Position numbers and translations under genes: made by a program. Below, one piece after another: positions 1-64,000 of a stretch of 64,000 nt of DNA. The notes beneath the pieces were generated by a model. The model was not told where the DNA came from. It did not search any database and saw only the letters and a program-made list of their open reading frames with translations. Every line of letters starts with the position of its first letter. Positions within the stretch are counted from its first letter, which is position 1. The stretch covers positions 1 through 64,000 of the forward strand of contig JAABTL010000007.1 of assembly GCA_011389865.1 (NCBI GenBank), written 5' to 3'. Source of the stretch: Trueperaceae bacterium (GTDB lineage Bacteria; Deinococcota; Deinococci; Deinococcales; Trueperaceae).

Positions 1-1820
1 AACAGCGCGCCCTGCTCACCCGTGCGCTCGGCCGCGACTACCGCCACCTCTCGCCGCAGCGGGCCAGGGAGGCCGCCCCCGTCTTCGACGAGGTCCTCGG
101 CGACGCGCCGGCCAAGGAGGCGCTGCTCGACCTGCTCACGCGCATGGAGCCACGCCACGCCCGTCATCTCGCGCCCCACAGTGGCGGGGTCGTCCTCGCA
201 CGCGACCCTCTCACGCACTACAGCCCCCTGCAACGCTCGAGCGGCGGGATCAAGCTGCTGCAACTCGACAAGGACGACGCCGAAGCCCTCGGCCTCATCA
301 AGCTCGATCTCCTCGGGCTGCGGATGCTCGCGGCCCTAGAGCGTGCCCGCGAGGAGGTCCTGCGCACGCAGGGCACATGGCTCGACCTCGATCGCCTTCC
401 CGACGATCCGCGCGTCTGGGACGTCATCGCCGCGGGCGCCACCATGGGCCTCTTCCAGATCGAGAGCCCCAGCCAGGTCAACACCGCCCGCGTCATGCGC
501 TCGCGCACCCTCAAGGACCTCGCCCACCAGATCGCCCTCATCCGGCCCGGCCCGATCCAGTCCGGCACCGTGCACCCGTACCTGCGCCGCCGCCAAGGCC
601 TCGAGCCGCTCAGCTACTGGCACCCCAGCCTCGAGCCCATCCTGGCCAAGTCCTACGGCGTCCTCCTCTTCCAGGAGGACGTCCTGCGCATCGCCGTGCA
701 CTTCGCCGGCATGAGCTGGATCGAGGCCGACCGCTTCCGCAAGCGGGTCTCCGGCTTCCGCGATCTCGCCGACATCGAACCCGATCGCCAGCACTTCGTG
801 GCGGGCGCGCAACGCACCCAGGGCGCCTCCGAGGCCGAGGCGAACACCGTGTTCGACGCCATCAAGGCCTACCAGGGCTACGGCTTCGCCGAATCGCACG
901 CCTGGGCGTTCGCCCTCCACGCCTACGCCTCGGCCTGGCTGCGCGTCCACCACCCCGCCGCCTACCTCGCGGCGATCCTCACGGAGGAACCGGGCATGTG
1001 GTCACCGTCGACCAAGCGACAGGAGGCGCGCGCGTGGGGCGTGCCCTTCCTGCCGATCGACCTCGACCGCTCGGGCGTCCACTACCGCGTCGAGCGCGCG
1101 GCCGACGGGCGTTGGGCGATCCGCCCGCCCCTCACCGCCGTCAAGCAGGTCTCGCTCGACCTGGCGCGAGCGGTCATGTGCGATCGCCTGGAGAACGGTC
1201 CCTACGCAAGCGCCCAGCAGGCGATGCGTCGCGTCGCGGCCCCCGTCGACACCTGGGAGGCGCTCGCCCGCGCGGGGGCCTTCGACGCCACCACCCCGCG
1301 ACGCGACGCGCTGTACCTGGCGCGTGCCGCCGCCGGGCCCCCCGCGCCGGCGGGTCAGGAGGGGCTCTTCGAACCGCCCGCCGACGTCCCCGCGTTCGAG
1401 CCGCTGACCGAGGGCGAGCGCTACGTCTGGGACCACGCGGTCGCGCGCTTCTCCAGCCTGGAGCTCCACGCGCTCGACCTCGTGCGGGATCAGCTGCACG
1501 AGCTGGGTGCCATAACGTTATGGCAGCTGCGCCGAGCCTCCCGCAAGAGCCGCCACCGCACCGCCGGCCTGGTCGTCGGCCGCCAACGGCCGGGCACGGC
1601 CAAGGGCTTCGCGTTCTTCGTCCTGGAGGACGGGCCCACCCGGGGGCAGCTGATCATCTCGCCGGACCTGTGGGAGCGCCACCGCATCATCCTGCGCGAC
1701 GCGTCGATCCTGATCGCCGACGTGGTGGTGGAGGACACCGGCTACCAGCTGTCGCTGCGGGCCGAGCGACTGTTCGCCCTGCCGGCGCCCGTCAACGTGC
1801 GGGGCTACCACTACGCGTGA
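1..1820 (+). CDS. dnaE2: Error-prone DNA polymerase III alpha subunit, DnaE2/ImuC type (5' truncated)
   Basis: Translesion C-family polymerase, normally working with ImuA/ImuB in damage-induced mutagenesis. The frame is open from base 3 to the TGA at 1818-1820, so about 605 C-terminal residues are visible and the PHP and catalytic palm parts are outside the window. Seen: GLFQIESPSQ, the RPGPIQSGTVHPY segment, GVLLFQEDVLR, a helix-hairpin-helix region around GYGFAESHAWAFALHAYASAWLR, and a C-terminal OB-fold segment (GFAFFVLEDGPTRGQLIISP). The short C-terminus without a tau-binding tail points to DnaE2 rather than replicative DnaE1. A perfect 18-bp palindrome (parS candidate) lies inside the coding region at 1508-1525 and imposes ATA and TTA codons (A-I-T-L-W), very rare in this GC-rich gene. 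No imuB is visible. Confidence 0.88.
   Translation, partial: QRALLTRALGRDYRHLSPQRAREAAPVFDEVLGDAPAKEALLDLLTRMEPRHARHLAPHSGGVVLARDPLTHYSPLQRSSGGIKLLQLDKDDAEALGLIKLDLLGLRMLAALERAREEVLRTQGTWLDLDRLPDDPRVWDVIAAGATMGLFQIESPSQVNTARVMRSRTLKDLAHQIALIRPGPIQSGTVHPYLRRRQGLEPLSYWHPSLEPILAKSYGVLLFQEDVLRIAVHFAGMSWIEADRFRKRVSGFRDLADIEPDRQHFVAGAQRTQGASEAEANTVFDAIKAYQGYGFAESHAWAFALHAYASAWLRVHHPAAYLAAILTEEPGMWSPSTKRQEARAWGVPFLPIDLDRSGVHYRVERAADGRWAIRPPLTAVKQVSLDLARAVMCDRLENGPYASAQQAMRRVAAPVDTWEALARAGAFDATTPRRDALYLARAAAGPPAPAGQEGLFEPPADVPAFEPLTEGERYVWDHAVARFSSLELHALDLVRDQLHELGAITLWQLRRASRKSRHRTAGLVVGRQRPGTAKGFAFFVLEDGPTRGQLIISPDLWERHRIILRDASILIADVVVEDTGYQLSLRAERLFALPAPVNVRGYHYA
1508..1525. other. Candidate parS site 1 (inside dnaE2)
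   Basis: Perfect palindrome TGCCATAACGTTATGGCA. The 16-bp core GCCATAACGTTATGGC recurs exactly at 2095-2110 and 7645-7660. ParB proteins bind such palindromes near their own operon; here the site is within an open reading frame. Assignment to ParB is inference from the repetition and the proximity to parAB. Confidence 0.7.
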
Positions 1821-2094
1821 GGGGCCGCCGCCGGCGGCGCCGCGCCCGGCCCGGCGCCTATTTCGGGGCCACGGCCGCCGGCGCGTTGCCCGGCCCGCCA
1901 CGTGCCTCGGGGCGGCGACCGTCGCCGTCGAACGCAGCCACGAGCAAGCGATGGCCACACCCCGAGCGGCGAACCGGCGGCCGGGGCCGGCCCCGGGGGA
2001 CGACCCACCTGAGCCGATCGCCAGGGCGCCGCGAGCCGGCACCCTGGGTCCGGCAGGCCAAGGATGGCCGCGGCGCCAGGGGAGACCCCACCCC

Positions 2095-2110
2095 GCCATA
2101 ACGTTATGGC
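2095..2110. other. Candidate parS site 2 (intergenic)
   Basis: Exact second copy of GCCATAACGTTATGGC, 586 bp from copy 1. The flanking bases do not extend the palindrome, so the 16-bp core is the conserved unit. Confidence 0.72.
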
Positions 2111-2128
2111 AGGCGCGGCCCACAGTGG

Positions 2129-2160
2129 CGATACCGGCCGCAGGGCGCCGGCCGGTATCG
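2129..2160. terminator. Bidirectional hairpin between dnaE2 and bcp
   Basis: CGATACCGGCCG (2129-2140) and its exact reverse complement (2149-2160) enclose an 8-nt loop. It lies 33 bp past the bcp stop and downstream of dnaE2. There is no clear U-tract on either side, so strength is uncertain. Confidence 0.5.
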
Positions 2161-2193
2161 TACTGGACACATTCTTGTGCGTGCGCACGCGGC

Positions 2194-2661
2194 TTAAGCC
2201 TGCAGTTCCGCCAGGGCCGCCGCGACCTCCTCGGGGTGCTCCTCCGGCTTGACCTTCGGCCACGCCCTCGCCACCTTGCCGTCGGGATCGATCAGGTAGG
2301 TGATCCGCTGCACCCCCATGTAGCGCTTGCCGTACATGCTCTTCTCGACCCAGGCGCCGTAGGCCTCCAGCATCGCCTTGTCCGAATCGACGAGCAGCGG
2401 GAAGTTGAGGTCGAACTTCTCGGCGAACTTGCGATGCGCCTTCTCGTCGTCCGCCGACACGCCCCAGACGACCGCGTTGAGGCCCTCGAAGCGGGGGAGA
2501 CCGTCGCGGAAGGCACAGGCCTCCTTGGTGCACCCCGGCGTGTCGTCCTTCGGGTAGAAGTACACGACCAACCAGCGACCGCGCGCATCCGCCAACGAGC
2601 GAATCTGGCCGTCCTGGTCGTGCAAGCTGAAGTCCGGTGCGTTCTGACCCACCTCGAGCAT
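2194..2661 (-). CDS. bcp: Thiol peroxidase, Bcp/PrxQ-type peroxiredoxin
   Basis: Thioredoxin-dependent reduction of H2O2 and organic hydroperoxides in the cytosol. The 155-aa product has the full-length single peroxiredoxin fold: N-terminal APDFSL, then [16 protein letters not shown] with peroxidatic Cys44 and a second Cys49 five residues later, the PrxQ arrangement, and [14 protein letters not shown] near the C-terminus. The start is fixed by GGAGGTG about 7 nt upstream of the ATG at 2661. A TAACCT hexamer at 2681-2686 (minus strand) is a likely -10 box. It converges on dnaE2 and is followed by a hairpin. It appears to be transcribed alone. Confidence 0.93.
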
Positions 2662-2680
2662 CGAACACCTCCAAGCCCCG

Positions 2681-2686
2681 AGGTTA
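2681..2686 (-). promoter_or_regulatory. Probable -10 box of bcp
   Basis: TAACCT on the minus strand, 19 nt before the ATG, leaving a short leader that contains GGAGGTG. No convincing -35 element seen. Confidence 0.4.
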
Positions 2687-2933
2687 CGACCGCCGGGCAC
2701 GCGGCACTGTAGCCGCTGCCAGCCTCGTGGGTCGCCGTCGACCCACGCCCCCGGCGACGACCGGGACCGGCGCCACGGCCCCAGGGAACGGCAAGCGTCG
2801 GTAGGGGAGAGGAGGCCTGCCCGCGCCGCCGGCGAGGGTAGACCCGTCGTGGCCGGCGGAGACGGGCGATCCGCCGTGGCCGGCGGGGGAGGGGGAAGCC
2901 CGCCGCCGCGGGCCGGCCGCGCCCCGACCCGCC

Positions 2934-4247
2934 TCAGGCCCCCGCGAAGGAGAGCGCGTCGACGCGCAGCGTCGGCGCGGCGATCATGCCCTCGCCGCCA
3001 GGGCGCCACTCCAGGCTTTCCCCGACGGCGTTCACGCGCTCGAGCAGGTCGAAGAGGTTGAAGCTGAGGGCGAAGTTCTCGACCGGTCGCGACTCTCCGT
3101 CCTCGACCCGCAGCCCCAGGCCCTGCAGCGAGACGTCGCCCGTGATCGGGTTGGCGCCGGCGTGGACCCCCATGAGGTCGGTGACGATCACGCCGTCGTC
3201 GAGCGACGCCCCGCTGCCGGCCTCGAGGATCAGGTTCGACGGTGCCACCCCCAGCGTCGACGCGTAGCTGCGCTGCGCGTGGCCCGTGTTCGCCTGGCCG
3301 GTCCGGCGGGCGGTGTCGCTGTTGTGCAGGAAGGACCGCAGCACCCCACCCTCGATGAGCGGCGTCCGCCGCGCCGGGGTCCCCTCGGCATCGAACGGCC
3401 GGCTCGCCAGGCCGTCCGGGAGGGTCGGGTCGTCGACCAGGTCGAGCAGGTCGCTGGCGACCCGATCGCCCAGCCGCGTGGCCAGGCGCGACTTGCCCTC
3501 GGCCACCGACTTGCCGGACAGGCTGAACAGCAAGAGCCGCAGCAGGGTCGCCGTCACGTCGGGTTCGAACATGGTGTCGTAGCGACCGGTGCGCAGGGGC
3601 GTGGCACCGAGGTGGCGGCCGACGCGCTCGAGGATCCTCTGCGAGGTCCGCGTCGGGTCGAGCAGATGGAACTCCTTGGCGACGTCGAGATCCCACCCCT
3701 GCTTGACGCTGTCGCCCTGCTTCATCACCGGGCTGGCCATGAGCATGGCGTAGCCGGTGCGGTAGCCGCCGTCGACCCCGCGGGTGGAGCCGAGGACGGC
3801 CTCGGTCTCGGTCTCCGCGTAGCGGGCCATGAAGAGCGCATCGACGCGGGCGTCGGTGACGACGGCGCTCTCGAGCTCGACGACCGCGGCGCCCTTGGCC
3901 TCGACGGCGGCCGAGAGGCCCTCGCCGATGAGGTCGGAGCGCCCGAGGGCCCCGCCGGAGGGCAGCGCGGCACCCCGGGCCGGTTGCAGGCGCGCGTTCG
4001 CGATCGCCTCGTCGAGCATCCAGTCGAGGCTGGCGTCGTCGAGCGCCTCGCTCGACGCGTAGCCCACGCGCCCGTCGGCGACGACCCGCACGCCCACGCC
4101 CCCTTGGTTGGCGTGGCTGATCTCGTCGACGCGGCCGCCCGATGCCGCCAGCGTCAGCTCGCGCTTGGCGGTCGCGAGCACCTCGGCGTCGACGCCGAGC
4201 GCGCGCGCCCGCCGCAGCACATGGTCCTTCGCCCGTTCGAAGTTCAT
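2934..4247 (-). CDS. tldE: TldE/PmbA-like metalloprotease subunit
   Basis: Partner of TldD; in enterobacteria the TldD-TldE heterodimer degrades unfolded peptides and matures some modified peptides, with the zinc site in TldD. This 437-aa product matches the PmbA family: conserved [12 protein letters not shown] near residue 55, the [21 protein letters not shown] segment in the middle and a C-terminal [22 protein letters not shown]. As expected for TldE it has no HExxxH motif. The start ATG at 4247 overlaps the tldD stop by ATGA, so translation is coupled to tldD. A longer in-frame extension upstream lies wholly within tldD and is not needed. Confidence 0.9.
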
Positions 4248-5641
4248 GCCTCGCCCCCCACCACGATCTGCGTGACGCGGACATGTGGTTGACCCACCTC
4301 CGCGGGGATCGATCCGCTCATGCTGCCGCACATGCCGGGCTCGGTCGTCAGGTCGCGGGCGACCGCGTCGACCAGCTTGATCGTCTCGGGGCCCTTGCCC
4401 ACCAGCATCGCGCCGCGCACGGGCTCGGCGACCTCGCCGTCGCGGATCAGGTAGCCCTCCTGCACCGCGAAGTTGTACTCGCCCGAGCCGGGCCTCACCT
4501 GGCCGCCACCCAGCGCCTTGGCGTAGAGGCCCAGCTCGATGCCGGCGAAGAGCTCGGCGGGTTCCTCGACGTCCCCCGGCAGGATGAAGGTGTTGCGCAT
4601 GCGGGAGGTGGGGGCGAAGGTGTAGTTCTCGCGTCGCCCCGAGCCGGTGCGGGCGTAGCCCGTCTTCAGCGAACCCCAGCGGTCGACCATGTACGAGGTC
4701 AACACCCCACGGTCGATCAGCACCGTGCGCTCGGTCGCCATGCCCTCGTCGTCGAACTCGGACGAGCCCCAGCCGTGAGGCGTCGTGCCGTCGTCGACGT
4801 AGGTCACCTGCGGCGAGGCGATCTGCTCGCCGAGCTTGTCCGTGAGCACCGAGGCGCGCCTGGCCACCGAGGTGGTCTCGACCAGGTGGCCGAGCGCCTC
4901 GTGGAAGATCACCCCACCGAAGCCGTTGCCGAGCACCACCGGCATCGTGCCTGCCGGCGCGGGGCGCGCCCGTAGGTTGACGAGCGCCTGGCGCGCCGCC
5001 CGCTCGCCGATCGCCGCCGGCGCGAAGCGCTCGAACAGCTCGAGACCGACCGACAGCCCGGGCCCGAAGTGGCCGGTCTGGGTCTGATCACCGTCGCTGG
5101 CGATGACGACGGCCGCGCAGCGCGTTCGGACCCGCCGATCGTCGACCCAGGTGCCCTCGCTGTTGACGACGGTCACGTCCTGCTCCCACTCGAGGAGGCG
5201 ACCCTCGACCTGCCGGATGCTCGCGTCGACGCGTGCGCCCGCGTCCAACTCACGGAGGCGGTCCAGCCGCCAGGCCTTCGGCAACGACTCGAACGCCACG
5301 GACGGCGCGTGCACGCCCGCGGCGGCCCGCCTGCGGAGGTCGAGCCCGCCGGCGCCGCCGGCGTCGACGGCACCCCTCGCCCCGCGCAGGCGCACGAGGG
5401 TCTGCGTCAGTTCGTTCAGCGCCTCGTCGCCGAGGTCGTTGGTGTAGGCGTAGACGACGTCGGTGCCGAAGAAGAGGCGGAGGCCGGCGCCCTGCTCGAT
5501 GGCGCTGACGGCCTCCTCGACCTCGCCGTCGATCGTGCGCAGGGTGCGGCGGCGCCAACGCTCGACGTAGAGCTCGGCGAAGTCGGCGCCACCGCGACGA
5601 GCGGCAGCGAGAACGGACTCGGCGGTCGCTGTGTGGAGCAT
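4244..5641 (-). CDS. tldD: TldD metalloprotease, catalytic subunit
   Basis: Zinc metallopeptidase subunit of the TldD/TldE complex, 465 aa, family-typical length. The metal-binding HEALGH is visible in [14 protein letters not shown] in the middle of the protein, and the fourth-ligand region [11 protein letters not shown] lies near the C-terminus. The second gene, tldE, overlaps by 4 bp, consistent with equimolar synthesis. Start ATG 5641 is preceded after 5 nt by TAGCGT, a leaderless-type -10 box; an in-frame GTG five codons upstream is less likely because it would lie within that hexamer. Confidence 0.9.
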
Positions 5642-5646
5642 GCCGG

Positions 5647-5652
5647 ACGCTA
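5647..5652 (-). promoter_or_regulatory. Possible leaderless -10 box of tldD-tldE
   Basis: TAGCGT on the minus strand, 5 nt before ATG 5641; transcription would begin at or beside the start codon. No Shine-Dalgarno sequence is present. Confidence 0.35.
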
Positions 5653-5725
5653 GCACGTGGTCCCCGCCGCAGGAGACGCCGGCGTAGGGTGCGGCCCGAG
5701 CGGGGGAGGGCAGGCCGCCCCCGGC

Positions 5726-6679
5726 TCAGGCCTCTTCGAGCAGCTCGAGGAGCTCGTCCAGCAGCGACCCGACCCGCCTCAACCGCTCCTCGGGAAGCCG
5801 TACCAGCGAGCGCCGCTGCAGCAGCCGCCGGGCCGCGTGCAGGCGATCGAGCACCTCGTCGTCGAGGCGGCGGTCGACCTTGCGGTCCGCACGCGCCTCG
5901 GTGATGCGGCGCCGGATCTGGCTGAGGCTGAGGCGCTCGCGGGCCGCCTCCTCGAGGAGGCGGCGTCGGTCGACGGGGTCGTCGACCCGGGCCAGGGCCT
6001 GGGCCTTGGTGAAGTCGAGCCGGCCCTGGCGCACGGCCTCGAGCAGCTCGTCGGGGAAGCCGAGGATGGGGACGCGGTTGGCCAGGAACGACGCCGGCGT
6101 GAAGCGGCCGAGGCGTTCGAAGAGGCCCATCGCGACCCCCTTCTGGTCGGCCGAGAAGCGGGTCTGCGGCGCCCGCCCACGGCCCTCCTGCACGCACTCG
6201 TTGAGCAGCGCGAGCGCGCCCCCACGGTCGAGCTCGAGGCTCAACTCGAGCAGCTGCAGGACGGCCTCGGTCTCCTCGACGGCGTTGAGATCCTCGCGCT
6301 GGAGGTTCTCCATGATGGAGATCTCCAAGGCCTCGCGATCGTCGAGCTCGAGGACGATCGCCGGAACGTGGCTGAGGCCGGCCTCGCGGGCGGCGCGGGC
6401 GCGCCGCTCGCCGGCGATCAACTCGTAACCGGCGTCCACGCGGCGAACCAGGACGGGCTCCAGCACCCCGTGCTCGCGGACCGAGGCGGTCAGCGCTGCC
6501 AGCGCCACCGGGTCCATGAACTGGCGCGGCTGCCGCTCGGGGAAGACGATGTCGTCGAGCCGGATGCCGCCCTCGCCGGTTCCGGCCTGCGCCTCGGGCG
6601 CCGCCTGGCCCAGGTCGCCGAGGATCGCCTCGAACACCGCGGCCCGGTCGAGGTCGCCACGCCGCTTGCGGGCGCTCAT
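5726..6679 (-). CDS. parB: ParB-family centromere-binding partition protein
   Basis: 317-aa CTPase/DNA-binding protein that loads at parS and spreads along DNA to engage ParA. N-terminal ParB/Srx domain with RQPRQF, GERRARAAREAGL and ENLQREDLNAVEE (the three diagnostic boxes), followed by a helix-turn-helix domain (FLANRVPILGFPDELLEAVRQGRLDFTKAQALARV) and a charged Leu/Arg-rich C-terminal helix that probably dimerises. It is encoded downstream of parA with ATGA overlap (6676-6679). Its best binding-site candidates are the three GCCATAACGTTATGGC palindromes nearby. Confidence 0.93.
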   Translation of the reverse strand: MSARKRRGDLDRAAVFEAILGDLGQAAPEAQAGTGEGGIRLDDIVFPERQPRQFMDPVALAALTASVREHGVLEPVLVRRVDAGYELIAGERRARAAREAGLSHVPAIVLELDDREALEISIMENLQREDLNAVEETEAVLQLLELSLELDRGGALALLNECVQEGRGRAPQTRFSADQKGVAMGLFERLGRFTPASFLANRVPILGFPDELLEAVRQGRLDFTKAQALARVDDPVDRRRLLEEAARERLSLSQIRRRITEARADRKVDRRLDDEVLDRLHAARRLLQRRSLVRLPEERLRRVGSLLDELLELLEEA

Positions 6680-7485
6680 GCGTCCATCCCCAGCGCCGCG
6701 AGGAGCTCCTGCGTCACCTTGCGCACCTCACGGTCCGCCTCGCTCCCCGGGGCGTACAGCGGGATCGGGAGACCCTCCACCTGCGCGTCGCTGTAGATCG
6801 CGGGGCGGCTGGCCAGTGGCGAGGAGATCGGCGCCACGGCCGGCAGCTGGGCGGCGATGATCTCGTGGCTCTCCCGGTCGTGTCGCGTCCGGCGGTCGTG
6901 CTGCGTCAACACGAAGAGCGCGATGTCGAGGTCGCGGGCCGCCTTCTTGTACTCGCGGACCATCTTGACGACGGTCGGGATCCCGTCGAGGCCCTTGCGG
7001 TTGGTGGGCAGCGGGACGACCACGCGGTCCGAGGCGACGACCGCGAGCGCCGACAGCTGGCCGAGGCTGGGCGGCGGGTCGATCAGCACGAAGTCATAAC
7101 CGTGCAGCCGGCGGACGGCGTCGCGGAGCCGCAGCACGCCGAGGAAGACGGTGAGGATCTCGCGCTCGATGATCGCGATGTTGAGGTGCGCAGGGATGAG
7201 GTCCATCCCGTGGACCTGCAGCGGTGAGGGCAGGCGGAGGTCGGGCTCGTCGCCGTTGGCGACCTCGGCCGTACCGTCCCCGGGCTCGCCGAGGATCGCG
7301 GGGTAGACGGTCCGGTCCAGGTCGACGTCCTCGTCGACGCCGAGCCACTTGGTCAGGTTCGCCTGGGGGTCCATGTCGATCAGCAGCACGCGGCGGCCGC
7401 CCTCGGCCAACACGTAACCCACGTCGCGCACCGTGCTCGTCTTGGCGACGCCGCCGGCGTGGTTGAAGAAGGTGAGCACCATCAT
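6676..7485 (-). CDS. parA: ParA-family partition ATPase with divergent Walker A
   Basis: 269-aa ATPase that binds nucleoid DNA and moves ParB-parS complexes. The P-loop region reads NHAGGVAKTS (residues 8-17) where the canonical deviant Walker A is KGGVGKT; the signature lysine before GG is Ala10 and a glycine is Ala14, while the catalytic-loop Lys15 is kept. VLLIDMDPQANLTKWLG and FVLIDPPPSLGQLSALAV are normal Walker A'/B segments. There is no N-terminal DNA-binding extension, so autoregulation would depend on ParB. Start chosen at ATG 7485 (MMVLTF); GTG 7509 is an alternative. A TATGAT -10 lies at 7539-7544. Confidence 0.9.
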   Translation of the reverse strand: MMVLTFFNHAGGVAKTSTVRDVGYVLAEGGRRVLLIDMDPQANLTKWLGVDEDVDLDRTVYPAILGEPGDGTAEVANGDEPDLRLPSPLQVHGMDLIPAHLNIAIIEREILTVFLGVLRLRDAVRRLHGYDFVLIDPPPSLGQLSALAVVASDRVVVPLPTNRKGLDGIPTVVKMVREYKKAARDLDIALFVLTQHDRRTRHDRESHEIIAAQLPAVAPISSPLASRPAIYSDAQVEGLPIPLYAPGSEADREVRKVTQELLAALGMDA

Positions 7486-7538
7486 GGATCCGACCCCCGC
7501 GTGGCGCACCCGAACGACCCGGCCTCCACGGTGCGCGC

Positions 7539-7544
7539 ATCATA
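7539..7544 (-). promoter_or_regulatory. Probable -10 box of parA-parB
   Basis: TATGAT on the minus strand, a near-consensus hexamer 53 nt upstream of ATG 7485. No good -35 box seen. parS 3 lies about 100 bp further upstream, within range for ParB-mediated control. Confidence 0.5.
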
Positions 7545-7641
7545 CCCGGCACACGCGCGCGGCCGCTCGGCCGCGGCCCGGCGAGCGCGTTCGCTCGCTC
7601 CGACCCACTGCAGGACGCGCTCGCAACGGCCGGTCGGCCCC

Positions 7642-7663
7642 GGCGCCATAACGTTATGGCGCC
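7642..7663. other. Candidate parS site 3 (origin)
   Basis: Third copy of GCCATAACGTTATGGC (7645-7660), here extended by GGC/GCC flanks to a perfect 22-bp palindrome. It sits between parA and rep, the usual place for a plasmid centromere. Confidence 0.78.
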
Positions 7664-7943
7664 CGTCGCCCCCATCGACGGGGCCCGGTTCCTCGATTGT
7701 CCCACTTCGCGGCGCCGAGGCCTCCTCGCCGGCGCCCCGAGTCCCTCGTCTGTCCCACTTCGGATCGTCGCGCGTCCGCAACCAGGTCCCCCCGGCAAGG
7801 GCCGTGCTGCACGCGCATCTCGCGCGCATCCGCAGCCCACGCGCTGGCGCCGACGGGCCGCCGCCGTCCACGCCGGCGGTCGCGACCGGGGCCGAGCCGG
7901 GCGTGCGCCCCCCGGGATCGCATCGGCGCGCACGCAGCGAAGC

Positions 7944-7960
7944 GGGAACGATGGGGGACC
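7944..7960 (+). repeat. Isolated iteron-like unit
   Basis: GGGAACGATGGGGGACC: two G-tract/A motifs 11 bp apart, the same layout as the tandem array at 8518-8647. It is also flanked by an 8-bp inverted repeat AACGATGG/CCATCGTT (7947-7972). Confidence 0.5.
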
Positions 7961-8085
7961 GCGGCCATCGTTGAGCCGGTCGCGCGCGCGCAGATTTCTG
8001 CGTTCCCAACGGGCTCTCTACGCACGAGCCGTCGTCATCGCGCCACGCGCGAACCGCGCAACGGCGGGCCCCGCCGGCCCATGGT

Positions 8086-8137
8086 GGGAATCCTGGGGGA
8101 CTCGATGTCGGCGCCAGCGGGTCCCTCAGGTTTCCCG
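8086..8137. repeat. Inverted pair of iteron-like units
   Basis: GGGAATCCTGGGGGAC on the plus strand (8086-8101) faces GGGAAACCTGAGGGACC on the minus strand (8137-8121). Both have G-tracts 11 bp apart as in the tandem array; such inverted iterons are often operator or handcuffing sites. Confidence 0.5.
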
Positions 8138-8292
8138 CTTCGTGGCGTACTGGTAGGCGCGGGGGACCCGCAGGCGGGGCGGGGCGAACCCGGGTGGCGC
8201 GCCGCCCCGCCGACTGGCGTCGCGCGTGCTCGGCGTACGATCGTGCGGCCACGCGGTCGTGGCGGGAAACCGGCGGTACCGCAGCCGCGAAC

Positions 8293-8309
8293 GGGGAGGG
8301 AGAGGGACC
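8293..8309 (+). repeat. Isolated iteron-like unit
   Basis: GGGGAGGGAGAGGGACC, with the two GGGA motifs 10 bp apart, matches the half-site order of the tandem array. Confidence 0.4.
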
Positions 8310-8395
8310 CGCTGGTGGTGCTTCTGGCTCCTTGGCGTACCGGCGATGTGCGGCGCACGGGCGGTGGTCGCCTGGGGCGATCGTGATGGACGCAG

Positions 8396-8432
8396 CAACA
8401 GCTGGCCGGCCGTGGCCGGCCAGCCTTTGTTG
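8396..8432 (+). terminator. Large hairpin beside the AT-rich patch
   Basis: GCTGGCCGGC (8401-8410) and GCCGGCCAGC (8415-8424) form a perfect 10-bp stem with a 4-nt loop. An outer CAACA/TGTTG pair (8396-8400, 8428-8432) extends it. The CTTTGTT run on the 3' side makes it look like a plus-strand intrinsic terminator, but no gene lies upstream. It could equally end an antisense or countertranscript RNA or act as a cruciform in the origin. Confidence 0.55.
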
Positions 8433-8470
8433 GGTGTCTTTCTCAGTTCTTCCTTTATCATTCCCATTAG
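8425..8470. other. AT-rich patch, possible DNA unwinding element
   Basis: 28 of 46 bases are A or T in a window that is otherwise about 28% AT; pyrimidine-rich on the plus strand. It lies between the hairpin and the tandem iterons, the expected location for melting by an iteron-binding initiator. No DnaA box was recognised. Confidence 0.5.
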
Positions 8471-8517
8471 GCAGGGTGCGTCGATGCCGAGCAGGACGGC
8501 ACCCGGGCGTTCGTGGT

Positions 8518-8647
8518 GGGGAGCCCGCGGGACCGCCGCGGGAGGCGAGCGGGACCGTCGGGGGACGCGCGGGGGACCCCGGTGGGGAACCTCGGGGACC
8601 ATGTGGGGAAGGCGGGGGACGGAAACGGGGAAAATGGGGGACCCCAG
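8518..8647 (+). repeat. Tandem iteron array (six 21-23 bp units)
   Basis: Units at 8518-8539, 8540-8560, 8561-8583, 8584-8604, 8605-8626 and 8627-8647. Each holds two half-sites, GGG(G)A[A/G/C] then GGG(G)AC, about 11 bp apart. The A following each G-tract falls at 8522, 8532, 8543, 8554, 8565, 8576, 8588, 8598, 8609, 8619, 8631 and 8641, a mean spacing of 10.8 bp, so all face one side of the helix. Unit length matches iterons of Rep_3 plasmids, and the adjacent gene encodes such an initiator. Confidence 0.8.
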
Positions 8648-8677
8648 TTCCCCGCATCGCGTGCCATGTGGTGAACA

Positions 8678-8707
8678 TTGACACACCGTTCCCCACACGC
8701 GTATGGT
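8678..8707 (+). promoter_or_regulatory. Promoter of rep
   Basis: TTGACA (8678-8683), 18-bp spacer, TATGGT (8702-8707). An inverted iteron half-site (GTTCCCC, 8688-8694) lies between the boxes and another (AGTTCCCC, 8646-8653) just upstream, which suggests autorepression by Rep. Confidence 0.72.
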
Positions 8708-8731
8708 TCCATGATCGCCGTGAGGGGGACG

Positions 8732-10303
8732 ATGGAACGCGAACCGGTGCATGCAGACGGGGCCTCGCCGCCCGCCTCGGGAGCCGACCCGGCCGTCGAC
8801 CCGGGCGACGTCCGCCCGCCAGCAGTCGGCGGCGGCGGTACCGGTGGTCGCGCGCGCCCGGGGCACTCGAAGACGGGCCGTTCCGGACCGAAGTCCGCGG
8901 CGAAGGCGGCGGCACGCCGCGGCATCGAGCGCCGCACGGGTGGCCGCGTCGCCGTCACCCAGGCCAACCCGCTCGCGCTGTCGCGCCAGGAGATGGGACT
9001 CCTGACCAAGCGCCTGCTGGTGCTGGCGCTCTCCGACATCACCCGCGACGACCACGACCTCGAACCGATCCGCATCACCGCCTGGGAGTACGCCCAGATC
9101 TTCAACATCCGCGGCAAGAGCATCTACAACCGCATCGAGGATTCGGCTCGCGAGCTCCTCGAGCAGACCGTCCAGGTCAAGGAGCCCAACGGCGACTGGA
9201 TCATGTTCCAGTGGGTCAGTGAGGCCCGCTACGACAGCGGGCGCGACAGCAAGGACAAGCTGGCCTGCATCGAGCTCAGGATCCACGACAAGCTCCGGCC
9301 GTACCTGCTGCAGCTGCGGCGCGACTTCAGCATCATCCCGACCGACCAGCTGCTCAGCTTCGAGTCGTTCAACAGCATGCGGCTCTTCGAGGTGCTCTAC
9401 ACCGCGAGCTACGGCGGCGAGAAGCACCACCTCGAGTTCGACGTCGACGACCTCAAGCTCCGCCTCGGCCTCGACGGGAAGTACGAGCGCTTCAAGGACT
9501 TCACCTACGTCCTCGACCGGGCCCGCGACGAGTTCTCGCGCTACACCTCGCTGACGTTCACCTACGAGGGCCGCAAGGTGGGGCGCAAGTACCAGCACGT
9601 CTCGATCCTCATCGAGAAGAACGACGTCTTCCAGCCGCGCGTGCGGCTGCCCGAGAGCATCGCGCGGCGGGTGAAGCGCGAGGGCGACGGCGAGGCGAAG
9701 CTGCGCGCCCTGCAGGCGGCCGACGACCTGCGCGAGATCGGCTGGGCGCTGGACCCCGACGCCAGCGTCAAGCAGTACGGCCCGCAGCGTGTCATCGACG
9801 TCGTGCGCTACGCCCGCACGCTGCAGCGCAAGGCGGAGCAGGCGGGCCGACCGATCGCCAACCTGGCCGGCTTCGTCCACAGCCTGCTGCAGCAGGGCAT
9901 CGAGCCGCCGCGGGGCGAGGCGAACGAGGCCGCCGACGCGCGGCTCACCCGCGAGGCGCTGCGCGGGATCGTCGCGGGGCTGCAGGAGTCGTTCCACCAG
10001 CAGCGCCGCGAGCGCGGGCGGTCCGCGTGGGAGGCGATGAGCGAGGACCAGCGGCAGCTGGTGCACACGCTGATGCAGGCGACGCTGCACAAGTTCACGC
10101 TCGAGCGCATCGAGCGCGATGGCTGGCAGGGGAGCCTCTACGAACTGAGCCGCCTGGACGTGCTCGCCGCCCACGGCTTCGCGAGCCTGCCACCGCAGTT
10201 GCAGGACGTCGTCGCGTTCGTCGACCACGGCGACCTGCTCGCGGAGTACCTGCCCGACGACCGGCGGCGGCTGCTGGACGAGTTGCGCGAGGCGGCCGGC
10301 TGA
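8732..10303 (+). CDS. rep: Replication initiator protein, Rep_3 family
   Basis: Iteron-binding initiator of plasmid-type replication; 523 aa. After a disordered Gly/Pro/Arg-rich tail (1-72) comes the Rep_3 core (about 75-300): VTQANPLALSRQEMGLL, first winged helix with WEYAQIFNI and SIYNRIEDSARELLE, then FNSMRLFEVLYTASY and the second winged helix DVDDLKLRLGLDGKYERFKDF. An extra, mostly helical C-terminal region (300-523) is longer than in small plasmid Reps and may contact other replisome parts. Start chosen at ATG 8732 behind AGGGGG and downstream of the TTGACA/TATGGT promoter; upstream TTG 8678 would place the promoter in the coding region. Divergent from parAB. Confidence 0.88.
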   Translation: MEREPVHADGASPPASGADPAVDPGDVRPPAVGGGGTGGRARPGHSKTGRSGPKSAAKAAARRGIERRTGGRVAVTQANPLALSRQEMGLLTKRLLVLALSDITRDDHDLEPIRITAWEYAQIFNIRGKSIYNRIEDSARELLEQTVQVKEPNGDWIMFQWVSEARYDSGRDSKDKLACIELRIHDKLRPYLLQLRRDFSIIPTDQLLSFESFNSMRLFEVLYTASYGGEKHHLEFDVDDLKLRLGLDGKYERFKDFTYVLDRARDEFSRYTSLTFTYEGRKVGRKYQHVSILIEKNDVFQPRVRLPESIARRVKREGDGEAKLRALQAADDLREIGWALDPDASVKQYGPQRVIDVVRYARTLQRKAEQAGRPIANLAGFVHSLLQQGIEPPRGEANEAADARLTREALRGIVAGLQESFHQQRRERGRSAWEAMSEDQRQLVHTLMQATLHKFTLERIERDGWQGSLYELSRLDVLAAHGFASLPPQLQDVVAFVDHGDLLAEYLPDDRRRLLDELREAAG

Positions 10304-10334
10304 TGCATCCGCTGCGCCGTTGGGGGGCGTGACC

Positions 10335-10991
10335 GTGTGCGGTCGCTACACCCTCTACCACGACGAGCAGGACCTGACCGAGCTCTTCGAGCTCGACGCC
10401 TTCGCGTGGGCCCCGCGCTACAACATCGCGCCGACGCAGACGGTGCCGATCGTCCGCCAGGGCCGCGACGGCCGCGAGCGGCTCGATGCCCGCTGGGGGT
10501 TGGTGCCCGCCTGGGTCAAGGAGCCGGGCACCTTCAAGGCCCTGCTGTTCAACGCCCGCAGCGAGACCGTGGGGGAGAAGCCGTCCTTCCGCGACGCGGC
10601 GCGATCGGCGCGCTGCGTCGTCCCCGCCAGCGGCTTCTACGAGTGGCGCGCCGAGGACGGCGGCAAGCGGCCGTACTACGTCCACCGGCGCGACGGCGCC
10701 CCGATGGCCCTCGCCGGGCTCTACGCCGAGCGCCCGCGCGGCGAACCGGCCCGCAGCGCCACCATCCTCACCACCGAGCCCAACGAGCTGATGGCGACGC
10801 TGCACGACCGCATGCCCGTGGTCCTCGAGGCGGACGCCTTCGCCCGTTGGCTCGACCCCGACACCCGCGACGTCGGCGAGCTCGCGGACCTGCTGCGGCC
10901 GGTCGCCAGCGAGCTGCTCGAGGCGTATCCGGTCGACCGCGCCGTCGGTGACGCGCGCCTCGACGAGGCGCGGCTGATCCAGCGGGTCTGA
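10335..10991 (+). CDS. yedK: SRAP/YedK-type abasic-site processing protein (HMCES family)
   Basis: Shields abasic sites in single-stranded DNA by a thiazolidine crosslink through Cys2. Because that cysteine must follow the initiator, the start is GTG 10335 (GTG TGC GGT, M-C-G-R-Y), not the earlier in-frame TTG. The 218-aa product has YNIAPTQTVPIVR, RWGLVPAW, NARSET, the catalytic Glu in SGFYEW and the His in TLHDRMPV. It lies 31 bp after rep on the same strand and may be co-transcribed; a strong hairpin follows. The position between rep and ligA fits a replication/repair role. Confidence 0.92.
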   Translation: MCGRYTLYHDEQDLTELFELDAFAWAPRYNIAPTQTVPIVRQGRDGRERLDARWGLVPAWVKEPGTFKALLFNARSETVGEKPSFRDAARSARCVVPASGFYEWRAEDGGKRPYYVHRRDGAPMALAGLYAERPRGEPARSATILTTEPNELMATLHDRMPVVLEADAFARWLDPDTRDVGELADLLRPVASELLEAYPVDRAVGDARLDEARLIQRV

Positions 10992-11011
10992 CCGCCGGAC
11001 GCCGAACCCGC

Positions 11012-11046
11012 CCGCGCCGCCATGCCTCGCCCGCATGGCGGCGCGG
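11012..11046. terminator. Hairpin after yedK
   Basis: Perfect 14-bp stem (11012-11025 with 11033-11046) and 7-nt loop, 20 bp past the yedK stop, followed by TTCGTCG. It separates the rep-yedK unit from the ligA unit. Confidence 0.6.
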
Positions 11047-11079
11047 TTCGTCGCGGCTCGATGTGGCCCGCCTCACGCC

Positions 11080-11103
11080 ATACCGTAATTAACGCGGTAT
11101 GCT
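11080..11103 (+). promoter_or_regulatory. Inverted repeat and -10 box before the small membrane protein
   Basis: ATACCG (11080-11085) and CGGTAT (11095-11100) flank an unusually AT-rich 9-bp centre. The right arm overlaps TATGCT (11098-11103), a good -10 hexamer, so a repressor bound to the dyad would block the promoter. Confidence 0.45.
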
Positions 11104-11139
11104 CTCCTCCGAGGCACAACGCCATCCCCGGAGGCCCCG

Positions 11140-13429
<2,290 letters not shown>

Positions 13430-13472
13430 GCCAACCGGGTAGGCGACGCGCGGTGCGCCCGCGGGGGCGGCC

Positions 13473-15266
13473 GTGAGCGGGCGACGCTTCTCCAACGCGG
13501 CCGTCGCGGCTAGGTTGGCGCGGCTCGCCGACCTCCTCGAGATCGACGGCGCCAACGCCTTCCGCGTGCGCGCCTACCGTGGCGCCGCCGAGTCGATCGA
13601 GACGCACCCGGAGGCGATCGCCGACGTGCTCGCCCGCGGCGGCGACCTGACCGCGCTCAAGGGCGTCGGCAAGGACCTGGCCGCCGCGGTCACGACGCTG
13701 TTCGACGACGGCGAGATCCCCGCCTTGCGCGAGGTCGCCGAGCGCGTCCCGGTCGGCCTGCTCGACGTGGTGCGGGTGCCCGGGGTGGGACCGAAGCGCG
13801 CGGCGACGCTGTGGCGCGAGCTGGGCGTGACGTCGCTGGACGACCTCGACCGCGCGGCGCGGGCCGGCCGCGTCGCCGCGCTGGCCGGGTTCGGCGAGAA
13901 GACGCAGGCCAAGGTGCTCGCGGGGGTCGCGCAGGTGCGCCGCCACGGCGGGCGCGTGCGCCTGGGCGACGCCGAGGCGGCGCTCGCGCCGCTGCTCGCG
14001 GCCGTCCGCGACGCGCCCGGCATCGCGCGGGTCGAGGTCGCCGGCAGCCTCCGGCGCGGTCGCGCCACGGTAGGCGACGTCGACCTGCTGGCGGTCGCGG
14101 ACCAGCCCGCCGCTGCCATGGCCGCCCTGCGCGAGCACCCCGACGTCGCCGAGGTGCTGGGCAGCGGCGACACCAAGACCAGCGTGCGGCTCGAGGGCGA
14201 TCTGCAGGTCGACCTGCGGGTGGTGCCCGCGCCGTCCTTCGGCGCCGCCTGGCAGTACTTCACCGGCTCGAAGGCGCACAACGTCGCCCTGCGCCAGCGC
14301 GCGGTCGACCGAGGCCTGCGGCTGTCCGAGTACGGCCTCTTCCGCGGCGGCGAGGGGGAGCACCCGGAGCGGGGCGAGCGCCTGGCCGGCGCGGACGAGG
14401 ACGGCGTCTACCGCGCCCTGGGCCTGGCGTGGGTCCCGCCCGAGCTGCGCGAGGACCGCGGCGAGATCGCCGCCGCGGCGGAAGGCAGCCTCCCGCGGCT
14501 GCTCGAGCCGAGCGACCTCCGCGGCGACCTGCACATGCACTCCGACTGGTCCGACGGGACGGCCGACATCCGTGCCATGCGCGCCGCCTGCGCCGAGCGC
14601 GGCTACGCCTACATGGCGATCACCGATCACTCCCAGGCGCTGCGCATGACCGGCGGGCTCGACCCCGAGAAGCTCGCCCGCCAGTGGGCCGAGCTCGACG
14701 AGATCGCGGCGGAGGACGCCGCGAGCCCCGGCGGCGGCCCGCGACCCGTGCTGCTGCGCGGCCTCGAGGTCGACATCCTCAAGGACGGACGCCTCGACTT
14801 GGGCGACGACTGGCTGGCCCGCCTCGACCTCGTCATCGTCAGCGTGCACGGCCACCTCGACCTCCCCCAGGCGCAGCAGACCGAGCGCGTCGTGCGCGCG
14901 CTGCAGCACCCCGAGGTCAACGTCCTCGCGCACCCCACCGGCCGCCTGCTCGGCAGCAGGGAGGGCATGGCGCTGGATCTGGACGCCGTCTTCGAGGCCG
15001 CCGCCGCCCACGGCGTCGCGGTCGAGTGCAACGCCAGCCCCTACCGGCTCGACCTCGGCGACGTCGAGCTCATGCGCGCCGTCGCGGCCGGCTGTCGCGT
15101 GGTGATCGACACCGATGCCCACGCGGTGGCCGGCCTCGACGACCTGCGTTACGGCGTGGCGACGGCGAGGCGGGCGTGGCTCGCGCGCGAGCACGTCGTC
15201 AACGCCTGGACGCTGGAGCGGCTGCGGGCGTTCCTGGCCAAGCGCCCAGGGGCCGTCGGCGCGTGA
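13473..15266 (+). CDS. polX: DNA polymerase/3'-5' exonuclease PolX (PolX-PHP)
   Basis: Family X gap-filling polymerase with a PHP exonuclease/AP-endonuclease domain, used in base excision repair and tolerance of radiation damage in Deinococcus. 597 aa: N-terminal helix-hairpin-helix 8-kDa region (LKGVGKDLAAAV, VPGVGPKRAATL), nucleotidyltransferase palm with GSLRRGRATVGDVDLL and DLQVDLRVV supplying the aspartates, then the PHP domain from about residue 350 with DLHMHSDWSDG, AITDHS, LAHPTG and DTDAH as metal ligands. Start GTG 13473 is 43 bp after ligA, so ligA-polX are likely co-transcribed. Confidence 0.95.
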   Translation: MSGRRFSNAAVAARLARLADLLEIDGANAFRVRAYRGAAESIETHPEAIADVLARGGDLTALKGVGKDLAAAVTTLFDDGEIPALREVAERVPVGLLDVVRVPGVGPKRAATLWRELGVTSLDDLDRAARAGRVAALAGFGEKTQAKVLAGVAQVRRHGGRVRLGDAEAALAPLLAAVRDAPGIARVEVAGSLRRGRATVGDVDLLAVADQPAAAMAALREHPDVAEVLGSGDTKTSVRLEGDLQVDLRVVPAPSFGAAWQYFTGSKAHNVALRQRAVDRGLRLSEYGLFRGGEGEHPERGERLAGADEDGVYRALGLAWVPPELREDRGEIAAAAEGSLPRLLEPSDLRGDLHMHSDWSDGTADIRAMRAACAERGYAYMAITDHSQALRMTGGLDPEKLARQWAELDEIAAEDAASPGGGPRPVLLRGLEVDILKDGRLDLGDDWLARLDLVIVSVHGHLDLPQAQQTERVVRALQHPEVNVLAHPTGRLLGSREGMALDLDAVFEAAAAHGVAVECNASPYRLDLGDVELMRAVAAGCRVVIDTDAHAVAGLDDLRYGVATARRAWLAREHVVNAWTLERLRAFLAKRPGAVGA

Positions 15267-15279
15267 CGCGTCCGTCGCG

Positions 15280-15285
15280 TATCCT
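15280..15285 (+). promoter_or_regulatory. Leaderless-type -10 box with four-codon minicistron
   Basis: TATCCT, then 6 nt, then GTG 15292 opening GTGGTGAGCGCGTGA. The TGA of this minicistron overlaps the GTG start of the next gene (15303) as GTGA, so the short frame may feed ribosomes to it. Confidence 0.35.
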
Positions 15286-15302
15286 CGTGCCGTGGTGAGC
15301 GC

Positions 15303-15707
15303 GTGACCTGGCTCCGGGCCCAGATCCTCGTCGCCGTCGTCGCGCTGGCGACGTCGTCGGCCGGCGCGTGGTCGCTGGCCGGTACCCCGTACGGCACCGT
15401 CGTCGATGACCTGCTGCGCCGCTTCCATGCCGAGGAGCACGCCTGCCGGGTGGCGCAGGTACCGGCGGAGGCGTGCTTCGTGGTCGAGCCCGGGCGCGCG
15501 GCGCAGCTCGCGGAGGAGGTCGAGACCTTCCTCGACGAGCACGCGGGCGCCGTGGTGCGCGGCAGCTGGTCGTCGGCGAACGGCACGCACCGGGTCGCCA
15601 TCACCTTGCCCGACGCGGGGTGGGGCGCCCTGGAGCTGTGGCTCACCGAGTTGCCCGGCCACGGCGTCGAGGGCCGCTTCCAGCACCTGCCCGAGCGGGG
15701 GTGGTGA
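15303..15707 (+). CDS. Secreted protein of unknown function
   Basis: 134-aa product with a Sec-type signal peptide (MTWLRAQILVAVVALATSSAGA, cleavage near residue 22). The mature part is mixed alpha/beta with two cysteines (AEEHACRVAQ and AEACFVVEP) that could form a disulfide. Not recognised. Start GTG 15303 is the only one that retains the signal peptide. A TATCCT box and minicistron lie just upstream, and the next hypothetical gene follows on the same strand. Confidence 0.6.
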   Translation: MTWLRAQILVAVVALATSSAGAWSLAGTPYGTVVDDLLRRFHAEEHACRVAQVPAEACFVVEPGRAAQLAEEVETFLDEHAGAVVRGSWSSANGTHRVAITLPDAGWGALELWLTELPGHGVEGRFQHLPERGW

Positions 15708-15748
15708 GGTCCTTGCCGCGCCCACGGCTCGCGCGCCAGCATGGGGGC

Positions 15749-16048
15749 ATGCCGCGGCGCCCCCCTCCCTTCACGGCGGGCGACCTGCGCGGCGCGCCGG
15801 GGTCGGACGCCGTGCAGCCCGATCTCTTCTCCGGGACGCAGGTGGTGCAGCGCACCCTGCCGAAGACCGGCACCCGTGTGCGGCTCCGGCTCGCCCCCCT
15901 GGGGGACGGCAGGGTCCGGGTGGTCGAGGCCGTGCGCCGCCTCGCGGGCGCGGTCCGCTACGAGCCGTGGCCGGAGGAGGAGGGGCGCGAGACCGAGCTC
16001 GAGCGCCTGCGCCTCGGGGTCGGTTACGCGGAGCTGTTCGGCGGCTGA
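15749..16048 (+). CDS. Conserved-looking hypothetical cytoplasmic protein
   Basis: 99-aa soluble protein, rich in Arg and Glu, with a C-terminal GRETELERLRLGVGYAELFGG. No signal peptide or membrane segment, and not recognised. ATG 15749 is the first sensible start; a short G-rich stretch precedes it. The codon pattern (G/C third positions) supports coding over the other frames. It sits between the secreted protein and the mrp operon leader and could share a transcript with the former. Confidence 0.5.
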   Translation: MPRRPPPFTAGDLRGAPGSDAVQPDLFSGTQVVQRTLPKTGTRVRLRLAPLGDGRVRVVEAVRRLAGAVRYEPWPEEEGRETELERLRLGVGYAELFGG

Positions 16049-16092
16049 GCCGTGGCCCGATACGTCGCTCGGGTACCTGGCGCGACGCTGCC

Positions 16093-16115
16093 GGTCGGGG
16101 TATACCAAGGTCCGA
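16093..16115. promoter_or_regulatory. Dyad symmetry upstream of mrp operon
   Basis: GTCGG (16093-16097) and CCGAC (16111-16115) flank the palindrome GGTATACC (16099-16106), whose TATACC could be a -10 box. Candidate control site of the mrp operon; no matching regulator gene is nearby. Confidence 0.35.
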
Positions 16116-16232
16116 CGCCCCGTCGCTGACGCGCTACGCGCGCGCCGCTGGGCATCGGACGCCGTGGAACGGCGGCGTCGCGCGCGTACGCATGAGGTCT
16201 TCGCCCGCGGTGCGGGCGTTCGAGGAGGTCCG

Positions 16233-16331
16233 ATGAGGTCGCCGACGGCGCCTGCCCGCGCCGCCACAGTGAGTCTGCCCGCGGCGCCCCGGCGTGGCGC
16301 GCCGCGGTCGCGGGGGCGGCGCGCGTGCTGA
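16233..16331 (+). CDS. Possible leader peptide upstream of mrpA
   Basis: A 32-codon frame starting at ATG 16233 behind an excellent GAGGAGG (16222-16228), encoding an Arg/Ala/Pro-rich peptide. Its TGA (16329-16331) overlaps the mrpA start (GTG 16325), which itself lacks a close ribosome binding site. The arrangement suggests translational coupling into mrpA; the peptide has no recognisable sequence features. Confidence 0.4.
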   Translation: MRSPTAPARAATVSLPAAPRRGAPRSRGRRAC

Positions 16332-18658
16332 TCGCGCTGCTGCTGGCCTTCGGCGCGGCGCTGGTGGCGCCGTGGGTGACCGGCCGGCTGGGTCGCTCGG
16401 CGGGTTGGCTGTTGGCGCTCCTCCCCGCGGGCCTCACGCTGTACTTCTTGAGCCTGGGCCCGAGGGTGGCGGCGGGCGAGCCGCTCGTACAGCGCGTGTC
16501 CTGGGTGCCCCAGCTGGGCGTCGAGCTCGCGTTCCGCGTCGACGGGCTGGCACTGCTGTTCGGGTTGCTGATCGCCGGGATCGGTACCTTCGTCGCGGTC
16601 TACGCGGGTGGGTACCTGGCGGGCGACCGCCAGCTGCCGCGCTTCTACCTGCTGCTCTTCTCGTTCATGGCGGCCATGCTGGGCGTCGTCACCAGCGACG
16701 ACCTGATCCTCCTGTTCGTGTTCTGGGAACTCACCAGCATCACCTCGTTCTTCCTGATCGGTTTCCAGCACGAGTCCGAGGAGAGCCGCGCCAACGCCCT
16801 CCAGGGGCTGTTCGTCACCGCCGGCGGTGGCCTGGCGATGCTCGCCGGCTTCGTCCTGCTGGGCTCGATGGCGGGCACGTACCGCATCAGCGAGCTGCTG
16901 GCGTCGCCCGCCGTGCTCGTCGAGCACCCGGCGTACCCGCTGGCGCTGGCGCTGGTCGCGCTCGGCGCCTTCACCAAGTCGGCCCAGTGGCCGTTCCACT
17001 TCTGGCTGCCGAACGCGATGGCGGCGCCGGCGCCGGTGTCGTCGTACCTGCACTCCGCCACGATGGTGAAGGCGGGCGTGTACCTGCTCGCCCGCCTCGC
17101 ACCCGCCCTCGGCGGTACCCCGCAGTGGTTCTGGCTGCTCACGCTCGTCGGCGGCGCCACGGTGCTCGCCGCCACGCTCCTGACGCTGCTGCAGCGCGAC
17201 AGCAAGCGGCTGTTGGCCTACTCGACGATCGTCGCGCTCGGCACCATGGTGCTCCTGATCGGCGTCGGGACGCCCGCGGCGATCAAGGCGATGGTCGTGT
17301 TCCTCTTCGCCCACGCGCTGTACAAGGCGCCGCTGTTCATGGCGGCCGGCTCCGTCGACCACGAGGCCGGTTCCCGAGACGTGACGCGGCTGGCGGGCCT
17401 GGGGCGCTCGATGCCGTGGACCTGGCTGGCCGCCGGGCTGGCCGGCATCAGCGCGGCGGGCCTGCCGCCGATGCTCGGGTTCATCGGCAAGGAACTCGCC
17501 TACGAGGGGCTTATGGGTGCCCCCTGGCTGCTCGCCGGGCTGATCGCGGCCGGCGCGGTGCTGCTCCTGGTGGCGGTGCAAGTCGCGTGGGTGCCCTTCG
17601 CCGGGCGTACCGTCCGGGCGCCCAAGGCGCCGCACGAGGCGCCGCCGTCGATGCTCGTCGGGCCGCTCGCCCTCGCCGCGCTCGGCCTGACGTTCGGGTT
17701 GGTCCCTGGGCTCGTCCAGGACGGCCTCATGCGCCCGGCCGCGGCCGCCGTGCTGGGCGCGCCGTACGCGTTCGACCTCTACCTGTGGCACGGCCTCACG
17801 CTCGCGCTCGGGCTGTCGCTGCTCACGGTGTCGCTCGGCGTCGCGCTGGCCGCGACCTGGCGGCGGTGGCAGCCGCTGCTGCTGGCGCGCTTCGGCGGCG
17901 TTCGCGTCGGGCCGGTCGCCGTGTACGAGGGCGGCTGGCGCTGGCTGCTGCGCTTCGCCGCGCTGCAGACCCGCTTCGTCCAGTCGGACGACCTGCGCCA
18001 TCACCTGACGATCATCGTGGCCTTCACCGTGGCGTTGACCGGCGGCGTGGCGCTGTGGCGCGGCGGTCTGGAGAGCATGGTGTGGGCGCCGTCGGGTGCC
18101 TACCTCCACGAGTTCCTCTACTTCGCCGTCATCCTGTTGGCGACCGCCACGGTGGTGCGCTCGCATTCGCGGCTGGTGGTGATCACCTCGCTCGGCGTCG
18201 TCGGCTTCGGGGTCGCCTTCGTGTTCGTCCTGTTCGCGGCGCCCGATCTCGCGATCACCCAGTTCCTCGTCGACACGCTGGTGGTCATCATCGCGGCGCT
18301 GGTGCTGATCCGGCTGCCGTCGAGCGCGTTGCGGGGGGAGGGCGGCAGGGATATCCGCTGGCTCTCGGGGGCCGTCGCGATCGCCGGTGGCGCGCTGATC
18401 ACGGGCCTGCTCCTGGCCGTCACCGGCCTGCCGTTCGACGGCGCCCTCACCCGCTTCTTCGAGGCCAACAGCTACCCCGCCGCGAATGGCCGCAACATCG
18501 TCAACGTCATCCTGGTCGACTTCCGCGCGGTCGACACCCTCGCCGAGGTCGTCGTCCTGGCCGTCGCCGCGGGTGGCGTCGGGGCGCTGCTACGCCGCCG
18601 TCTCGGCCGCGGTGACGCCGACGCCGCCCGGCGGGAGCCCGATGGCGGTGCCCAGTGA
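16325..18658 (+). CDS. mrpA: Na+/H+ antiporter subunit MrpA
   Basis: Largest subunit of the group 1 Mrp complex, related to NuoL, moving Na+ out against H+ in alkaline or saline stress. 777 aa with about 20 transmembrane helices; NuoL-type core with [19 protein letters not shown], the key Lys in [37 protein letters not shown], and the C-terminal DUF4040 part ([30 protein letters not shown]). GTG 16325 is the first start in frame; a leader peptide overlaps it. mrpB follows with GTGA overlap. Confidence 0.95.
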
Positions 18659-19065
18659 AGAGCCTCATCCTACGGACGACCACGCGACCGATCATCGTGG
18701 TGCTCCTGCTGATCAGCATCTTCCTGCTCCTGCGCGGCCACGACCTGCCCGGCGGCGGCTTCATCGGCGGGCTGGTGGCGGCGGCCGCCGCCGCCCTCTA
18801 CGCGATCGCGTTCGGCGCCGACGCGGCGGCCAGGCTGCTGCGCGTCCGCCCGGAGCTGCTGGTGGGCTGGGGGATGGCCGCGACGGTCGTCGCGGGCCTG
18901 TTGGGGATGCTCGCCGGTCGCGAGTTCCTGACCGGTTTGTGGTGGGTGATCGCCGTCGGGGACCAGGAGCTCAAGCTCAGCACGCCGCTGCTGTTCGACG
19001 TCGGCGTCTACCTCGTGGTCGTCGGCGTGATCCTGCGCTTCGTGCTGTCGCTGGAGGAGCGCTGA
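18655..19065 (+). CDS. mrpB: Na+/H+ antiporter subunit MrpB
   Basis: 136-aa membrane subunit with four predicted helices. The MnhB signature [20 protein letters not shown] is near the N-terminus. GTG 18655 overlaps the mrpA stop (GTGA), indicating coupled translation. It assembles with MrpA at the interface of the antiporter complex. Confidence 0.94.
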
Positions 19066-19066
19066 C

Positions 19067-19459
19067 GTGGAGGCCTACCTCGCCGTCGTCGTGGGCGCCG
19101 TGTTCGCCGGGGGCTTCTACCTCGTCATGCAGCGCAACCTGCTGCGCTTCGTCTTCGGCCTGATCCTGCTGTCGAGCGGGGTCAACCTGCTCGTGTTCAC
19201 CGCCGGTGGGATCTCGCGCGGCGCGCCCCCGATCATCCCCGAGGGCGCCTCGGTGCCGGTCGGTGAGGTGGCCAACGCGCTGCCGCAGGCCCTGATCCTG
19301 ACGGCGATCGTCATCGGCTTCGGCCTGACGGTGTTCGCGATGGTGCTGCTGCTGCGGGTCTACGAGCGGCTGGGGACGCTGCGCACCGATCGGCTGACGG
19401 CGCACCTCGACGATCCGCAGCCCGTTGCCGGCCTGCCCGACGACGAGGCGCCGGCATGA
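19067..19459 (+). CDS. mrpC: Na+/H+ antiporter subunit MrpC
   Basis: 130-aa NuoK-like subunit with three transmembrane helices; GGFYLVMQRNLLRFVFGLILLSSGVNLLVF and ALPQALILTAIVIGFGLTVFAMVL are typical. The hydrophilic C-terminal tail runs DDPQPVAGLPDDEAPA. GTG 19067 lies one base after the mrpB stop; mrpD overlaps by ATGA. Confidence 0.94.
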   Translation: MEAYLAVVVGAVFAGGFYLVMQRNLLRFVFGLILLSSGVNLLVFTAGGISRGAPPIIPEGASVPVGEVANALPQALILTAIVIGFGLTVFAMVLLLRVYERLGTLRTDRLTAHLDDPQPVAGLPDDEAPA

Positions 19460-20976
19460 GCGCGCTGCTCGTCGCCCCCGTGGTGTGGCCCCTGGCCACC
19501 GCCGCCATCCTCGTGCTGCTCCAGGGCAGGTTGCCGATCCAGCGGACGCTGTCCACCGCCTCCGCGGCGGTCCAGCTGGCCCTGGCCGCGGTCCTGTTGG
19601 CCCGGGTGGCCACCCAGGGCATCCTGGTCGTGCAGTTCGGCGGCTGGGACGCGCCGTTCGGGATCTCCTTCGTCGCCGACCACCTCTCCGCGGTCATGGT
19701 CCTGGTCAACGGCATCATGGGGACGGCCGTCGCGGTCTACGCGCTGCGCGACCTCGACGCGGACCGCGAGCGGCTCGGCTACCACCCCATGTTCCACGTG
19801 CTCCTTGCCGGCGTGAACGGCGCCTTCCTCACCGGCGACCTGTTCAACCTCTACGTCTGGTTCGAGCTGCTGCTGATCGCCAGCTTCGTGCTGCTCACGC
19901 TCGGCAACCGGCGCGAGCAGCTCGAGGGCGGCATCAAGTACGTCGCCGCCAACCTCGTCGCCTCGATGCTGCTGCTCACCGGCATCGGCCTGCTGTACGG
20001 GGCCACGGGCACCCTCAACATGGCGGACCTGGCGCTCAAGCTGCCGCTGGTACCCGATGGCCTCGCGACGACCCTGGCGATGATCTTCCTGGTCGCGTTC
20101 GGCATCAAGGCAGCCATCTTCCCGCTGTTCTTCTGGCTGCCGGCCTCGTACCACACGCCGCCGGTGGCGATCTCGGCGCTGTTCGGCGGCATGCTGACGA
20201 AGGTGGGCGTGTACGCGCTGCTGCGGGGCTTCACGCTGCTGTTCGTCGCCGACGTGGCCCTGACGCACGGGCTGCTCGCCTGGATCGCGGGCATCACGAT
20301 GGTCGTCGGCGTCCTCGGGGCCGCCGCGCAGACCGAGTTCCGCAAGATCCTGTCGTTCCACATCGTCAGCCAGATCGGCTACATGGTCATGGGCCTGGCG
20401 TTCTTCACGCCCCTCGGGCTCGGCGGCGCCGTCTTCTACATGGTCCACAACATCTTCGCCAAGGCGAACCTCTTCCTCATCGCGGGCATCGCCCGCTGGT
20501 ACGCCGGCAGCTTCGAGCTCAAGAAGCTCGGCGGCCTCTACCGCCACCGGCCGCTGCTGGCGGTGCTGTTCGTCATCGCGGCCTTCTCGCTGGCGGGCTT
20601 CCCGCCGCTGTCCGGCTTCTGGGCCAAGCTCGTCGTCATCCGCGCGGGCTTCGAGGTCCAGGCGTGGCCGCTCGTGGCGGTGTCGCTGTCCGTCGGCCTG
20701 CTGACGCTGTACTCCATGACCAAGATCTGGCTGGCCGCGTTCTGGTCGCCGGCGCCGGCAGGCGTCGAGCTACGCGCCGGTCCCGCGCCGGCGCTGCTGT
20801 ACGCCCCCGTCGTCGCGCTGGCGCTGCTGACGCTGGCGATGGGCTTCGCCAGCGCGCCGTTCTTCGCGCTCGCCGAACGCATCGGTGCCGAGTTGACCGA
20901 TCCGACCGGTTACGTTCGGGCCGTTCTCGGCGAGGCGGCCGCCGCCGCGTTCGTCGCACAGGGGGGTGCGCGATGA
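19456..20976 (+). CDS. mrpD: Na+/H+ antiporter subunit MrpD
   Basis: 506-aa NuoM/NuoN-like transporter subunit with about 14 helices. Conserved features seen: LFNLYVWFELLLIASFVLL with the functional Glu, AFGIKAAIFPLFFWLPASYHTPPVAISALFGGMLTKVGVYAL with the key Lys residues, and FRKILSFHIVSQIGYMVMGL. Second antiporter-type channel of the complex. Start ATG 19456 overlaps the mrpC stop (ATGA); mrpE overlaps its own stop the same way. Confidence 0.95.
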   Translation: MSALLVAPVVWPLATAAILVLLQGRLPIQRTLSTASAAVQLALAAVLLARVATQGILVVQFGGWDAPFGISFVADHLSAVMVLVNGIMGTAVAVYALRDLDADRERLGYHPMFHVLLAGVNGAFLTGDLFNLYVWFELLLIASFVLLTLGNRREQLEGGIKYVAANLVASMLLLTGIGLLYGATGTLNMADLALKLPLVPDGLATTLAMIFLVAFGIKAAIFPLFFWLPASYHTPPVAISALFGGMLTKVGVYALLRGFTLLFVADVALTHGLLAWIAGITMVVGVLGAAAQTEFRKILSFHIVSQIGYMVMGLAFFTPLGLGGAVFYMVHNIFAKANLFLIAGIARWYAGSFELKKLGGLYRHRPLLAVLFVIAAFSLAGFPPLSGFWAKLVVIRAGFEVQAWPLVAVSLSVGLLTLYSMTKIWLAAFWSPAPAGVELRAGPAPALLYAPVVALALLTLAMGFASAPFFALAERIGAELTDPTGYVRAVLGEAAAAAFVAQGGAR

Positions 20977-21446
20977 GCCTGCTGGGCCTGCACCTGGGGA
21001 TGGCCGTCCTGTGGGCGATGGCGACCGGGAGCCTGACGTTCCCGAGCCTGCTGATGGGGATCTTCGTCGGCGGCGGCGTGCTCCACCTGCTCGGCCCCGT
21101 GCTCGGCGACCCGCGCTACGGCATCCGCTTCTACCGCGCCATCGCGCTGGCGTTCTTCTTCCTGTGGGAGCTGTTCGCGTCGGGGATTCGGGTCGCGATC
21201 GACGTGCTGCGCCCGACCCTCAGCTTCACGCCGGCCGTGGTCGCCGTGCCGCTCGAGTTGCGCAACGAGGCGGCCATCGTGCTGCTGGCGAACATGGTGT
21301 CCCTGACGCCCGGCACGCTGTCGATCGACCTCTCGGAGGACCGTTCGTGCCTGTACGTCCACACGATGTACGGCGAGGACCCGGAGGCCGCCCGGCAGGC
21401 GATCAAGCACGACTTCGAAGAGCGCATCCAGGAGGTGTTCCGTTGA
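20973..21446 (+). CDS. mrpE: Na+/H+ antiporter subunit MrpE
   Basis: 157-aa subunit with two or three N-terminal helices followed by a cytosolic domain. The family signature MVSLTPGTLSIDL is at about residues 109-121 and YVHTMY follows. Start ATG 20973 (ATGA overlap with mrpD), end overlaps mrpF. Confidence 0.94.
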   Translation: MSLLGLHLGMAVLWAMATGSLTFPSLLMGIFVGGGVLHLLGPVLGDPRYGIRFYRAIALAFFFLWELFASGIRVAIDVLRPTLSFTPAVVAVPLELRNEAAIVLLANMVSLTPGTLSIDLSEDRSCLYVHTMYGEDPEAARQAIKHDFEERIQEVFR

Positions 21447-21742
21447 TCCTGTTCGAGGGGCCCTGGACGTTCCTCAGCGTGGCGACCTTGGTGACGATGG
21501 TCGCGGTCGCCGTCTCCATCCTGGTGGCCTCGCTGCGCGTCATGCGCGGCCCGAGCCTGCCCGACCGGGTGGTGGCCCTCGACCTGGTGGGGCTGCTCGC
21601 CGTGTCGGTGATCTCGGTGGTGGCGATCGCCACCCAGCAGCCGGTGCTGCTCGACGCGGCCATCGCGCTGGCGCTGATCGCCTTCCTGAGCACCGTCGCC
21701 TTCGCGCGCTTCATCGAGTGGCAGGGGGAGAACGCCGAGTGA
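21443..21742 (+). CDS. mrpF: Na+/H+ antiporter subunit MrpF
   Basis: 99-aa subunit with three transmembrane helices; RVMRGPSLPDRVVALDLVG is the family motif. It starts with the rare codon TTG at 21443, in a TTGA overlap with the mrpE stop, and is preceded by GGAGGTG at 21430-21436, which decides the start. Confidence 0.93.
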   Translation: MILFEGPWTFLSVATLVTMVAVAVSILVASLRVMRGPSLPDRVVALDLVGLLAVSVISVVAIATQQPVLLDAAIALALIAFLSTVAFARFIEWQGENAE

Positions 21743-22137
21743 ACTGGGTCGAGCTCATCGCCGGGGTTCTGCTGCTCGCGGGCGCCGCCTTCGTCCTCGT
21801 CTCGGCGATCGGCGTCGTGCGCTTCCCCGACGTGTACATGCGCATGCACGCCGCCACCAAGGCGGGCACCCTGGGTGCGGGCCTCATGCTGGGTGCGGCG
21901 TCGATCGTGTTCGGCGAGCTCGGCATCACCGTGCGGTCGTTCGTGGTGTTCTTCTTCCTGCTGCTCACCGCGCCCGTGGCGGCGCACGTGCTGGGGCGCG
22001 CCGCGTACTACGCCGGCGTGCCGCGCTGGGAGCGCACGAAGCTCGACGAGCTCGCCGGGCGCTACGACGAGGCCGACGGGACGCCGGGCGAGCTCGGGCG
22101 GCCGGTCCAACGCGGCGACGACATCCCCTATCCGTGA
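21739..22137 (+). CDS. mrpG: Na+/H+ antiporter subunit MrpG
   Basis: 132-aa last subunit of the complex, three transmembrane helices, with the motif GVVRFPDVYMRMHAATKAGTLGAG. GTG 21739 overlaps the mrpF stop (GTGA). The hydrophilic C-terminal tail (about 40 residues) is somewhat extended. No terminator hairpin is obvious before the kbl promoter. Confidence 0.94.
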   Translation: MNWVELIAGVLLLAGAAFVLVSAIGVVRFPDVYMRMHAATKAGTLGAGLMLGAASIVFGELGITVRSFVVFFFLLLTAPVAAHVLGRAAYYAGVPRWERTKLDELAGRYDEADGTPGELGRPVQRGDDIPYP

Positions 22138-22166
22138 CCCGCCCGGCGGCGCCGAAGCGCGTCTGG

Positions 22167-22172
22167 TAGCCT
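22167..22172 (+). promoter_or_regulatory. Probable extended -10 box of kbl-tdh
   Basis: TAGCCT preceded by TGG (extended -10 type), giving a leader of about 70 nt before GTG 22252. Confidence 0.4.
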
Positions 22173-22197
22173 GGGGGACGAGCGCGGCGCCACCGGC

Positions 22198-22243
22198 GAG
22201 GACACCGGAACCCGGTCCTCGACCCGGCCTCCGCGCAGGGAGG
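22198..22243 (+). promoter_or_regulatory. kbl leader with two hairpins, the second covering the ribosome binding site
   Basis: Hairpin 1: GAGGA (22198-22202) pairs TCCTC (22216-22220) with an inner CCGG/CCGG stem. Hairpin 2: CCTCC (22228-22232) pairs GGAGG (22239-22243), the kbl Shine-Dalgarno sequence. GAGG of hairpin 1 could instead pair CCTC of hairpin 2, freeing the site, so two states are possible. It does not match a riboswitch class I know. Confidence 0.45.
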
Positions 22244-22251
22244 TCGCCGCC

Positions 22252-23451
22252 GTGACCGTCGCCCGCAACCGCTACCTCGACTTCGTCCGCGCCGAGCTCG
22301 ACGGCATCGAGCGCGAGGGCCTGACCAAGCGCGAGCGCGAGATCGTCGGTCAGCAGCAGGCCGAGGTCACCCTCGCCGACGGCCGCACGGTCCTCAACCT
22401 GTGCGCCAACAACTACCTGGGCCTCGCGAACCACCCCGACGTCATGGCCGCCGCCAAGCGCGGCATCGACGAGCACGGTTTCGGCGTCGCCTCGGTGCGC
22501 TTCATCTGCGGCACGCAGGACCAGCACCGCGAGCTGGAGCGCCGCCTCGCCACCTACCTCGGCACCGAGGACGCCATCCTGTACTCCAGCTGCTTCGACG
22601 CCAACACCGGCCTGTTCGAGACGCTGCTGGGCCCCGACGACGCGATCGTCAGCGACGCCCTCAACCACGCCTCGATCATCGACGGCGTGCGCCTGTGCAA
22701 GGCCCGGCGCTTCCGCTACGCCAACGCCGACCTCGCGGACCTCGAGGCGCAGTTGACCGCGGCGGCGGACGCCCGCTTCCGGTTGATCGTCAGCGACGGG
22801 GTCTTCAGCATGGACGGGGTCGTGGCGCCGCTCGCCGGCATCTGCGAGCTCGCCGAGCGGCACGACGCGCTGGTCATGGTCGACGACTCGCACGCGGTCG
22901 GCTTCATGGGCGAGCGCGGGCGCGGGACCCACGAGCACGCGGGCGTCATGCAGCGCGTCGACCTGATCACCGGCACCTTGGGCAAGGCGTTGGGCGGGGC
23001 GAGCGGCGGCTACACCGCCGGGCCCGCCGAGATCGTCGAGCTCCTGCGCCAGCGCTCGCGCCCCTACCTCTTCAGCAACGCGCTGGCGCCCTCGGTCGTC
23101 GCCGCCTCCCTGGCCGTCCTCGACCTGCTCGAGGGCGGCGACGAGCTGCGCGCTCGGGTGCACGCCAACGCCGCGTACTTCCGGGAGCGGATGACGGCCG
23201 CGGGCTTCACGCTGGCGGGCGCCGACCACCCGATCGTGCCCGTGATGATCGGCGACGCGGTGCTCGCGGGCCGGGTGGCGGCGCGCATGCTCGAGGAGGG
23301 CGTGTACGTCGTCGGCTTCTCGTTCCCGGTCGTGCCGCGCGGGCAGGCGCGCATCCGCACGCAGATGTCGGCGGCGCACACCCGCGCGCAGCTCGATCGG
23401 GCGATCGACGCCTTCGTCAAGGTCGGCCGCGAGTTCGGCCTGATCGCCTAG
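22252..23451 (+). CDS. kbl: Glycine C-acetyltransferase (2-amino-3-ketobutyrate CoA ligase)
   Basis: PLP enzyme converting 2-amino-3-ketobutyrate plus CoA to glycine and acetyl-CoA, the second step of threonine degradation. 399 aa, family-typical. Seen: [33 protein letters not shown] and the PLP lysine in [18 protein letters not shown] 22252 is preceded by GGGAGG, which is itself within a possible hairpin. tdh follows after 8 bp, giving a two-gene pathway operon. Confidence 0.95.
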
Positions 23452-23459
23452 GAGGGGCC

Positions 23460-24491
23460 GTGTTCAGCCTGGCCAAGCTCGAGCCGCGCGAAGGGATCTG
23501 GGCGTTCGACGCGCCGGAGCCCACCGTGGGACCCAACGACGTGCTGATCGGCATCCGCAAGACCTCGATCTGCGGCACCGACGTGCACATCTACGAGTGG
23601 GACGCCTGGGCGCGGCGCACCGTGCCGGTGCCCATGGTCACCGGGCACGAGTACATGGGCGTCGTCGAGGCCGTCGGCAGCGAGGTGCGCGGCGTCGAGG
23701 TCGGCGATCGCGTCTCCGGCGAGGGCCACCTGACCTGCGGCCACTGCCGCAACTGCCGCGCCGGGCGCCGGCACCTGTGCCGCAACACCGTCGGGGTCGG
23801 CGTCAACGTGCCGGGGGCGTTCGCCGAGCGCTTCGTCCTACCGGCCAGCAACGTCTTCAAGCTACCGGACGAGCTGCCCGACCGCTTCGCCGCCATCCTC
23901 GACCCCTTCGGCAACGCCGTGCACACCGCGCTCTCCTTCGACCTGGTGGGCGAGGACGTGCTGATCACCGGCGGTGGCCCCATCGGCTGCATGGCCGCCG
24001 CGGTGTGCCGCTTCGTCGGCGCCCGCCACGTGGTCGTCACCGACGTCAACCCCTACCGCCTCGAGCTCGCGCGGCGCATGGGGGCGACGCTGGCGATCGA
24101 CCCCAGCGAGGTGGGCTTCGACCTCGCCGACGTGATGGCCGACCTCGGCATGACCGAGGGCTTCGACGTGGGACTCGAGATGTCGGGCGCCCCCGCCGCG
24201 CTGCGGCAGCTGCTGTCGGCGATGAACTACGGCGGGCACGTCGCGCTGCTGGGCGTGCCGAGCGAAGAGGTGGCGATCGACTGGAACCTGGTCATCTTCA
24301 GGGGCCTGTTCCTCAAGGGCATCTACGGCCGCGAGATGTTCGAGACCTGGTACAAGATGGCCGGACTGATCACCTCTGGGCTCGATCTCTCGCCGATCGT
24401 CACCCACGAGTTGCCCATCGCGCGCTTTCAGGAGGGCTTCGACCTCATGCGCTCGGGCCAGTGCGGCAAGGTGGTGATCGACTGGTCGTAG
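23460..24491 (+). CDS. tdh: L-threonine 3-dehydrogenase
   Basis: Zinc-dependent NAD+ oxidation of threonine to 2-amino-3-ketobutyrate, supplying Kbl. 343 aa, typical length. Catalytic zinc region [13 protein letters not shown] and GHEYMGVV, structural zinc cysteines [15 protein letters not shown], Rossmann motif [14 protein letters not shown]. Start GTG 23460 follows GGAGGGG by 4 nt and lies 8 bp after kbl. Confidence 0.95.
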
Positions 24492-24551
24492 GGCGCACGC
24501 GCTGCCTGCGACGGTGAGCACGGCCATGGTCGGCGCAGCGATCGCGCGCGG

Positions 24552-24557
24552 TATCGT
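24552..24557 (+). promoter_or_regulatory. Probable -10 box of the TetR gene
   Basis: TATCGT, 9 nt before ATG 24567; the transcript would start at or within a few bases of the start codon. No ribosome binding site is visible. Confidence 0.4.
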
Positions 24558-24566
24558 GAACGCCTG

Positions 24567-25187
24567 ATGCGTGCGGTGGCGGCGGCGACGGGCGAGCCCT
24601 CCGAGGCCCGCGAGCGGGTGCTCGACGTCGCGGAGGCGTTGTTCGCCGAGCGCGGCCTGGCGCGCGTGACGATGCGCGAGATCGCCGACGCCGCGGGCAT
24701 GCGCCAGGCGTCGCTCTACCACCACGCGCCCGGGGGCAAGGCGCAGCTCTACCGCGAGGTGTTCGAGCGGATGATCGCGCACCACCGCGTGGGGCTCGAG
24801 CGCGCCCTGGCTGGGGCCGGGTCGCGCCTGCGTCCGCGCCTGCGCGCGGTCGCCGACTGGTACGTGGGCCAGGCGCCGATGAACTTCCTGCGGATGATGA
24901 CCTCCGACATGCCCGCGCTCGGCGACGCCGAGGCGGCCGCGCTGGCGGGCCCCGCCTACGCCTCGTTGATGCAGCCGATCACCGAGGTCTTCCGCGGGGC
25001 GATGGCGGTCGGTGAGGCGCGGGAGCTCGACCCCGACCTGCTGGCCGGTTCGCTGCTGGCCATCCTCGACGCGGTCGCGTTCGCCGAGGGGCGCGGCTAC
25101 GGCGAGCACGACCAGCGGGCGATGGCGCACACGATGATCGACGTGCTGGTCTATGGCCTGGCCGTCGTCGACGCCCGTCCCACCTGA
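24567..25187 (+). CDS. TetR/AcrR-family transcriptional regulator
   Basis: 206-aa repressor-type protein: N-terminal helix-turn-helix (ERVLDVAEALFAERGLARVTMREIADAAGMRQASLYHHAPGG, broken here only by description) over residues 15-60, then an all-helical ligand/dimer domain. The recognition helix reads RQASLYHH. Ligand unknown. Neighbours are kbl-tdh upstream and a convergent Nudix gene, so no target is obvious beyond autoregulation; the MFS exporter 2.3 kb away is one possibility. Confidence 0.88.
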   Translation: MRAVAAATGEPSEARERVLDVAEALFAERGLARVTMREIADAAGMRQASLYHHAPGGKAQLYREVFERMIAHHRVGLERALAGAGSRLRPRLRAVADWYVGQAPMNFLRMMTSDMPALGDAEAAALAGPAYASLMQPITEVFRGAMAVGEARELDPDLLAGSLLAILDAVAFAEGRGYGEHDQRAMAHTMIDVLVYGLAVVDARPT

Positions 25188-25211
25188 GATCGGCGCGGGG
25201 CGCGATGCCCC

Positions 25212-25754
25212 TCAGCCCTCGTGGGTGATGTCGACCACCGCGTCCGTGGCCGCGCCCGCCAGCACGCCCGCGAGGCGTGCGGCCAGCCGCGGCGGGTAGA
25301 CGACGTCGGTCGTCGCCAGCAGCTCGGGCACGGGCCACCAGCGGTGGCCGACCAGCACGTCGCGTTCGTGCGGGTCGAGCGCCGTGGGCTCGACCCGCGG
25401 CGAGGCGGTGGCCACCCGCCCGAGCCGGTAGTGCTCGACGAAGCGGCGCACGCGGGCTTGGTAGTGCAGGTCCACCGTCCGTCGCCACAGCCAGGGACCC
25501 CACGCGACGCCGACGATGCCGGTCTCCTCCCGCAGCTCGCGCTCCAGGCCCGCCTCCGCCGCCTCGCCCGGCGCCAGGCCGCCGCCGGGCGCGATCCACA
25601 CCGGGGCGCGGTGGGGGAGACCGCCGGGCCGGTGCACGGACGGGTCGAGGTAGGACTGCAGCAGCAACCGATCGTCGGCGTCGAGCACGAGCGCGCGAAC
25701 CGTCGCTCGGGCCTCGGGGGCAAGCGCCGCGGTCACGTTGCGGGCGCCGGCCAC
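25212..25754 (-). CDS. Nudix hydrolase
   Basis: 180-aa pyrophosphohydrolase of nucleoside diphosphate derivatives; substrate unknown. The Nudix box is complete: GGGLAPGEAAEAGLERELREETGI (described in two parts: GGGLAPGE and RELREETGI), at about residues 57-80. N-terminal RALVLDADDRLLLQS is the usual first strand. The start is GTG 25754, only 7 bp after the stop of the secreted-protein gene, so the two are probably co-transcribed; GTG 25736 is an alternative. Deinococci are rich in Nudix genes. Confidence 0.87.
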   Translation of the reverse strand: MAGARNVTAALAPEARATVRALVLDADDRLLLQSYLDPSVHRPGGLPHRAPVWIAPGGGLAPGEAAEAGLERELREETGIVGVAWGPWLWRRTVDLHYQARVRRFVEHYRLGRVATASPRVEPTALDPHERDVLVGHRWWPVPELLATTDVVYPPRLAARLAGVLAGAATDAVVDITHEG

Positions 25755-25761
25755 GACCGGC

Positions 25762-26784
25762 TCAGCGGTCGTCCGCGTAGCAGCCGAGGGCGGCGAGGGC
25801 TTCGTTGAAGCCGTCGGTCGGCACGCGGTAGGCCATCGCTGGGCTCTCGCCGGACCGCGGCGTCAGCGTGATGGTCACGTCGATCACCCCCCGGAGGAAG
25901 CGCACCAGCCGGTCCTCGACGTCGTCGCCGTCGAGTTGCGCGGCGTCGAACTGGTTGCGTGTGGCGGTCGTCTTCAGGAAGTCGATGTTGCCCGAGCGGA
26001 AGACGACGTCGTAGGCGGGGGCGGCCAGGGCGTAGTCACCGACCTCGATCTCGACGCCGTTCACGGCGTCGGGGGCACAGTACACGGCCAGCACGCCGAG
26101 CTCGCCGGCGGCCACCATCCCGTCGGTGCCGTCGAACGCCCAGGCGCCGACGACCAGCCCGGGGCCATCCTCGTTCGCCGCGGCGTCGGCGAAGGGGTCG
26201 TCGGCCGGGGTCGCGTCGTCGAAGGGGTCGGCCGCGGGCCCGGGGGCCGGGTCCGGCGTGCCGCAGCGCAGCTCGGCGAGCGCCTGCGAGAAGCCGCCGA
26301 CGTCGTACTGGAAGGTGCGCTCCTGGACGCCGGTCACGGGATCGGCCTGGATGCGCAGCGCGAGGTTGGTGGCCGTCGCGAGGCCCGCGAACAGGGCCTC
26401 GTCGAGACCGGGGTACGGGACGGCCTCGGACACGAAGGCGCCCTCCGCGAGGAACCACGTCTGGTTCAGCACGGCGCCCTGGTCGAAGCGCACGAGCACG
26501 TCGACGTCGAGGGTCTCGGGCCCGAGGGCGAAGGTCCCCGCGGGCGCGACCCAGGCGGCGATCTCGAAGCCCGAGGGTGCGCCGGGGGCGCAACCGATCA
26601 CCAGCAGGGCGTCGCTGGGGTCGAGGTCCGCGGGCGACTGGTAGGCGGCCACCCGGATCGAGCCGAGGCCTAGGAAGCTGTACAGGTCGAAGTCGCTCTC
26701 GACCTGCCAGCCGCCGGCGCCTTGGGCGCCCGCCACGCCCAGGGCGAACCAGAGCGAGATCGCGGGGAACAGTCGTCGGACCAT
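25762..26784 (-). CDS. Secreted protein with an internal duplication, unknown function
   Basis: 340-aa product: signal peptide MVRRLFPAISLWFALGVAGA, then two related halves of about 130 residues (about 40-170 and 210-335) joined by a low-complexity Asp/Pro/Ala linker (TPDPAPGPAADPFDDATPADD). Each half begins with an aliphatic strand, contains a Cys-Ala-Pro motif (IGCAPGAPSGFEI and VYCAPDAVNGVEI), and ends with F-x-x-AL-A-x-L-x-C (FSQALAELRC and FNEALAALGC), so each repeat has a cysteine pair likely to form a disulfide. Family not recognised. Start ATG 26784 has CAGGAG upstream. Confidence 0.72.
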   Translation of the reverse strand: MVRRLFPAISLWFALGVAGAQGAGGWQVESDFDLYSFLGLGSIRVAAYQSPADLDPSDALLVIGCAPGAPSGFEIAAWVAPAGTFALGPETLDVDVLVRFDQGAVLNQTWFLAEGAFVSEAVPYPGLDEALFAGLATATNLALRIQADPVTGVQERTFQYDVGGFSQALAELRCGTPDPAPGPAADPFDDATPADDPFADAAANEDGPGLVVGAWAFDGTDGMVAAGELGVLAVYCAPDAVNGVEIEVGDYALAAPAYDVVFRSGNIDFLKTTATRNQFDAAQLDGDDVEDRLVRFLRGVIDVTITLTPRSGESPAMAYRVPTDGFNEALAALGCYADDR

Positions 26785-26870
26785 GGCAACTCCTGGCGGC
26801 AGGCGCCGCGGTGACGATGGCGCCAGCCTACCGGACCCGTCGCCGCCACGTTGCGGGACGGTTCACGCGG

Positions 26871-26876
26871 TACCCT
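26871..26876 (+). promoter_or_regulatory. Leaderless-type -10 box
   Basis: TACCCT, 6 nt before ATG 26883, the start of a 12-codon minicistron that overlaps the next gene. Confidence 0.4.
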
Positions 26877-26882
26877 CGTCCC

Positions 26883-26921
26883 ATGGCAGTGACGCATGGC
26901 CGTCTCCGGGGAGCGCCATGA
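26883..26921 (+). CDS. Possible 12-aa leader minicistron
   Basis: ATG 26883 opens a 12-codon frame (MAVTHGRLRGAP) whose stop overlaps the ATG of the following gene (ATGA, 26918-26921). It sits 6 nt behind a TACCCT hexamer, as expected for a leaderless message. Coupling is inferred; the peptide itself has no known role. Confidence 0.35.
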   Translation: MAVTHGRLRGAP

Positions 26922-27457
26922 GGCGGGCGTCGGGATCCTCCTGGCTGGGTCCGGCAGCGGCCTTCTTCGCGGGCGCGGCCCTCGTCAGCGTCCTCGGCGG
27001 CACGCTGTTCGTGGGGCTGTTGGTCGGCGGTGCGGCGGCGCTGGCGTGGCGACCGCTGAGGCGCGATCCGCCTTGGACCGCGAGGGGACGCGCGGCGTGG
27101 CGCACGCGTGGAGCGGCCCTCGCGGAGGGCGTTCGCGCATGGGGGTCGTTGTGGCGCCACTGGCGGCGGCTGCGGACGGCACCGCCGCCCGCCTGGGAGG
27201 AGCACGCCGTCGATCCCGCCGACGCGCGCGCGGCGGCGCGCTTCGACGCCGCCTTCCGCGTGCGCTGCGAGGTCGTGGGCGAGCGCTTCCAGGTGTGGCA
27301 TTCGACCGACACCGGTCGGGCGTACGAGGTGGCGCCGCGCGACGCCCCCGCGGACGCGCTCCCTGGCGACGAGGGTTGGCTCTCCTTCGAGGGCGGCCGG
27401 CCGCGGGTTCGTCCGTGGTCGGAGCCGGCCGCGACGGTCGAGCGGCTGCTCAATTAG
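26918..27457 (+). CDS. Membrane protein of unknown function
   Basis: 179 aa with two adjacent N-terminal hydrophobic helices (about 10-45), an Arg/Trp-rich segment (WRPLRRDPPWTARGRAAWRTRG) and a soluble C-terminal domain containing FRVRCEVVGERFQVWHSTDTGRAYEV. Not recognised. Start ATG 26918 has GGGGAG upstream and overlaps the minicistron stop; the stop overlaps that of the convergent MFS gene by 4 bp. Confidence 0.6.
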   Translation: MRRASGSSWLGPAAAFFAGAALVSVLGGTLFVGLLVGGAAALAWRPLRRDPPWTARGRAAWRTRGAALAEGVRAWGSLWRHWRRLRTAPPPAWEEHAVDPADARAAARFDAAFRVRCEVVGERFQVWHSTDTGRAYEVAPRDAPADALPGDEGWLSFEGGRPRVRPWSEPAATVERLLN

Positions 27458-29076
27458 CTCGCGGGCCGCGGCACGGCGTCGGCGACCGTCTCCTGGTCGC
27501 CCAGCCGCAGCGCCGGGGCCCACCAGGTGGCGAACCACGCCAGCGTCGCGAGCGCCCCGGAGACTTGGAACACGAGCGTGACGCCACGGCCGAGTCCGGC
27601 GCGCCAGGCCTCCAGCAGCGCCGCGTAGGCCGCCGTGCCGATGCGCGACCCGACGGCGGCGTCGGCGGCCGCGGCGGCCGCCGGGTCGGTGAGCAGGTCG
27701 GGCGTGGCCACGGTGGCGACCGCCGCGGGCGGGAGCCCCGCGACGAGCGGCGCGATGTCGCGCTCGAACGTCACCGCCGCCTGTTGCGCCATCAGGGCGC
27801 CGAACAACGCGACGCCGAGGGTGCCGCCGACCTGGCGGAAGAACTGGTGCGCGCTGGTGGCCGTGCCGAGCAACCGCGGCGGCGCCGTGGCCTGGACGGC
27901 GACCAGGAACATCGCGTTGGTGGGCCCGAGGCCGAGGCCGAGGAGGAACATCGCCCCGACGACGAAGCCGATGGGCGTGTCGGGCCCCATCGTGGTGCCG
28001 AGCGCGAACCCCGCCACCGCCACCGTCAGGCCCGCGATGACGAAGCGGCGGTAGCGACCGATGCGGCTCGACCAGATGCCGGAGAGGCTGCCGGAGAGGA
28101 TCATCCCGAGGATGAGCGGCGTGAGCGCGAACCCGGAGGCGGCCGCCGACAGGCCCGCGACGCCCTGGATGTAGAGCGGCAGGTAGATCGTCGCGCCGAA
28201 CAGGCCGACGCCGAGCAGGAAGCCGGCGGCGTTGGCGATCGCCACCGTGCGCTCTCGCAGGAGCTCCGGCGGCAGCACCGGCGCCGGGGAGCGCGCCTGC
28301 CAGGCCGCGAAGGCCGCCAGGGCGGCGGCGCCTAGCAGCAGGGTCGCCCACACGCCGGGGTCTTGCCATGCGAGGCCGTCGCCGCTCCACGACAGCGCCA
28401 GCATCGTCGCGAGCATGCCGATGGTGAGCAGGCCGGCCCCGACCAGGTCGATGGGGGCCCCCGGCCGCCGCTCGCCCGCGGGCAGGTGCTGCTGGATCAC
28501 GACCAGCGCCACCAGGGCCACGGGCACGTTGACGAAGAAGACCCAGCGCCAGCCGAGCAGGTCGGTGATCAGCCCGCCGATGACCGGTCCGACGACGCTC
28601 GAGGCGCCCCAGACGATGCCCGTCAGGCCCTGGTACTTGCTGCGTTGGCGTGGCGGGAAGACGTCGGCGATGACCGCGAAGGCCATCGACATCAGGGCGC
28701 CGCCGCCGAGGCCCTGAAGCACGCGCAGGGCGACGAGCTGCGGCATGCTGGCGCTGAAACCAGCGGCGACCGAGGCGAGCGAGAACAGCACGATGCCGAA
28801 GAGCAGGACCCGCTTGCGCCCCAGCGTGTCGGAGAGGCGGCCGTAGATCGGCGTCGAGACCGTGGAGGCCAGGGTGAAGCCGGTGAACGCCCAGGCGTAC
28901 AGCGAGAAGCCGTCGAGCTCGGCGATGATGCGCGGCAGGGCCGTGCCGACGACCGTCAGGTTGGTCGACGACAGGAAGAGCGTGACCAGCACGCCGGCGT
29001 AGGCCCATCGGCGCGTGTGGTCGTCGAGGGCGGCGGCCGACCCCGATCGGGCATCCGCGTCAGGGACGACGTCCAT
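27454..29076 (-). CDS. MFS drug:H+ antiporter, DHA2 (14-TM) family
   Basis: 540-aa multidrug-type exporter. Diagnostic motif A in YGRLSDTLGRKRVLLFG, motif B in LVALRVLQGLGGGALMS, and motif C-like GIVWGASSVVGPVIGGLITDLLGWRWVFFVNVP; about 14 transmembrane helices with a loop containing ERRPGAPIDLVG. Substrate not predictable. The start is ATG 29076, 8 nt after TACGAT (minus strand), a leaderless layout. Stop codons of this gene and the convergent membrane-protein gene overlap. Confidence 0.9.
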   Translation of the reverse strand: MDVVPDADARSGSAAALDDHTRRWAYAGVLVTLFLSSTNLTVVGTALPRIIAELDGFSLYAWAFTGFTLASTVSTPIYGRLSDTLGRKRVLLFGIVLFSLASVAAGFSASMPQLVALRVLQGLGGGALMSMAFAVIADVFPPRQRSKYQGLTGIVWGASSVVGPVIGGLITDLLGWRWVFFVNVPVALVALVVIQQHLPAGERRPGAPIDLVGAGLLTIGMLATMLALSWSGDGLAWQDPGVWATLLLGAAALAAFAAWQARSPAPVLPPELLRERTVAIANAAGFLLGVGLFGATIYLPLYIQGVAGLSAAASGFALTPLILGMILSGSLSGIWSSRIGRYRRFVIAGLTVAVAGFALGTTMGPDTPIGFVVGAMFLLGLGLGPTNAMFLVAVQATAPPRLLGTATSAHQFFRQVGGTLGVALFGALMAQQAAVTFERDIAPLVAGLPPAAVATVATPDLLTDPAAAAAADAAVGSRIGTAAYAALLEAWRAGLGRGVTLVFQVSGALATLAWFATWWAPALRLGDQETVADAVPRPAS

Positions 29077-29084
29077 CTGCCGTC

Positions 29085-29090
29085 ATCGTA
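29085..29090 (-). promoter_or_regulatory. Leaderless-type -10 box of the MFS gene
   Basis: TACGAT on the minus strand, 8 nt before ATG 29076; no ribosome binding site between. Confidence 0.38.
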
Positions 29091-29121
29091 CCCCCGGTCG
29101 GACGGCGCCCGCCGGCGCCGC

Positions 29122-30624
29122 TCAGGCGTGGGTGACCCAGTGGACCAGCAGGCGCACGCCGAAGCCGGTGGCGCCCTTCGTGTGGTAGCCGCGCGCGTCG
29201 TCGCGCATGGCCATGCCCGCGATGTCGAGGTGCACCCACGGGTAATCGACGAAGCGCTGCAGGAAGGCGGCCGCGACGGGGGCCCCGCCGTGTGGCTTGC
29301 CGCTGGAGTTCTTCATGTCGGCGACGTCGCTCTCGAGGTCGTCGAGGTACTCGGGCCACAGCGGCAGCGGCCAGACACGCTCGTGGGTGGCCGCCGCGGC
29401 GGCGTCGACGCGGGCCGCCAGGGCGTCGTCGTTGGCGAAGCGGCCGGCGGCCGTGCCGCGGCCGAGGGCCACCACGCAGGCGCCCGTCAGCGTGGCCAGG
29501 TCGACGACCGCCTTCGGCTTCAGCTGCTGGGCGTAGGCGAGCGCGTCGGCCAGCAGCAGCCGGCCCTCGGCGTCGGTGGAGATCACCTCGATCGTCAGGC
29601 CGTTGGACGCCGTCAGGACGTCCGCCGGCCGGTAGGCGTGCGCGTCGAGCATGTTCTCCGTCGCCGGCACCAACGCGATCACGCGCCGCGGGCTGCGCAG
29701 CCGGCCGAGGGTGCGCATGGCGCCCAGCACCGCCGCGCCGCCGGCCATGTCGCTCTTCATCGCCTCCATGCCGGCGCGGCCCTTGATCGACACGCCACCG
29801 CTGTCGAAGGTGACGCCCTTGCCCACCAGCACCAGCGGCGCCTCCTTGCCGCGGCTCGGGTCGTGCTCGAGCACGATGAAGCGCGGCTCGTGGCCGGCGC
29901 CCTGCGCGACGGCGAGGAAGGCGCCCATCCCGCGGGCCTCCGCCCACGCGCGGTCGCCGATCGTGACCGCGAAGCCGTGGTCGCGCGCGAGTTGCTCGGC
30001 GACCTCGGCGAGGTGCGTGGGCGTGGCGACGTTCGGTGGCAGGTTGACGAGATCGCGTGCCAACTCGACGCCGTCGGCGGTCGCCTCGCCCCAGCGCACG
30101 CCGTCGCCGACGGCCTCGACGCGGTCGTTCTCCGGCGCGACGAGCAGCAGCTCGTCGATGCCGCGATCGCCGTCGCCGAGCGCCTCGGCCGGGGTGGCGC
30201 GGTAGCGGTACAGGCCGAGTCGGGCGCCCTCCACCGTCGCGCGGGCGGCTTCGCTGGGCGTCAGGCCGCCGATGCCGGACCCGAGCGCGCCGATCGCGAC
30301 GCGCCTGGCGCCGAGGTCGCGCGCCTTCCTGACCGCCTCGCCGCTGGCCCGGCGCACGGCCTCCGCGTCGACCCGCTGGGGGTCGCCGAGGCCGACGACG
30401 AGGACGCGTGGCGCGGCGACGCCGGCGCGGGTGAACAGCGGCGTGACGCCGCCCACGTCGGTGGCGAGGTCGCCGCGTTCGGCCAGCTCGGTGATCAGGC
30501 CGCCGAGGGCGCGATCGACGTCGCCGGTGGCGCCGCCGGCGCGATGGGCGCCGGAGAAGTGGTGGACGATCAGGGCGTCGGCCTCGACGCGGGCGATGGG
30601 CTGTTGAACGACGGTCGTCTGCAT
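29122..30624 (-). CDS. pepA: Leucyl aminopeptidase, M17 family
   Basis: 500-aa cytosolic di-metal aminopeptidase, normally hexameric, releasing N-terminal residues in protein turnover. C-terminal catalytic domain: VGKGVTFDSGGVSIK (Lys and Asp metal ligands), MKSDMAGGAAV, and STDAEGRLLLADAL, where the usual N-T-D-A-E-G-R-L has Ser in place of Asn. The N-terminal domain (1-170) is the standard macro-like fold. Start ATG 30624 follows TACACC by exactly 6 nt with no ribosome binding site, a clear leaderless arrangement. Confidence 0.94.
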   Translation of the reverse strand: MQTTVVQQPIARVEADALIVHHFSGAHRAGGATGDVDRALGGLITELAERGDLATDVGGVTPLFTRAGVAAPRVLVVGLGDPQRVDAEAVRRASGEAVRKARDLGARRVAIGALGSGIGGLTPSEAARATVEGARLGLYRYRATPAEALGDGDRGIDELLLVAPENDRVEAVGDGVRWGEATADGVELARDLVNLPPNVATPTHLAEVAEQLARDHGFAVTIGDRAWAEARGMGAFLAVAQGAGHEPRFIVLEHDPSRGKEAPLVLVGKGVTFDSGGVSIKGRAGMEAMKSDMAGGAAVLGAMRTLGRLRSPRRVIALVPATENMLDAHAYRPADVLTASNGLTIEVISTDAEGRLLLADALAYAQQLKPKAVVDLATLTGACVVALGRGTAAGRFANDDALAARVDAAAAATHERVWPLPLWPEYLDDLESDVADMKNSSGKPHGGAPVAAAFLQRFVDYPWVHLDIAGMAMRDDARGYHTKGATGFGVRLLVHWVTHA

Positions 30625-30630
30625 GCCCTA

Positions 30631-30636
30631 GGTGTA
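30631..30636 (-). promoter_or_regulatory. Leaderless-type -10 box of pepA
   Basis: TACACC on the minus strand, 6 nt before ATG 30624. The same GGTGTACCG sequence (plus-strand reading) recurs 30 bp away at 30661-30669. Confidence 0.42.
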
Positions 30637-30719
30637 CCGCGGCGCGGCGGGCCGGTTCGTGGTGTACCGAGCGAGGAGAGGGTGACACACGCGGCGTCGG
30701 CCGTGGGTGGCGCAGACGC

Positions 30720-30749
30720 TTGACGCCGTATACCCACCGGGGATATAAA
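30720..30749 (+). promoter_or_regulatory. Leaderless promoter of the rhodanese pair with possible sulfur/metal-sensor operator
   Basis: TTGACG (30720-30725), 18-bp spacer, TATAAA (30744-30749), then 6 nt to ATG 30756: the best promoter in the window. The spacer and -10 contain ATACCC-ACC-GGGGATAT (30730-30746), close to the ATACCC/GGGTAT half-sites of CsoR/CstR-type repressors, which control rhodanese genes elsewhere. Operator identity is inferred. Confidence 0.65.
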
Positions 30750-30755
30750 GCCTGC

Positions 30756-31172
30756 ATGAGTGCCGACCTCTTCTCCCGACCGCTGTTCTGGGTCGTCGTG
30801 ATCGCCGCGATCGCCGTCGCCGCCGCCCTGCTGGTCTTCAACCGACCCCAGGCCGGCGCCTCCGCGCTGACCAACGTCTCCGTCCAGCAGCTGCACGAGG
30901 CCGCCCAGGCCGGCGCACTGGTGCTCGACGTGCGCGAGCCCTTCGAGTACGCCGAGGGCCACGTCGAGGGCGCGGTTCTGGTCCCGCTCGCGACCGTGGC
31001 TGCGCGCGCGGGCGAGTTCCCGAAGGACGAGCCGGTGTACGTCTTCTGCCGCACGGGGAACCGCTCGCTGCAGGCGGCGCAGACGCTCGTGGCTTCCGGT
31101 TTCAGCGACGTGCGCAACGTCGAGGGCGGCATCGTCGCGTGGAACGCCGCTCGCCTGCCGGTGGCGCGATGA
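30756..31172 (+). CDS. Membrane-anchored rhodanese-like protein
   Basis: 138 aa: one N-terminal transmembrane helix (about 10-28, FWVVVIAAIAVAAALLVF) followed by a single rhodanese domain with LVLDVREPFEYAEGHVEGA and active-site loop FCRTGNRS (catalytic Cys persulfide). Transfers sulfane sulfur; probably outside-facing, since Arg8 precedes the helix. ATG 30756 is chosen over the upstream TTG because that TTG is the -35 box. It is the first gene of a two-rhodanese operon. Confidence 0.88.
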   Translation: MSADLFSRPLFWVVVIAAIAVAAALLVFNRPQAGASALTNVSVQQLHEAAQAGALVLDVREPFEYAEGHVEGAVLVPLATVAARAGEFPKDEPVYVFCRTGNRSLQAAQTLVASGFSDVRNVEGGIVAWNAARLPVAR

Positions 31173-31498
31173 GCTGGGGCCGCGGACCCGCCCTGCCCGA
31201 GGCGACGGTCGAGGAGCTCGTCGCCGACAGCGATCCCGCGAAGATCGTCATCGACGTCCGCGAGCCGATGGAGACGATGTACGGCACCATCGAGGGCGCC
31301 AGGCTCGTCCCGCTCGGCGAGATCGAGTCGCTGATCGACGAGCTCGACGACGACGCCAACGTCTACGTCGTCTGCCGCTCGGGTAACCGCTCGGCCTACG
31401 CCACCGAGGTGCTGATGGCCGCCGGCAAGGCCGGCGTCAAGAACGTGGTCGGCGGCATGATCGCCTGGGCCCAGGCGGGCCTGCCGATCGACCGCTGA
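31169..31498 (+). CDS. Cytoplasmic rhodanese-like sulfurtransferase
   Basis: 109-aa single rhodanese domain without signal or membrane helix: IVIDVREPMETMYGTIEGA and active-site loop VCRSGNRSAYA. Start ATG 31169 overlaps the stop of the membrane-anchored rhodanese (ATGA), so the pair is translationally coupled; together they could pass sulfur across the membrane face. Earlier in-frame ATG 31139 lies inside the upstream gene and is unlikely. Confidence 0.88.
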   Translation: MSWGRGPALPEATVEELVADSDPAKIVIDVREPMETMYGTIEGARLVPLGEIESLIDELDDDANVYVVCRSGNRSAYATEVLMAAGKAGVKNVVGGMIAWAQAGLPIDR

Positions 31499-31524
31499 CC
31501 AAGGCACGATGTGAATAAGCTTTG

Positions 31525-31530
31525 TAGAAT
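31525..31530 (+). promoter_or_regulatory. Probable -10 box of the fasciclin lipoprotein gene
   Basis: TAGAAT in an AT-rich pocket (GTGAATAAGCTTTG upstream), 111 nt before ATG 31642, so this gene has a long leader. Confidence 0.45.
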
Positions 31531-31641
31531 GTGCGTCTAACTACGGTGCGCCGGCGGCGCCCGGTTCAAGCTTCGGACATCGAGGCACACGCCCGGTACA
31601 GCGGGTCCACCGCCGCCGGCGGCCTCGGGGAAGAGGCGCAC

Positions 31642-32997
31642 ATGTTGTCCAAGAAGCTGGTCCTACGCACCCTGATGGGCTCCGTCCTGGCGGTCACGCT
31701 CGCCGCCTGCGGGGCCATGATGCCCGATGGCGCGACCGAGCGTGGCTCGATCGCCGAGGTGGCGTCGGCCAACCCCGAACTCTCCATCCTCGTCACCGCG
31801 CTGACCGAGGCGGGTCTCGTCGACACGTTCGCCGACGACGCGGCCGGTCCCTTCACCGTCTTCGCGCCGACCAACGCCGCCTTCGCCGCGGCCCTGGAAG
31901 AGCTCGGCCTCACCGCCGAGGAACTGCTCGCCAGCGACGACCTCGGGGACATCCTCGGGTACCACGTGACCCCCGGCAACGTGTCGCTGCGCGACGCCGC
32001 GGAACTCGAGATCATCCCGACGCTCTTCGGCATGCCGATCGCTCAATCCGGCGGCGTGCTCGATGGCCGCGCGACGGTCCGTTCCTCCGACATCGCCGCC
32101 AGCAACGGCACGATCCACGTCATCGACCAGGTGCTCCTGCCGACCAAGACGATCGCCGACATCGCGGTCGCGGACAGCCGCTTCTCGACCCTCGTCACCG
32201 CGCTCTCCACGGCCGATCTGGTCGGCGCGGTCGCCGACGAGACCGCCAGCTTGACCGTCTTCGCCCCGACGAACGACGCCTTCGGCGCCGCCCTCGAGGC
32301 GCTCGGCCTCACCGCCGAGGAGCTGCTCGCCTCCGACGACCTGAGCGACATCCTGCTCTACCACGTCCTTCCGGCTGCCTTGTTCGCCGAGGACGTCATC
32401 GCGGCCGCGCCCACCAACACCGACACCCTGCTGACCGGCAAGAGGATCGGCGTCCAGGTGGTCGACGGCGGCGTCGTGCTGAACAACTCGGTCAACGTCA
32501 CGATCACCGACCTCAAGGCCGTCAACGGCGTGATCCACGTCATCGACTTCGTGCTCCTGCCCACCCCGACGATCGCGGAGATCGCGGTGGAGGACGGTCG
32601 CTTCGAGACGCTGGTGGCGGCCCTCACCGAGGCCGACCTCGTGGACCTCTTCGACGACCGGAACCAGGGCCCCTTCACCGTCTTCGCGCCGACGGACGCG
32701 GCCTTCACCCAGGCGCTGTCGGACCTCGGCCTGACGGCCGGTGAGCTGCTCGCCAGCCCCGATCTCGGCGACATCCTCGCGTACCACGTCGTCCCCGGCG
32801 CGTTCCTCGCCGCCGACGTGATCGCGGCCGCGCCGTTCGACGCCCCGACGCTCCTTGACGGCGCCACCATCGGCGTCGAGGTGGTGGACGGCGGCGTCGT
32901 CCTCAACGACTCCACCAACGTCGTCATCACCGACATCGAGGCGGCGAACGGCGTCATCCACGTCATCGATTACGTCCTGCTGCCGCCGACCCCGTAA
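31642..32997 (+). CDS. Lipoprotein with three fasciclin (FAS1) domains
   Basis: 451 aa. Lipoprotein signal peptide with lipobox LAAC (Cys near residue 22), then three tandem FAS1 domains of about 135 residues. Each has the box PFTVFAPT(N/D)AAF or LTVFAPTNDAF, followed by YHV-P and ending with (I/V)IHVID-VLLP. FAS1 domains mediate adhesion, here to the outer cell surface. Start ATG 31642 has GGGGAAGAGG upstream; earlier in-frame codons would spoil the signal peptide. A strong GNRA-loop hairpin follows. High sequence identity between domains 2 and 3 (LLASxDLxDIL, GVVLNxS) suggests recent duplication. Confidence 0.92.
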   Translation: MLSKKLVLRTLMGSVLAVTLAACGAMMPDGATERGSIAEVASANPELSILVTALTEAGLVDTFADDAAGPFTVFAPTNAAFAAALEELGLTAEELLASDDLGDILGYHVTPGNVSLRDAAELEIIPTLFGMPIAQSGGVLDGRATVRSSDIAASNGTIHVIDQVLLPTKTIADIAVADSRFSTLVTALSTADLVGAVADETASLTVFAPTNDAFGAALEALGLTAEELLASDDLSDILLYHVLPAALFAEDVIAAAPTNTDTLLTGKRIGVQVVDGGVVLNNSVNVTITDLKAVNGVIHVIDFVLLPTPTIAEIAVEDGRFETLVAALTEADLVDLFDDRNQGPFTVFAPTDAAFTQALSDLGLTAGELLASPDLGDILAYHVVPGAFLAADVIAAAPFDAPTLLDGATIGVEVVDGGVVLNDSTNVVITDIEAANGVIHVIDYVLLPPTP

Positions 32998-33023
32998 TCC
33001 GGGCCGGAAACCGCAGCCTGAAA

Positions 33024-33055
33024 CGGGCCCCCACGGCGCAAGCCGCGGGGGCCCG
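33024..33055 (+). terminator. Hairpin after the fasciclin gene
   Basis: CGGGCCCCC/GGGGGCCCG (33024-33032, 33047-33055) plus CGGC/GCCG with one mismatch between, capped by a GCAA tetraloop. It lies 27 bp after the stop codon; no U-tract. Confidence 0.65.
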
Positions 33056-33151
33056 CTCCTTGGGATCGCCGCGTGGTCGGACGGGGTGGACACGCCCGAC
33101 CGTCGGGCCTCGGCATGTCCGTCGAGCCTGCCGCCGCGGGCCAGTCGCGCC

Positions 33152-33973
33152 TCAGCCCTTGACCGACCCCGCCAGCAGCCCCTTGACGAAGTAGCGCCCC
33201 AGCAGGATGTAGACCAGCAGCGTCGGCAGCGCCGCCATGATGGCGCCGGCCATCGGCAGGTTCCAGCGCACGGCCTCGCCGCCGGCGAGCTGCGCCAGCG
33301 CGACCGTGATCGGCTGGCTCTCCTGGCTCGTCAGCGTGACGGCGAAGAGGAACTCGTTCCAGATCTGGGTGAACTGCCAGATGATGACGACGACGAAGCC
33401 GGGCAGCGACAGCGGGAAGACGATGCGGCCGTACAGCCCGAAGAAGCCGGCGCCGTCGATCTTGCCCGCCTCGAGCATCTCGTCGGGGATCTCGGCGTAG
33501 TAGTTGCGGAAGATCAGCGTCGTGATCGGCAGCCCGTAGACGACGTGGGCCAGGATGAGGCCGGTCAGCCCGCCGTAGAGCCCGACCGAGCGCAGGAACT
33601 CGAACAGCGGGATCAGGATCGCCTGGTAGGGGATGAACATCCCGAAGAGCATGAGCGGGAAGACGACGTTCGCCCCGGGGAAGCGCCACTTCGAGAGGAC
33701 GTAGCCGTTCATCGAACCCATCAGCGCCGAGGCGATCGTCGCCACGATCGTCAGCGTGAAGCTGTTGGCGAGCTTGGGCGAGAACACCACCCAGGCGTCC
33801 GCGAACGACTTCCAATGCCACGCCTGCGGGATCGACCACGTCGTCGCCAGGTTGATGTCGGCGGGCGCCTTGAGGCTGGTGACCACCACCAGGTACACGG
33901 GCAGCAGGAACGTCGCGCTGGCGATCGCGAGCAGCAGGTAGATCACCCAGCGGTGGCGGCGCCAGGTGGTCAT
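33152..33973 (-). CDS. Sugar ABC transporter permease, MalG-like
   Basis: 273-aa inner-membrane permease with six helices. The EAA loop reads [28 protein letters not shown] (Glu-Ala...Gly conserved), the contact for the ATPase. Start ATG 33973 overlaps the stop of the upstream permease (ATGA). Third gene of the binding protein-permease-permease operon. No ATPase gene is present, so a shared MsmK-like subunit must be encoded elsewhere. Confidence 0.92.
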
Positions 33974-35088
33974 CGGCGGGTCTCCCCGCGGAGGCTCGTC
34001 CACAGGTAGGGCACGATGACGGCCGCGACCATGACCAGCAGCACCATCGCGATCGCCGCGCCCTTGGAGAACTGGTTGGCGCGGAAGGCCGTCAGGTACA
34101 TCAGGAGCGCGGGGACGTCGGTGGTGGCGTTGTCGGCGCCGGCCATGGCGAAGATCAGGTCGAAGATCTTCAGGCTGATGTGCCCGAGGATGATCATCGC
34201 CGACAGCGTGATCGGCTGCAGCAGCGGCAGCACGACGTGGCGGTAGAGCTGGATCTCGTTCGCCCCGTCCACCCGAGCGGCCTCGCGCAACTCGCTGGGG
34301 ATGCCGCGCAGGCCCGCGAGGTAGAGCGCCATCGTGTAGCCCGACATCTGCCAGACGGCCGCCAGGATGATGCCGACGAAGGCGATGTTGAAGCCGTGCA
34401 GCTCGGGGAAGGGGAGCAGGGCCACGCTACGGCCCAGCGTGAGGGCCCAGGCGCCGAGCATGACGCCCGACGCGAGCGCCACCGCCGCACGAAGGCGACG
34501 ACCGCCCCGCCACGACGACAGGGCCACCACGAGCAGGATCGCGGCGACCAACAGGCCCGTCATGCCCGGTAGGGCGTTCCAGTCGAAGCGCCAGATCTGC
34601 GTGCGGTCGGTCAGCCAGCGGAACTCCCACGCCGGCAGGCCGACGGTGGTCGGCAGCACGTTGACGCCGCCGCGGGGCTGCAGCATCCAGCGCCAGATGG
34701 TGCCGGTGACGACGAAGGATAGGGACATCGGGAAGAGGAAGAGCGTGCGAAAGAAACCCTCGCCCTTGACGTCCTGGTCGAGCAGGAACGCGAGGCCCAG
34801 CCCGAGGCCGAGGCAGCCGGCGAGGAAGAAGATCGTGAAGAAGAAGGTGTTGACCAGGTCCTGGCGGAAGCGCACGTCGATGAAGCCGGTGAACAGGTCG
34901 CGGTAGTTCTGCCACCCGACCATCTCGATCTCCGGGTTCACGGCCAGCGCCTGCGAGGAGACCCGGCCCCAGTCGCTGAACGAGGTCCATGCCGTCTGGC
35001 CGATGAAGCCGTAGACGAACACGCCGATCAACACGACGGAGGGGAGGAGCATGAGGATCGCCGTCCAGCGGTCGCGCGTCAGTTTCAT
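33970..35088 (-). CDS. Sugar ABC transporter permease, MalF-like
   Basis: 372-aa permease with an enlarged periplasmic/inner loop relative to typical 300-aa homologues. EAA loop: [27 protein letters not shown]. It is about 70 residues longer because an additional pair of helices ([18 protein letters not shown] and [18 protein letters not shown]) is inserted in the middle. Start ATG 35088 with GGAG upstream; separated from the binding protein by a strong hairpin. Confidence 0.92.
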
Positions 35089-35115
35089 CGTCGGGTCTCC
35101 GGCTCGCGGTCGAAG

Positions 35116-35148
35116 GCCGGGGGGCGGCCGGCGTGGCCGCCCCCCGGC
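35116..35148 (-). terminator. Intra-operon hairpin between sugar-binding protein and permeases
   Basis: Perfect 14-bp GC stem (35116-35129 with 35135-35148) and 5-nt loop. On the minus strand it lies just after the binding-protein stop (35168), where a partial terminator or mRNA-stabilising hairpin commonly raises binding protein over permeases. Confidence 0.65.
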
Positions 35149-35167
35149 GTCTCGGGGCCGTGGGGCC

Positions 35168-36400
35168 TTACTGGCCCAGGCCGACCTGGGTGGCGATCGC
35201 CTGCGCGGCGTTGGCGGCGTTCATCGCGCTGCCGGTCGCGAGGTAGATCTCCAAGACGGTGGCGAAGTCGCTCATGAACGCTTCCTTGGCCGCGGCGCCG
35301 TGCACCAGGCTGCCGACGACGCGGTTCGACTGCCAGTCGGCGGCCGTGCTCTGCAGGTAGGCGTTGTACAGCGACAGGTCGGACTCGAGGTGCGGGGCGA
35401 TCGAGCCCTTGAGCGGGTTGAAGATGTCTTGCCCCTCGGCCGAGCCGACCAGGCGCAGCCAGTTCAGGGTGTTCTCGCGGTTCTGGATGCCCTGCGGCAG
35501 GCCGAAGGCGTCGGAGAGCCACATGAACACGCCGTCGGTGCCGGGCGAGGCCGCCCAGCCGTAGCCGACGCCGGGCTCGAGGCCCAGGGTGGTCGACATG
35601 TAGCCGGCCGCCCAGTCGCCCATGATGTTGAACGCGGCGCTGCCGCCGACGACCATGTCGGTCGCCTGCTGCCAGCTCAGGCCGGCGGCGTCGTCGTTGG
35701 TGCACGCGAGCACCTCGCCGAACACGTCCCAGACCTCCATGGCCTTGGGATCGGTGAACGGGAGCTCGGCGGTCCACAGCTTGTCGTAGTCGTCGGCGCC
35801 GAGGACGCCCAGGGCCACCGATTCCCACAGGTGCTGCTGCGTCCAGTTCTCGCCGACGGCCAACGGGGTGACGCCCTCCGCCTGGATCGCGGGGCAGATC
35901 GTCAGGAACTCGGCCCAGCTATCGGGCGCGGTGATGCCCCACCCCTCGAGGTTGGCGGGCACGTACCACAAGACGTTGGAGCGGTGGATGTTGACCGGGA
36001 CGCTCCAGATGCCGTCCTCGGTGCTCATCGCCTCGATGAGGCCCTGCGGGTACTTCTCGAACCAGCCCATCTCCTCGTACAGGAAGGTCAGGTCCTCCAT
36101 GCGGTCGGCCACGACCCAGGTGCCGATGAGTTCCTGGCCGGCGTGGACCTGGAAGGCGTCGGGCGGATCGCCGCCGAGCATGCGGGTCTTGAGCACGGCG
36201 CGGGCGTTGACGCCCGAACCGCCGGTGACGGTGGCGTTGATGACCTCGACGCCGGGGTACATCTCCTCGTAGCGCTCGATGAGCGCCTCGAGGGCGGGGC
36301 CTTCGTCCCCCGCCCACCAGGAGAAGATCTCGATCTGGCTCTGGGCGGCGGCGAGGCCTAGGAAGGCCACGGCGAGGAGGGTGAGTAGACGTCGAAGCAT
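35168..36400 (-). CDS. Sugar ABC transporter substrate-binding protein
   Basis: 410-aa extracytoplasmic protein: signal peptide [20 protein letters not shown], then a family 1 binding fold ([31 protein letters not shown]). It resembles the glucose/mannose-binding proteins of Thermus, although the ligand is inferred only. Start ATG 36400 with GAGGTG at -5 to -10. First gene of the transporter operon; the promoter (TATGAT, 36539-36544) and a dyad at the transcription start lie upstream. Confidence 0.9.
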
Positions 36401-36516
36401 GAAGCACCTCTACAGTGTCGAGCGAGAGTGAACCCGACGGCGCTGGCCCGGGGGGGACCACCGGCGTCGCGGACGAGATGGCCGGCTGTGCTCCTCTCTC
36501 CCGGCTCGGCCGGGGC

Positions 36517-36544
36517 GGGACGTGTATGTCGTCCCATCATCATA
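36517..36544 (-). promoter_or_regulatory. Sugar transporter promoter with operator-like dyad
   Basis: TATGAT (36544-36539, minus strand) is a near-consensus -10 box. GGGACG/CGTCCC arms (36517-36522, 36530-36535) with a 7-bp spacer cover the expected transcription start, a typical place for a sugar-responsive repressor. No regulator gene is adjacent. Confidence 0.5.
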
Positions 36545-36615
36545 CGACCGGTGCGTCGGGAGGTCGCGCCGTCGGTGCGAGCATCGTGACCGACGTGATT
36601 CTCATGGGCAGCGGG

Positions 36616-36621
36616 TAGAAT
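36616..36621 (+). promoter_or_regulatory. Probable -10 box of the YugP-type protease gene
   Basis: TAGAAT, 89 nt before ATG 36711. No clear -35 element. Confidence 0.42.
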
Positions 36622-36710
36622 CGTCTGGTTGGAGGCGCCGCCCGACCCCTTGCCGAGCGGTACGCAATCGGCCCTCTCGACGACTTCACGCCAGGAGGAC
36701 CCATACCGAC

Positions 36711-37376
36711 ATGTTCACCCTCTTCATCGCTACCCTCGTGCTCACCCTCGGCGTCCAGTGGTGGCTCCGCAGCACCTATGGGCGTTGGGAGCGCGTCGCC
36801 AACGCCTCCGGCCTGACCGGCGCGGACACCGCGCGCGCCATCCTGCGCGCCAACGGCCTGCACGACGTCAAGGTCGAGCCCGTCCCCGGCCAGCTCAGCG
36901 ACCACTACGACCCACGGACCAAGACCGTGCGCCTCTCCGAGGCCCACTTCCGCGTGCCCAGCGTCGCCGGCGCCGCGGTGGCCGCGCACGAGGTCGGGCA
37001 CGCGCTGCAGCACGCCAAGGCCTACGCGCCGCTGCAGCTGCGCTCGACGCTGGTGCCCGTCGCGCAGATCGGCCAGAACTTCGGCCCCTGGATCGTCATC
37101 GGCGGCTTCCTGCTCGGCATCGGCGGGATGGTCGAGGTCGGCATCGCGCTCTTCGGCGCCGCGGTCCTGTTCCAGCTCGTCACCCTGCCGGTCGAGTTCG
37201 ACGCCAGCAAGCGCGCCGTGGTCGAGATGGAGCGGCTCGGGCTGGCCACCAGCGCCGACGTCGGCGGCTCGAAGCAGGTGCTCAACGCCGCCGCCCTGAC
37301 GTACGTCGCGGCGGCCGCGGCCTCGGTGGCCTACCTCATGTACTACGTGACGATGTTCATGGGCGGCCGCGACTGA
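36711..37376 (+). CDS. Membrane zinc metallopeptidase, YugP/DUF2268-like (PF04298) family
   Basis: 221 aa; N-terminal helix, then the zinc motif HEVGHALQH (about residues 94-102), and three further hydrophobic helices. Substrate unknown; probably membrane protein quality control. Start ATG 36711 has AGGAGG about 12 nt upstream, a long but usable spacing. A strong bidirectional hairpin follows. Confidence 0.88.
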   Translation: MFTLFIATLVLTLGVQWWLRSTYGRWERVANASGLTGADTARAILRANGLHDVKVEPVPGQLSDHYDPRTKTVRLSEAHFRVPSVAGAAVAAHEVGHALQHAKAYAPLQLRSTLVPVAQIGQNFGPWIVIGGFLLGIGGMVEVGIALFGAAVLFQLVTLPVEFDASKRAVVEMERLGLATSADVGGSKQVLNAAALTYVAAAAASVAYLMYYVTMFMGGRD

Positions 37377-37398
37377 CGGCCGCCCGGAAGCCCTCGAC

Positions 37399-37435
37399 CG
37401 CGCGGGGCGCGCCATTGGTTGGCGCGCCCCGCGCG
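37399..37435. terminator. Bidirectional terminator hairpin
   Basis: Perfect 15-bp stem (37399-37413 with 37421-37435), 7-nt loop, followed by TTGCCTTT on the plus strand. It lies between the convergent protease and methyltransferase genes. Confidence 0.75.
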
Positions 37436-37464
37436 TTGCCTTTCGGCACGTCGGCGCGCCCGCG

Positions 37465-38181
37465 TCAACGGGCGGGCGGCTTGCGGTAGTGCGCGTTGAT
37501 GGTCACGCGCGTGCCGCCGGCGGCACGGCGCCGCGCGTCGCGGTGGCTCCCCTCGCCCGACGCCGGGGCGATCACGGTGTCGCTGGGGACGACGGGCGTG
37601 AGACCGGCGGCCGCGAACGCGGCGTCGAGCTCGCCGGCGTCGTGCAGCACCATCGGCAGTTCGGGGTCCTCGCCGAAGAAGCCGCGGTAGGCGTGGGCGG
37701 CGCCGGCGACGCGCGCGAGCGCGCGGTCGGGGGGCCGGGACGCCGGCGAGAAGTGGGCGACCAGGGCCGTGCCACCGGGCCGCAGCACGCGCGCGAGCTC
37801 GCGCACGCCGCGCGTGAACTCCGCATCGCCGGTGGCGTTCTGTAGCACGCCGAGCGCCAGCACCAGCTCGAAGCCTTCGTCCTCGAGCTCGTCGAGCGCG
37901 TCGAAGCGGCCCACGCGGACGCGCCTCGCGGCCTCCTCCGGTCCGACGAAGGGCGCGACCCGCGCGCGGGTCGCCGCCACCATCGCCGGCTCCGCGTCGA
38001 CGGCGACCACCTCGACGTCGAGGCCCGTCAGGTAGACGGTGTTGCGCCCGCCGGCGCAGCCGAGATCGAGCACCCGCGCGCCGCAGGGGAGGCCGCCCGC
38101 CTCGACCAGCGCCACCAGCCGGTGGTCGGGCGGTCGAGACGCGAAGAAGGCGACGGTGTCCGGGTCGTCCCAGCGCGCCAC
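37465..38181 (-). CDS. SAM-dependent methyltransferase, class I
   Basis: 238 aa. Motif I is VLDLGCAGGRNTVYL (about residues 34-48) and motif II EVVAVDAEPAM; LARVLRPGGTALVAHFSP is the motif IV/V region. Substrate unknown. Start GTG 38181 lies 4 bp after the stop of the GGDEF-EAL gene, hence the same transcript; longer upstream readings run through that gene. The C-terminus is basic (SHRDARRRAAGGTR). Confidence 0.82.
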   Translation of the reverse strand: MARWDDPDTVAFFASRPPDHRLVALVEAGGLPCGARVLDLGCAGGRNTVYLTGLDVEVVAVDAEPAMVAATRARVAPFVGPEEAARRVRVGRFDALDELEDEGFELVLALGVLQNATGDAEFTRGVRELARVLRPGGTALVAHFSPASRPPDRALARVAGAAHAYRGFFGEDPELPMVLHDAGELDAAFAAAGLTPVVPSDTVIAPASGEGSHRDARRRAAGGTRVTINAHYRKPPAR

Positions 38182-38185
38182 GGCG

Positions 38186-40141
38186 TCAGGCCCCGCGTGG
38201 CCGCGCGTCGGCGGACGCCGTAGCGCGGTGCAGCTCGTGGTCCTCGAGCCACGCGGGCAGGTCGGCGGCGCGCAGGGGCCTCGAGTAGAGGAAGCCCTGC
38301 GCGACGCCGCAGCCACGGCGGCGCAGGGCGTCCGCCTGGGCCGGCGTCTCGACACCCTCGGCGACGAGGCCGAGCCCGAAGGCGCTCGCCAGGGCCGCGA
38401 TGGTGTCGACCACCGCCGCGCCCCGGCCGCTGCCGCCCATGGCGCGGACGAAGGAGCGGTCGATCTTGAGGGTATCGATCGGCAGGGACGCGAGGCGCTG
38501 CAGTGAGGAGAAGCCCTTGCCGAAGTCGTCGATCGCCACCTGAGCGCCCGCGTCCCGGAGGACCCGGAGGGGATCGAGCGCGTCCTCGGCGTCGCCGAAG
38601 GCGATCGACTCGGTGACCTCCAGCTCGATGTCGTTCATGTCCAGGCGGTGGCGGCGCAGCACGGCGTGGACGAGCGCCACGAGGTCGCCCTGCGCCAGCT
38701 GCTGCGGCTGAACGTTGAGCGCGAGTCGCCAACCGGTCGTCAGGCCGCGAGCCTTCCAGCCCGCGAAGGCCGCGCACGCCTCGTCGTACACCCGGGCGCT
38801 CAGCGTGTGGACCATGCCGGCCTCCTCGGTCAACGGCGCGAACAGGCCGGGGGAGACGGGCCCGCGGTCGGGGTGGTCCCAGCGCGCCAGCGCCTCGGCC
38901 CCGACGCAGGCGCCGGTGACCAGGTCGATCTTCGGCTGGAACGCCACCCACACCTCGTGGCCCGTCAGGAGGGCGTCCCTGAGGTCGTCGGTCAGGCGGC
39001 CGAGCTCGCGCATGGTGGCGTCGACGGCGACGGTGTAGAAGGTCACCTCGCCGCGGCCCCGCTGCTTCGCCCGTTGCATCGCCAGCGTGGCGTTCTGGAG
39101 CAGGCCCTCCGCGTCCTCGGCGTCGTGCGGCGCGACGGCGACACCGATGGAGCCCCCGACGTGGACGTTGAAGGCGCCGAGGTCGAAGACCGCCTGGCTC
39201 GCGTCGAGGGCCTGTTGGGCGAGTACGCGGACGTCGCCGATCCGCTCGAGGCCACTCGCCAGCAGCGCGAACTCGTCGCCGCCCAGGTGCGCGACCGTGT
39301 TGACGTCCCGCATCCGCTCCCGCAGGCGGTCGCTGACCCGAGCCAACAGCAGGTCGCCCACGTCGTGCCCATGGCGGTCGTTGACGCGTTGGAAGCCGTC
39401 GAGGTCGAGCAGCAGCAACCCGGTCACGCGCCCGTCGCGGGCATCGCGGACCAACGCCTGCCGCAGGCGGTCCATCAGCAGGACCCGGTTCGGCAGCCCC
39501 GTGAGAGGGTCGTGGTGGGCGAGATGGTCGAGCTTCTCGCGCTCCGCGCGCAGCTCGGCCTCGAGCCGGAGCCGCTGCACGAGCGCGCCGGTCAGCCGGC
39601 CCAGCACGACGCCGAGTTCGATCGCCTCGGGCGGGAACGCGTCGTCGCGATCGAAGGCGTGGAGGAGGAGGTAGCCGATCGGGTCGTCGTCGGCGACGAT
39701 GGGGATCACGAGGCTGGCCCGGCCCCCCTCGCCACTTGCGGTCGGGCTCGCGGCCGCGGACGCGGGACGCGCGAATGCCGGCACGTCGTCGCCGGAGAGC
39801 ACCGCCGCCGAGGCAGGCCGTGGCAGCGCTTCACGGTCGACCGCGAGCGTCGCCGCGCTGCCCAGGTCCACGCCCCAGGCGGCGACGAAGCGGTAGCGGC
39901 CGTCGTCCCCCCTCTCCAGCACGCTGCCGCCCTGCGCGCCCGGGATGTGCCGGACCGCCTCCTCGAGGATGCGGCGGTAGGGCGCGCCCGCGCCGTCGGG
40001 CGCGGCGAGGACGGCTTGGCTCAGGGCGAGGACACCCCGCCGGAACTCGCCCGCACGCTCAAGCGTGCGCGCGCGCTCAAGCGTGCGCGCACGCTGCAGC
40101 GCGCGCGCCTCCTCTCGGTCGTCGGCAGGCCGCTCGGGCAT
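38186..40141 (-). CDS. GAF-GGDEF-EAL cyclic-di-GMP signalling protein
   Basis: 651 aa. A short Arg/Glu/Leu N-terminal helix built from an 18-bp repeat (QRARTL, ERARTL, ERAGEF), a GAF-like sensor (about 30-200), a GGDEF domain (about 205-370) with intact HLGGDEFALL, and an EAL domain (about 385-640) with GAEALARW, ELEVTES, IDDFGKGFSSL, LKIDRSF and AEGVET. Both cyclase and phosphodiesterase catalytic residues appear intact, so net activity cannot be predicted. No membrane segment. ATG 40141 follows TAGACT by 8 nt. Confidence 0.92.
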   Translation of the reverse strand: MPERPADDREEARALQRARTLERARTLERAGEFRRGVLALSQAVLAAPDGAGAPYRRILEEAVRHIPGAQGGSVLERGDDGRYRFVAAWGVDLGSAATLAVDREALPRPASAAVLSGDDVPAFARPASAAASPTASGEGGRASLVIPIVADDDPIGYLLLHAFDRDDAFPPEAIELGVVLGRLTGALVQRLRLEAELRAEREKLDHLAHHDPLTGLPNRVLLMDRLRQALVRDARDGRVTGLLLLDLDGFQRVNDRHGHDVGDLLLARVSDRLRERMRDVNTVAHLGGDEFALLASGLERIGDVRVLAQQALDASQAVFDLGAFNVHVGGSIGVAVAPHDAEDAEGLLQNATLAMQRAKQRGRGEVTFYTVAVDATMRELGRLTDDLRDALLTGHEVWVAFQPKIDLVTGACVGAEALARWDHPDRGPVSPGLFAPLTEEAGMVHTLSARVYDEACAAFAGWKARGLTTGWRLALNVQPQQLAQGDLVALVHAVLRRHRLDMNDIELEVTESIAFGDAEDALDPLRVLRDAGAQVAIDDFGKGFSSLQRLASLPIDTLKIDRSFVRAMGGSGRGAAVVDTIAALASAFGLGLVAEGVETPAQADALRRRGCGVAQGFLYSRPLRAADLPAWLEDHELHRATASADARPRGA

Positions 40142-40329
40142 CTACCGCGAGTCTATGGCATCGCCACCGCGGCGGCCGTGCCGCTTGCCCTGCCGCGGCC
40201 GCGGCCCCGGCCACGGCGGTCGCGCGCCCCCGCCCCGGTCTACCGCGGCGCCTCGCGGGACGCCGCGTGGCGCGGTAGCAGGCGGTAGGCTGCACGCCTC
40301 CCGCGACGGCGGGACACGTGGAGGCCACC

Positions 40330-41808
40330 ATGCGCACGCTGCTCGTCGCTCTCGCGCTCTTCCTCGGCGCGTCGCTCGCCGCCGGTCAGACCCTGACCAC
40401 GGCCATCGGCGCCAACCCACCGACGCTCGACCCCCAGCTCACCTTCAACGGCTTCTCCTTCCACGTCAGCAACCAGGTGTTCGAGACGCTGGTGCGCGTG
40501 ACCCCGGAGGGCGACGTCGTCCCGGGCCTGGCGACCGACTGGAGCTACCCCGACCCCACCACGCTGCGCCTCGAGCTGCGCGAGGGCGTCGCCTTCCACG
40601 ACGGCGCGCCCTTCGACGCCGACGCCGTGGTCGCCTCGCTCGGCCGCATCCTCGATCCGGCGACGGCCGCGCCCGGCCGCTTCGTGCTGTCGGCCATCCA
40701 GGAGGTGCGCGCCGTCGACGCGCGCACCGTCGAGATCGTCACCGACCCGCCCTTCGCGCCGCTGCTGTCGCACCTGGCGCACCCGGTCGCCGCCATCGTG
40801 CCCGCCGCGCTGGCCGACACGCTCGCCCGGGCGCCGGTCGGCACCGGCCCCTTCACCTTCGTCCGCTGGGTCGACGGCAGCGAGGTCGTCCTGGCCGCCA
40901 ACGCCGACTACTGGGGCGGCGCGCCGGCGATCGACGAGGTCGTGGTCCGCATCATCCCCGAGATCAGCACCCAGATCGTCGAGCTGCGCTCCGGCGGCGT
41001 CGACATGATCTTCAACGTGCCGCCCGACAACTTCTTGACGCTGCAGGCCGATCCCGCGATCACCACCGGCGCGATCGACGGCTGGAGCAGCACGCACCTG
41101 ATCATGAACGTCGCGCACCCGAAGCTCGCCGACCTGCGCGTGCGGCAGGCGCTGGCGCACGCGATCGACAAGGCGCTGATCACCGACGAGATGCTGCGCG
41201 GCCTGGCGAAGCCCGGCGTCGCCCCGATCCCGGCCACGGTGCGCTACGCCGCCACGCTCGAGGAGCCGTACCCCTATGACGTCGAGGGCGCCCGCGCGCT
41301 CCTCGCCGAGGCCGGCGTCGCGGACCTGCGGCTGCGCCTCGACCTCTACCAGAACCCCGACCTCGAGGCCGTGGCGCAGGTGCTGCAGTTCGCCTTCGCC
41401 GAGATCGGTGTCGACCTCGAGATCCGCGTCCAGGACTTCTCCGCCTACACGCAGGCGGTGCAGTCGGACGACATGGAGCTGGCCATGACCGGCTGGGGCA
41501 CCGTCACCCTCGACGCCGACTACACGCTGTACGCCTTCTTCCACTCCGGCGAGATCCCGGGCAACAACCGCTCGCGCTGGGCCGACCCGGAGATCGACGC
41601 CCTGCTGCAGCGCGGTCGCGACGAACCCGACGACGCGGTGCGCGCCGAGGTGTACGCGCTGGTCCAGGACGCGGCCGCCAACGCGCTGCCGATGGTGACG
41701 CTGTACTACCCGCGCTTCACCTTCGCCAAGCGCCCCGCGGTCCAGGGCGAGTCGATCGCCTTCTCCTGGATCCTGCTCGACCTGCGCGGCGCCACGCTGG
41801 CCGACTGA
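40330..41808 (+). CDS. Peptide/nickel-type ABC transporter substrate-binding protein
   Basis: 492 aa family 5 binding protein: signal peptide MRTLLVALALFLGASLAAGQ, then IGANPPTLDPQLTFNGFSFHVSNQVFETLVR (start of the fold) and LRLELREGVAFHDGAPFDADAVVASL, the family signature. Ligand unknown; peptides most likely. ATG 40330 has GGAGG 8 nt upstream. It heads a three-gene operon with two permeases. Confidence 0.93.
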   Translation: MRTLLVALALFLGASLAAGQTLTTAIGANPPTLDPQLTFNGFSFHVSNQVFETLVRVTPEGDVVPGLATDWSYPDPTTLRLELREGVAFHDGAPFDADAVVASLGRILDPATAAPGRFVLSAIQEVRAVDARTVEIVTDPPFAPLLSHLAHPVAAIVPAALADTLARAPVGTGPFTFVRWVDGSEVVLAANADYWGGAPAIDEVVVRIIPEISTQIVELRSGGVDMIFNVPPDNFLTLQADPAITTGAIDGWSSTHLIMNVAHPKLADLRVRQALAHAIDKALITDEMLRGLAKPGVAPIPATVRYAATLEEPYPYDVEGARALLAEAGVADLRLRLDLYQNPDLEAVAQVLQFAFAEIGVDLEIRVQDFSAYTQAVQSDDMELAMTGWGTVTLDADYTLYAFFHSGEIPGNNRSRWADPEIDALLQRGRDEPDDAVRAEVYALVQDAAANALPMVTLYYPRFTFAKRPAVQGESIAFSWILLDLRGATLAD

Positions 41809-41811
41809 GCC

Positions 41812-42741
41812 TTGCTGCGCTACGCGCTGGGCCGGCTCCTCGGCACGGTGCCGGTGCTGTTCGGGGTGACCCTGCTCGTCTTCCTGATGGCCTGGGTCAC
41901 CCCCGGCGACCCCGTGGTCGCCATGCTGGGCGAGGCGTCGCAGGGCATCTCGCGGCAGGCGCTCGAGGACCTGCGGCGTGAGCTGGGCCTCGACCGGCCG
42001 CTGCCCGTGCAGTACGTCGGCTACGTCGCCGGACTGCTGCGCGGCGACCTCGGCGACTCGATCCGCTCGCGGCGCCCCGTGCTCGCCGAGATCCGCGACC
42101 GCCTGCCGGCGACGATCGAGCTCGCCCTCGCCGCCCTGACGATCGCCGTCGCGCTGGGCGTCGCGCTCGGCGTGCTGGCGGCCGTCCGCCAGCGCACCTG
42201 GGTCGACGGCGCCGCCATCGCCGTCGCCCTGGTGGGCGTGTCGATCCCGGTCTTCTGGTCGGGCTTCCTGCTGATGATGGTCTTCGCCCTGGAGCTCGGC
42301 TGGCTGCCGGCCAGCGGCCGGGGGACCTGGCAGCACCTGGTGCTGCCGGCGTTCACCGTCGGCGTCTCCTCGGCGGCCTTCATCGCCCGCATCACGCGCG
42401 GCGCCGTGCTCGAGGCGCTGGCGCAGGACTACGTGCGCACCGCCAAGGCCAAGGGGCTGGCACCGCGCCGGGTGGTGCTGCGGCACGCGCTGCGCAACGC
42501 GCTGCTGCCGATCGTCACGGTCGTCGGCCTGCAGCTCGGCGGCCTGCTCGGCGGCGCGGTGCTCACCGAGACGGTCTTCGCCTGGCCCGGCGTGGGGCGG
42601 TTGCTGGTCGACGCCATCGTCGCCCGCGACCTGCCGCTCGTCCAGGGCAGCGTGCTCGTCGTGTCGCTGCTCTTCATCCTCGTCAACCTGGCGGTCGACC
42701 TGTCGTACGCCGCCATCAACCCCAGGGTGCGCTATGGCTGA
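41812..42741 (+). CDS. Peptide-type ABC transporter permease, DppB-like
   Basis: 309-aa permease with six helices. N-terminal LRYALGRLLGTVPVLFGVTLLVFLM and EAA-type loop [27 protein letters not shown] are diagnostic of DppB. Starts with TTG 41812, 3 bp after the binding-protein stop; no ATG fits. Overlaps the next permease by 8 bp. Confidence 0.93.
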   Translation: MLRYALGRLLGTVPVLFGVTLLVFLMAWVTPGDPVVAMLGEASQGISRQALEDLRRELGLDRPLPVQYVGYVAGLLRGDLGDSIRSRRPVLAEIRDRLPATIELALAALTIAVALGVALGVLAAVRQRTWVDGAAIAVALVGVSIPVFWSGFLLMMVFALELGWLPASGRGTWQHLVLPAFTVGVSSAAFIARITRGAVLEALAQDYVRTAKAKGLAPRRVVLRHALRNALLPIVTVVGLQLGGLLGGAVLTETVFAWPGVGRLLVDAIVARDLPLVQGSVLVVSLLFILVNLAVDLSYAAINPRVRYG

Positions 42742-43600
42742 ACCGCCCGGCGCCGCCTTCAGGCGGCACACTTGGTCGTCGCCGGCGATGCGCCGCTTCC
42801 GCCGCCACCCGGGTGCCTGGGTCGGCTCGTTCATCGTGCTCACGCTGGTGCTGGTGGCGGCGTTCGCGCCCCTGCTGGCCGACCGGCCGCCCACCCAACA
42901 GGACCTGCGCGCGCGCCTGCGGCCCCCGTCGGCGGAGCAGCCGTTCGGCACCGACGAGTTCGGCCGCAGCGTGCTCTCGCGCGTGCTGCACGGGGCGCGG
43001 CTGTCGCTGGCGACGGGCCTGCTGCCGGTGGCGGCGGCGCTGGTGCTCGGCTCGACCATCGGCCTGCTGGCCGGCTTCTTCCGCGGCCGCCTCGACGCCG
43101 TGCTCATGCGCGCGATGGACGTGCTGCTGGCGTTCCCGTCGCTGCTGCTGGCGTTGGCGGTGGTCGGCACGCTGGGGCCGGGCATCGTCAACGCCGTGAT
43201 CGCCATCGCCATCGTCGACGTGCCGCAGTACGCCCGCCTGGTGCGCAGCGTGGTCCTCGGCGCGCGCGAGGAGGAGTACGTGCAGGCGGCGCGTGCCCTG
43301 GGCGCGCGCGACGGCCGGCTGATGTGGCGTCACGTGGCGCCCAACGCGGTCGGGCCCATCGTGGTGCAGGCGACGCTCGGCATCGGCTTCGCCATCCTGG
43401 CGATCGCCGGGCTGTCGTTCCTCGGCCTCGGGGTGCAGCCGCCCGTGTCGGACTGGGGCGAGATGCTCGCCCGCGGCCGCCGTTACCTGCCCGACGCGAC
43501 CTGGCTGATGATCTTCCCGGGGCTGGCCGTGTCGCTGACCGTGCTCGGCTTCAACCTGTTGGGCGACGCGCTGCGCGACGCGCTCGACCCGAAGGCGTGA
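42734..43600 (+). CDS. Peptide-type ABC transporter permease, DppC-like
   Basis: 288-aa permease. Signatures: FGTDEFGRSVLSRVLHGARLSL near residue 70, EAA loop EEYVQAARALGARDGRLMWRHVAPN, and SFLGLGVQPPVSDWGEML. Start ATG 42734 overlaps the preceding permease. No DppD/DppF ATPase follows; a small hairpin overlaps the stop codon. Confidence 0.93.
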   Translation: MAEPPGAAFRRHTWSSPAMRRFRRHPGAWVGSFIVLTLVLVAAFAPLLADRPPTQQDLRARLRPPSAEQPFGTDEFGRSVLSRVLHGARLSLATGLLPVAAALVLGSTIGLLAGFFRGRLDAVLMRAMDVLLAFPSLLLALAVVGTLGPGIVNAVIAIAIVDVPQYARLVRSVVLGAREEEYVQAARALGARDGRLMWRHVAPNAVGPIVVQATLGIGFAILAIAGLSFLGLGVQPPVSDWGEMLARGRRYLPDATWLMIFPGLAVSLTVLGFNLLGDALRDALDPKA

Positions 43601-43617
43601 CGGCCGCGTCGGCCGTC
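43599..43617 (+). terminator. Small hairpin at the end of the peptide transporter operon
   Basis: GACGGCC (43599-43605) and GGCCGTC (43611-43617) with a 5-nt loop, beginning within the stop codon of the DppC-like gene; no U-tract. Confidence 0.35.
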
Positions 43618-43670
43618 GTCGGGCGGCGCCGGCGGCACCCTGCGGAACCGTCCGCGGCCGCCGCGCGCGG

Positions 43671-43676
43671 TAGGCT
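43671..43676 (+). promoter_or_regulatory. Leaderless-type -10 box
   Basis: TAGGCT, exactly 6 nt before ATG 43683; no ribosome binding site in between. Confidence 0.42.
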
Positions 43677-43682
43677 CCGGCG

Positions 43683-44144
43683 ATGGACGACCCCCTCGGT
43701 CGACGCTTCGTGGGCCTCCAGGTCGCGCTCTTCGTGGTGGTCGGGTTCGCTCCGTGGCTGCCGCTCGCGGCGGACCCGGCCGCCCCGCCGCAGGCGCGCT
43801 GGGTCGGCCAGGCGCTGATGCTCGCCGGGGTCCTGCTGGCGCTGGTCGCCGGCCTCCGGCTCGGACGCAATCTCACGCCCTTCCCCCGGCCTCGGCCGGG
43901 CGGCGAACTGGTGACCGCCGGCGTGTACGCCTTCGCCCGTCACCCGATCTACGGCGGCGCCCTGCTGCTCGCGATCGGCTGGTCGGTCGCCCAGTCGTCG
44001 GTCGCGACGCTCGCCGCCACGGCCCTGCTGTGGCTGTTGTTCGAGGCCAAGTCCCGCTACGAAGAGCGCGCGCTGGCCGACACCTACCCGGCGTACCCGG
44101 CCTACGCCGCCGCCACCCGTCGCTTCGTGCCCTTCGTGTATTGA
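43683..44144 (+). CDS. Isoprenylcysteine carboxyl methyltransferase-like membrane protein
   Basis: 153 aa with four hydrophobic helices and the ICMT/PEMT signature GVYAFARHPIYGGALLL (about residues 80-96), then KSRYEERALADTYPAYPAY near the C-terminus. In bacteria such proteins methylate lipids or unknown substrates. Likely first gene of a leaderless two-gene unit with the APH-type kinase, which begins 4 bp after its stop. Confidence 0.82.
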   Translation: MDDPLGRRFVGLQVALFVVVGFAPWLPLAADPAAPPQARWVGQALMLAGVLLALVAGLRLGRNLTPFPRPRPGGELVTAGVYAFARHPIYGGALLLAIGWSVAQSSVATLAATALLWLLFEAKSRYEERALADTYPAYPAYAAATRRFVPFVY

Positions 44145-44148
44145 GGTC

Positions 44149-45084
44149 GTGGTGCTGCGCCTGCCCATCCGCGAGGCGCTCGAGCGCGCGGGCCTGCCCT
44201 TCGCGTCGCTCGAGCCGGTGCGCCCCCGCGGTTCGGTATGGCGGGCGGTGGGACCCGAGGGCGCCTGGTCGGTCCGCTGGGTCCCGCGCTCCGAGGCGGC
44301 GGCGCTCGCCGCGACCGCCCTGTGGCTCGAGCGCCTGGCGGGCGCCGGCGTGGTCGCGCCCCGCCCCTGGCGCCCCGACGGCGCCACCGCCCACCTGCTG
44401 GCGGTGGGCGACGGCGTCGCCCTGGTGACCCGCTGGCGCCGCGGCACCGCGGTGCTGGAGCTCGGCTGGGACGCCGCCCGCGCCGAGGCCCTGGGCACCC
44501 TCATGGCGCGCACGCACCTGGTGGGTGCCGGCGACCCACTGCCGGGCGCAAGGCGCTACGACGGCCCCTGGGCCCACGACGCCTGGCGCAGGTTGGCGAT
44601 CGAGCGGGCCGTGCCGTCGGCGACGGCCGACGAGTGCGCGACCGTGCGATCGGGGCTCACCCGGGCGGCCGACGTCCTCGCCGCAGCGTGGCACGGGGGC
44701 CCGGGTGGGCCCGTGGTCATGGTCCATGCGGACATCCACGCCGGCAACGTGCTCGAGGTCGCCCGCGTGGGCGAGCGCGTCGAGCTGGCGCTGATCGACG
44801 TCGATCGCGCCGGCCTGGCGCCGGTGGCGCTCGACCTGGCGTTCGCGCTGCTGGAGCACGAGGACGCCAACGCCTGGGCGCTGCTGCGCGGTTACCAACG
44901 ATGGCGGCCGCTGGGGGACGGCTTCGAACGCACCGCGGGCGCGTTCCGGGCGCTGGCGATGGCCGACAACCTCGCCTTCCTCGGCGCCTTCGAGCACGAG
45001 CACCCGTACGTGGCCGCGGTGTGGCCGGGCCTCGTCGCCGCCTGCGCGGCGCTCGTGGCGGGCGGCGCCGGCAGCGTCGGCTAG
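44149..45084 (+). CDS. Aminoglycoside phosphotransferase-fold kinase, substrate unknown
   Basis: 311 aa of the APH/choline-kinase fold. Brenner-type loop VMVHADIHAGNVLE (usual HGDxxxxN with Ala for Gly) and LIDVDRAGLAPVALDLA for the metal-binding DxD. The N-lobe is short (VWRAVGPEGAWSVRWVPRSEAAAL). It may phosphorylate a small metabolite rather than a drug. Start GTG 44149, with GTG 44152 equally possible given GAGG at 44143. Ends just before a 21-bp tandem repeat. Confidence 0.8.
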   Translation: MVLRLPIREALERAGLPFASLEPVRPRGSVWRAVGPEGAWSVRWVPRSEAAALAATALWLERLAGAGVVAPRPWRPDGATAHLLAVGDGVALVTRWRRGTAVLELGWDAARAEALGTLMARTHLVGAGDPLPGARRYDGPWAHDAWRRLAIERAVPSATADECATVRSGLTRAADVLAAAWHGGPGGPVVMVHADIHAGNVLEVARVGERVELALIDVDRAGLAPVALDLAFALLEHEDANAWALLRGYQRWRPLGDGFERTAGAFRALAMADNLAFLGAFEHEHPYVAAVWPGLVAACAALVAGGAGSVG

Positions 45085-45087
45085 GAC

Positions 45088-45192
45088 GCCGCCGGCGCCA
45101 AAGGGTGCGCTGCCGGCGCCGGTGGGTGCGCCGCCGCCGCCATTGGGTGCGCCGACGGCGCCAATGGCTGCGCCGCCGGCGCCAATGGGTGC
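45088..45192. repeat. Tandem repeat, five 21-bp units
   Basis: Units 45088-45108, 45109-45129, 45130-45150, 45151-45171 and 45172-45192, consensus GCCGCCGGCGCCAATGGGTGC with few substitutions, then a partial sixth. It fills the gap between the convergent kinase and phosphatase genes. It stays open in several frames because 21 is a multiple of three, but none is joined to a gene. Confidence 0.85.
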
Positions 45193-45202
45193 GCCGACGT
45201 GA

Positions 45203-45958
45203 TCAGCCGCGCAGTTTCGAACGGAGGCGCGCCAGCGTCGTCGCCCCGGCGCCGTGCCGCAGCAGGTACGCCTCGGCGCCGCCGTGGCGCCGGTCGAGGT
45301 GCTCGAGCGCGGGCTCGATCAAATCGGGCGTGGCCCCGAGGAGGCGAACGAAGTCGCGCCGCGCGATGCCGCGCTGCTCCGCGTCGAGCAGCAGGCGCTC
45401 GCGGATGGGACCGATGCGCGGCTCGGTCAAGGCGAAGTCCTCGACCACGGCCGCGCGCGTGACGCCCACGGTCTCCAGGATCAGGACCGCCAGCAGGCCG
45501 GTGCGGTCCTTGCCGACGGTGCAGTGAAACATCGCCGCACCCTCGGCGTCGGCCAGCAGCCGTGCCGCGGTGGCGAAGGCGGCCCCCGCGTGGTCGAGCG
45601 CGGCGAGGTAGAAGCCGGTGATGTCCCACGGGTCGGCCGGCTCGATGCCCGACGCGTTGATCAGCGACCACACCTCGACGTGCTCGATGGCGATGCCGTC
45701 GTGGCCGGCGAGGTCGTTCGGCTCCAGGGCCAACTCGTGGGCCTCGCGCAAATCGACGACGGTGGTCAGGCCGAAGTGCGCCAGGTGGGCGCGGTCGCCC
45801 GGCCCGAGCACGAGCGGGGCGTCGGAGCGCAGCAGATGGCCGGGTCGCGTCAGCCCGCCGCCCGCCAGTGGCAACCCGCCCAGGTCGCGGGCGTTGAGCA
45901 GTCCGGTGAGCGGGAGGAAGCGCGCGGCGTGGGCGTCGTCGATGGGCGAGCGATCCAC
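45203..45958 (-). CDS. Tyrosine/serine protein phosphatase, IphP-like (PF13350)
   Basis: 251 aa. The Cys-based P-loop is MFHCTVGKDRTGLLA (HCX5R with Lys-Asp), typical of dual-specificity/lipid-like bacterial phosphatases. The N-terminal GLLNARDLGGLPLAGGGLTRPGHLLRSDA is the family signature. Start GTG 45958 is 6 nt after TACGCT with GTGACG 17 bp further upstream, i.e. a leaderless promoter. Convergent with the APH-type kinase. A non-signal, cytosolic product; substrate unknown. Confidence 0.9.
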   Translation of the reverse strand: MDRSPIDDAHAARFLPLTGLLNARDLGGLPLAGGGLTRPGHLLRSDAPLVLGPGDRAHLAHFGLTTVVDLREAHELALEPNDLAGHDGIAIEHVEVWSLINASGIEPADPWDITGFYLAALDHAGAAFATAARLLADAEGAAMFHCTVGKDRTGLLAVLILETVGVTRAAVVEDFALTEPRIGPIRERLLLDAEQRGIARRDFVRLLGATPDLIEPALEHLDRRHGGAEAYLLRHGAGATTLARLRSKLRG

Positions 45959-45964
45959 GGTGCG

Positions 45965-45993
45965 AGCGTAACCCGCTCGTGCGGTGGCGTCAC
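45965..45993 (-). promoter_or_regulatory. Leaderless promoter of the phosphatase gene
   Basis: GTGACG (45993-45988), 17-bp spacer, TACGCT (45970-45965), then 6 nt to GTG 45958, all on the minus strand. It is back-to-back with the lycopene cyclase promoter. Confidence 0.5.
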
Positions 45994-46015
45994 GAGGGGC
46001 GGTCGCCCCGCGTCG

Positions 46016-46021
46016 TAACCT
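46016..46021 (+). promoter_or_regulatory. Leaderless-type -10 box of the lycopene cyclase gene
   Basis: TAACCT, 7 nt before ATG 46029; no ribosome binding site. Confidence 0.4.
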
Positions 46022-46028
46022 GGCCCAG

Positions 46029-47216
46029 ATGCCTTCCAGCGGATACGACCTCATCGTGGCGGGCGCGGGGCCCTCCGGGCTGGCGCTGCTCGACGCCCTG
46101 GCGCGCGTCGGCCTGGGCGACCTGCGGGTGCTGCTCGTCGACCGCGAACGGCGCCGCGGCGACGACCGCACGTGGTGCTTCTGGGAGACCGACGCGGGGC
46201 CGTTCGACCACCTGGTCGCGCACCGCTGGCCCGCCCTCGACGTCCATGGGCCGCAGACGGACGCGCCCGGCCGGCGCCTCGAGCTGGCGCCGTACACGTA
46301 CAAGATGATCCGCGGTGGCGATTTCTTCGCCGCGACCGACGCCTGGCTCGCGGGGCGCCCGCAGGTCGAGCGGCGGGTGGGCGAGGTGCAGGACGTGCGC
46401 ACCGAGGGCGATCGCGCCGTCGCCGTGATCGACGGCGAGCGCGTCGAGGCGGATTGGGCCTTCGACGCCACCCGCGTCCCGCTCGAGCCCGTCGCCGGCT
46501 ACCATCTCCTGCTGCAGCACTTCCTGGGGTGGGAGATCACCACGCCCGACGACCGCTTCGATCCCGGCGTCGCGACCTTCATGGACTTCCGCGTGCCCCA
46601 GAAGGGGGGCACCTGTTTCGTGTACGTGCTGCCGACCTCGCCGCGCGAGGCGCTCGTGGAGTACACGGTGTTCTCCCCGAGCGTGTGGCCGCGCGAGGCC
46701 TACGAGGCCGAGCTGCGCGAGTACCTCCGGGCCGTGCGCGGCATCGACGCCTACGCGGTCGGCCGCAGCGAGATCGGCGTGATCCCGATGACCGACCGGC
46801 CCTTCCCGCCACGCCGCGGCGACCGCGTCGTCACCATCGGCACCGCCGGCGGCCAGACCAAGGCGAGCACCGGCTACACCTTCCGGCGGGTCGTGCGCCA
46901 TGCCCAGGCGCTGGCCGGGGCGCTCGCGCACAGCGGGAAGCCGCACCTCCCCGCCCGCTGGAGCCGCCACGACTGGATGGACGGCGTGCTGCTGCGGGCT
47001 CTGGCGACCGAGCGGCAGGACGGCGCCGCCTTCTTCAATCGCCTGCTGGAGCGCAACCCGCCCGAGCGCGTGCTCGCGTTCCTCGACGAGGACACCAGCC
47101 TCGCGCAGGAGGTCGCGCTGATGGCCAGCGTCGACGTCCCGCTCTTCTGGCGCGTCGGCGTCGAGGTCGCCTGGCGGCGGTGGCGGGCGCGGCGCGACGC
47201 TAGGATGCGGGCATGA
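46029..47216 (+). CDS. crtY: Lycopene cyclase, CrtY family
   Basis: 395-aa flavoprotein closing the end rings of lycopene in carotenoid synthesis. N-terminal dinucleotide-binding GAGPSGLALLDAL, DDRTWCFWE, LLQHFLGWEI, MDFRVPQKGGTCFVYVLP and the CrtY-type GTAGGQTKASTGYTF are all seen. Carotenoids help protect Deinococcota from oxidation. No other carotenoid gene is in the window, so the pathway is scattered. ATG 46029 is leaderless-type. The stop overlaps khtT by ATGA. Confidence 0.9.
   Translation: MPSSGYDLIVAGAGPSGLALLDALARVGLGDLRVLLVDRERRRGDDRTWCFWETDAGPFDHLVAHRWPALDVHGPQTDAPGRRLELAPYTYKMIRGGDFFAATDAWLAGRPQVERRVGEVQDVRTEGDRAVAVIDGERVEADWAFDATRVPLEPVAGYHLLLQHFLGWEITTPDDRFDPGVATFMDFRVPQKGGTCFVYVLPTSPREALVEYTVFSPSVWPREAYEAELREYLRAVRGIDAYAVGRSEIGVIPMTDRPFPPRRGDRVVTIGTAGGQTKASTGYTFRRVVRHAQALAGALAHSGKPHLPARWSRHDWMDGVLLRALATERQDGAAFFNRLLERNPPERVLAFLDEDTSLAQEVALMASVDVPLFWRVGVEVAWRRWRARRDARMRA
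47201..47206 (+). promoter_or_regulatory. Internal leaderless -10 box of khtT
   Basis: TAGGAT inside the last codons of crtY, exactly 6 nt before ATG 47213, so khtT can be expressed apart from crtY. Confidence 0.45.
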
Positions 47217-47725
47217 ACCGCACACCCTCCGCCACGCCGCAGGTGAAGGAGTCGACCCTGCCGGGCGTCGGCAAGAAGTACGTGATGTCGCTGGAGGAGG
47301 GGGGACACGTCGCCGTCATCGTCAAGCCGGACGGCGAGCGCCAGCTCTACCACTTCCTCCAGGACCAGGACCGGCCCCGCGACGTCCTCACGCTCGCCGG
47401 CACCGAGGCGCAGCAGGTGGCGCAGCTGCTCGGACCGACCCTCGTCGCCCCGCCCGACCACGAGGACCTGCAGATCGCGCTCGGTCAGCTCGACCTCGAG
47501 TGGATCGAACTCGACGCGGACTCGCCGATGACGGGCATGACCCTGCTCGAGAGCGACCTGCGCAAGCGCACGGGCGCCTCGGTCATCGCCGTCCTGCGCG
47601 CCGGCGAGGCGATTCCCAATCCGCCGGTCGAGCAGCGCTTCGAGGCCGGCGACACGCTGGTGATCATCGGCACGCCCGCGCAGTGCGACGCCGCCCGTGC
47701 GCGCATCGAAGGTGACGGCGCGTGA
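47213..47725 (+). CDS. khtT: K+/H+ antiporter regulatory subunit, KhtT/TrkA-C type
   Basis: 170-aa cytosolic regulator. The N-terminal part has KYVMSLEEGGHVAVIVKPDGERQLYHF; the C-terminal RCK_C (TrkA-C) domain runs ELDADSPMTGMTLLESDLRKRTGASVIAVLR to GDTLVIIGTPAQCDAARARI and binds nucleotides or ions to gate the antiporter. ATG 47213 overlaps the crtY stop, and khtU follows after a hairpin. Confidence 0.88.
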   Translation: MNRTPSATPQVKESTLPGVGKKYVMSLEEGGHVAVIVKPDGERQLYHFLQDQDRPRDVLTLAGTEAQQVAQLLGPTLVAPPDHEDLQIALGQLDLEWIELDADSPMTGMTLLESDLRKRTGASVIAVLRAGEAIPNPPVEQRFEAGDTLVIIGTPAQCDAARARIEGDGA

Positions 47726-47731
47726 GTCGCT

Positions 47732-47758
47732 GGCCGGCGGGCGCGTGAGCCGCCGGCC
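47732..47758 (+). terminator. Hairpin between khtT and khtU
   Basis: GGCCGGCGG (47732-47740) pairs CCGCCGGCC (47750-47758), 9-nt loop. As khtU has no separate promoter that I see, this may adjust khtU relative to khtT rather than terminate. Confidence 0.45.
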
Positions 47759-47797
47759 GCAGGGGCGGCGGCCCGACCGCGGCCAGCGGGGCGGCCC

Positions 47798-49015
47798 GTG
47801 AACCCCGTGCTCGAGCTGGGCAGCGTGGCGCTCGGCCTCTACCTGGCCGGGTGGCTGGCCCAGCGGCTGGGGCTGGCCAGCATCGTCGGTTACATCGCCC
47901 TGGGGCTCGCCTTCGGCCCGGGCAGCCCCGTGCCCATCTACACGCCGAGCGAGACCATCCACCTCTTCGGCGAGCTCGGCCTGCTGATGCTGCTGTTCTT
48001 CATGGGGCTCGAGTTCTCTCCGGCGCGCTTCACCGAGGGTGGCCGTGCGATCGTCGTCGCGGGCACGATCGATCTGGCCAACTTCGCGGTCGGCTTCGCG
48101 GCCGGCATGCTCCTCGGGTACGGCTGGCTCGCGGGCCTGTTCCTCGGCGGCATCACGTACATCTCGTCGTCGGGCGTCATCGCCAAGCTGCTGACCGAGA
48201 AGCGCCTCCTGGCGTACCCGGAGGCCGAGCGGACGCTCGGCGTGCTCGTGTACGAGGACCTGGCCATGATCGCCATCCTCGGTGGCCTGGGCCTCCTCAC
48301 GGCGGGCGGGGGCTGGCAGGACTTCCTCGGCGTGGCGGTCGCGCTCGTCGCGTTCGGGGCGCTGTTGCGCTGGGGCCGCCGCCCGCTCGAGCGCCTCCTC
48401 TCCCGGGAGGGCGAGACCTTCGTCCTGCTGGCGATCGCGCTCATCGCCCTCGGGGCGATGGGTGCCCATCAGCTTGGCTTCCCGGAGGCCGTCGCGGCGT
48501 TCCTGCTCGGCATGATGCTCGCCGAATCGCGCCACAAGGAGCGGCTCGAGGAGACGCTCGTCCCGTGGCGCGACGTGGCCGCGGCGGTCTTCTTCCTCGA
48601 CTTCGCGCTTTCGGTCGATCTGGGCGCCGCGCTCACCGTCGCGCCGATCGCGCTCGTGCTCGCGTTGGTCACGGCCCTCGTGAACCTCGGATCGGGGTAC
48701 CTCGCCGGGCGGGTGACCGAACTGTCGCATCGCGCGTCGATCGGGCACGGGCTCATGCTGATCCCGCGCGGCGAGTTCTCGCTCGTCATCGTCGGCCTAG
48801 CGGCGAGCGTGTCGGTCCTGCCGGAGGGCGTCCGGACGGCGCTCACCGGGATCACGTCGGTGTACGTGCTCACGCTGGTGGTCGCGGGCTCGTTCGTGTT
48901 CGTCGCCTACGACCGCATCAACGAGCGGCTGGCCTACTGGCTGTTGTCGCCGGCCGCCCGTCGGAGGCTGCGCGAGCGCGAGCAGCAGCTCGCCCGCGTG
49001 CACCTGGACGCGTGA
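47798..49015 (+). CDS. khtU: Monovalent cation:proton antiporter, KhtU/KefB-like (CPA2)
   Basis: 405-aa membrane antiporter with about 12-13 helices. CPA2 hallmarks: VGYIALGLAFGPGSP, LGLLMLLFFMGLEFSP, ISSSGVIAKLL, GVLVYEDLAMIAIL with the transport aspartate, and LMLIPRGEFSLVIVGLA. There is no C-terminal RCK domain; khtT supplies it. Exports K+ (or NH4+) for H+. GTG 47798 is the only start that keeps the first helix. Confidence 0.92.
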   Translation: MNPVLELGSVALGLYLAGWLAQRLGLASIVGYIALGLAFGPGSPVPIYTPSETIHLFGELGLLMLLFFMGLEFSPARFTEGGRAIVVAGTIDLANFAVGFAAGMLLGYGWLAGLFLGGITYISSSGVIAKLLTEKRLLAYPEAERTLGVLVYEDLAMIAILGGLGLLTAGGGWQDFLGVAVALVAFGALLRWGRRPLERLLSREGETFVLLAIALIALGAMGAHQLGFPEAVAAFLLGMMLAESRHKERLEETLVPWRDVAAAVFFLDFALSVDLGAALTVAPIALVLALVTALVNLGSGYLAGRVTELSHRASIGHGLMLIPRGEFSLVIVGLAASVSVLPEGVRTALTGITSVYVLTLVVAGSFVFVAYDRINERLAYWLLSPAARRRLREREQQLARVHLDA

Positions 49016-49016
49016 G

Positions 49017-49041
49017 GCCGGCGGCGCGCGCTACCGCCGGC
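49017..49041 (+). terminator. Hairpin after khtU
   Basis: GCCGGCGG (49017-49024) pairs CCGCCGGC (49034-49041), 9-nt loop, immediately after the khtU stop. Confidence 0.5.
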
Positions 49042-49058
49042 GTCGGTGTTCGTGGCGG

Positions 49059-49088
49059 TATCGTCTGGCCGAGACGTTCAGGTCTCGG
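49059..49088 (+). promoter_or_regulatory. -10 box and 5' stem-loop of the PPC-repeat gene
   Basis: TATCGT (49059-49064), then CCGAGAC/GTCTCGG (49069-49075, 49082-49088) forming a 7-bp stem with a 6-nt loop close to the expected 5' end of the mRNA, a possible stabilising hairpin. Confidence 0.4.
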
Positions 49089-49100
49089 AAGAGGTGTGCC

Positions 49101-50177
49101 GTGAACCGTTCGCTCGCCCGTCTCGTCGCGCTGGCCGCGCTGCTCGTGCCGTCGAGCACCCTCGCCATGCAGCCGCTCGCCAGCCCGATCTACTACCTCG
49201 CCACCGCACCCGAGCTCGTCGACGGGGTGCCTGTGATTGGCGAGCTGACCACCGCGAGCGGCCGGAACTTCAAGGACGGCAGTTACCTCGACGTCCTGGT
49301 CCTGCGCAGCGCCGGCCAGGAGACGGTCGACGTCCGCGTCGAGAGCGACGACTTCGACACCTACCTGACGCTCGTCTCGCCCGCCGGCGAGGTCCTCGAC
49401 GCGAACGACGACGTCCAGCCGCTCGGCGACGCCTTCGATGCGGCGCGGGTGCGGACCTACCTGCCCGAGGCGGGCACCTACCTCGTGGTCGTCAGCGGCT
49501 ACGGGCCGACCGACCTCGGGCGCTACACGGTCACGCGCACCCGCTTCGTGGCCCCGCCCAAGGTGGTCGTCGACGTCGACGTTCCCGGACGCTACGCGGG
49601 CTACCTCGAGGAGATGGCCGCCGACATGCTGTGGATCACGGTCGACGCGCCGACGACGGTGCGGGCGACGCTGCGCTCGGTCGACTTCGACACGGTCCTC
49701 GAGGCCTACGACGGGCGCGGGCGCTTCGTCGACGCCAACGACGACTTCGACGGCACGGATTCGCGCCTGGTGCTCGACCTCGAGCCCGGCCGCTACGAGT
49801 TCCTGGTCAAGGGCTACTGGGAGGACGCTTCCGGGGCGTATGCCTTCGACGTCGACGTCTACCAGCGGCCGCCGCGGGTCGAGGTCGACGTCGACGCGCC
49901 GGGCGCCCGCGAGGGGTTCCTGGCGCCGGACGCCGTCGACACCTACGTCCTGCGCCTCGCCGCGCCCACGACCGTGACGGTCGACGTTCGCTCGGTCGCG
50001 TTCGACGCCTACCTCGAGGCCTACGACGCCGACCACTACTGGATCGACGCCAACGACGACTTCGAGGGCAGCGACGCGCGCCTGGTGCTGGACCTCGGGC
50101 CGGGGACGACCTACTTCGAGGTGTCGTCCTTCTGGTCGTCGGACACCGGCGAGTACACGATCTCCTTCGACTGGTGA
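49101..50177 (+). CDS. Secreted protein with three PPC-like beta-sandwich repeats
   Basis: 358 aa. Signal peptide MNRSLARLVALAALLVPSSTLA, then three repeats of about 105 residues resembling bacterial pre-peptidase C-terminal (PPC) domains. Each ends in an acidic box: LDANDDVQ, VDANDDFDG and IDANDDFEG, followed by (R/A)LVLDLxPG or its equivalent, likely Ca2+ binding. No protease domain is attached, which is unusual for PPC. GTG 49101 has GGAAGAGGTG upstream. Probably a surface or periplasmic binding protein. Confidence 0.82.
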   Translation: MNRSLARLVALAALLVPSSTLAMQPLASPIYYLATAPELVDGVPVIGELTTASGRNFKDGSYLDVLVLRSAGQETVDVRVESDDFDTYLTLVSPAGEVLDANDDVQPLGDAFDAARVRTYLPEAGTYLVVVSGYGPTDLGRYTVTRTRFVAPPKVVVDVDVPGRYAGYLEEMAADMLWITVDAPTTVRATLRSVDFDTVLEAYDGRGRFVDANDDFDGTDSRLVLDLEPGRYEFLVKGYWEDASGAYAFDVDVYQRPPRVEVDVDAPGAREGFLAPDAVDTYVLRLAAPTTVTVDVRSVAFDAYLEAYDADHYWIDANDDFEGSDARLVLDLGPGTTYFEVSSFWSSDTGEYTISFDW

Positions 50178-50190
50178 ACCCGAAGCGACG

Positions 50191-51363
50191 CTACGCCGTC
50201 AGCAGGTCCACGATCCCCTCGGCCAGCACCTCGACCGCGATCGGCAACGCGGCCTCGTCGAGGTCGAAGCGCGGGTGGTGGTGCGGCCAGGCGCTCGCCT
50301 CGCCACCGCGGGCGCCGACGAAGAAGTAGCAGCCGGGCGCACGCTGCAGCCACAGGGCCATGTCGTCGCCGCCCATCATCTGGGCGTTCGTGACGACGCG
50401 GTCGGGGCCCACGACCCGCTCGGCAACCGCGCGTAGCCGCGCCGTCGCCGCGGCGTCGTTGACCACCGCGGGGGAGCCCTCGGTCCAGTCGGGCGTCACC
50501 GTGGCGCGGAACGTCGTCGCGATGCCCTCCGCGACGTCGTGGATGCGGCGCCGGAGCCTGGCGCGGGTCTCCGCGTCGAAGGTGCGCAGCGTCCCCTTCA
50601 GCTCGACCGCCTCCGGGATGATGTTGAACGCCGTCCCGCCGTGCACGCTGGTGATGCTGACGACCGCCTGGTCGACGGGGTCGGTCTCGCGCGAGACCAG
50701 CGCCTGCAGCGCCAGCACCAGGTGCGACGCGACGACGATCGGGTCGACCGTCTCGTTGGGCTTGGCGGCGTGGCCGCCGCGGCCGTGGACGGTCAGGCGG
50801 AACGAGTCGGTGGCGGCCATCGACGGCCCCTCGCGGACGGCGACCACCCCGAGGGGGTGCATGGAGGAGAGGTGCAGCCCGATCGCGTGGTCGGCGTCGA
50901 TCCCGTCGAGTGCGCCGTCGGCCAGCATCGCCTCCGCGCCGCGCACGATCTCTTCGGCGGGCTGGAACACGAACGCCACGCGGCCGCGCAGTTCCTCGCC
51001 GCGCCCGATCAGCAGCTCGGCGACCGAGAGCAGCACGGCGGTGTGACCGTCGTGGCCGCAGGCGTGCATCCAACCGTCGCGCTGCGAGCGGTAGGGCACG
51101 TCCTTCTCCTCGGGCACGGGCAGCGCGTCGATGTCGGCGCGCGCCAGCACCGTGGGCCCCGGGCGGCCGCTGTCCCACACGGCGACGACGCCGGTCTTGC
51201 CGACGCCGGTGCGGGGCTCGAGCCCGAGCGCGCGCAGGCGCTCGGCGATCACGCCCGCCGTGCGCACCTCCTCGAAGGCGATCTCGGGGTGCTGGTGCAG
51301 GTCGCGGCGCAGCGCGACGGTGCGGTCGGCCAGGGCCTGGGCGTGCTCGTGGATGCTGGGCAT
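50191..51363 (-). CDS. M20-family amidohydrolase/N-acyl amino acid deacylase
   Basis: 390-aa di-zinc hydrolase of the IAA-amino acid hydrolase/hippuricase group. Metal ligands: HACGHDGHTAVLL, FVFQPAEEIVRGAEAML (catalytic Glu pair), LHLSSMHPLG and the late His in WPHHHPRFDLDE. A dimerisation (satellite) domain lies at about 180-300. Substrate undetermined; N-acetyl amino acids or acyl-aminoacylates are typical. Start ATG 51363 follows CGGAGG. Convergent with the PPC-repeat gene at close distance. Confidence 0.9.
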   Translation of the reverse strand: MPSIHEHAQALADRTVALRRDLHQHPEIAFEEVRTAGVIAERLRALGLEPRTGVGKTGVVAVWDSGRPGPTVLARADIDALPVPEEKDVPYRSQRDGWMHACGHDGHTAVLLSVAELLIGRGEELRGRVAFVFQPAEEIVRGAEAMLADGALDGIDADHAIGLHLSSMHPLGVVAVREGPSMAATDSFRLTVHGRGGHAAKPNETVDPIVVASHLVLALQALVSRETDPVDQAVVSITSVHGGTAFNIIPEAVELKGTLRTFDAETRARLRRRIHDVAEGIATTFRATVTPDWTEGSPAVVNDAAATARLRAVAERVVGPDRVVTNAQMMGGDDMALWLQRAPGCYFFVGARGGEASAWPHHHPRFDLDEAALPIAVEVLAEGIVDLLTA

Positions 51364-51493
51364 GGGGTCCTCCGGGTGGTGCCGAGCGGTTGACCCAGGA
51401 TGCCATGCCCGGGGCCGCCGGCCTAGCTCTCGCCCGGCACCGCGGAACACGGGCCCTGCGCACCCGGTTCACGCGTCTCGGGCCCCCCTCGGC

Positions 51494-52402
51494 TCAAGCC
51501 AGCGCCCCGGCGAACGCGAGCACCACCGGCAGCGTCAGCAGCGCCATCGCCGTGCCGGTCACCACCGCCTCGCCCACCTGCTCGGCCTCGCCGCCGAACT
51601 CGACCGCCAGCATCGCGGCGTTGATCGCGGTGGGCATCGCGCCCAGCACGATCAGCACCGCCAGGTCGAGGCCGCCGAGGCCGACCGCGGCGCCGACCGC
51701 CGCGGCGACCAGCGGCCCGAGGAGCAGCTTGATGGCGACGGCGGCCCAGGCCCGCCCGCTCGGCCGCCAGTGGACCGAGCGGGCCATGTGGACCCCCAGC
51801 GACAGCAGCACGACGGGGACCGCCGCGTCGGCCAGCAGGTCGACCGCCCGCGCCGCGCCGACCGGCAGCGTCACCCCGTTGGCGTTGACCACCAGTCCGA
51901 GGAGCGACGCCCACAGGACGGGGAAGCCGAGCGCGGTGCGCGCGGCCGTCCGCAGGCCCGTCGCGCGCCCCAGCAGCCAGGGCCCGAAGCCGAAGAGCGA
52001 CAGGGCCGTCACCACGTAGAGCACCAACGCCCGATCGAGGCCGGCGGCACCGAAGGCGAACAGCGCGACGGGTAGGTTGAGGTTGGCCGCGTTGCCGAAG
52101 ACGCTGGTGCCGATCAGCGTGCGGCGCCGCGAGGGCCGCCAGCGGCGGCCGATCAGGCTCGCCAACACGCCCATGACGACGAGGAACGCGAGGTAGCCGC
52201 CCACCAGGTGCAGCGCCGGCGCCCACGCCATCTCGATGCCCGCCATCGTGCGGAACGCCAGTGCCGGGACCGCGGCGTAGATCGCCAGGCGGTTGATGGG
52301 GCCGACCTGCAGTCCGAAGCGACGCCCCACCCAGGCGCCGACGGCGACCACGGCGAAGACCGGCAGCACGACCTCGAGCAGGAGCGTGAACAGCGCCAAC
52401 AT
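51494..52402 (-). CDS. AEC-family transporter (auxin efflux carrier-like)
   Basis: 302-aa membrane protein with ten helices; NRLAIYAAVPALAFRTMAG near the N-terminus and AMPTAINAAMLAVEFGGEAE late, both typical of AEC/YfdV-type carriers. Substrate unknown (often malate or malonate-like acids). Start ATG 52402 is 7 nt after TACGCT (minus strand), a leaderless layout. Divergent from the saccharopine-dehydrogenase-like gene by 75 bp. Confidence 0.88.
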   Translation of the reverse strand: MLALFTLLLEVVLPVFAVVAVGAWVGRRFGLQVGPINRLAIYAAVPALAFRTMAGIEMAWAPALHLVGGYLAFLVVMGVLASLIGRRWRPSRRRTLIGTSVFGNAANLNLPVALFAFGAAGLDRALVLYVVTALSLFGFGPWLLGRATGLRTAARTALGFPVLWASLLGLVVNANGVTLPVGAARAVDLLADAAVPVVLLSLGVHMARSVHWRPSGRAWAAVAIKLLLGPLVAAAVGAAVGLGGLDLAVLIVLGAMPTAINAAMLAVEFGGEAEQVGEAVVTGTAMALLTLPVVLAFAGALA

Positions 52403-52409
52403 CGGCCGC

Positions 52410-52415
52410 AGCGTA
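52410..52415 (-). promoter_or_regulatory. Leaderless-type -10 box of the AEC transporter gene
   Basis: TACGCT on the minus strand, 7 nt before ATG 52402. Confidence 0.4.
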
Positions 52416-52466
52416 CGTCAGACGAGGGCGCGGCGGCCGGTGCCCGACCGGCGGCCGGCGGCGCGG

Positions 52467-52472
52467 TAGCCT
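52467..52472 (+). promoter_or_regulatory. Leaderless-type -10 box
   Basis: TAGCCT, 5 nt before ATG 52478. Confidence 0.4.
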
Positions 52473-52477
52473 GCCGC

Positions 52478-53686
52478 ATGGAACCCATCGCGAGCCGCCC
52501 GTGGGACGTCGTGCTCTGGGGCGCCACCGGCTTCACCGGCCGGCTGGTCGCGGAGGCGCTCGCCGCCGGCGCCCCCGGCGGCCTGCGGTGGGCGTTGGGT
52601 GGCCGCGACGGCGAGCGGCTCGAGCGGCTCCGCGCCGGGCTCGGCGTCGACGCCGGGGTCGTGCTGGCCGACGCGCACGACCCCGCGTCGCTGGCGGCGC
52701 TGGCGCGCTCGTCCCGGGTGGTGATCTCGACCGTGGGGCCCTACGCCCGCCATGGCACGCCGCTCGTCGCCGCCTGCGTCGACGCCGGCACCCACTACGC
52801 CGACCTGACCGGCGAGGTCACCTGGATGCGCGCGAGCATCGACGCGTTCCACGACGGCGCCCGGGCGAGCGGCAGCAAGATCGTCCATGCCTGCGGCTTC
52901 GAGAGCGTGCCGTCCGACGTGGGCCTCTGGTGGCTGCAGCGGCACGCCGTGGCGCGACACGGCCGGCCGTGCTCGCGGGTCGTCCACGGCTTCGGGCCGA
53001 TGACCGGTGGCGTCAGCGGCGGCACCGTGGCCTCGGCCGTCGCCATGCGCGAGGCCGCGGCCGCCGACCCGCAGGTGCGCCGCGCGCTCGCCGACCCGGA
53101 TCTGCTCGCCCCCGGCGGCGTCCCATCGCCCCGCGTTCGCCGCCCGTGGTGGCCGCGGCGCGACCCCGAGCTCGGCGCCTGGACGGCGCCCTTCTTCATG
53201 GCGGGCGTCAACGAGCGGGTGGCGCGGCGCACGCGCGCCCTGGCGGGCGAGCCCTGGGGTCCGGGGTTCCGCTACCGCGAGTGCTGGCGAGCGAGCGGGT
53301 GGCTCGACGCCGCGGCCGTGGCTCTCGCGGGCGTGATCGGGCCGGCGTTGCTGGCCTTCGGGCCCGTGAGCCGCTGGGCGGCGCGCCGGATCCTGCCGCG
53401 CCCGGGCGAGGGTCCGAGCGCCGAGGCCCGCGCGCGCGGCCTCTTCCGCACGCGCCTCGTCGGCCGGGTCGACGGGATCGACGAGCCGGTCGTCGGGCAC
53501 GTGGCCTGCGACCTCGACCCCGGCTACGGCGCCACGGCGCTCATGCTGCGCGAGGCCGGGCTGAGCCTCGCGCTGGACGACCTCGGCGACGAGGGCGGCG
53601 TGCTGACGCCGGCGACCGCGTTCGGCGAGCGGCTGGTGGCGCGGCTGCGGCGCGCCGGCTTCCGCTTCGAGATCGAGGAAGGCTGA
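52478..53686 (+). CDS. Saccharopine dehydrogenase-like reductase
   Basis: 402 aa. N-terminal Rossmann fold with VVLWGATGFTGRLVAEAL and a long C-terminal part; STVGPYARHGTPLVAACVDAGTHYADLTGE is the family signature. The closest functional group is the mycobacterial trans-acting enoyl reductase/saccharopine dehydrogenase-like family, which reduces lipid precursors. Two hydrophobic stretches (AAAVALAGVIGPALLAFGPV) suggest membrane association. Start ATG 52478 is 5 nt after TAGCCT. Substrate unknown. Confidence 0.83.
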   Translation: MEPIASRPWDVVLWGATGFTGRLVAEALAAGAPGGLRWALGGRDGERLERLRAGLGVDAGVVLADAHDPASLAALARSSRVVISTVGPYARHGTPLVAACVDAGTHYADLTGEVTWMRASIDAFHDGARASGSKIVHACGFESVPSDVGLWWLQRHAVARHGRPCSRVVHGFGPMTGGVSGGTVASAVAMREAAAADPQVRRALADPDLLAPGGVPSPRVRRPWWPRRDPELGAWTAPFFMAGVNERVARRTRALAGEPWGPGFRYRECWRASGWLDAAAVALAGVIGPALLAFGPVSRWAARRILPRPGEGPSAEARARGLFRTRLVGRVDGIDEPVVGHVACDLDPGYGATALMLREAGLSLALDDLGDEGGVLTPATAFGERLVARLRRAGFRFEIEEG

Positions 53687-53702
53687 ACCGCCCGCCGGGC
53701 GG

Positions 53703-54473
53703 TCAGCCGCGGGCCTGGATCTCCCGCAGGACCCGGCTCGCGGCCGTGGCGCTGCGCCGCGCGGTGGCGAGGGGGTCGGCCGGCGCGTCGTGCTCGACCA
53801 GGGCCCAGGCGACCCCGTGGGCGGCGGCGGCACCGAGCACCGCGGCGACGTCGAGCGTGCCGTCGCCGACGTCGGTCCATGGTGGGGTGAGGCGCAGGTC
53901 GAGGTCCTTGAGGTGCAGGCGGGCGACGCGCGGGCCCCAGGCGGCCAGCCACGCCACCGGGTCCTCGCCGAGGGCCGCGAGCCAGCCGCTGTCGAGCTCC
54001 ACGCTCAGGCGCTCGGGCGCGGCGGCGTCCAGCAGCGCGGTGAGGCCGTCGCCGTCGCCGTGCCGTGCGAGCTCGAAGTCGTGGTGGTGGTACGCGAGCC
54101 GCAGCCCGGCGGCGTCCAGGCGCTCGCCGAGCGCATCGAGCTCGCGCCCCAGCGCCGTCCACCCGGGCAGGTCGCTGGGGCGGTCCTCGGGCGCCAGCCA
54201 CGGCACCACCAGCATCGGCGTGCCCAGCGTCAGGTGCGTGGCAGCGACCGCGTCGGGGTCACGGCGCAGGTCGGCGAGCGGCACGTGGGCGGACGCCAGC
54301 GCCAGGCCGGCCTCGGACAGGGCGGCGCGCAGGGCCTCGGGCGCCACCCCCTGCGTGCCCACCGTCTCGACGCCGGCGTAGCCCGCGGCGGCCACCTCGC
54401 GCAGCAGGTCGCCCAGCGCCAGGTCGGCCTGGCGCACCGTGTAGAGCTGGAGTCCGAGTTGCGGCAGCGTCAT
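53703..54473 (-). CDS. Sugar phosphate isomerase/epimerase-like TIM barrel
   Basis: 256 aa AP-endonuclease 2 fold: LGLQLYTVRQ at the N-terminus, YAGVETVG, LAYHHHDFELA and SVELDSGW with metal-binding His, Asp and Glu. Likely an inositol or sugar isomerase. ATG 54473 overlaps the Gfo/Idh stop (ATGA), so the two work as a unit in sugar or inositol catabolism. Confidence 0.87.
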   Translation of the reverse strand: MTLPQLGLQLYTVRQADLALGDLLREVAAAGYAGVETVGTQGVAPEALRAALSEAGLALASAHVPLADLRRDPDAVAATHLTLGTPMLVVPWLAPEDRPSDLPGWTALGRELDALGERLDAAGLRLAYHHHDFELARHGDGDGLTALLDAAAPERLSVELDSGWLAALGEDPVAWLAAWGPRVARLHLKDLDLRLTPPWTDVGDGTLDVAAVLGAAAAHGVAWALVEHDAPADPLATARRSATAASRVLREIQARG

Positions 54474-55585
54474 GCGGGTACCTCCGGTGTCCATCCGAGC
54501 GCTTGGAGTTCCTCGGTCGTCAGCGCCGCGGGTCGCGGCGGCCGGCTGTCGATGGCGACGCGCTGTCCCGATCGGACCGCGGTCAGCGCGCCCTCGAGCA
54601 CGTCCAGGACGTGGGAGGCGAGCTCGCCCGACGCCCTCGGCGGGCGCCCGGCGGCGGCGGCCAGGCGGAGCTCGAGGGCCCCGATGCCGCGGGCGTTGCC
54701 GCCGAAGCCCGGGACCTGCGGCACCTCGCGCCAGGGGGCGTCGCGCTCGTTCCGCAGCCGCACCGGGCCCGCGAAGACGTTGGGGTCGGGCAGCGACAAC
54801 GTGCCCTCCTCGCCGAACACCTCGAAGCGGGGCAGGTCGGACGCGCTGACGTCGAAGGTGGTCAGCAGCGTGGCGACGGCGCCCGACACGAAGCGCAGCA
54901 GGACGGTGACGTGGCTGTCGACGGCCACGGGCACGCTCTGGCCGGCGAGCGGGCCGGAGCCGATGGTGCGCGCGGGCCAGGTCCGGGAGCCGTCGGCGAT
55001 GACGCTCGCGACCGGCCCGAACAGCGACACCATCGTCGTCACGTAGTAGGGCCCCATGTCGAGCAGCGGGCCGGCGCCGGGCTGGAAGAGGAAGCCGGGG
55101 TCGGGGTGCCAGCTCTCGGGCCCGCGCGTGACCATGTGGGCGACGGCGGCGAAGGGCCGACCGATCACGCCCTCGTCCAGCGCGGCGCGGGCGGTCTGCA
55201 GGCCGGCACCGAGGAACGTGTCGGGCGCGCCGCCGAGCGCCAGGCCGCGCTCGCGCGCGAGTACGAGCAGGGCGCGCGCCTCGGCGGCCGAGGCGGAGAG
55301 CGGCTTCTCGGAGTAGACGGCCTTGCCCGCCTCCAGCGCGAGGCGGTTGACCTCGTAGTGGGCCGCGGGGATCGTCAGGTCGACGATCAGGTCGACGTCC
55401 TCGCGGGCGATCAGCGCCGCTGGACCGACGGCGTCGGCGATGCCGAACGCTTCGGCCTGGGCGCGGGCGCGGGCGAGGTCGAGGTCGGCGACGGCGGACA
55501 CCCGAACGCCGGGCGCCCGCGCGAGCGTGCGCAGGTAGGCGCTGCTGATCGTGCCGCAGCCGATGATGCCGATGCCGGTGGTCAT
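54470..55585 (-). CDS. Gfo/Idh/MocA-family oxidoreductase
   Basis: 371 aa NAD(P)-dependent sugar/inositol dehydrogenase. Rossmann motif GIIGCGTISSAYL, EKPLSASAAEA with the catalytic Lys region, and a C-terminal beta-sheet domain (DSHVTVLLRFVSGAVATLLTTFDV). Start ATG 55585 has AAGGAGCG upstream. TAACCT at 55640-55645 (minus) is a likely -10 box, overlapping the yegS stop. Substrate unknown. Confidence 0.9.
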   Translation of the reverse strand: MTTGIGIIGCGTISSAYLRTLARAPGVRVSAVADLDLARARAQAEAFGIADAVGPAALIAREDVDLIVDLTIPAAHYEVNRLALEAGKAVYSEKPLSASAAEARALLVLARERGLALGGAPDTFLGAGLQTARAALDEGVIGRPFAAVAHMVTRGPESWHPDPGFLFQPGAGPLLDMGPYYVTTMVSLFGPVASVIADGSRTWPARTIGSGPLAGQSVPVAVDSHVTVLLRFVSGAVATLLTTFDVSASDLPRFEVFGEEGTLSLPDPNVFAGPVRLRNERDAPWREVPQVPGFGGNARGIGALELRLAAAAGRPPRASGELASHVLDVLEGALTAVRSGQRVAIDSRPPRPAALTTEELQALGWTPEVPA

Positions 55586-55639
55586 GACGCGCTCCTTGGC
55601 GAGCCGCGGCGCCGGGCTGCCGCGCTCTGCTGCTCGCCC

Positions 55640-55645
55640 AGGTTA
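55640..55645 (-). promoter_or_regulatory. Probable -10 box of the Gfo/Idh operon
   Basis: TAACCT on the minus strand, overlapping the TAA stop of the lipid kinase gene; leader of about 50 nt. Confidence 0.38.
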
Positions 55646-56590
55646 CGCCGGCGACGCCCGGGGTCGTCGGGGCGCCAGCCCCGTCGCCTGGTAGTCGGCG
55701 TCGGCGATGAACGTGACGGCCCGCGGCCGGATCCGGGCCTCGAACGGTGTGTGCCCGATGACGTCGCCATCGACGTGCATGAGGAGTGGCGGGTGCGCCT
55801 CCACACGGACGTGGGTGGCGTGCAGCAGCTCGGCCGGACCGGGGCGACCGCCGACGAGCCGCAGCAACTGCGCCAGCGCGGCCAGGGGGTGGGGCGAGCG
55901 GAACAGGGCCACGTCGAGGCGGCCATCGTGCGGATCCGAGGGCGGCCCCACCTCGACGCCGGCCAGGCGGACCACCCCCGAGTTGATCACGCTGACGGTG
56001 TGGGCCGCGACGTCCCGGGCCTCGCCATCGACGGTCAGGGTGACGTGGCGGTTGCGCCGGCCTGCGACGTTGCGAACGGCCGCGCCGACGTACGCGAGGT
56101 AACCGAACCGGCGCTTCTGCCCGGCGTCGGCGTCGCGGTTGATCTGGGCATCGAGCCCGGCACCGAGGAACAGCAGCGACCAGCGGTCGTGCGAGACGAC
56201 CTCGATGGCGTCGAACGTCACGGGGTGCCCGGCCCTCAGCGCGCGCACGCCCTCCTGCGGTTCGGTCGGCAGGCGCAGCGCCTGGGCGACCCCGTTGCCG
56301 GTCCCCCGGGCGACGATGCCGATCGGCAGGTCGTGGCCCGAGCGCAGGACGCCGGTGGCCACCGCCGTCACGGTGCCGTCGCCGCCGACGGCCACGACCG
56401 CATCGAAGCCCTCGTCCGCGGCACTCTCCGCCCAGCGGGTGGCGTCGTCGATGGCGGCCGTCGTCCGCACGACGACGCGCGTGGCGCCGGCGTCGGTCAG
56501 CTCGTCGTCGATCGCCGCCTCGATCTCGCGGGCGTCGCCGCGGCCCGAGGAGGGGTTGAGCACGACCAGGGTGTCGCGTCCCGTGAACAT
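55643..56590 (-). CDS. Diacylglycerol/lipid kinase, YegS/DagK-like
   Basis: 315 aa. Nucleotide-binding VAVGGDGTVTAVATGVL and GIVARGTGNGVAQAL are the DAGK catalytic domain signatures; VVLNPSSGRGDA is the first strand. The C-terminal domain has LFRSPHPLAAL. It probably phosphorylates diacylglycerol or a related lipid. Start taken as ATG 56590, because the upstream ATG 56599 overlaps the TAGGAT -10 box, which lies 7 nt before ATG 56590. Confidence 0.88.
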   Translation of the reverse strand: MFTGRDTLVVLNPSSGRGDAREIEAAIDDELTDAGATRVVVRTTAAIDDATRWAESAADEGFDAVVAVGGDGTVTAVATGVLRSGHDLPIGIVARGTGNGVAQALRLPTEPQEGVRALRAGHPVTFDAIEVVSHDRWSLLFLGAGLDAQINRDADAGQKRRFGYLAYVGAAVRNVAGRRNRHVTLTVDGEARDVAAHTVSVINSGVVRLAGVEVGPPSDPHDGRLDVALFRSPHPLAALAQLLRLVGGRPGPAELLHATHVRVEAHPPLLMHVDGDVIGHTPFEARIRPRAVTFIADADYQATGLAPRRPRASPA

Positions 56591-56597
56591 CGTCACC

Positions 56598-56603
56598 ATC
56601 CTA
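56598..56603 (-). promoter_or_regulatory. Leaderless-type -10 box of the lipid kinase gene
   Basis: TAGGAT on the minus strand, 7 nt before ATG 56590. It overlaps the alternative ATG at 56599, which decides the start. Confidence 0.42.
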
Positions 56604-56662
56604 GCGGCGTCGCGTGGGGGCGGCGTGCTCCGATGCCCAGTTCACCCGTGCCGCGGCGCCTC

Positions 56663-56687
56663 CCGGCCGTCCGCCGCGGGCGGCCGG
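56663..56687 (-). terminator. Hairpin after the second peptide transporter operon
   Basis: 10-bp stem (56663-56672 with 56678-56687, one G-U) and 5-nt loop, 15 bp past the stop of the DppC-like gene on the minus strand. Confidence 0.55.
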
Positions 56688-56701
56688 TCGACCCTGGGAA
56701 C

Positions 56702-57541
56702 TCAGGCCGCGGCGTTGCGCAGCGCCGGGTCGAGCAGGTCGCGCAGGCCGTCGCCGAAGAGGTTGAAGCCGAAGGAGGCGAGCAGGATCCCGAGGCCCGA
56801 GAAGACCGAGGTCCAGGGGGAGATCAGCATGTAGTCGCGGCTGTCGGAGAGCATGAGCCCCAGCGACGGGGTGGGGGGCTGGGTGCCGAGTCCGAGGAAC
56901 GAGAGCGAGGCCTCGACCAGGATGGCGGTGGACAGCGACAGGGTGATCTGCACCATCAGCGGCGCCGCGATGTTGGGTAGCACGTGGCGCAGCATGATGC
57001 GCGCGGGTCCTGCGCCGAGCGCCCGCGCGGCGGCGACGTAATCCCACGAGAGCACCGTGAGCGCGGGTCCGCGCGTGAGGCGCGCGAAGATCGGGGTGTA
57101 GACGATGCCGATGGCGAGCCCCGTGTTGACGCTTCCCGGTCCCAGGACCGCCAGCACGGCGATCGCCAGCAGGATGATGGGGAACGCCAGCAGGATGTCC
57201 ATGAAGCGCATGATCACGCGGTCGGCCCAGCCGCCCGCGTAGGCGGCGACCAGGCCCGCGACGCCGCCGGCGAGGGTGGCGAGCAGCACGGCGCCGACCG
57301 CGGTGCCGATGCTCGTGCGGTAGCCGTGGAGGACGCGCGAGTAGACGTCGCGACCGAAGTTGTCGGTACCGAGCCAGTGCTCCTGCGTGGGGCCCTGCAG
57401 CCGCGCGCGGATCGACTGGGCGAAGGGGTCGTGGGTGGCGATCAGCGGCGCCAACGCCGCCGCACCCAGCACCACGAGGCACAGGACGAAGCCGATGAAG
57501 CCGATGCGGTTGCGGACGAGGCGGCGGAAGAAGCGGCGCAT
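56702..57541 (-). CDS. Peptide-type ABC transporter permease, DppC-like (second operon)
   Basis: 279 aa. Signatures LGTDNFGRDVYSRVLHGYRTSIGTAVGAV, EAA loop WDYVAAARALGAGPARIMLRHVLPN and SLSFLGLGTQPPTPSLGLML. Six helices. Start ATG 57541 overlaps the stop of the DppB-like gene by one base (TGATG). Last gene of the operon; a hairpin follows and no ATPases are encoded here. Confidence 0.93.
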   Translation of the reverse strand: MRRFFRRLVRNRIGFIGFVLCLVVLGAAALAPLIATHDPFAQSIRARLQGPTQEHWLGTDNFGRDVYSRVLHGYRTSIGTAVGAVLLATLAGGVAGLVAAYAGGWADRVIMRFMDILLAFPIILLAIAVLAVLGPGSVNTGLAIGIVYTPIFARLTRGPALTVLSWDYVAAARALGAGPARIMLRHVLPNIAAPLMVQITLSLSTAILVEASLSFLGLGTQPPTPSLGLMLSDSRDYMLISPWTSVFSGLGILLASFGFNLFGDGLRDLLDPALRNAAA

Positions 57542-58491
57542 CAGGCGTACTCCACCCGCGGGTCGATCCAGGCGTAGGCGAGGTCGACCAGCAGGTTCAC
57601 GAACACGAAGACCGCCGTCACGATGAGGATGACGCCCTGCACGAGGGGGTAGTTGCGCTCGTTGATGGCACCGATCACCAGCCGGCCGATGCCCGGGATC
57701 GCGAACACCTGTTCGATCACCACCACGCCCGACAGCAAGTAGCCGACCTGCACGCCGATGACGGTGACCACCGGGATCATCGCGTTGCGCAGCGCGTGCT
57801 TGTAGAGCAGCGTCCGGCGCCCGAGGCCCTTGGCGCGGCCCGTGCGGATGTAGTCGAGGCTGAGGACGTCGAGGAGACTGGAGCGGAGGATACGGCTGAG
57901 GCCGGCGATCATCGGGAGCGAGACGGCGATCACGGGCAGCACCATGCGCGCGAGGTTGCCGCCCGGGTCGTCGGCGAAGGGAACGTAGCCGATCGTCGGC
58001 CACAGAGGCAGGTAGACCGACGCGAAGTAGAGCATCAGCACGCCCACCCAGAACGAGGGGAGCGTCAGCCCGAGGATGGCGAGGATGCGCACGACCGTGT
58101 CGGCGGTGCCGCCGCGCAGCGAGGCGGAGAGGATGCCGATCGGGAAGGAGACGACGATGGCGGTCGCCAGCGCCAGGCCGGTCAGCTGCAGGGTGACGGG
58201 GAGTCGCGCGAGGATCTCGTCCAGCACGGGCCGGCCGGTCCAGATGCTGCGGCCGAGGTCGCCGCGGAAGACGCCCGTCAGCCACTGCCAGTACTGCTCG
58301 TGCAAAGGGAGGTGGAGGCCCAGCGACCTGCGCAGGGCCTCCACCCGGTCGGGCGTGATGTCGGTGTTCGCGCCGAGCATGATCAGCACGGCGTCACCGG
58401 GGATCATGCGGAGCATCAGGAAGATGAGCACCGACACCCCGAAGAGCACGAACACCAGGTCGAGCAGCCGCCGGACGACGTAGCTGGTCAT
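57541..58491 (-). CDS. Peptide-type ABC transporter permease, DppB-like (second operon)
   Basis: 316-aa permease with six helices: YVVRRLLDLVFVLFGVSVLIFLMLRMIPGD at the N-terminus and EAA loop YIRTGRAKGLGRRTLLYKHALRNAMIP, both typical of DppB. Start ATG 58491 lies 31 bp after the binding-protein stop. It differs clearly in sequence from the first DppB-like permease at 41.8 kb, so the two operons are not a recent duplication. Confidence 0.93.
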   Translation of the reverse strand: MTSYVVRRLLDLVFVLFGVSVLIFLMLRMIPGDAVLIMLGANTDITPDRVEALRRSLGLHLPLHEQYWQWLTGVFRGDLGRSIWTGRPVLDEILARLPVTLQLTGLALATAIVVSFPIGILSASLRGGTADTVVRILAILGLTLPSFWVGVLMLYFASVYLPLWPTIGYVPFADDPGGNLARMVLPVIAVSLPMIAGLSRILRSSLLDVLSLDYIRTGRAKGLGRRTLLYKHALRNAMIPVVTVIGVQVGYLLSGVVVIEQVFAIPGIGRLVIGAINERNYPLVQGVILIVTAVFVFVNLLVDLAYAWIDPRVEYA

Positions 58492-58522
58492 GCGCCTTCT
58501 CCGCCTCCGACGGTCGCGTGGG

Positions 58523-60016
58523 TCAGTTCAGCGTGACGTTGCGCAGGTAGCGCAGGCTGCGGGTGGGGGTCTGGACGAAGCCGGAGACCTCGTCGCGGTA
58601 GGCCGTGAACAGGGTGGCGTAGGCGAGGTGGGCGACCGGGCCGTCGCACGCGAGCGCGCGCTGGAGGTCGGCGTAGATGCCCTGCCGGGTCGAGAAGTCG
58701 ACGGCGCGCTGGCCCGCGGTCAGCAGCGTGTCGACGGCCGGGTTGCTGTAGAGGAACACGTTCGTCGAGCCGCCGGTGCGGAAGGTGCGGTCGAGGTAGC
58801 CGTCGGGATCGATGTTGCCGCCGTTGAGGCTGGCGAAGGCGTCGAAGTCGCTGTTGCGCCAGCGCTGGACGAAGGCCCCGAGTTCCTCGACGCTGACGGT
58901 CGCGCGGAAGCCGGCGTCGGCCAGCTGCGCCTGCACGACCTGGGCGGCGTCGACGACGACGCGCAGCGTGCCGAGCGTCACGATCTCGAAGTCGATGCCG
59001 TCCGGGTAGCCGGCCTCGGCGAGCAGCGCGCGGGCGGCGGCGGCGTCGGGGGTGTAGCAGCTGTACTCGTCGACCGGCAGCGCCCAGTCCGTGAGGCCCG
59101 GGGAGAGCGGGCCGCCGGGGACGGCCTGGCCGAAGTAGACCGCCTCGACGAGCTCGTCGCGGTCGATCGCGAGGTTGAGCGCGCGGCGGACGCGGGCGTC
59201 GTCGAAGGGCGGGCGCGAGGCGTTCATGCCGATGAGCGAGTAGGAGAGCTCCTGCACGCTGAGCATGCTGATGCCGGGGACGCCGCCGAGCGTCTGGGCG
59301 GTCGCCGGATCGACGTCGGGGATGAGGTGGTAGGCGCCCGTGCGCAGGCCGGCGGCGCGCGTCGAGGCCTCGGGGACGACGTTGTACCGCAGGGCGGCCA
59401 CGCCCGGTTCGCCTGCGCGGTAGTAGTCGGGGTTGGCGACCAGCAGGGTGTAGGTGTCGGGCACGATCTCGCTGAGCATGAAGGGCCCGGTGCCGACCAT
59501 GACCTGCTGCAGGTCGCCGTGCTCCTCGACGACCTCCTCGGCGACGATCGGCAGGTTCGGCAGGTTGGCCAGGAACGGCGCGAACGGCTCGGCGAGCTCG
59601 AAGACGACGGTGAGGTCGTCGATCGCCTCGACGGAGGCGACCTGCGCGAAGCGGCTGGCCTGCGGCGAGCCGGTGTCGACGTCGACGACGCGCTCGTAGG
59701 TGTACACGACGTCGGCCGCGGTGAACGGCCGGCCGTTGTGGAACGTCACCCCGTCTCGCAGCTCGAAGGTGTACGTGAGGCCATCCGGCGACACGCTGTA
59801 GCCGGTGGCGAGGGCGGGCTCGAGTTGCAGGTCCGCGTTGATCTCGAGGAGGCCGTCGTAGACCTGCCCGATGATCTGGAAGCTGGAGAACGCGGTGACG
59901 ATGTGGGGATCGAGACCGGCCGGCGACTGGTCGACCGCGAGCTCGAGCGTCCCGCTCTGGGCTAGGCCGAAGCCGACGAGGGCCGCGAGTGCGATGGTCA
60001 GGACACGCTGGCGCAT
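58523..60016 (-). CDS. Peptide-type ABC transporter substrate-binding protein (second operon)
   Basis: 497 aa family 5 binding protein. Signal peptide MRQRVLTIALAALVGFGLAQ, then DQSPAGLDPHIVTAFSSFQIIGQVYDGLLEI and TFELRDGVTFHNGRPFTAADVVYTYERV. A cysteine pair is possible (SCYTPD, LACDGP). ATG 60016 with AGGAGGAG upstream. The adjacent, divergent hydrolase and anmK suggest muropeptide or peptide uptake, but the ligand is unknown. Confidence 0.93.
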   Translation of the reverse strand: MRQRVLTIALAALVGFGLAQSGTLELAVDQSPAGLDPHIVTAFSSFQIIGQVYDGLLEINADLQLEPALATGYSVSPDGLTYTFELRDGVTFHNGRPFTAADVVYTYERVVDVDTGSPQASRFAQVASVEAIDDLTVVFELAEPFAPFLANLPNLPIVAEEVVEEHGDLQQVMVGTGPFMLSEIVPDTYTLLVANPDYYRAGEPGVAALRYNVVPEASTRAAGLRTGAYHLIPDVDPATAQTLGGVPGISMLSVQELSYSLIGMNASRPPFDDARVRRALNLAIDRDELVEAVYFGQAVPGGPLSPGLTDWALPVDEYSCYTPDAAAARALLAEAGYPDGIDFEIVTLGTLRVVVDAAQVVQAQLADAGFRATVSVEELGAFVQRWRNSDFDAFASLNGGNIDPDGYLDRTFRTGGSTNVFLYSNPAVDTLLTAGQRAVDFSTRQGIYADLQRALACDGPVAHLAYATLFTAYRDEVSGFVQTPTRSLRYLRNVTLN

Positions 60017-60071
60017 GTTGCCTCCTCCTGGTGCCCGACGCGCGCGCGCCGGGGTGTGGGTACCAGAGGCA

Positions 60072-60080
60072 ACGATACCA
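60072..60080 (-). promoter_or_regulatory. Extended -10 box of the second peptide transporter operon
   Basis: TGGTATCGT on the minus strand (TGn plus hexamer), about 55 nt upstream of ATG 60016; it faces the divergent hydrolase promoter. Confidence 0.42.
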
Positions 60081-60091
60081 CTCGTAGACCA

Positions 60092-60113
60092 TTGGTCCGG
60101 GCCGTGCTAGCTT
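60092..60113 (+). promoter_or_regulatory. Leaderless-type promoter of the serine hydrolase
   Basis: TAGCTT (60108-60113), exactly 6 nt before GTG 60120. A TAGACC -35-like hexamer (60085-60090) lies 17 bp upstream. Confidence 0.45.
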
Positions 60114-60119
60114 CAGCAT

Positions 60120-61202
60120 GTGCACATCCCCGACGACGCACGCGGCCTGCTGACGGAGGCGATCCCGGCCGACGCCGGCACCGGCGAGGTCGGTTCCGGC
60201 CTCGTCGCCGGCGTGATCGACGCGGCCGGCCACGGCGACGTCCTGGCCGTCGGCCGTCAGCGCCTCGACGGCCAGGACGTCACCGTCGACACGTGCTTCG
60301 ACCTCGCTTCGCTCACCAAGGTCGTCGCCACGCTGCCCAGCGTGCTGCGGCTGGTCGCGGTCGGCGAGGTCGAGCTGGAGGACACCGTCGGCCGCTTCTT
60401 CAGCAGCGCCGGCTGGTTCCAGCAGCCGTCGCTGGCCGACGTCACGGTGCGGGCGCTGTTGAGTCACAGCGGCGGCCTGCCGGCGTGGCGGCCGCTCTTC
60501 GCCGAGGTCAGCACCCGCCGCAGCGCGTTGGGCGCGGTGCTGCAGACCCCGGTGGAGCCTGCGGGCGAGGTCGTGTACAGCGACCTGGGCTTCATGCTGC
60601 TGGCCGCCATCGTCGAGCGCGTCGCCCACGAGCGCCTCGACGGCTTCGTGCGCCGCGAGGTGTTCGAACCGCTCGACATGCTCGACACGGGCTTCGGTCC
60701 GCTGGAGGGCGTGCCGGTGGCCGCCACGGAGGACTGCGGGTGGCGCGACAGGCTGCTCGAAGGCGAGGTGCATGACGAGAACGCCACCGTCTGGGACGGC
60801 GTCGCGGGCCACGCGGGGCTGTTCGGCACGGTCGAAGACCTGCTGCGCTACGCGCACGCCTGGCTCACGCTCGACGCCAGGCTCGGTCCGCGCGAGCTCC
60901 TCCTCGAGGCCGTCCGCGAGCAGGCGGTCGCGCGCGACGCCTCCCTCTCGACCGGCCGCCGCGGCCTGGGCTGGCTCCTGACGCGCCCCGGCGTCTTCGC
61001 CGGCGAGGGCGCCCGCGGCTTCGGGCACACCGGCTTCACCGGCACCTCGTTGTGGGTCGATCCCGAGGCGGGGCACGCGGTGGCGCTGCTCGGCAACCGC
61101 GTCCACCCGCGACGCGGCTCGCCCGCGCCCATGCACGCCCTGCGGGTCGCCTTCCACCAGGCGGTGCGCCGCGGGCTGGCGGACGCACGGGGGGCCTCGT
61201 GA
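60120..61202 (+). CDS. Serine hydrolase of the beta-lactamase/penicillin-binding fold, AmiE/EstB-like
   Basis: 360 aa without signal peptide, hence cytosolic. Ser64-Leu-Thr-Lys67 (SxxK) in DLASLTKVVA, VVYSDLGFMLL (Tyr-Ser-Asp in place of Tyr-x-Asn) and GHTGFTGTS (HTG for KTG) form the class C-like active site. In Bacillus subtilis a protein of this fold, AmiE, is a cell-wall amidase acting on muropeptides. Start GTG 60120 gives a leaderless layout. It overlaps anmK by GTGA, so the pair is coupled; that context favours peptidoglycan recycling. Confidence 0.85.
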   Translation: MHIPDDARGLLTEAIPADAGTGEVGSGLVAGVIDAAGHGDVLAVGRQRLDGQDVTVDTCFDLASLTKVVATLPSVLRLVAVGEVELEDTVGRFFSSAGWFQQPSLADVTVRALLSHSGGLPAWRPLFAEVSTRRSALGAVLQTPVEPAGEVVYSDLGFMLLAAIVERVAHERLDGFVRREVFEPLDMLDTGFGPLEGVPVAATEDCGWRDRLLEGEVHDENATVWDGVAGHAGLFGTVEDLLRYAHAWLTLDARLGPRELLLEAVREQAVARDASLSTGRRGLGWLLTRPGVFAGEGARGFGHTGFTGTSLWVDPEAGHAVALLGNRVHPRRGSPAPMHALRVAFHQAVRRGLADARGAS

Positions 61203-62401
61203 CCCGGCGCGATGCGCGTGACGACGAGGGCCACGCCCCGGCCGCGGTCGGTCGCCCCTGGCCTTCCGACCTGCCGCCCCTGAACGTCCTCGGGGTGATG
61301 TCGGGCACCTCGCTCGACGGCATGGACGCCGTGCTGGCGCGCTTCGAGCGCCGGGGCGGCGTGCTGAACTGGTCGGTCGAGGCGCGTGGCGAGGCGACCT
61401 TCGATGACCGTCTCCGGGGGCGGCTGCTGCGCGCCATCGAACCGGGCGGCGCCGACGTCGTCGAGCTGACGCAGCTGCACGCCGAGGTCGGCGAGGCGTA
61501 CGCCGACCTGTGCGCGCGCGTCGCCGCGTCGCATCCCGTCGACCTGGTCGCGCTGTCCGGGCAGACCGTGTACCACATCCCACGAACCGACGGGGCCCGC
61601 GGTTGGCGGTCGGTCTCCACCCTGCAGCTGGGCGAGCCCACGCGGGTCGTCGAGCGCTGCGGGCTGCCCGTCGTCTCCGACTTCCGGCAGAGCGACCTGG
61701 CGGCCGGCGGCCAGGGCGCGCCGCTGGTGCCCTTCGGCGACCTCCACCTGTTCGGGGAGCGCGGCGTCCGCCGCGCGGTCCACAACCTCGGCGGCATCGG
61801 CAACCTGACCGTGCTGCCTGCCGACGGCGATCCAGCCCACGTGTCGGCCTTCGACACCGGGCCGGCGAACTGCCTGCTGGACGAGGCGACCGCCGCCACC
61901 AGCGGCGCGCCGTGCGACGAGGGCGGCGCCCTCGCCGCCGCGGGCCGCGTCGACGAGGCGCTGCTCGCGCGCCTGCTCGAGCACCCCTACCTGCGGCTCC
62001 CGCCGCCGAAGACGACCGGCCGCGAGGTCTTCAACCTGCGCGAGCTCTTCCCGGATGGCCTGGCGGCCTGGTCGCCCGCCGACCTGCTCGCGACGCTGAC
62101 GGCGTTCACCGCCGAGACGACGGCCGACGCCTACCGCCGCTGGGTGCTGCCGGGCGGGCTCGACGAGGTGCTGCTCGCCGGCGGCGGCGCGCTCAACCCG
62201 ACGCTGGTCGGCATGCTGCGTGCACGGCTGCCGGGCGTGCCGCTGCGGACCTTCGAGGAGCTCGGTTGGCGCGCGAAGGACCGCGAGACGCTGGCGTTCG
62301 CGCTGATGGGCTACGCCGCCTGGTTCGGCCTCCCCAACACGCTGCCGAGCGCGACCGGTGCGCGCCGAGCGGTGGTCGCCGGGCGCCTCGCGCGGCCCTG
62401 A
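61199..62401 (+). CDS. anmK: Anhydro-N-acetylmuramic acid kinase
   Basis: Phosphorylates and opens 1,6-anhydro-N-acetylmuramic acid during cell-wall recycling. 400 aa, ASKHA-fold: VMSGTSLDGMDAVLARF at the N-terminus, VALSGQTVYHIPR, DFRQSDLAAGGQGAPLVP with the catalytic Asp, NLGGIGNLTVLP, FDTGPANCLLD, and AGGGALNPTL. Start GTG 61199 overlaps the hydrolase stop (GTGA); its N-terminus has a non-family extension of about 25 residues. No murQ or nagZ is visible. Confidence 0.95.
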   Translation: MTRRDARDDEGHAPAAVGRPWPSDLPPLNVLGVMSGTSLDGMDAVLARFERRGGVLNWSVEARGEATFDDRLRGRLLRAIEPGGADVVELTQLHAEVGEAYADLCARVAASHPVDLVALSGQTVYHIPRTDGARGWRSVSTLQLGEPTRVVERCGLPVVSDFRQSDLAAGGQGAPLVPFGDLHLFGERGVRRAVHNLGGIGNLTVLPADGDPAHVSAFDTGPANCLLDEATAATSGAPCDEGGALAAAGRVDEALLARLLEHPYLRLPPPKTTGREVFNLRELFPDGLAAWSPADLLATLTAFTAETTADAYRRWVLPGGLDEVLLAGGGALNPTLVGMLRARLPGVPLRTFEELGWRAKDRETLAFALMGYAAWFGLPNTLPSATGARRAVVAGRLARP

Positions 62402-62408
62402 GTCGTCG

Positions 62409-63686
62409 TCACACCGGTGCGGCGCCGCGCGCTGGGGTGGTCGGTTCGTCGGCGCCGGCCGCGATCGCCCGGATGCGGTCCACGGGCGCCGGATGCGTCA
62501 GGAAGAGCCAGGCGTACAGCGGGTGCGCGGTCGGATCGGCGAGGGCGTCGTGGCTCAGGCGACGCAGGGTGGCGATCATGGCCGCCGGCGAGTGGCTGCG
62601 GGCCGCGAACGCGTCGGCCTGAACCTCGAAGCGCCGGCTGAGGGCGTTGAGCAGCACGCCGATCGCCGTCGTCACCGGCGTGAACAGCAGGCCGAACGCC
62701 AGCAGGTTCAGCGCCAGGACGCGCCCGTCGGCGCCCAGGGCGCGCGACAACGCCGCGCTGTCGACGACCAGCGAGAGGAAGAACAGCGTCAGCGTGACCG
62801 AGGCGACGTTGCCGAGGAGCAGCCACGGCAGGTGGCGCAGCCGCGCGTGCCCGACCTCGTGCGCGACCACGGCGACGACCTCGTCGGGCGGGTGCCGCTC
62901 GACGAGCGTGTCCAGCAGCACCACCTTCTTCTGCCTACCCAGGCCCGAGAAGAACGCGCCGGCCTTGGTCGAGCGCTTCGAGCCGTCCATCACGTAGGTG
63001 TTCTCCAGCCGGAAGCCGGCGCCGCGCACGTAGTCCGCGATGGCGTGCCTGAGCTCGCCGTCGGGGAGGGGCGTCAGCTTGTTGAACAGCGGCAGCAGCA
63101 CGCTGGTTTGGAAGGTGGCCAGCAGGACCACGACCACGGCGGCCAGGGCCGCGTACGGCAGCCAGAAGGCCGTGCCCCACGCGTCGATCGAGGCCAGCAG
63201 CAGGGCCAGAAGGCCGCCGCCGAGCACGATGGCGAGGGCGTAGCCGGTCAGGCGGTCGCGGACGAAGGTGGCGACGGTGGTGGTGTTGAAGCCGAAGCGT
63301 GCCTCGATCCCGAACGTGCGCGCGATCGCGAACGGGAGCCCGACGAGGTCGAAGGCGAGCGCGACGCCGCCGAGGAAGAGCAGGGTGGTCCACCAGCCGC
63401 CGCCGGTCGCGTCCGCCAGGGCGCCGTGGACCGCGGCGAGCGTCCCGGTCACGATCAGGGTCAGCCACAGCGCGAGCGTCACCAGGGCCTCGACGAAGCC
63501 GAGCCGCGCCTTGGCCATCGCGTACGCGCGCCCGCGGGCGTACGCCGCCGCGTCCACGACGCCGGCGAGTTCCTCCGGCGGCGTGGCGGGTTGGTGACGC
63601 AGCTGCAGCCAACGGGCCACCCACGTCAGGCCGAAGTCGGCGAGCAGCACGACCACGAGCAGGGCGAGCAGGGCTTCGGCACTCAT
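62409..63686 (-). CDS. M48 (Ste24/CAAX prenyl protease 1-like) membrane metallopeptidase
   Basis: 425 aa with seven or more helices. N-terminal CAAX_prot N domain, then GAFFSGLGRQKKVVLLDTLVE and the zinc motif HEVGHARLRH (about residues 270-280), with the downstream Glu in FEVQADAFAA. Probably cleaves misfolded membrane proteins. Start ATG 63686 overlaps the stop of the upstream alpha/beta hydrolase (ATGA), so it is the second gene of that unit. Converges on anmK with only 7 bp between. Confidence 0.92.
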   Translation of the reverse strand: MSAEALLALLVVVLLADFGLTWVARWLQLRHQPATPPEELAGVVDAAAYARGRAYAMAKARLGFVEALVTLALWLTLIVTGTLAAVHGALADATGGGWWTTLLFLGGVALAFDLVGLPFAIARTFGIEARFGFNTTTVATFVRDRLTGYALAIVLGGGLLALLLASIDAWGTAFWLPYAALAAVVVVLLATFQTSVLLPLFNKLTPLPDGELRHAIADYVRGAGFRLENTYVMDGSKRSTKAGAFFSGLGRQKKVVLLDTLVERHPPDEVVAVVAHEVGHARLRHLPWLLLGNVASVTLTLFFLSLVVDSAALSRALGADGRVLALNLLAFGLLFTPVTTAIGVLLNALSRRFEVQADAFAARSHSPAAMIATLRRLSHDALADPTAHPLYAWLFLTHPAPVDRIRAIAAGADEPTTPARGAAPV

Positions 63687-64000
63687 GGTGGACCAGCGTA
63701 CGTCAGCACCCAGGCGGTCGCGAGGGCGCGGATCGTCGCGCGGATGGCGCCGGCGGCCTCGGGCGGCTCGACGCGGCCGCACAGCCGCTCGCACAGGGGC
63801 ACGTAGGGGTCCTCGAAGTGGCAATGGGTGGCGTTCGGGATGCGCACCACCCGCGCCGAGGCGATCCGGGTCGCGACCGGCAGCATGTTGCCGTTGGCGT
63901 TGCAGCTCGCCGGCTCGGCCGCCAGGAAGAGCGCGGGGACGGCGAGGTCGGTCGCGCCGGCCGCCAGGCCAGGGGCGCCGTCCCCGGGGCGACCGCCGCC
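63683..64000 (-). CDS. Alpha/beta hydrolase, C-terminal part (runs off the window)
   Basis: The frame is open to the window edge, so only the last about 105 residues are visible. A catalytic His is likely in VRIPNATHCHFEDP, preceded by a buried strand (LAVPALFLAAEPAS) that would hold the acid residue; downstream is CERLCGRVEPPEA. The pattern fits chlorophyllase/dienelactone-hydrolase-like secreted or cytosolic esterases. It overlaps the M48 protease start by ATGA. Confidence 0.65.
   Translation of the reverse strand, partial: GGGRPGDGAPGLAAGATDLAVPALFLAAEPASCNANGNMLPVATRIASARVVRIPNATHCHFEDPYVPLCERLCGRVEPPEAAGAIRATIRALATAWVLTYAGPP

Follow-up and report, generated by a model that had tools for sequence, protein, structure and literature searches.

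An 18-bp palindrome inside dnaE2 is very probably a parS site of a secondary-replicon ParABS system in a Trueperaceae bacterium

Why should a gene that avoids A and T at third codon positions contain a long palindrome spelled with rare codons ending in A? The question is raised by dnaE2 of a Trueperaceae bacterium (NCBI GenBank assembly GCA_011389865.1), which stands at the beginning of contig JAABTL010000007.1; the window analysed here comprises positions 1 to 64,000 of the forward strand of that contig. The initial annotation had described a palindrome at 1508-1525 that is read as A-I-T-L-W by way of ATA and TTA, and both sequence and frame were confirmed: TGCCATAACGTTATGGCA is a perfect 18-bp palindrome and the dnaE2 frame across it is GCC ATA ACG TTA TGG. 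The codon bias that had been pointed out is also real, as 43 of the 605 dnaE2 codons (7.1%) end in A or T, and the only ATA (n = 1, vs. 21 ATC) and the only TTA of the gene both lie inside the palindrome. The same annotation suggested that the palindrome is a parS site, that selection for it had overridden codon choice, and that ParB spreading from it could affect dnaE2 expression. The features of the locus on which these suggestions bear are as follows.

3-1820, plus strand: dnaE2, error-prone DNA polymerase alpha subunit; its 5' end is missing at the contig start, and a full-length homologue is present in locus L068.
1508-1525: TGCCATAACGTTATGGCA, predicted parS copy within the coding sequence of dnaE2, toward its 3' end; its codons give AITLW, in the linker that immediately precedes the OB fold.
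2095-2110: second predicted parS copy, GCCATAACGTTATGGC, in the gap between the convergent dnaE2 and bcp; its place is kept in relatives.
2194-2661, minus strand: bcp, peroxiredoxin-like (named from its sequence), a conserved neighbour between dnaE2 and parB.
5726-6679, minus strand: parB of the secondary replicon; its product combines ParB_N with HTH_ParB and has both CTPase motifs, GERR at aa 90 and ENLQRE at aa 124.
6676-7509, minus strand: parA, a ParA-family Walker ATPase, adjoining parB.
7642-7663: GGCGCCATAACGTTATGGCGCC, the third predicted parS copy, in the interval that separates parAB from rep, upstream of parA; its place is kept in relatives.
8505-8675: degenerate direct repeats of GGGGAC type in steps of about 22 bp, iteron-like, upstream of rep.
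8678-10303, plus strand: rep, a Rep_3-type replication initiator; start codon uncertain.

The core of the palindrome, CCATAACGTTATGG, occurs three times in the window, at 1510, 2096, and 7646, all within 6.2 kb. None of 100 shuffles of the window reached three copies (mean 0.21, with up to three mismatches). Across the whole 3.05-Mb genome, CCATAACGTTATGG was found at these three places only, with one mismatch or fewer allowed, and its reversed control had no match; at 73.8% G+C, 9e-5 copies of the 16-mer (about 1e-4) would be expected per genome. All three copies lie near parA-parB-rep. The classical chromosomal parS consensus, TGTTTCACGTGAAACA / TGTTNCACGTGAAACA, was not found in the window even when three mismatches were allowed, so that the original parS call rested on the palindrome and its neighborhood.

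That neighborhood has the make-up of a ParABS locus: a Walker-type parA adjoins a parB with ParB_N and HTH domains, the ParB CTPase motifs GxRR and ENxxR are present as GERR and ENLQRE, and a few palindromic sites are clustered near parAB and the origin, with none elsewhere in the genome. A chromosomal-type ParB is encoded by the same genome on another contig, C15, where the genome's classical-type site, the parS-like CGTTTCACGTGAAACG, lies 1.5 kb away from it. Since the chromosomal ParB has a site of its own, the two partition systems are separate and the window holds a secondary ParABS system. The window's contig (C65) may be a separate replicon (plasmid or chromid), or the locus may have been integrated in a chromosome. 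The genome, which is 97% complete, has a single ligA, for NAD-dependent DNA ligase, at 11189-13429 of the window, 3.5 kb from the parS/rep region, and since ligA is normally essential, the replicon would be chromid-like unless the locus is integrated; a PolX-like polymerase gene comes after ligA. One Thermus genome, G064, carries the homologous locus on the contig of its main chromosome. The missing N-terminus of DnaE2 was absent from the other end of C65, which gave no support for a closed circle.

The motif follows the window's ParB well beyond this genome. Among 111 genomes of the order, exact CATAACGTTATG was found in 69 copies, of which 57 lie ≤5 kb from a homologue of the window's ParB, 20 of them inside that gene, and ParB homologues were the only common partner seen. 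Several copies beyond 5 kb are on broken contigs that hold dnaE2-side copies (G079:C394, G087:C277), and a small number of exact matches, from genomes that are large or lower in G+C, are not close to any ParB. In Thermaceae, the same core stands inside parB and is read HNVM, in a different frame from ITLW. The unrelated peptides in dnaE2 and parB, together with the copies outside genes, are strong evidence for a protein-DNA site.

The named relatives of the window's ParB come from Trueperaceae metagenome genomes, in which a recurring gene order is seen: dnaE2 convergent with bcp, then parB, parA, the site, and rep. The site upstream of parA is present in every site-bearing Trueperaceae locus that reaches parA. 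In dnaE2 the site occurs in seven genomes of two Trueperaceae genera: the window's genome, G085, G087, and G088 (genus g1) and G075, G079, and G081 (genus g4). It is absent from dnaE2 genes beside parAB in G089, G090, G091, G093, G094, and G098, and from those of G077, G078, and G080 of g4, in which dnaE2 is on another contig; DnaE2 genes away from parAB never have it. The dnaE2 copy is dispensable, for in the sister lineages g8 and g11 dnaE2 adjoins parAB but lacks the site. In the ParB tree, g1 and g4 are sisters (100/99) with G098 outside (99/95), a topology consistent with a single gain before the genera split, and the dnaE2 site may thus have arisen in one event. Two genomes show other states of the locus. 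G089, whose ParB is 58% identical to the window's, has only two-mismatch versions, GCCATACCGTTATTGC and GCAATATCGTTATGGC (L077:7226 and L077:10772), one in the dnaE2/bcp gap and one on the upstream side of parA. In G086, of the same genus and 80% complete, the secondary ParB, DnaE2, and the motif are all absent, as if the whole locus were missing.

The palindrome is thus very probably one of three parS (centromere) sites of a secondary-replicon ParABS system in this bacterium. By analogy with other ParB proteins, in which spreading requires CTP (PMC7053999), we infer binding, clamp loading, and segregation at these sites. The local ParB (5726-6679) would recognize GCCATAACGTTATGGC, binding each palindrome as a dimer, would close as a CTP-dependent clamp, and would slide onto the flanking DNA, after which ParA would carry the origin region into the daughter cells. 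With three sites in 6 kb, more ParB would be loaded. That one copy stands toward the 3' end of dnaE2 would be due to the constant position of this gene beside the partition locus, and the sequence of the site would dictate five dnaE2 codons, including those for Ile, Thr, and Trp and the rare ATA and TTA.

A further reading is that the dnaE2 copy also regulates its host gene: ParB that has been loaded at this site would spread and either lower the expression of the polymerase or set its timing. The ParB of the locus does have the CTPase motifs needed for spreading, and repression of parS-adjacent promoters by ParB has a precedent in Pseudomonas aeruginosa, in which extra ParB is reported to potentiate repression of promoters adjoining parS3 and parS4 (PMC5521831). 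However, about 300 bp of dnaE2 follow the site, whereas the expected promoter is >3 kb upstream, ahead of lexA-imuB-dnaE2; two more parS sites are nearby, so spreading would reach dnaE2 without the dnaE2 copy, and lineages without that copy have the same gene order. A regulatory role is therefore improbable, and control of dnaE2 by ParB spreading is a speculation that our results do not support.

Less probable still is that the palindrome is no centromere at all and instead serves as the operator of another regulator, e.g., an SOS repressor (LexA or a different one) acting on the lexA-imuB-dnaE2 cassette, or as an autoregulatory operator of ParB or Rep. LexA-like and ImuB-like genes do precede dnaE2 in L068, and autoregulation is plausible for the copy upstream of parA. 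The other copies, however, occupy non-promoter places, at the 3' end of dnaE2 and in the convergent gap; the site is inside parB in Thermaceae; and the motif tracks ParB homologues rather than DnaE2 genes away from parAB. A LexA operator was rejected on the position and distribution of the site, while the parA-proximal copy could still double as an operator.

A transcription terminator, or another hairpin common to several genes, is a very unlikely explanation. What speaks for it comes from genus g4, where the dnaE2/bcp copy is the center of a 28-44-bp perfect palindrome between the convergent genes (L068:7923-7966, L075:8753-8796, L069:4697-4732, and L073:4984-5011), which in L068 overlaps the dnaE2 stop; these extended palindromes possibly double as two-way terminators. 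Yet the 16-bp core is invariant in its letters, for which a hairpin has no need, no arm changes that keep pairing but alter the core were seen in Trueperaceae, copies within dnaE2 and parB would terminate inside genes, and the window's own gap copy is palindromic over just 16 bp.

The parS reading leaves the question of what is being conserved in dnaE2, the DNA or the peptide. We compared 30 alignable DnaE2 proteins, seven with the site and 23 without. All 15 bases of GCC ATA ACG TTA TGG are identical in 7/7 site-bearing genes, and no longer stretch of invariant codons exists among the 416 that were aligned. The ATA and TTA of the site are also the only columns with an A/T-ending codon in all seven, and codon identity at shared residues elsewhere in the gene is 0.59-0.81 (reference, the window's gene). 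The initial annotation had proposed asking whether AITLW is conserved in DnaE2 of species that lack the motif; it is found in 0/23 of them, which read CVPLA, AISLA, ALPLA, AVSLG, and similar at this linker, which is weakly conserved and directly precedes the OB fold (as bounded by Pfam in the full-length L068 protein), with A, L, V, G, Q, or I in the W column. That DnaE2 needs AITLW, with the palindrome as a by-product of its codons, is hardly credible and is ruled out by the alignment, for although the peptide is present in all seven site-bearing proteins and the L column is kept in 21/23 of the others, the columns of I, T, and W are either free to vary or hold P/S and A, the synonymous positions are frozen on rare codons, and the same DNA stands outside genes and, in another frame, in parB. 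Identical codons and a non-conserved peptide indicate that DNA is what is kept, and selection has overridden not only codon choice, as originally claimed, but even amino-acid choice, Ile, Thr, and Trp not being otherwise preferred by DnaE2. DNA-level selection is well supported by this comparison, in which the seven genomes represent two sister genera and about four independent lineages.

We located the longest palindrome within the gene for 72 ParB homologues, 18 from Trueperaceae and 54 from elsewhere. In 43 of these 54 (including L004 and L005, for which the assignment was manual), the longest palindrome is 18-28 bp and falls at one spot, a linker about 50 codons after ENLxR. The center is usually AACGTT and the arms vary, always symmetrically, as in the following examples.

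Nostoc parB: linker palindrome TTGAATCAGAACGTTCTGATTCAA.
Laspinema parB: linker palindrome CTGGCGGACAGCGCTGTCCGCCAG.
Meiothermus luteus parB: linker palindrome GGCTACCCAAAACGTTTTGGGTAGCC.
Thermus sp. 2.9 parB: linker palindrome GGCTACCCATAACGTTATGGGTAGCC.

The last two belong to ParBs that are near neighbors on the tree, yet their arms differ. Codon shuffles of the same parB genes matched the observed palindrome length in 0-4 of 100 cases, and the fixed position is a stronger argument for linker sites than length. Most cyanobacterial plasmid-type parB genes examined (L093-L116) have a perfect palindrome of 20-28 bp in the position seen in Thermus, about 50 codons after ENLxR, and its arms differ from lineage to lineage. 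Thermus brockianus has two parB-like reading frames, separated by 1.4 kb, whose palindromes, CCCCCAACGTTGGGGG and CCCATAACGTTATGGG (L112:6378-6403 and 7735-7760), differ in the inner arms only, which suggests that site specificity diverged after duplication. Two Deinococcus plasmids have GCTCTTAACGTTAAGAGC at or near the parB stop, and Deinococcus deserti has GTCTTCACGTGAAGAC twice upstream of parA. None of the 18 Trueperaceae parB genes has such a palindrome at the linker spot; their sites stand outside parB. A 22-bp perfect palindrome in the window's parB, GCCGCCTCCTCGAGGAGGCGGC (5943-5964, RRLLEEAA), was rejected as a site, being at a non-homologous place and missing in G087, whose ParB gene is 96% identical; it is probably a chance product of repeated codons.

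Several known systems resemble the window's locus in part. Intragenic parS sites have already been reported in Thermus thermophilus, where parSc is in gidB and the published parSm in parBm, and the pTT27-type ParABm was found by experiment to be replicon-specific (PMC4409726). The parABSm of the HB27 megaplasmid (PMC4409726, PMC10085754) shares with the window a secondary-replicon rep-parA-parB, a homologous ParB (about 41% identical, HB8 copy), and a palindromic parS within coding sequence; T. thermophilus pTT27 and one Deinococcus plasmid have this gene order in their annotation as well. Unlike the three copies of GCCATAACGTTATGGC in the window, which are outside parB with one in dnaE2, parSm (AAGGACGCGTCCTT) is a single copy at parBm codon 220 and is not AACGTT-centered. 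In the HB8 pTT27 parB (L086:2947-3834), this published site is a 14-bp palindrome, a length matched by 18/100 codon shuffles, and the homologous linker place holds TAGGGACAACGTTGTTCCTA, nearly palindromic with an AACGTT center. Specific binding to the codon-220 site was demonstrated by EMSA (PMC4409726). The main parSm of T. thermophilus may, from its sequence, be the linker TAGGGACAACGTTGTTCCTA rather than AAGGACGCGTCCTT, and both could be bound. Chromosomal parS (TGTTNCACGTGAAACA, Spo0J/ParB) is likewise a palindrome of about 16 bp, present in several copies near the origin and at times intragenic, but it differs in sequence and is read by a different ParB, for which this genome has the separate site on C15. 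The cisII/cisMP sites of Deinococcus radiodurans (PMC7671480) are secondary-replicon partition sites beside parAB in the same phylum, but are arrays of 14-18-bp direct repeats doubling as an origin, in contrast to isolated palindromes; other Deinococcus plasmids have AACGTT palindromes beside parB. No relevant description of the motif strings ATAACGTTAT (with parS) and CATAACGTTATG was found in the papers searched, and while intragenic parS is a known kind, the present placement and the motif family appear undescribed in those papers.

On balance, we favor the broader view that a widespread plasmid-type ParB family (Thermaceae, other Deinococci, and cyanobacteria) habitually writes its centromere into coding DNA, most commonly at the fixed parB linker (18-28 bp, usually AACGTT-centered, with arms changing symmetrically between close relatives) and, in Trueperaceae, outside parB, including dnaE2. 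The arms would set replicon identity (incompatibility) and evolve with the DNA-reading helix of ParB; if this is true, the centromere and its reader are on the same stretch of DNA. Searching the parB linker for a long palindrome is a simple rule by which the centromeres of many plasmids of Thermus, Meiothermus, and cyanobacteria can be predicted, and it makes it testable whether the experimentally named T. thermophilus parSm is the main centromere. For the secondary replicons of uncultured Trueperaceae, the locus provides a concrete, predicted parS sequence, and dnaE2 would be a clear example from nature of codon and amino-acid choice in an unrelated gene giving way to a DNA-binding site, for which relatives that have and lack the site serve as controls.

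Follow-up and report, generated by a model that had tools for sequence, protein, structure and literature searches.

A putative Rep_3 iteron origin with a divergent parAB locus in Trueperaceae, most likely belonging to a chromid

A regularly spaced array of G-rich repeats lies directly in front of a plasmid-type initiator gene in a Trueperaceae bacterium. Is this array a replication origin, and if so, does it serve a second replicon? The window analysed here is a stretch of 64,000 nucleotides (GenBank assembly GCA_011389865.1, contig JAABTL010000007.1, positions 1 to 64,000). It is part of a 97.8 kb contig (C65) in a 3.05 Mb assembly that is 97% complete. From sequence comparison, the locus is quite probably where replication of a secondary replicon of the iteron type starts, and this replicon is most likely a chromid. 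The features on which the argument is built are as follows.

1509..1524, no strand: parS-like palindrome GCCATAACGTTATGGC, third copy
2095..2110, no strand: parS-like palindrome GCCATAACGTTATGGC, second copy
5726..6679, minus: parB (ParB_N and HTH_ParB by Pfam)
6676..7485, minus: parA (AAA_31 by Pfam), divergent from rep, with 30% identity to the dnaA-linked parA
7645..7660, no strand: parS-like palindrome GCCATAACGTTATGGC, upstream of parA
7741..7756, minus: inverted auxiliary iteron near parA (pattern match), with a degenerate copy at 7688-7709
7944..7959, plus: auxiliary iteron (pattern match)
8086-8101, plus, and 8121-8136, minus: auxiliary iterons (pattern match)
8264-8279 and 8294-8308, plus: two auxiliary iterons 30 bp apart (pattern match)
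8389..8438, plus: hairpin beside the AT-rich stretch, core stem 8401-8424 (fold and terminator scan)
8430..8469, no strand: AT-rich stretch TTGGGTGTCTTTCTCAGTTCTTCCTTTATCATTCCCATTA, 62% A+T, candidate unwinding element
8518..8641, plus: tandem iteron array, six bipartite units of 21-23 bp, GGG(G)A[R/A]-N-GGG(G)GAC(C) (shuffles; kept 5' of rep in relatives)
8670..8694, no strand: inverted half-site operator GGTGAAC-N11-GTTCCCC over the rep -35 box, candidate autorepression site
8678..8707, plus: rep promoter TTGACA-N18-TATGGT, sigma-70-like with 10/12 matches
8732..10303, plus: rep, Rep_3 initiator of 523 aa, ATG 8732 after AGGGGGA
10320-10991: SRAP (SOS-associated peptidase) gene, directly after rep
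11336..13429, plus: ligA, the only NAD+-dependent DNA ligase gene found in the genome

The iteron array and the region in front of rep

Twelve runs of three or more G followed by A end at positions 8522, 8532, 8543, 8554, 8565, 8576, 8588, 8598, 8609, 8619, 8631, and 8641. Their successive spacings are 10, 11, 11, 11, 11, 12, 10, 11, 10, 12, and 10 bp. Direct listing thus reproduced the original prediction of twelve half-sites in steps of 10-12 bp (mean 10.8 bp) that group into six units of 21-23 bp. The half-sites (G3-5A) are real, but the basic unit was refined to the bipartite iteron of 21-23 bp formed by their pairing rather than the half-site of 10.8 bp. When the same 161 bp were shuffled 5000 times with dinucleotides preserved, the longest chain of 10-12 bp steps averaged 1.3 and never exceeded 4, against 12 in the real sequence, and the array is the sole chain above 4 in the 97.8 kb contig with both strands scanned. 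The bipartite pattern GGGA-N5-7-GG[G/T]AC was found at 13 sites of the parA-rep intergenic region, seven within the array and six outside it, whereas the shuffles gave a mean of 0.14 and a maximum of 2. A loose form of the iteron pattern has five matches in the remaining 96 kb of the contig. The motif was defined post hoc, after inspection of these same sequences, and therefore the weight rests on the shuffles and not on the fit to the motif. Tandem direct repeats of about 19-22 bp adjoining rep are characteristic of a Rep_3 iteron origin, and the array has this form. On both strands the array is spanned by long open reading frames, which are expected at 74% GC and were not counted as genes.

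Extra units had also been claimed outside the array, at 7944 (+), 8086 (+), 8121 (-), and 8293 (+). A pattern search bore these out, the last one being placed at 8294. It also found sites that had been missed, at 8264 (+, GGGAAACCGGCGGTACC) and 7741 (-), and the degenerate copy at 7688-7709 (-). Against the six sites observed outside the array, shuffling gave a mean of 0.08 and a maximum of 2, and none of 2000 shuffles reached six. Many relatives have an iteron pair like that at 8264 and 8294, with a spacing of 29-41 bp, and many have two minus-strand sites at positions comparable to 7741 and 7688-7709.

The AT-rich stretch at 8430-8469 stands in a contig with a mean of 26% A+T, and none of the sampled 40-bp windows was as AT-rich. 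An AT maximum lies just 5' of the array in all of the 15 close orthologues, and its ATTCYCWTTWATG-like core is kept. By composition and position, this stretch is a candidate for the unwinding region that adjoins the iterons of such origins. The hairpin beside it (DNA fold of -20 kcal/mol, z -4.9) looked terminator-like in the scan and is clear in some relatives only. No DnaA box with one mismatch or fewer to TTATCCACA was found in the ori region; only two-mismatch matches appeared, and the consensus may not be that of this lineage. A box resembling C[T/A]GGACG was seen at 8482-8505, between the AT-rich stretch and the array. Most relatives share it, and it also appears close to the distant rep gene of genome G021.

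The promoter at 8678-8707 is the only sigma-70-like site in 7480-8740 (shuffle mean 0.0). The ATG at 8732 is the most likely start of rep because the upstream TTG at 8678 is the -35 box of this promoter, the only good one of the region; the start region is kept in genome G002. The inverted operator arms GGGGAA/TTCCCC are present in relatives, and outside this genus they are more complete. In G034 they form a perfect 7/7 repeat (GGGGAAC/GTTCCCC), and in G003 both arms are altered together (GGTGAAG/CTTCCCC). RepE is known to bind inverted repeats at its own promoter, which results in autoregulation (PMC13028717). Given this precedent and the half-sites around the -35 box of rep, autorepression naturally suggests itself, and the inverted half-iterons are a candidate site for it.

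Rep, its orthologues and the probable partition site

Rep was matched by Rep3_N (3.9e-23) and Rep3_C (8.5e-9) of Pfam, and a PDB profile search with the family profile hit the solved RepE structure (E 2.3e-14). Rep thus carries the WH1 and WH2 domains of a Rep_3 initiator. Matches listed from the plasmid collection share roughly 22-27% identity with it, and a class-wide search gave no match in any genome outside Trueperaceae. An AlphaFold2 model from a four-sequence alignment (mean pLDDT 50, pTM 0.26) was not relied on. Residues 311-523 make up a conserved C-terminal extension of about 210 residues past WH1-WH2 and have no Pfam match.

Close rep orthologues with 63-97% identity occur in the genera g1, g8, g12, and g16. 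The repeats were expected to be conserved 5' of orthologous rep genes if they act as iterons, and this was found in 14 other Trueperaceae genomes. Each of them has 7-15 bipartite sites in front of rep, against shuffle maxima of 1-3, and the shared unit is GGGGA-N5-7-GG[G/T]AC. The common layout is a tandem cluster near rep and, 300-900 bp upstream, a dispersed one; the two sites closest to parA are on the minus strand in most relatives. The N-terminal tail of rep and the intergenic spacers diverge, whereas the half-sites and their spacing are retained; the region is therefore not merely unmutated. The second half-site is usually GGGGACC or GGGACC in g1, mostly GGTACC in g8 and g12, and of both kinds in g16. 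This variation among the genera indicates that the invariant parts are GGGA and GG[G/T]AC and not the G-runs. The G-run motif of the original prediction is thus present here but is not general, as GGTACC stands in the second half of many relatives. As a side observation, residue 133 of Rep is N in g1 and S in the other genera, and residue 281 is R in g1 but differs outside it. This split parallels that of GGGGACC and GGTACC iterons; with so few clades it is a lead only.

The palindrome GCCATAACGTTATGGC is a perfect one of 16 bp. It has exactly three copies in the 3.05 Mb genome, all on contig C65 in the vicinity of the origin, and it was found in 15 of 37 Trueperaceae genomes with one to three copies each, restricted to genomes with the rep/par locus. 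A reversed control pattern gave 0 matches. The copies are mostly on contigs that bear orthologous rep or rep-linked parA. Some copies in G002 and G029 are on other contigs (G002:C277, which also has the bcp of the locus, and G029:C394). The palindrome is absent from two fragmented rep-bearing assemblies, G001, where the contig begins inside rep, and G034. Considering this distribution, GCCATAACGTTATGGC is very probably parS. The locus thus holds the parts of a ParABS system, namely parA and parB with a replicon-specific palindrome nearby.

In G020, a more distant rep gene (36% identity) comes with a separate array, in which a 21-bp unit, GGGA-N9-GGGTC, is repeated 7.7 times (positions 9277-9440 of locus L051). 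Neither a rep-linked parA nor the palindrome was found in this genome. The array thus goes with rep rather than with par. An unrelated-looking repeat, CTGTAAGTTTAGGCGGTA with its variants, was seen 5' of distant Rep_3 genes in two genomes of genus g2 (L052 and L053; G005 and G021).

These observations bear on two other readings of the repeats. They could be mainly a ParB-binding centromere, like cisII/cisMP of Deinococcus radiodurans, instead of Rep iterons. The repeats 5' of parAB in D. radiodurans bind ParB and DnaA (PMC7671480), and the array here likewise lies between parAB and rep. However, the separate perfect palindrome confined to the rep/par locus is the better parS candidate, the array adjoins rep with its half-site reused in the rep promoter, and a GGGA-type array is retained with rep in G020 although this parAB is lacking. 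A centromere role for the array is therefore very unlikely. Even less credible is selection of the G-runs as G-quadruplex or bend-forming DNA. Twelve runs of three or more G with short spacers on one strand, in helical phase, would suit such a structure, but the second half in g8, g12, and g16 is often GGTACC with two Gs only, some of the sites are inverted, and an inverted repeat of the half-site recurs at the promoter. The prediction of an iteron origin beside a Rep_3 gene is supported by the conservation of the array, the AT-rich stretch, the operator and promoter, the divergent parAB, the Rep3_N and Rep3_C domains, and the relationship to RepE.

Housekeeping genes and the question of a second replicon

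A further alternative concerns the replicon and not the repeats. The Rep_3 iteron origin could be integrated in the main chromosome and perhaps be silent, giving two origins on one chromosome. Housekeeping genes on the flanks speak for it. Contig C65 is also not closed, as its ends do not overlap; the separateness of the replicon in the genome of the window thus rests on the relatives. The GC skew of the contig is weak (minimum at 24 kb, maximum at 77 kb) with no switch at the array, and the location of rRNA was uninformative since nearly all genomes, several controls included, gave no match. In G020, the homologous rep lies within the main contig of 4.29 Mb, which means that integration occurs in Trueperaceae. 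This distant rep is beside bcp and about 190 kb from dnaA, and it is possibly an integrated or fused replicon.

On the other hand, the order dnaE2-bcp-parB-parA-ori-rep-SRAP is shared by g1, g12, g16, and part of g8, where the SRAP gene after rep is retained, and several of these loci have ligA and polX downstream. The closed single-contig genome of G011 (genus g8, 2.9 Mb, 98% complete) was searched and found to be without rep, rep-linked parA, bcp, and any NAD+ DNA ligase. A 20 kb segment of the rep contig of G023 (G023:C14, L056) aligns at length (about 70-84%) with four other g8 genomes, whereas only short paralogous matches were obtained against G011. As a control, a 17 kb segment surrounding dnaA gave extended matches of 74-87% in G011. 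Most simply, the G011 assembly would represent the main chromosome alone, and the missing genes, including ligA, would be on a second replicon. This argument from gene absence comes from one closed genome, and deletion or loss in assembly or binning could also account for it. No NAD+ ligase was found in G031 and G008 either, both of which are draft assemblies; all of these ligase absences concern the NAD+-dependent type. Integration would have to explain the simultaneous absence from G011 of rep, parA, bcp, LigA, and 20 kb of the sister contig. The array, the operator, the AT-rich stretch, and parS are also retained across genera, which indicates that the origin is not decaying. An integrated origin is accordingly judged unlikely, and by extension from the relatives the replicon is probably a physically separate one in the genome of the window too.

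A chromid has a published definition (PMC12456017), and the locus fits it as far as its sequence can tell. Core genes that relatives keep on their chromosome are present, since the closed genome G017 has ligA and bcp in its main chromosome, whereas on contig C65 they are beside rep. The replication and partition genes are of plasmid type. The composition is near that of the main chromosome, with a GC content of 73.8% for the rep contig versus 71.1% for the dnaA contig and a dinucleotide distance to the main chromosome of 31 versus 29 within the contig, both from one 20 kb sample of the main chromosome. A chromosome without DnaA was also considered and rejected; contig C15 carries a DnaA gene together with another ParA (30% identity).

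Proposed mechanism, known relatives and meaning

The following scheme is modelled on the F plasmid and on chromosome 2 (Chr2) of Vibrio cholerae. A Rep_3 monomer would sit on each of the six tandem 22-bp iterons, its WH1 and WH2 entering successive major grooves on one helix face. One monomer per 22-bp unit in this arrangement would explain the 11-bp phasing of the half-sites. Assembly of Rep on the six units would then melt the AT-rich stretch at 8430-8469 and allow helicase loading. Rep dimers on the inverted half-sites over the -35 box may repress rep, and the dispersed upstream iterons may titrate or handcuff Rep and thereby limit the copy number. The divergent ParAB would segregate the replicon, with ParB binding the three copies of GCCATAACGTTATGGC to secure inheritance. 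The whole scheme, from Rep binding and origin activity to melting, autorepression, copy control, and ParB binding, is an inference by analogy; what the comparison shows directly is the sequences with their conservation and co-occurrence, the gene order, and the lack of the replicon's genes in the chromosome of one closed relative.

The oriS/RepE/incC region of the F plasmid is similar in its Rep_3 initiator with two winged helices, its iterons by an AT-rich stretch with rep downstream, its inverted-repeat operator at the rep promoter, and its second iteron cluster (PMC13028717). However, the iteron sequence here is unrelated and there are six plus about seven sites. The second cluster is dispersed upstream on both strands instead of downstream of rep, Rep has a long C-terminal extension, and clear DnaA boxes are lacking. 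The ori2/RctB system of V. cholerae Chr2 also has iterons on a secondary chromosome, a minimal array accompanied by an auxiliary cluster with a regulatory role, an initiator promoter with an autorepression site, and a specific parS nearby (PMC6090056). The likeness drawn here is one of layout; no counterpart of the 39-mers and crtS was assigned here, and V. cholerae belongs to Gammaproteobacteria whereas the present locus is from Deinococcota. D. radiodurans, of the same phylum, has a secondary replicon with iterons beside parAB, but these are unrelated repeats of 18 bp (and 14 bp), and the authors recognised no initiator gene there (PMC7671480). The megaplasmid parABSm of Thermus thermophilus is another dedicated parABS near the origin of a secondary replicon. 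Its parS, AAGGACGCGTCCTT, is inside parB (PMC10085754), whereas GCCATAACGTTATGGC is outside parB.

The type of system, a Rep_3 iteron origin with ParABS, is already known, and the interesting part is a chromid carrying the sole ligase. According to a 2018 review, chromids of the iteron type occur in Beta- and Gammaproteobacteria (PMC6090056). Open-licence full texts yielded no description of a chromid from Trueperaceae, and the iteron, the operator, and the palindrome matched no described system in the open-licence literature. We consider it reasonably likely that a second chromosome with a Rep_3/GGGGA-N-GG[G/T]ACC origin, a GCCATAACGTTATGGC centromere, and the sole NAD+ ligase is vertically inherited in several Trueperaceae genera, and that the specificity of its initiator has split into GGGGACC and GGTACC clades.

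The locus offers a fully mapped origin and centromere module, with iterons, AT-rich stretch, operator, and parS, for a little-studied family of Deinococcota. Its two diagnostic sequences, the iteron and the palindrome, can be used to sort contigs of secondary replicons from metagenome bins. The locus argues for multipartite genomes within Trueperaceae. If this is true, the replicon would be an independent iteron chromid in Deinococcota. Replication of a second chromosome with the sole ligase would be essential, and how it is coordinated with the main chromosome would become testable.
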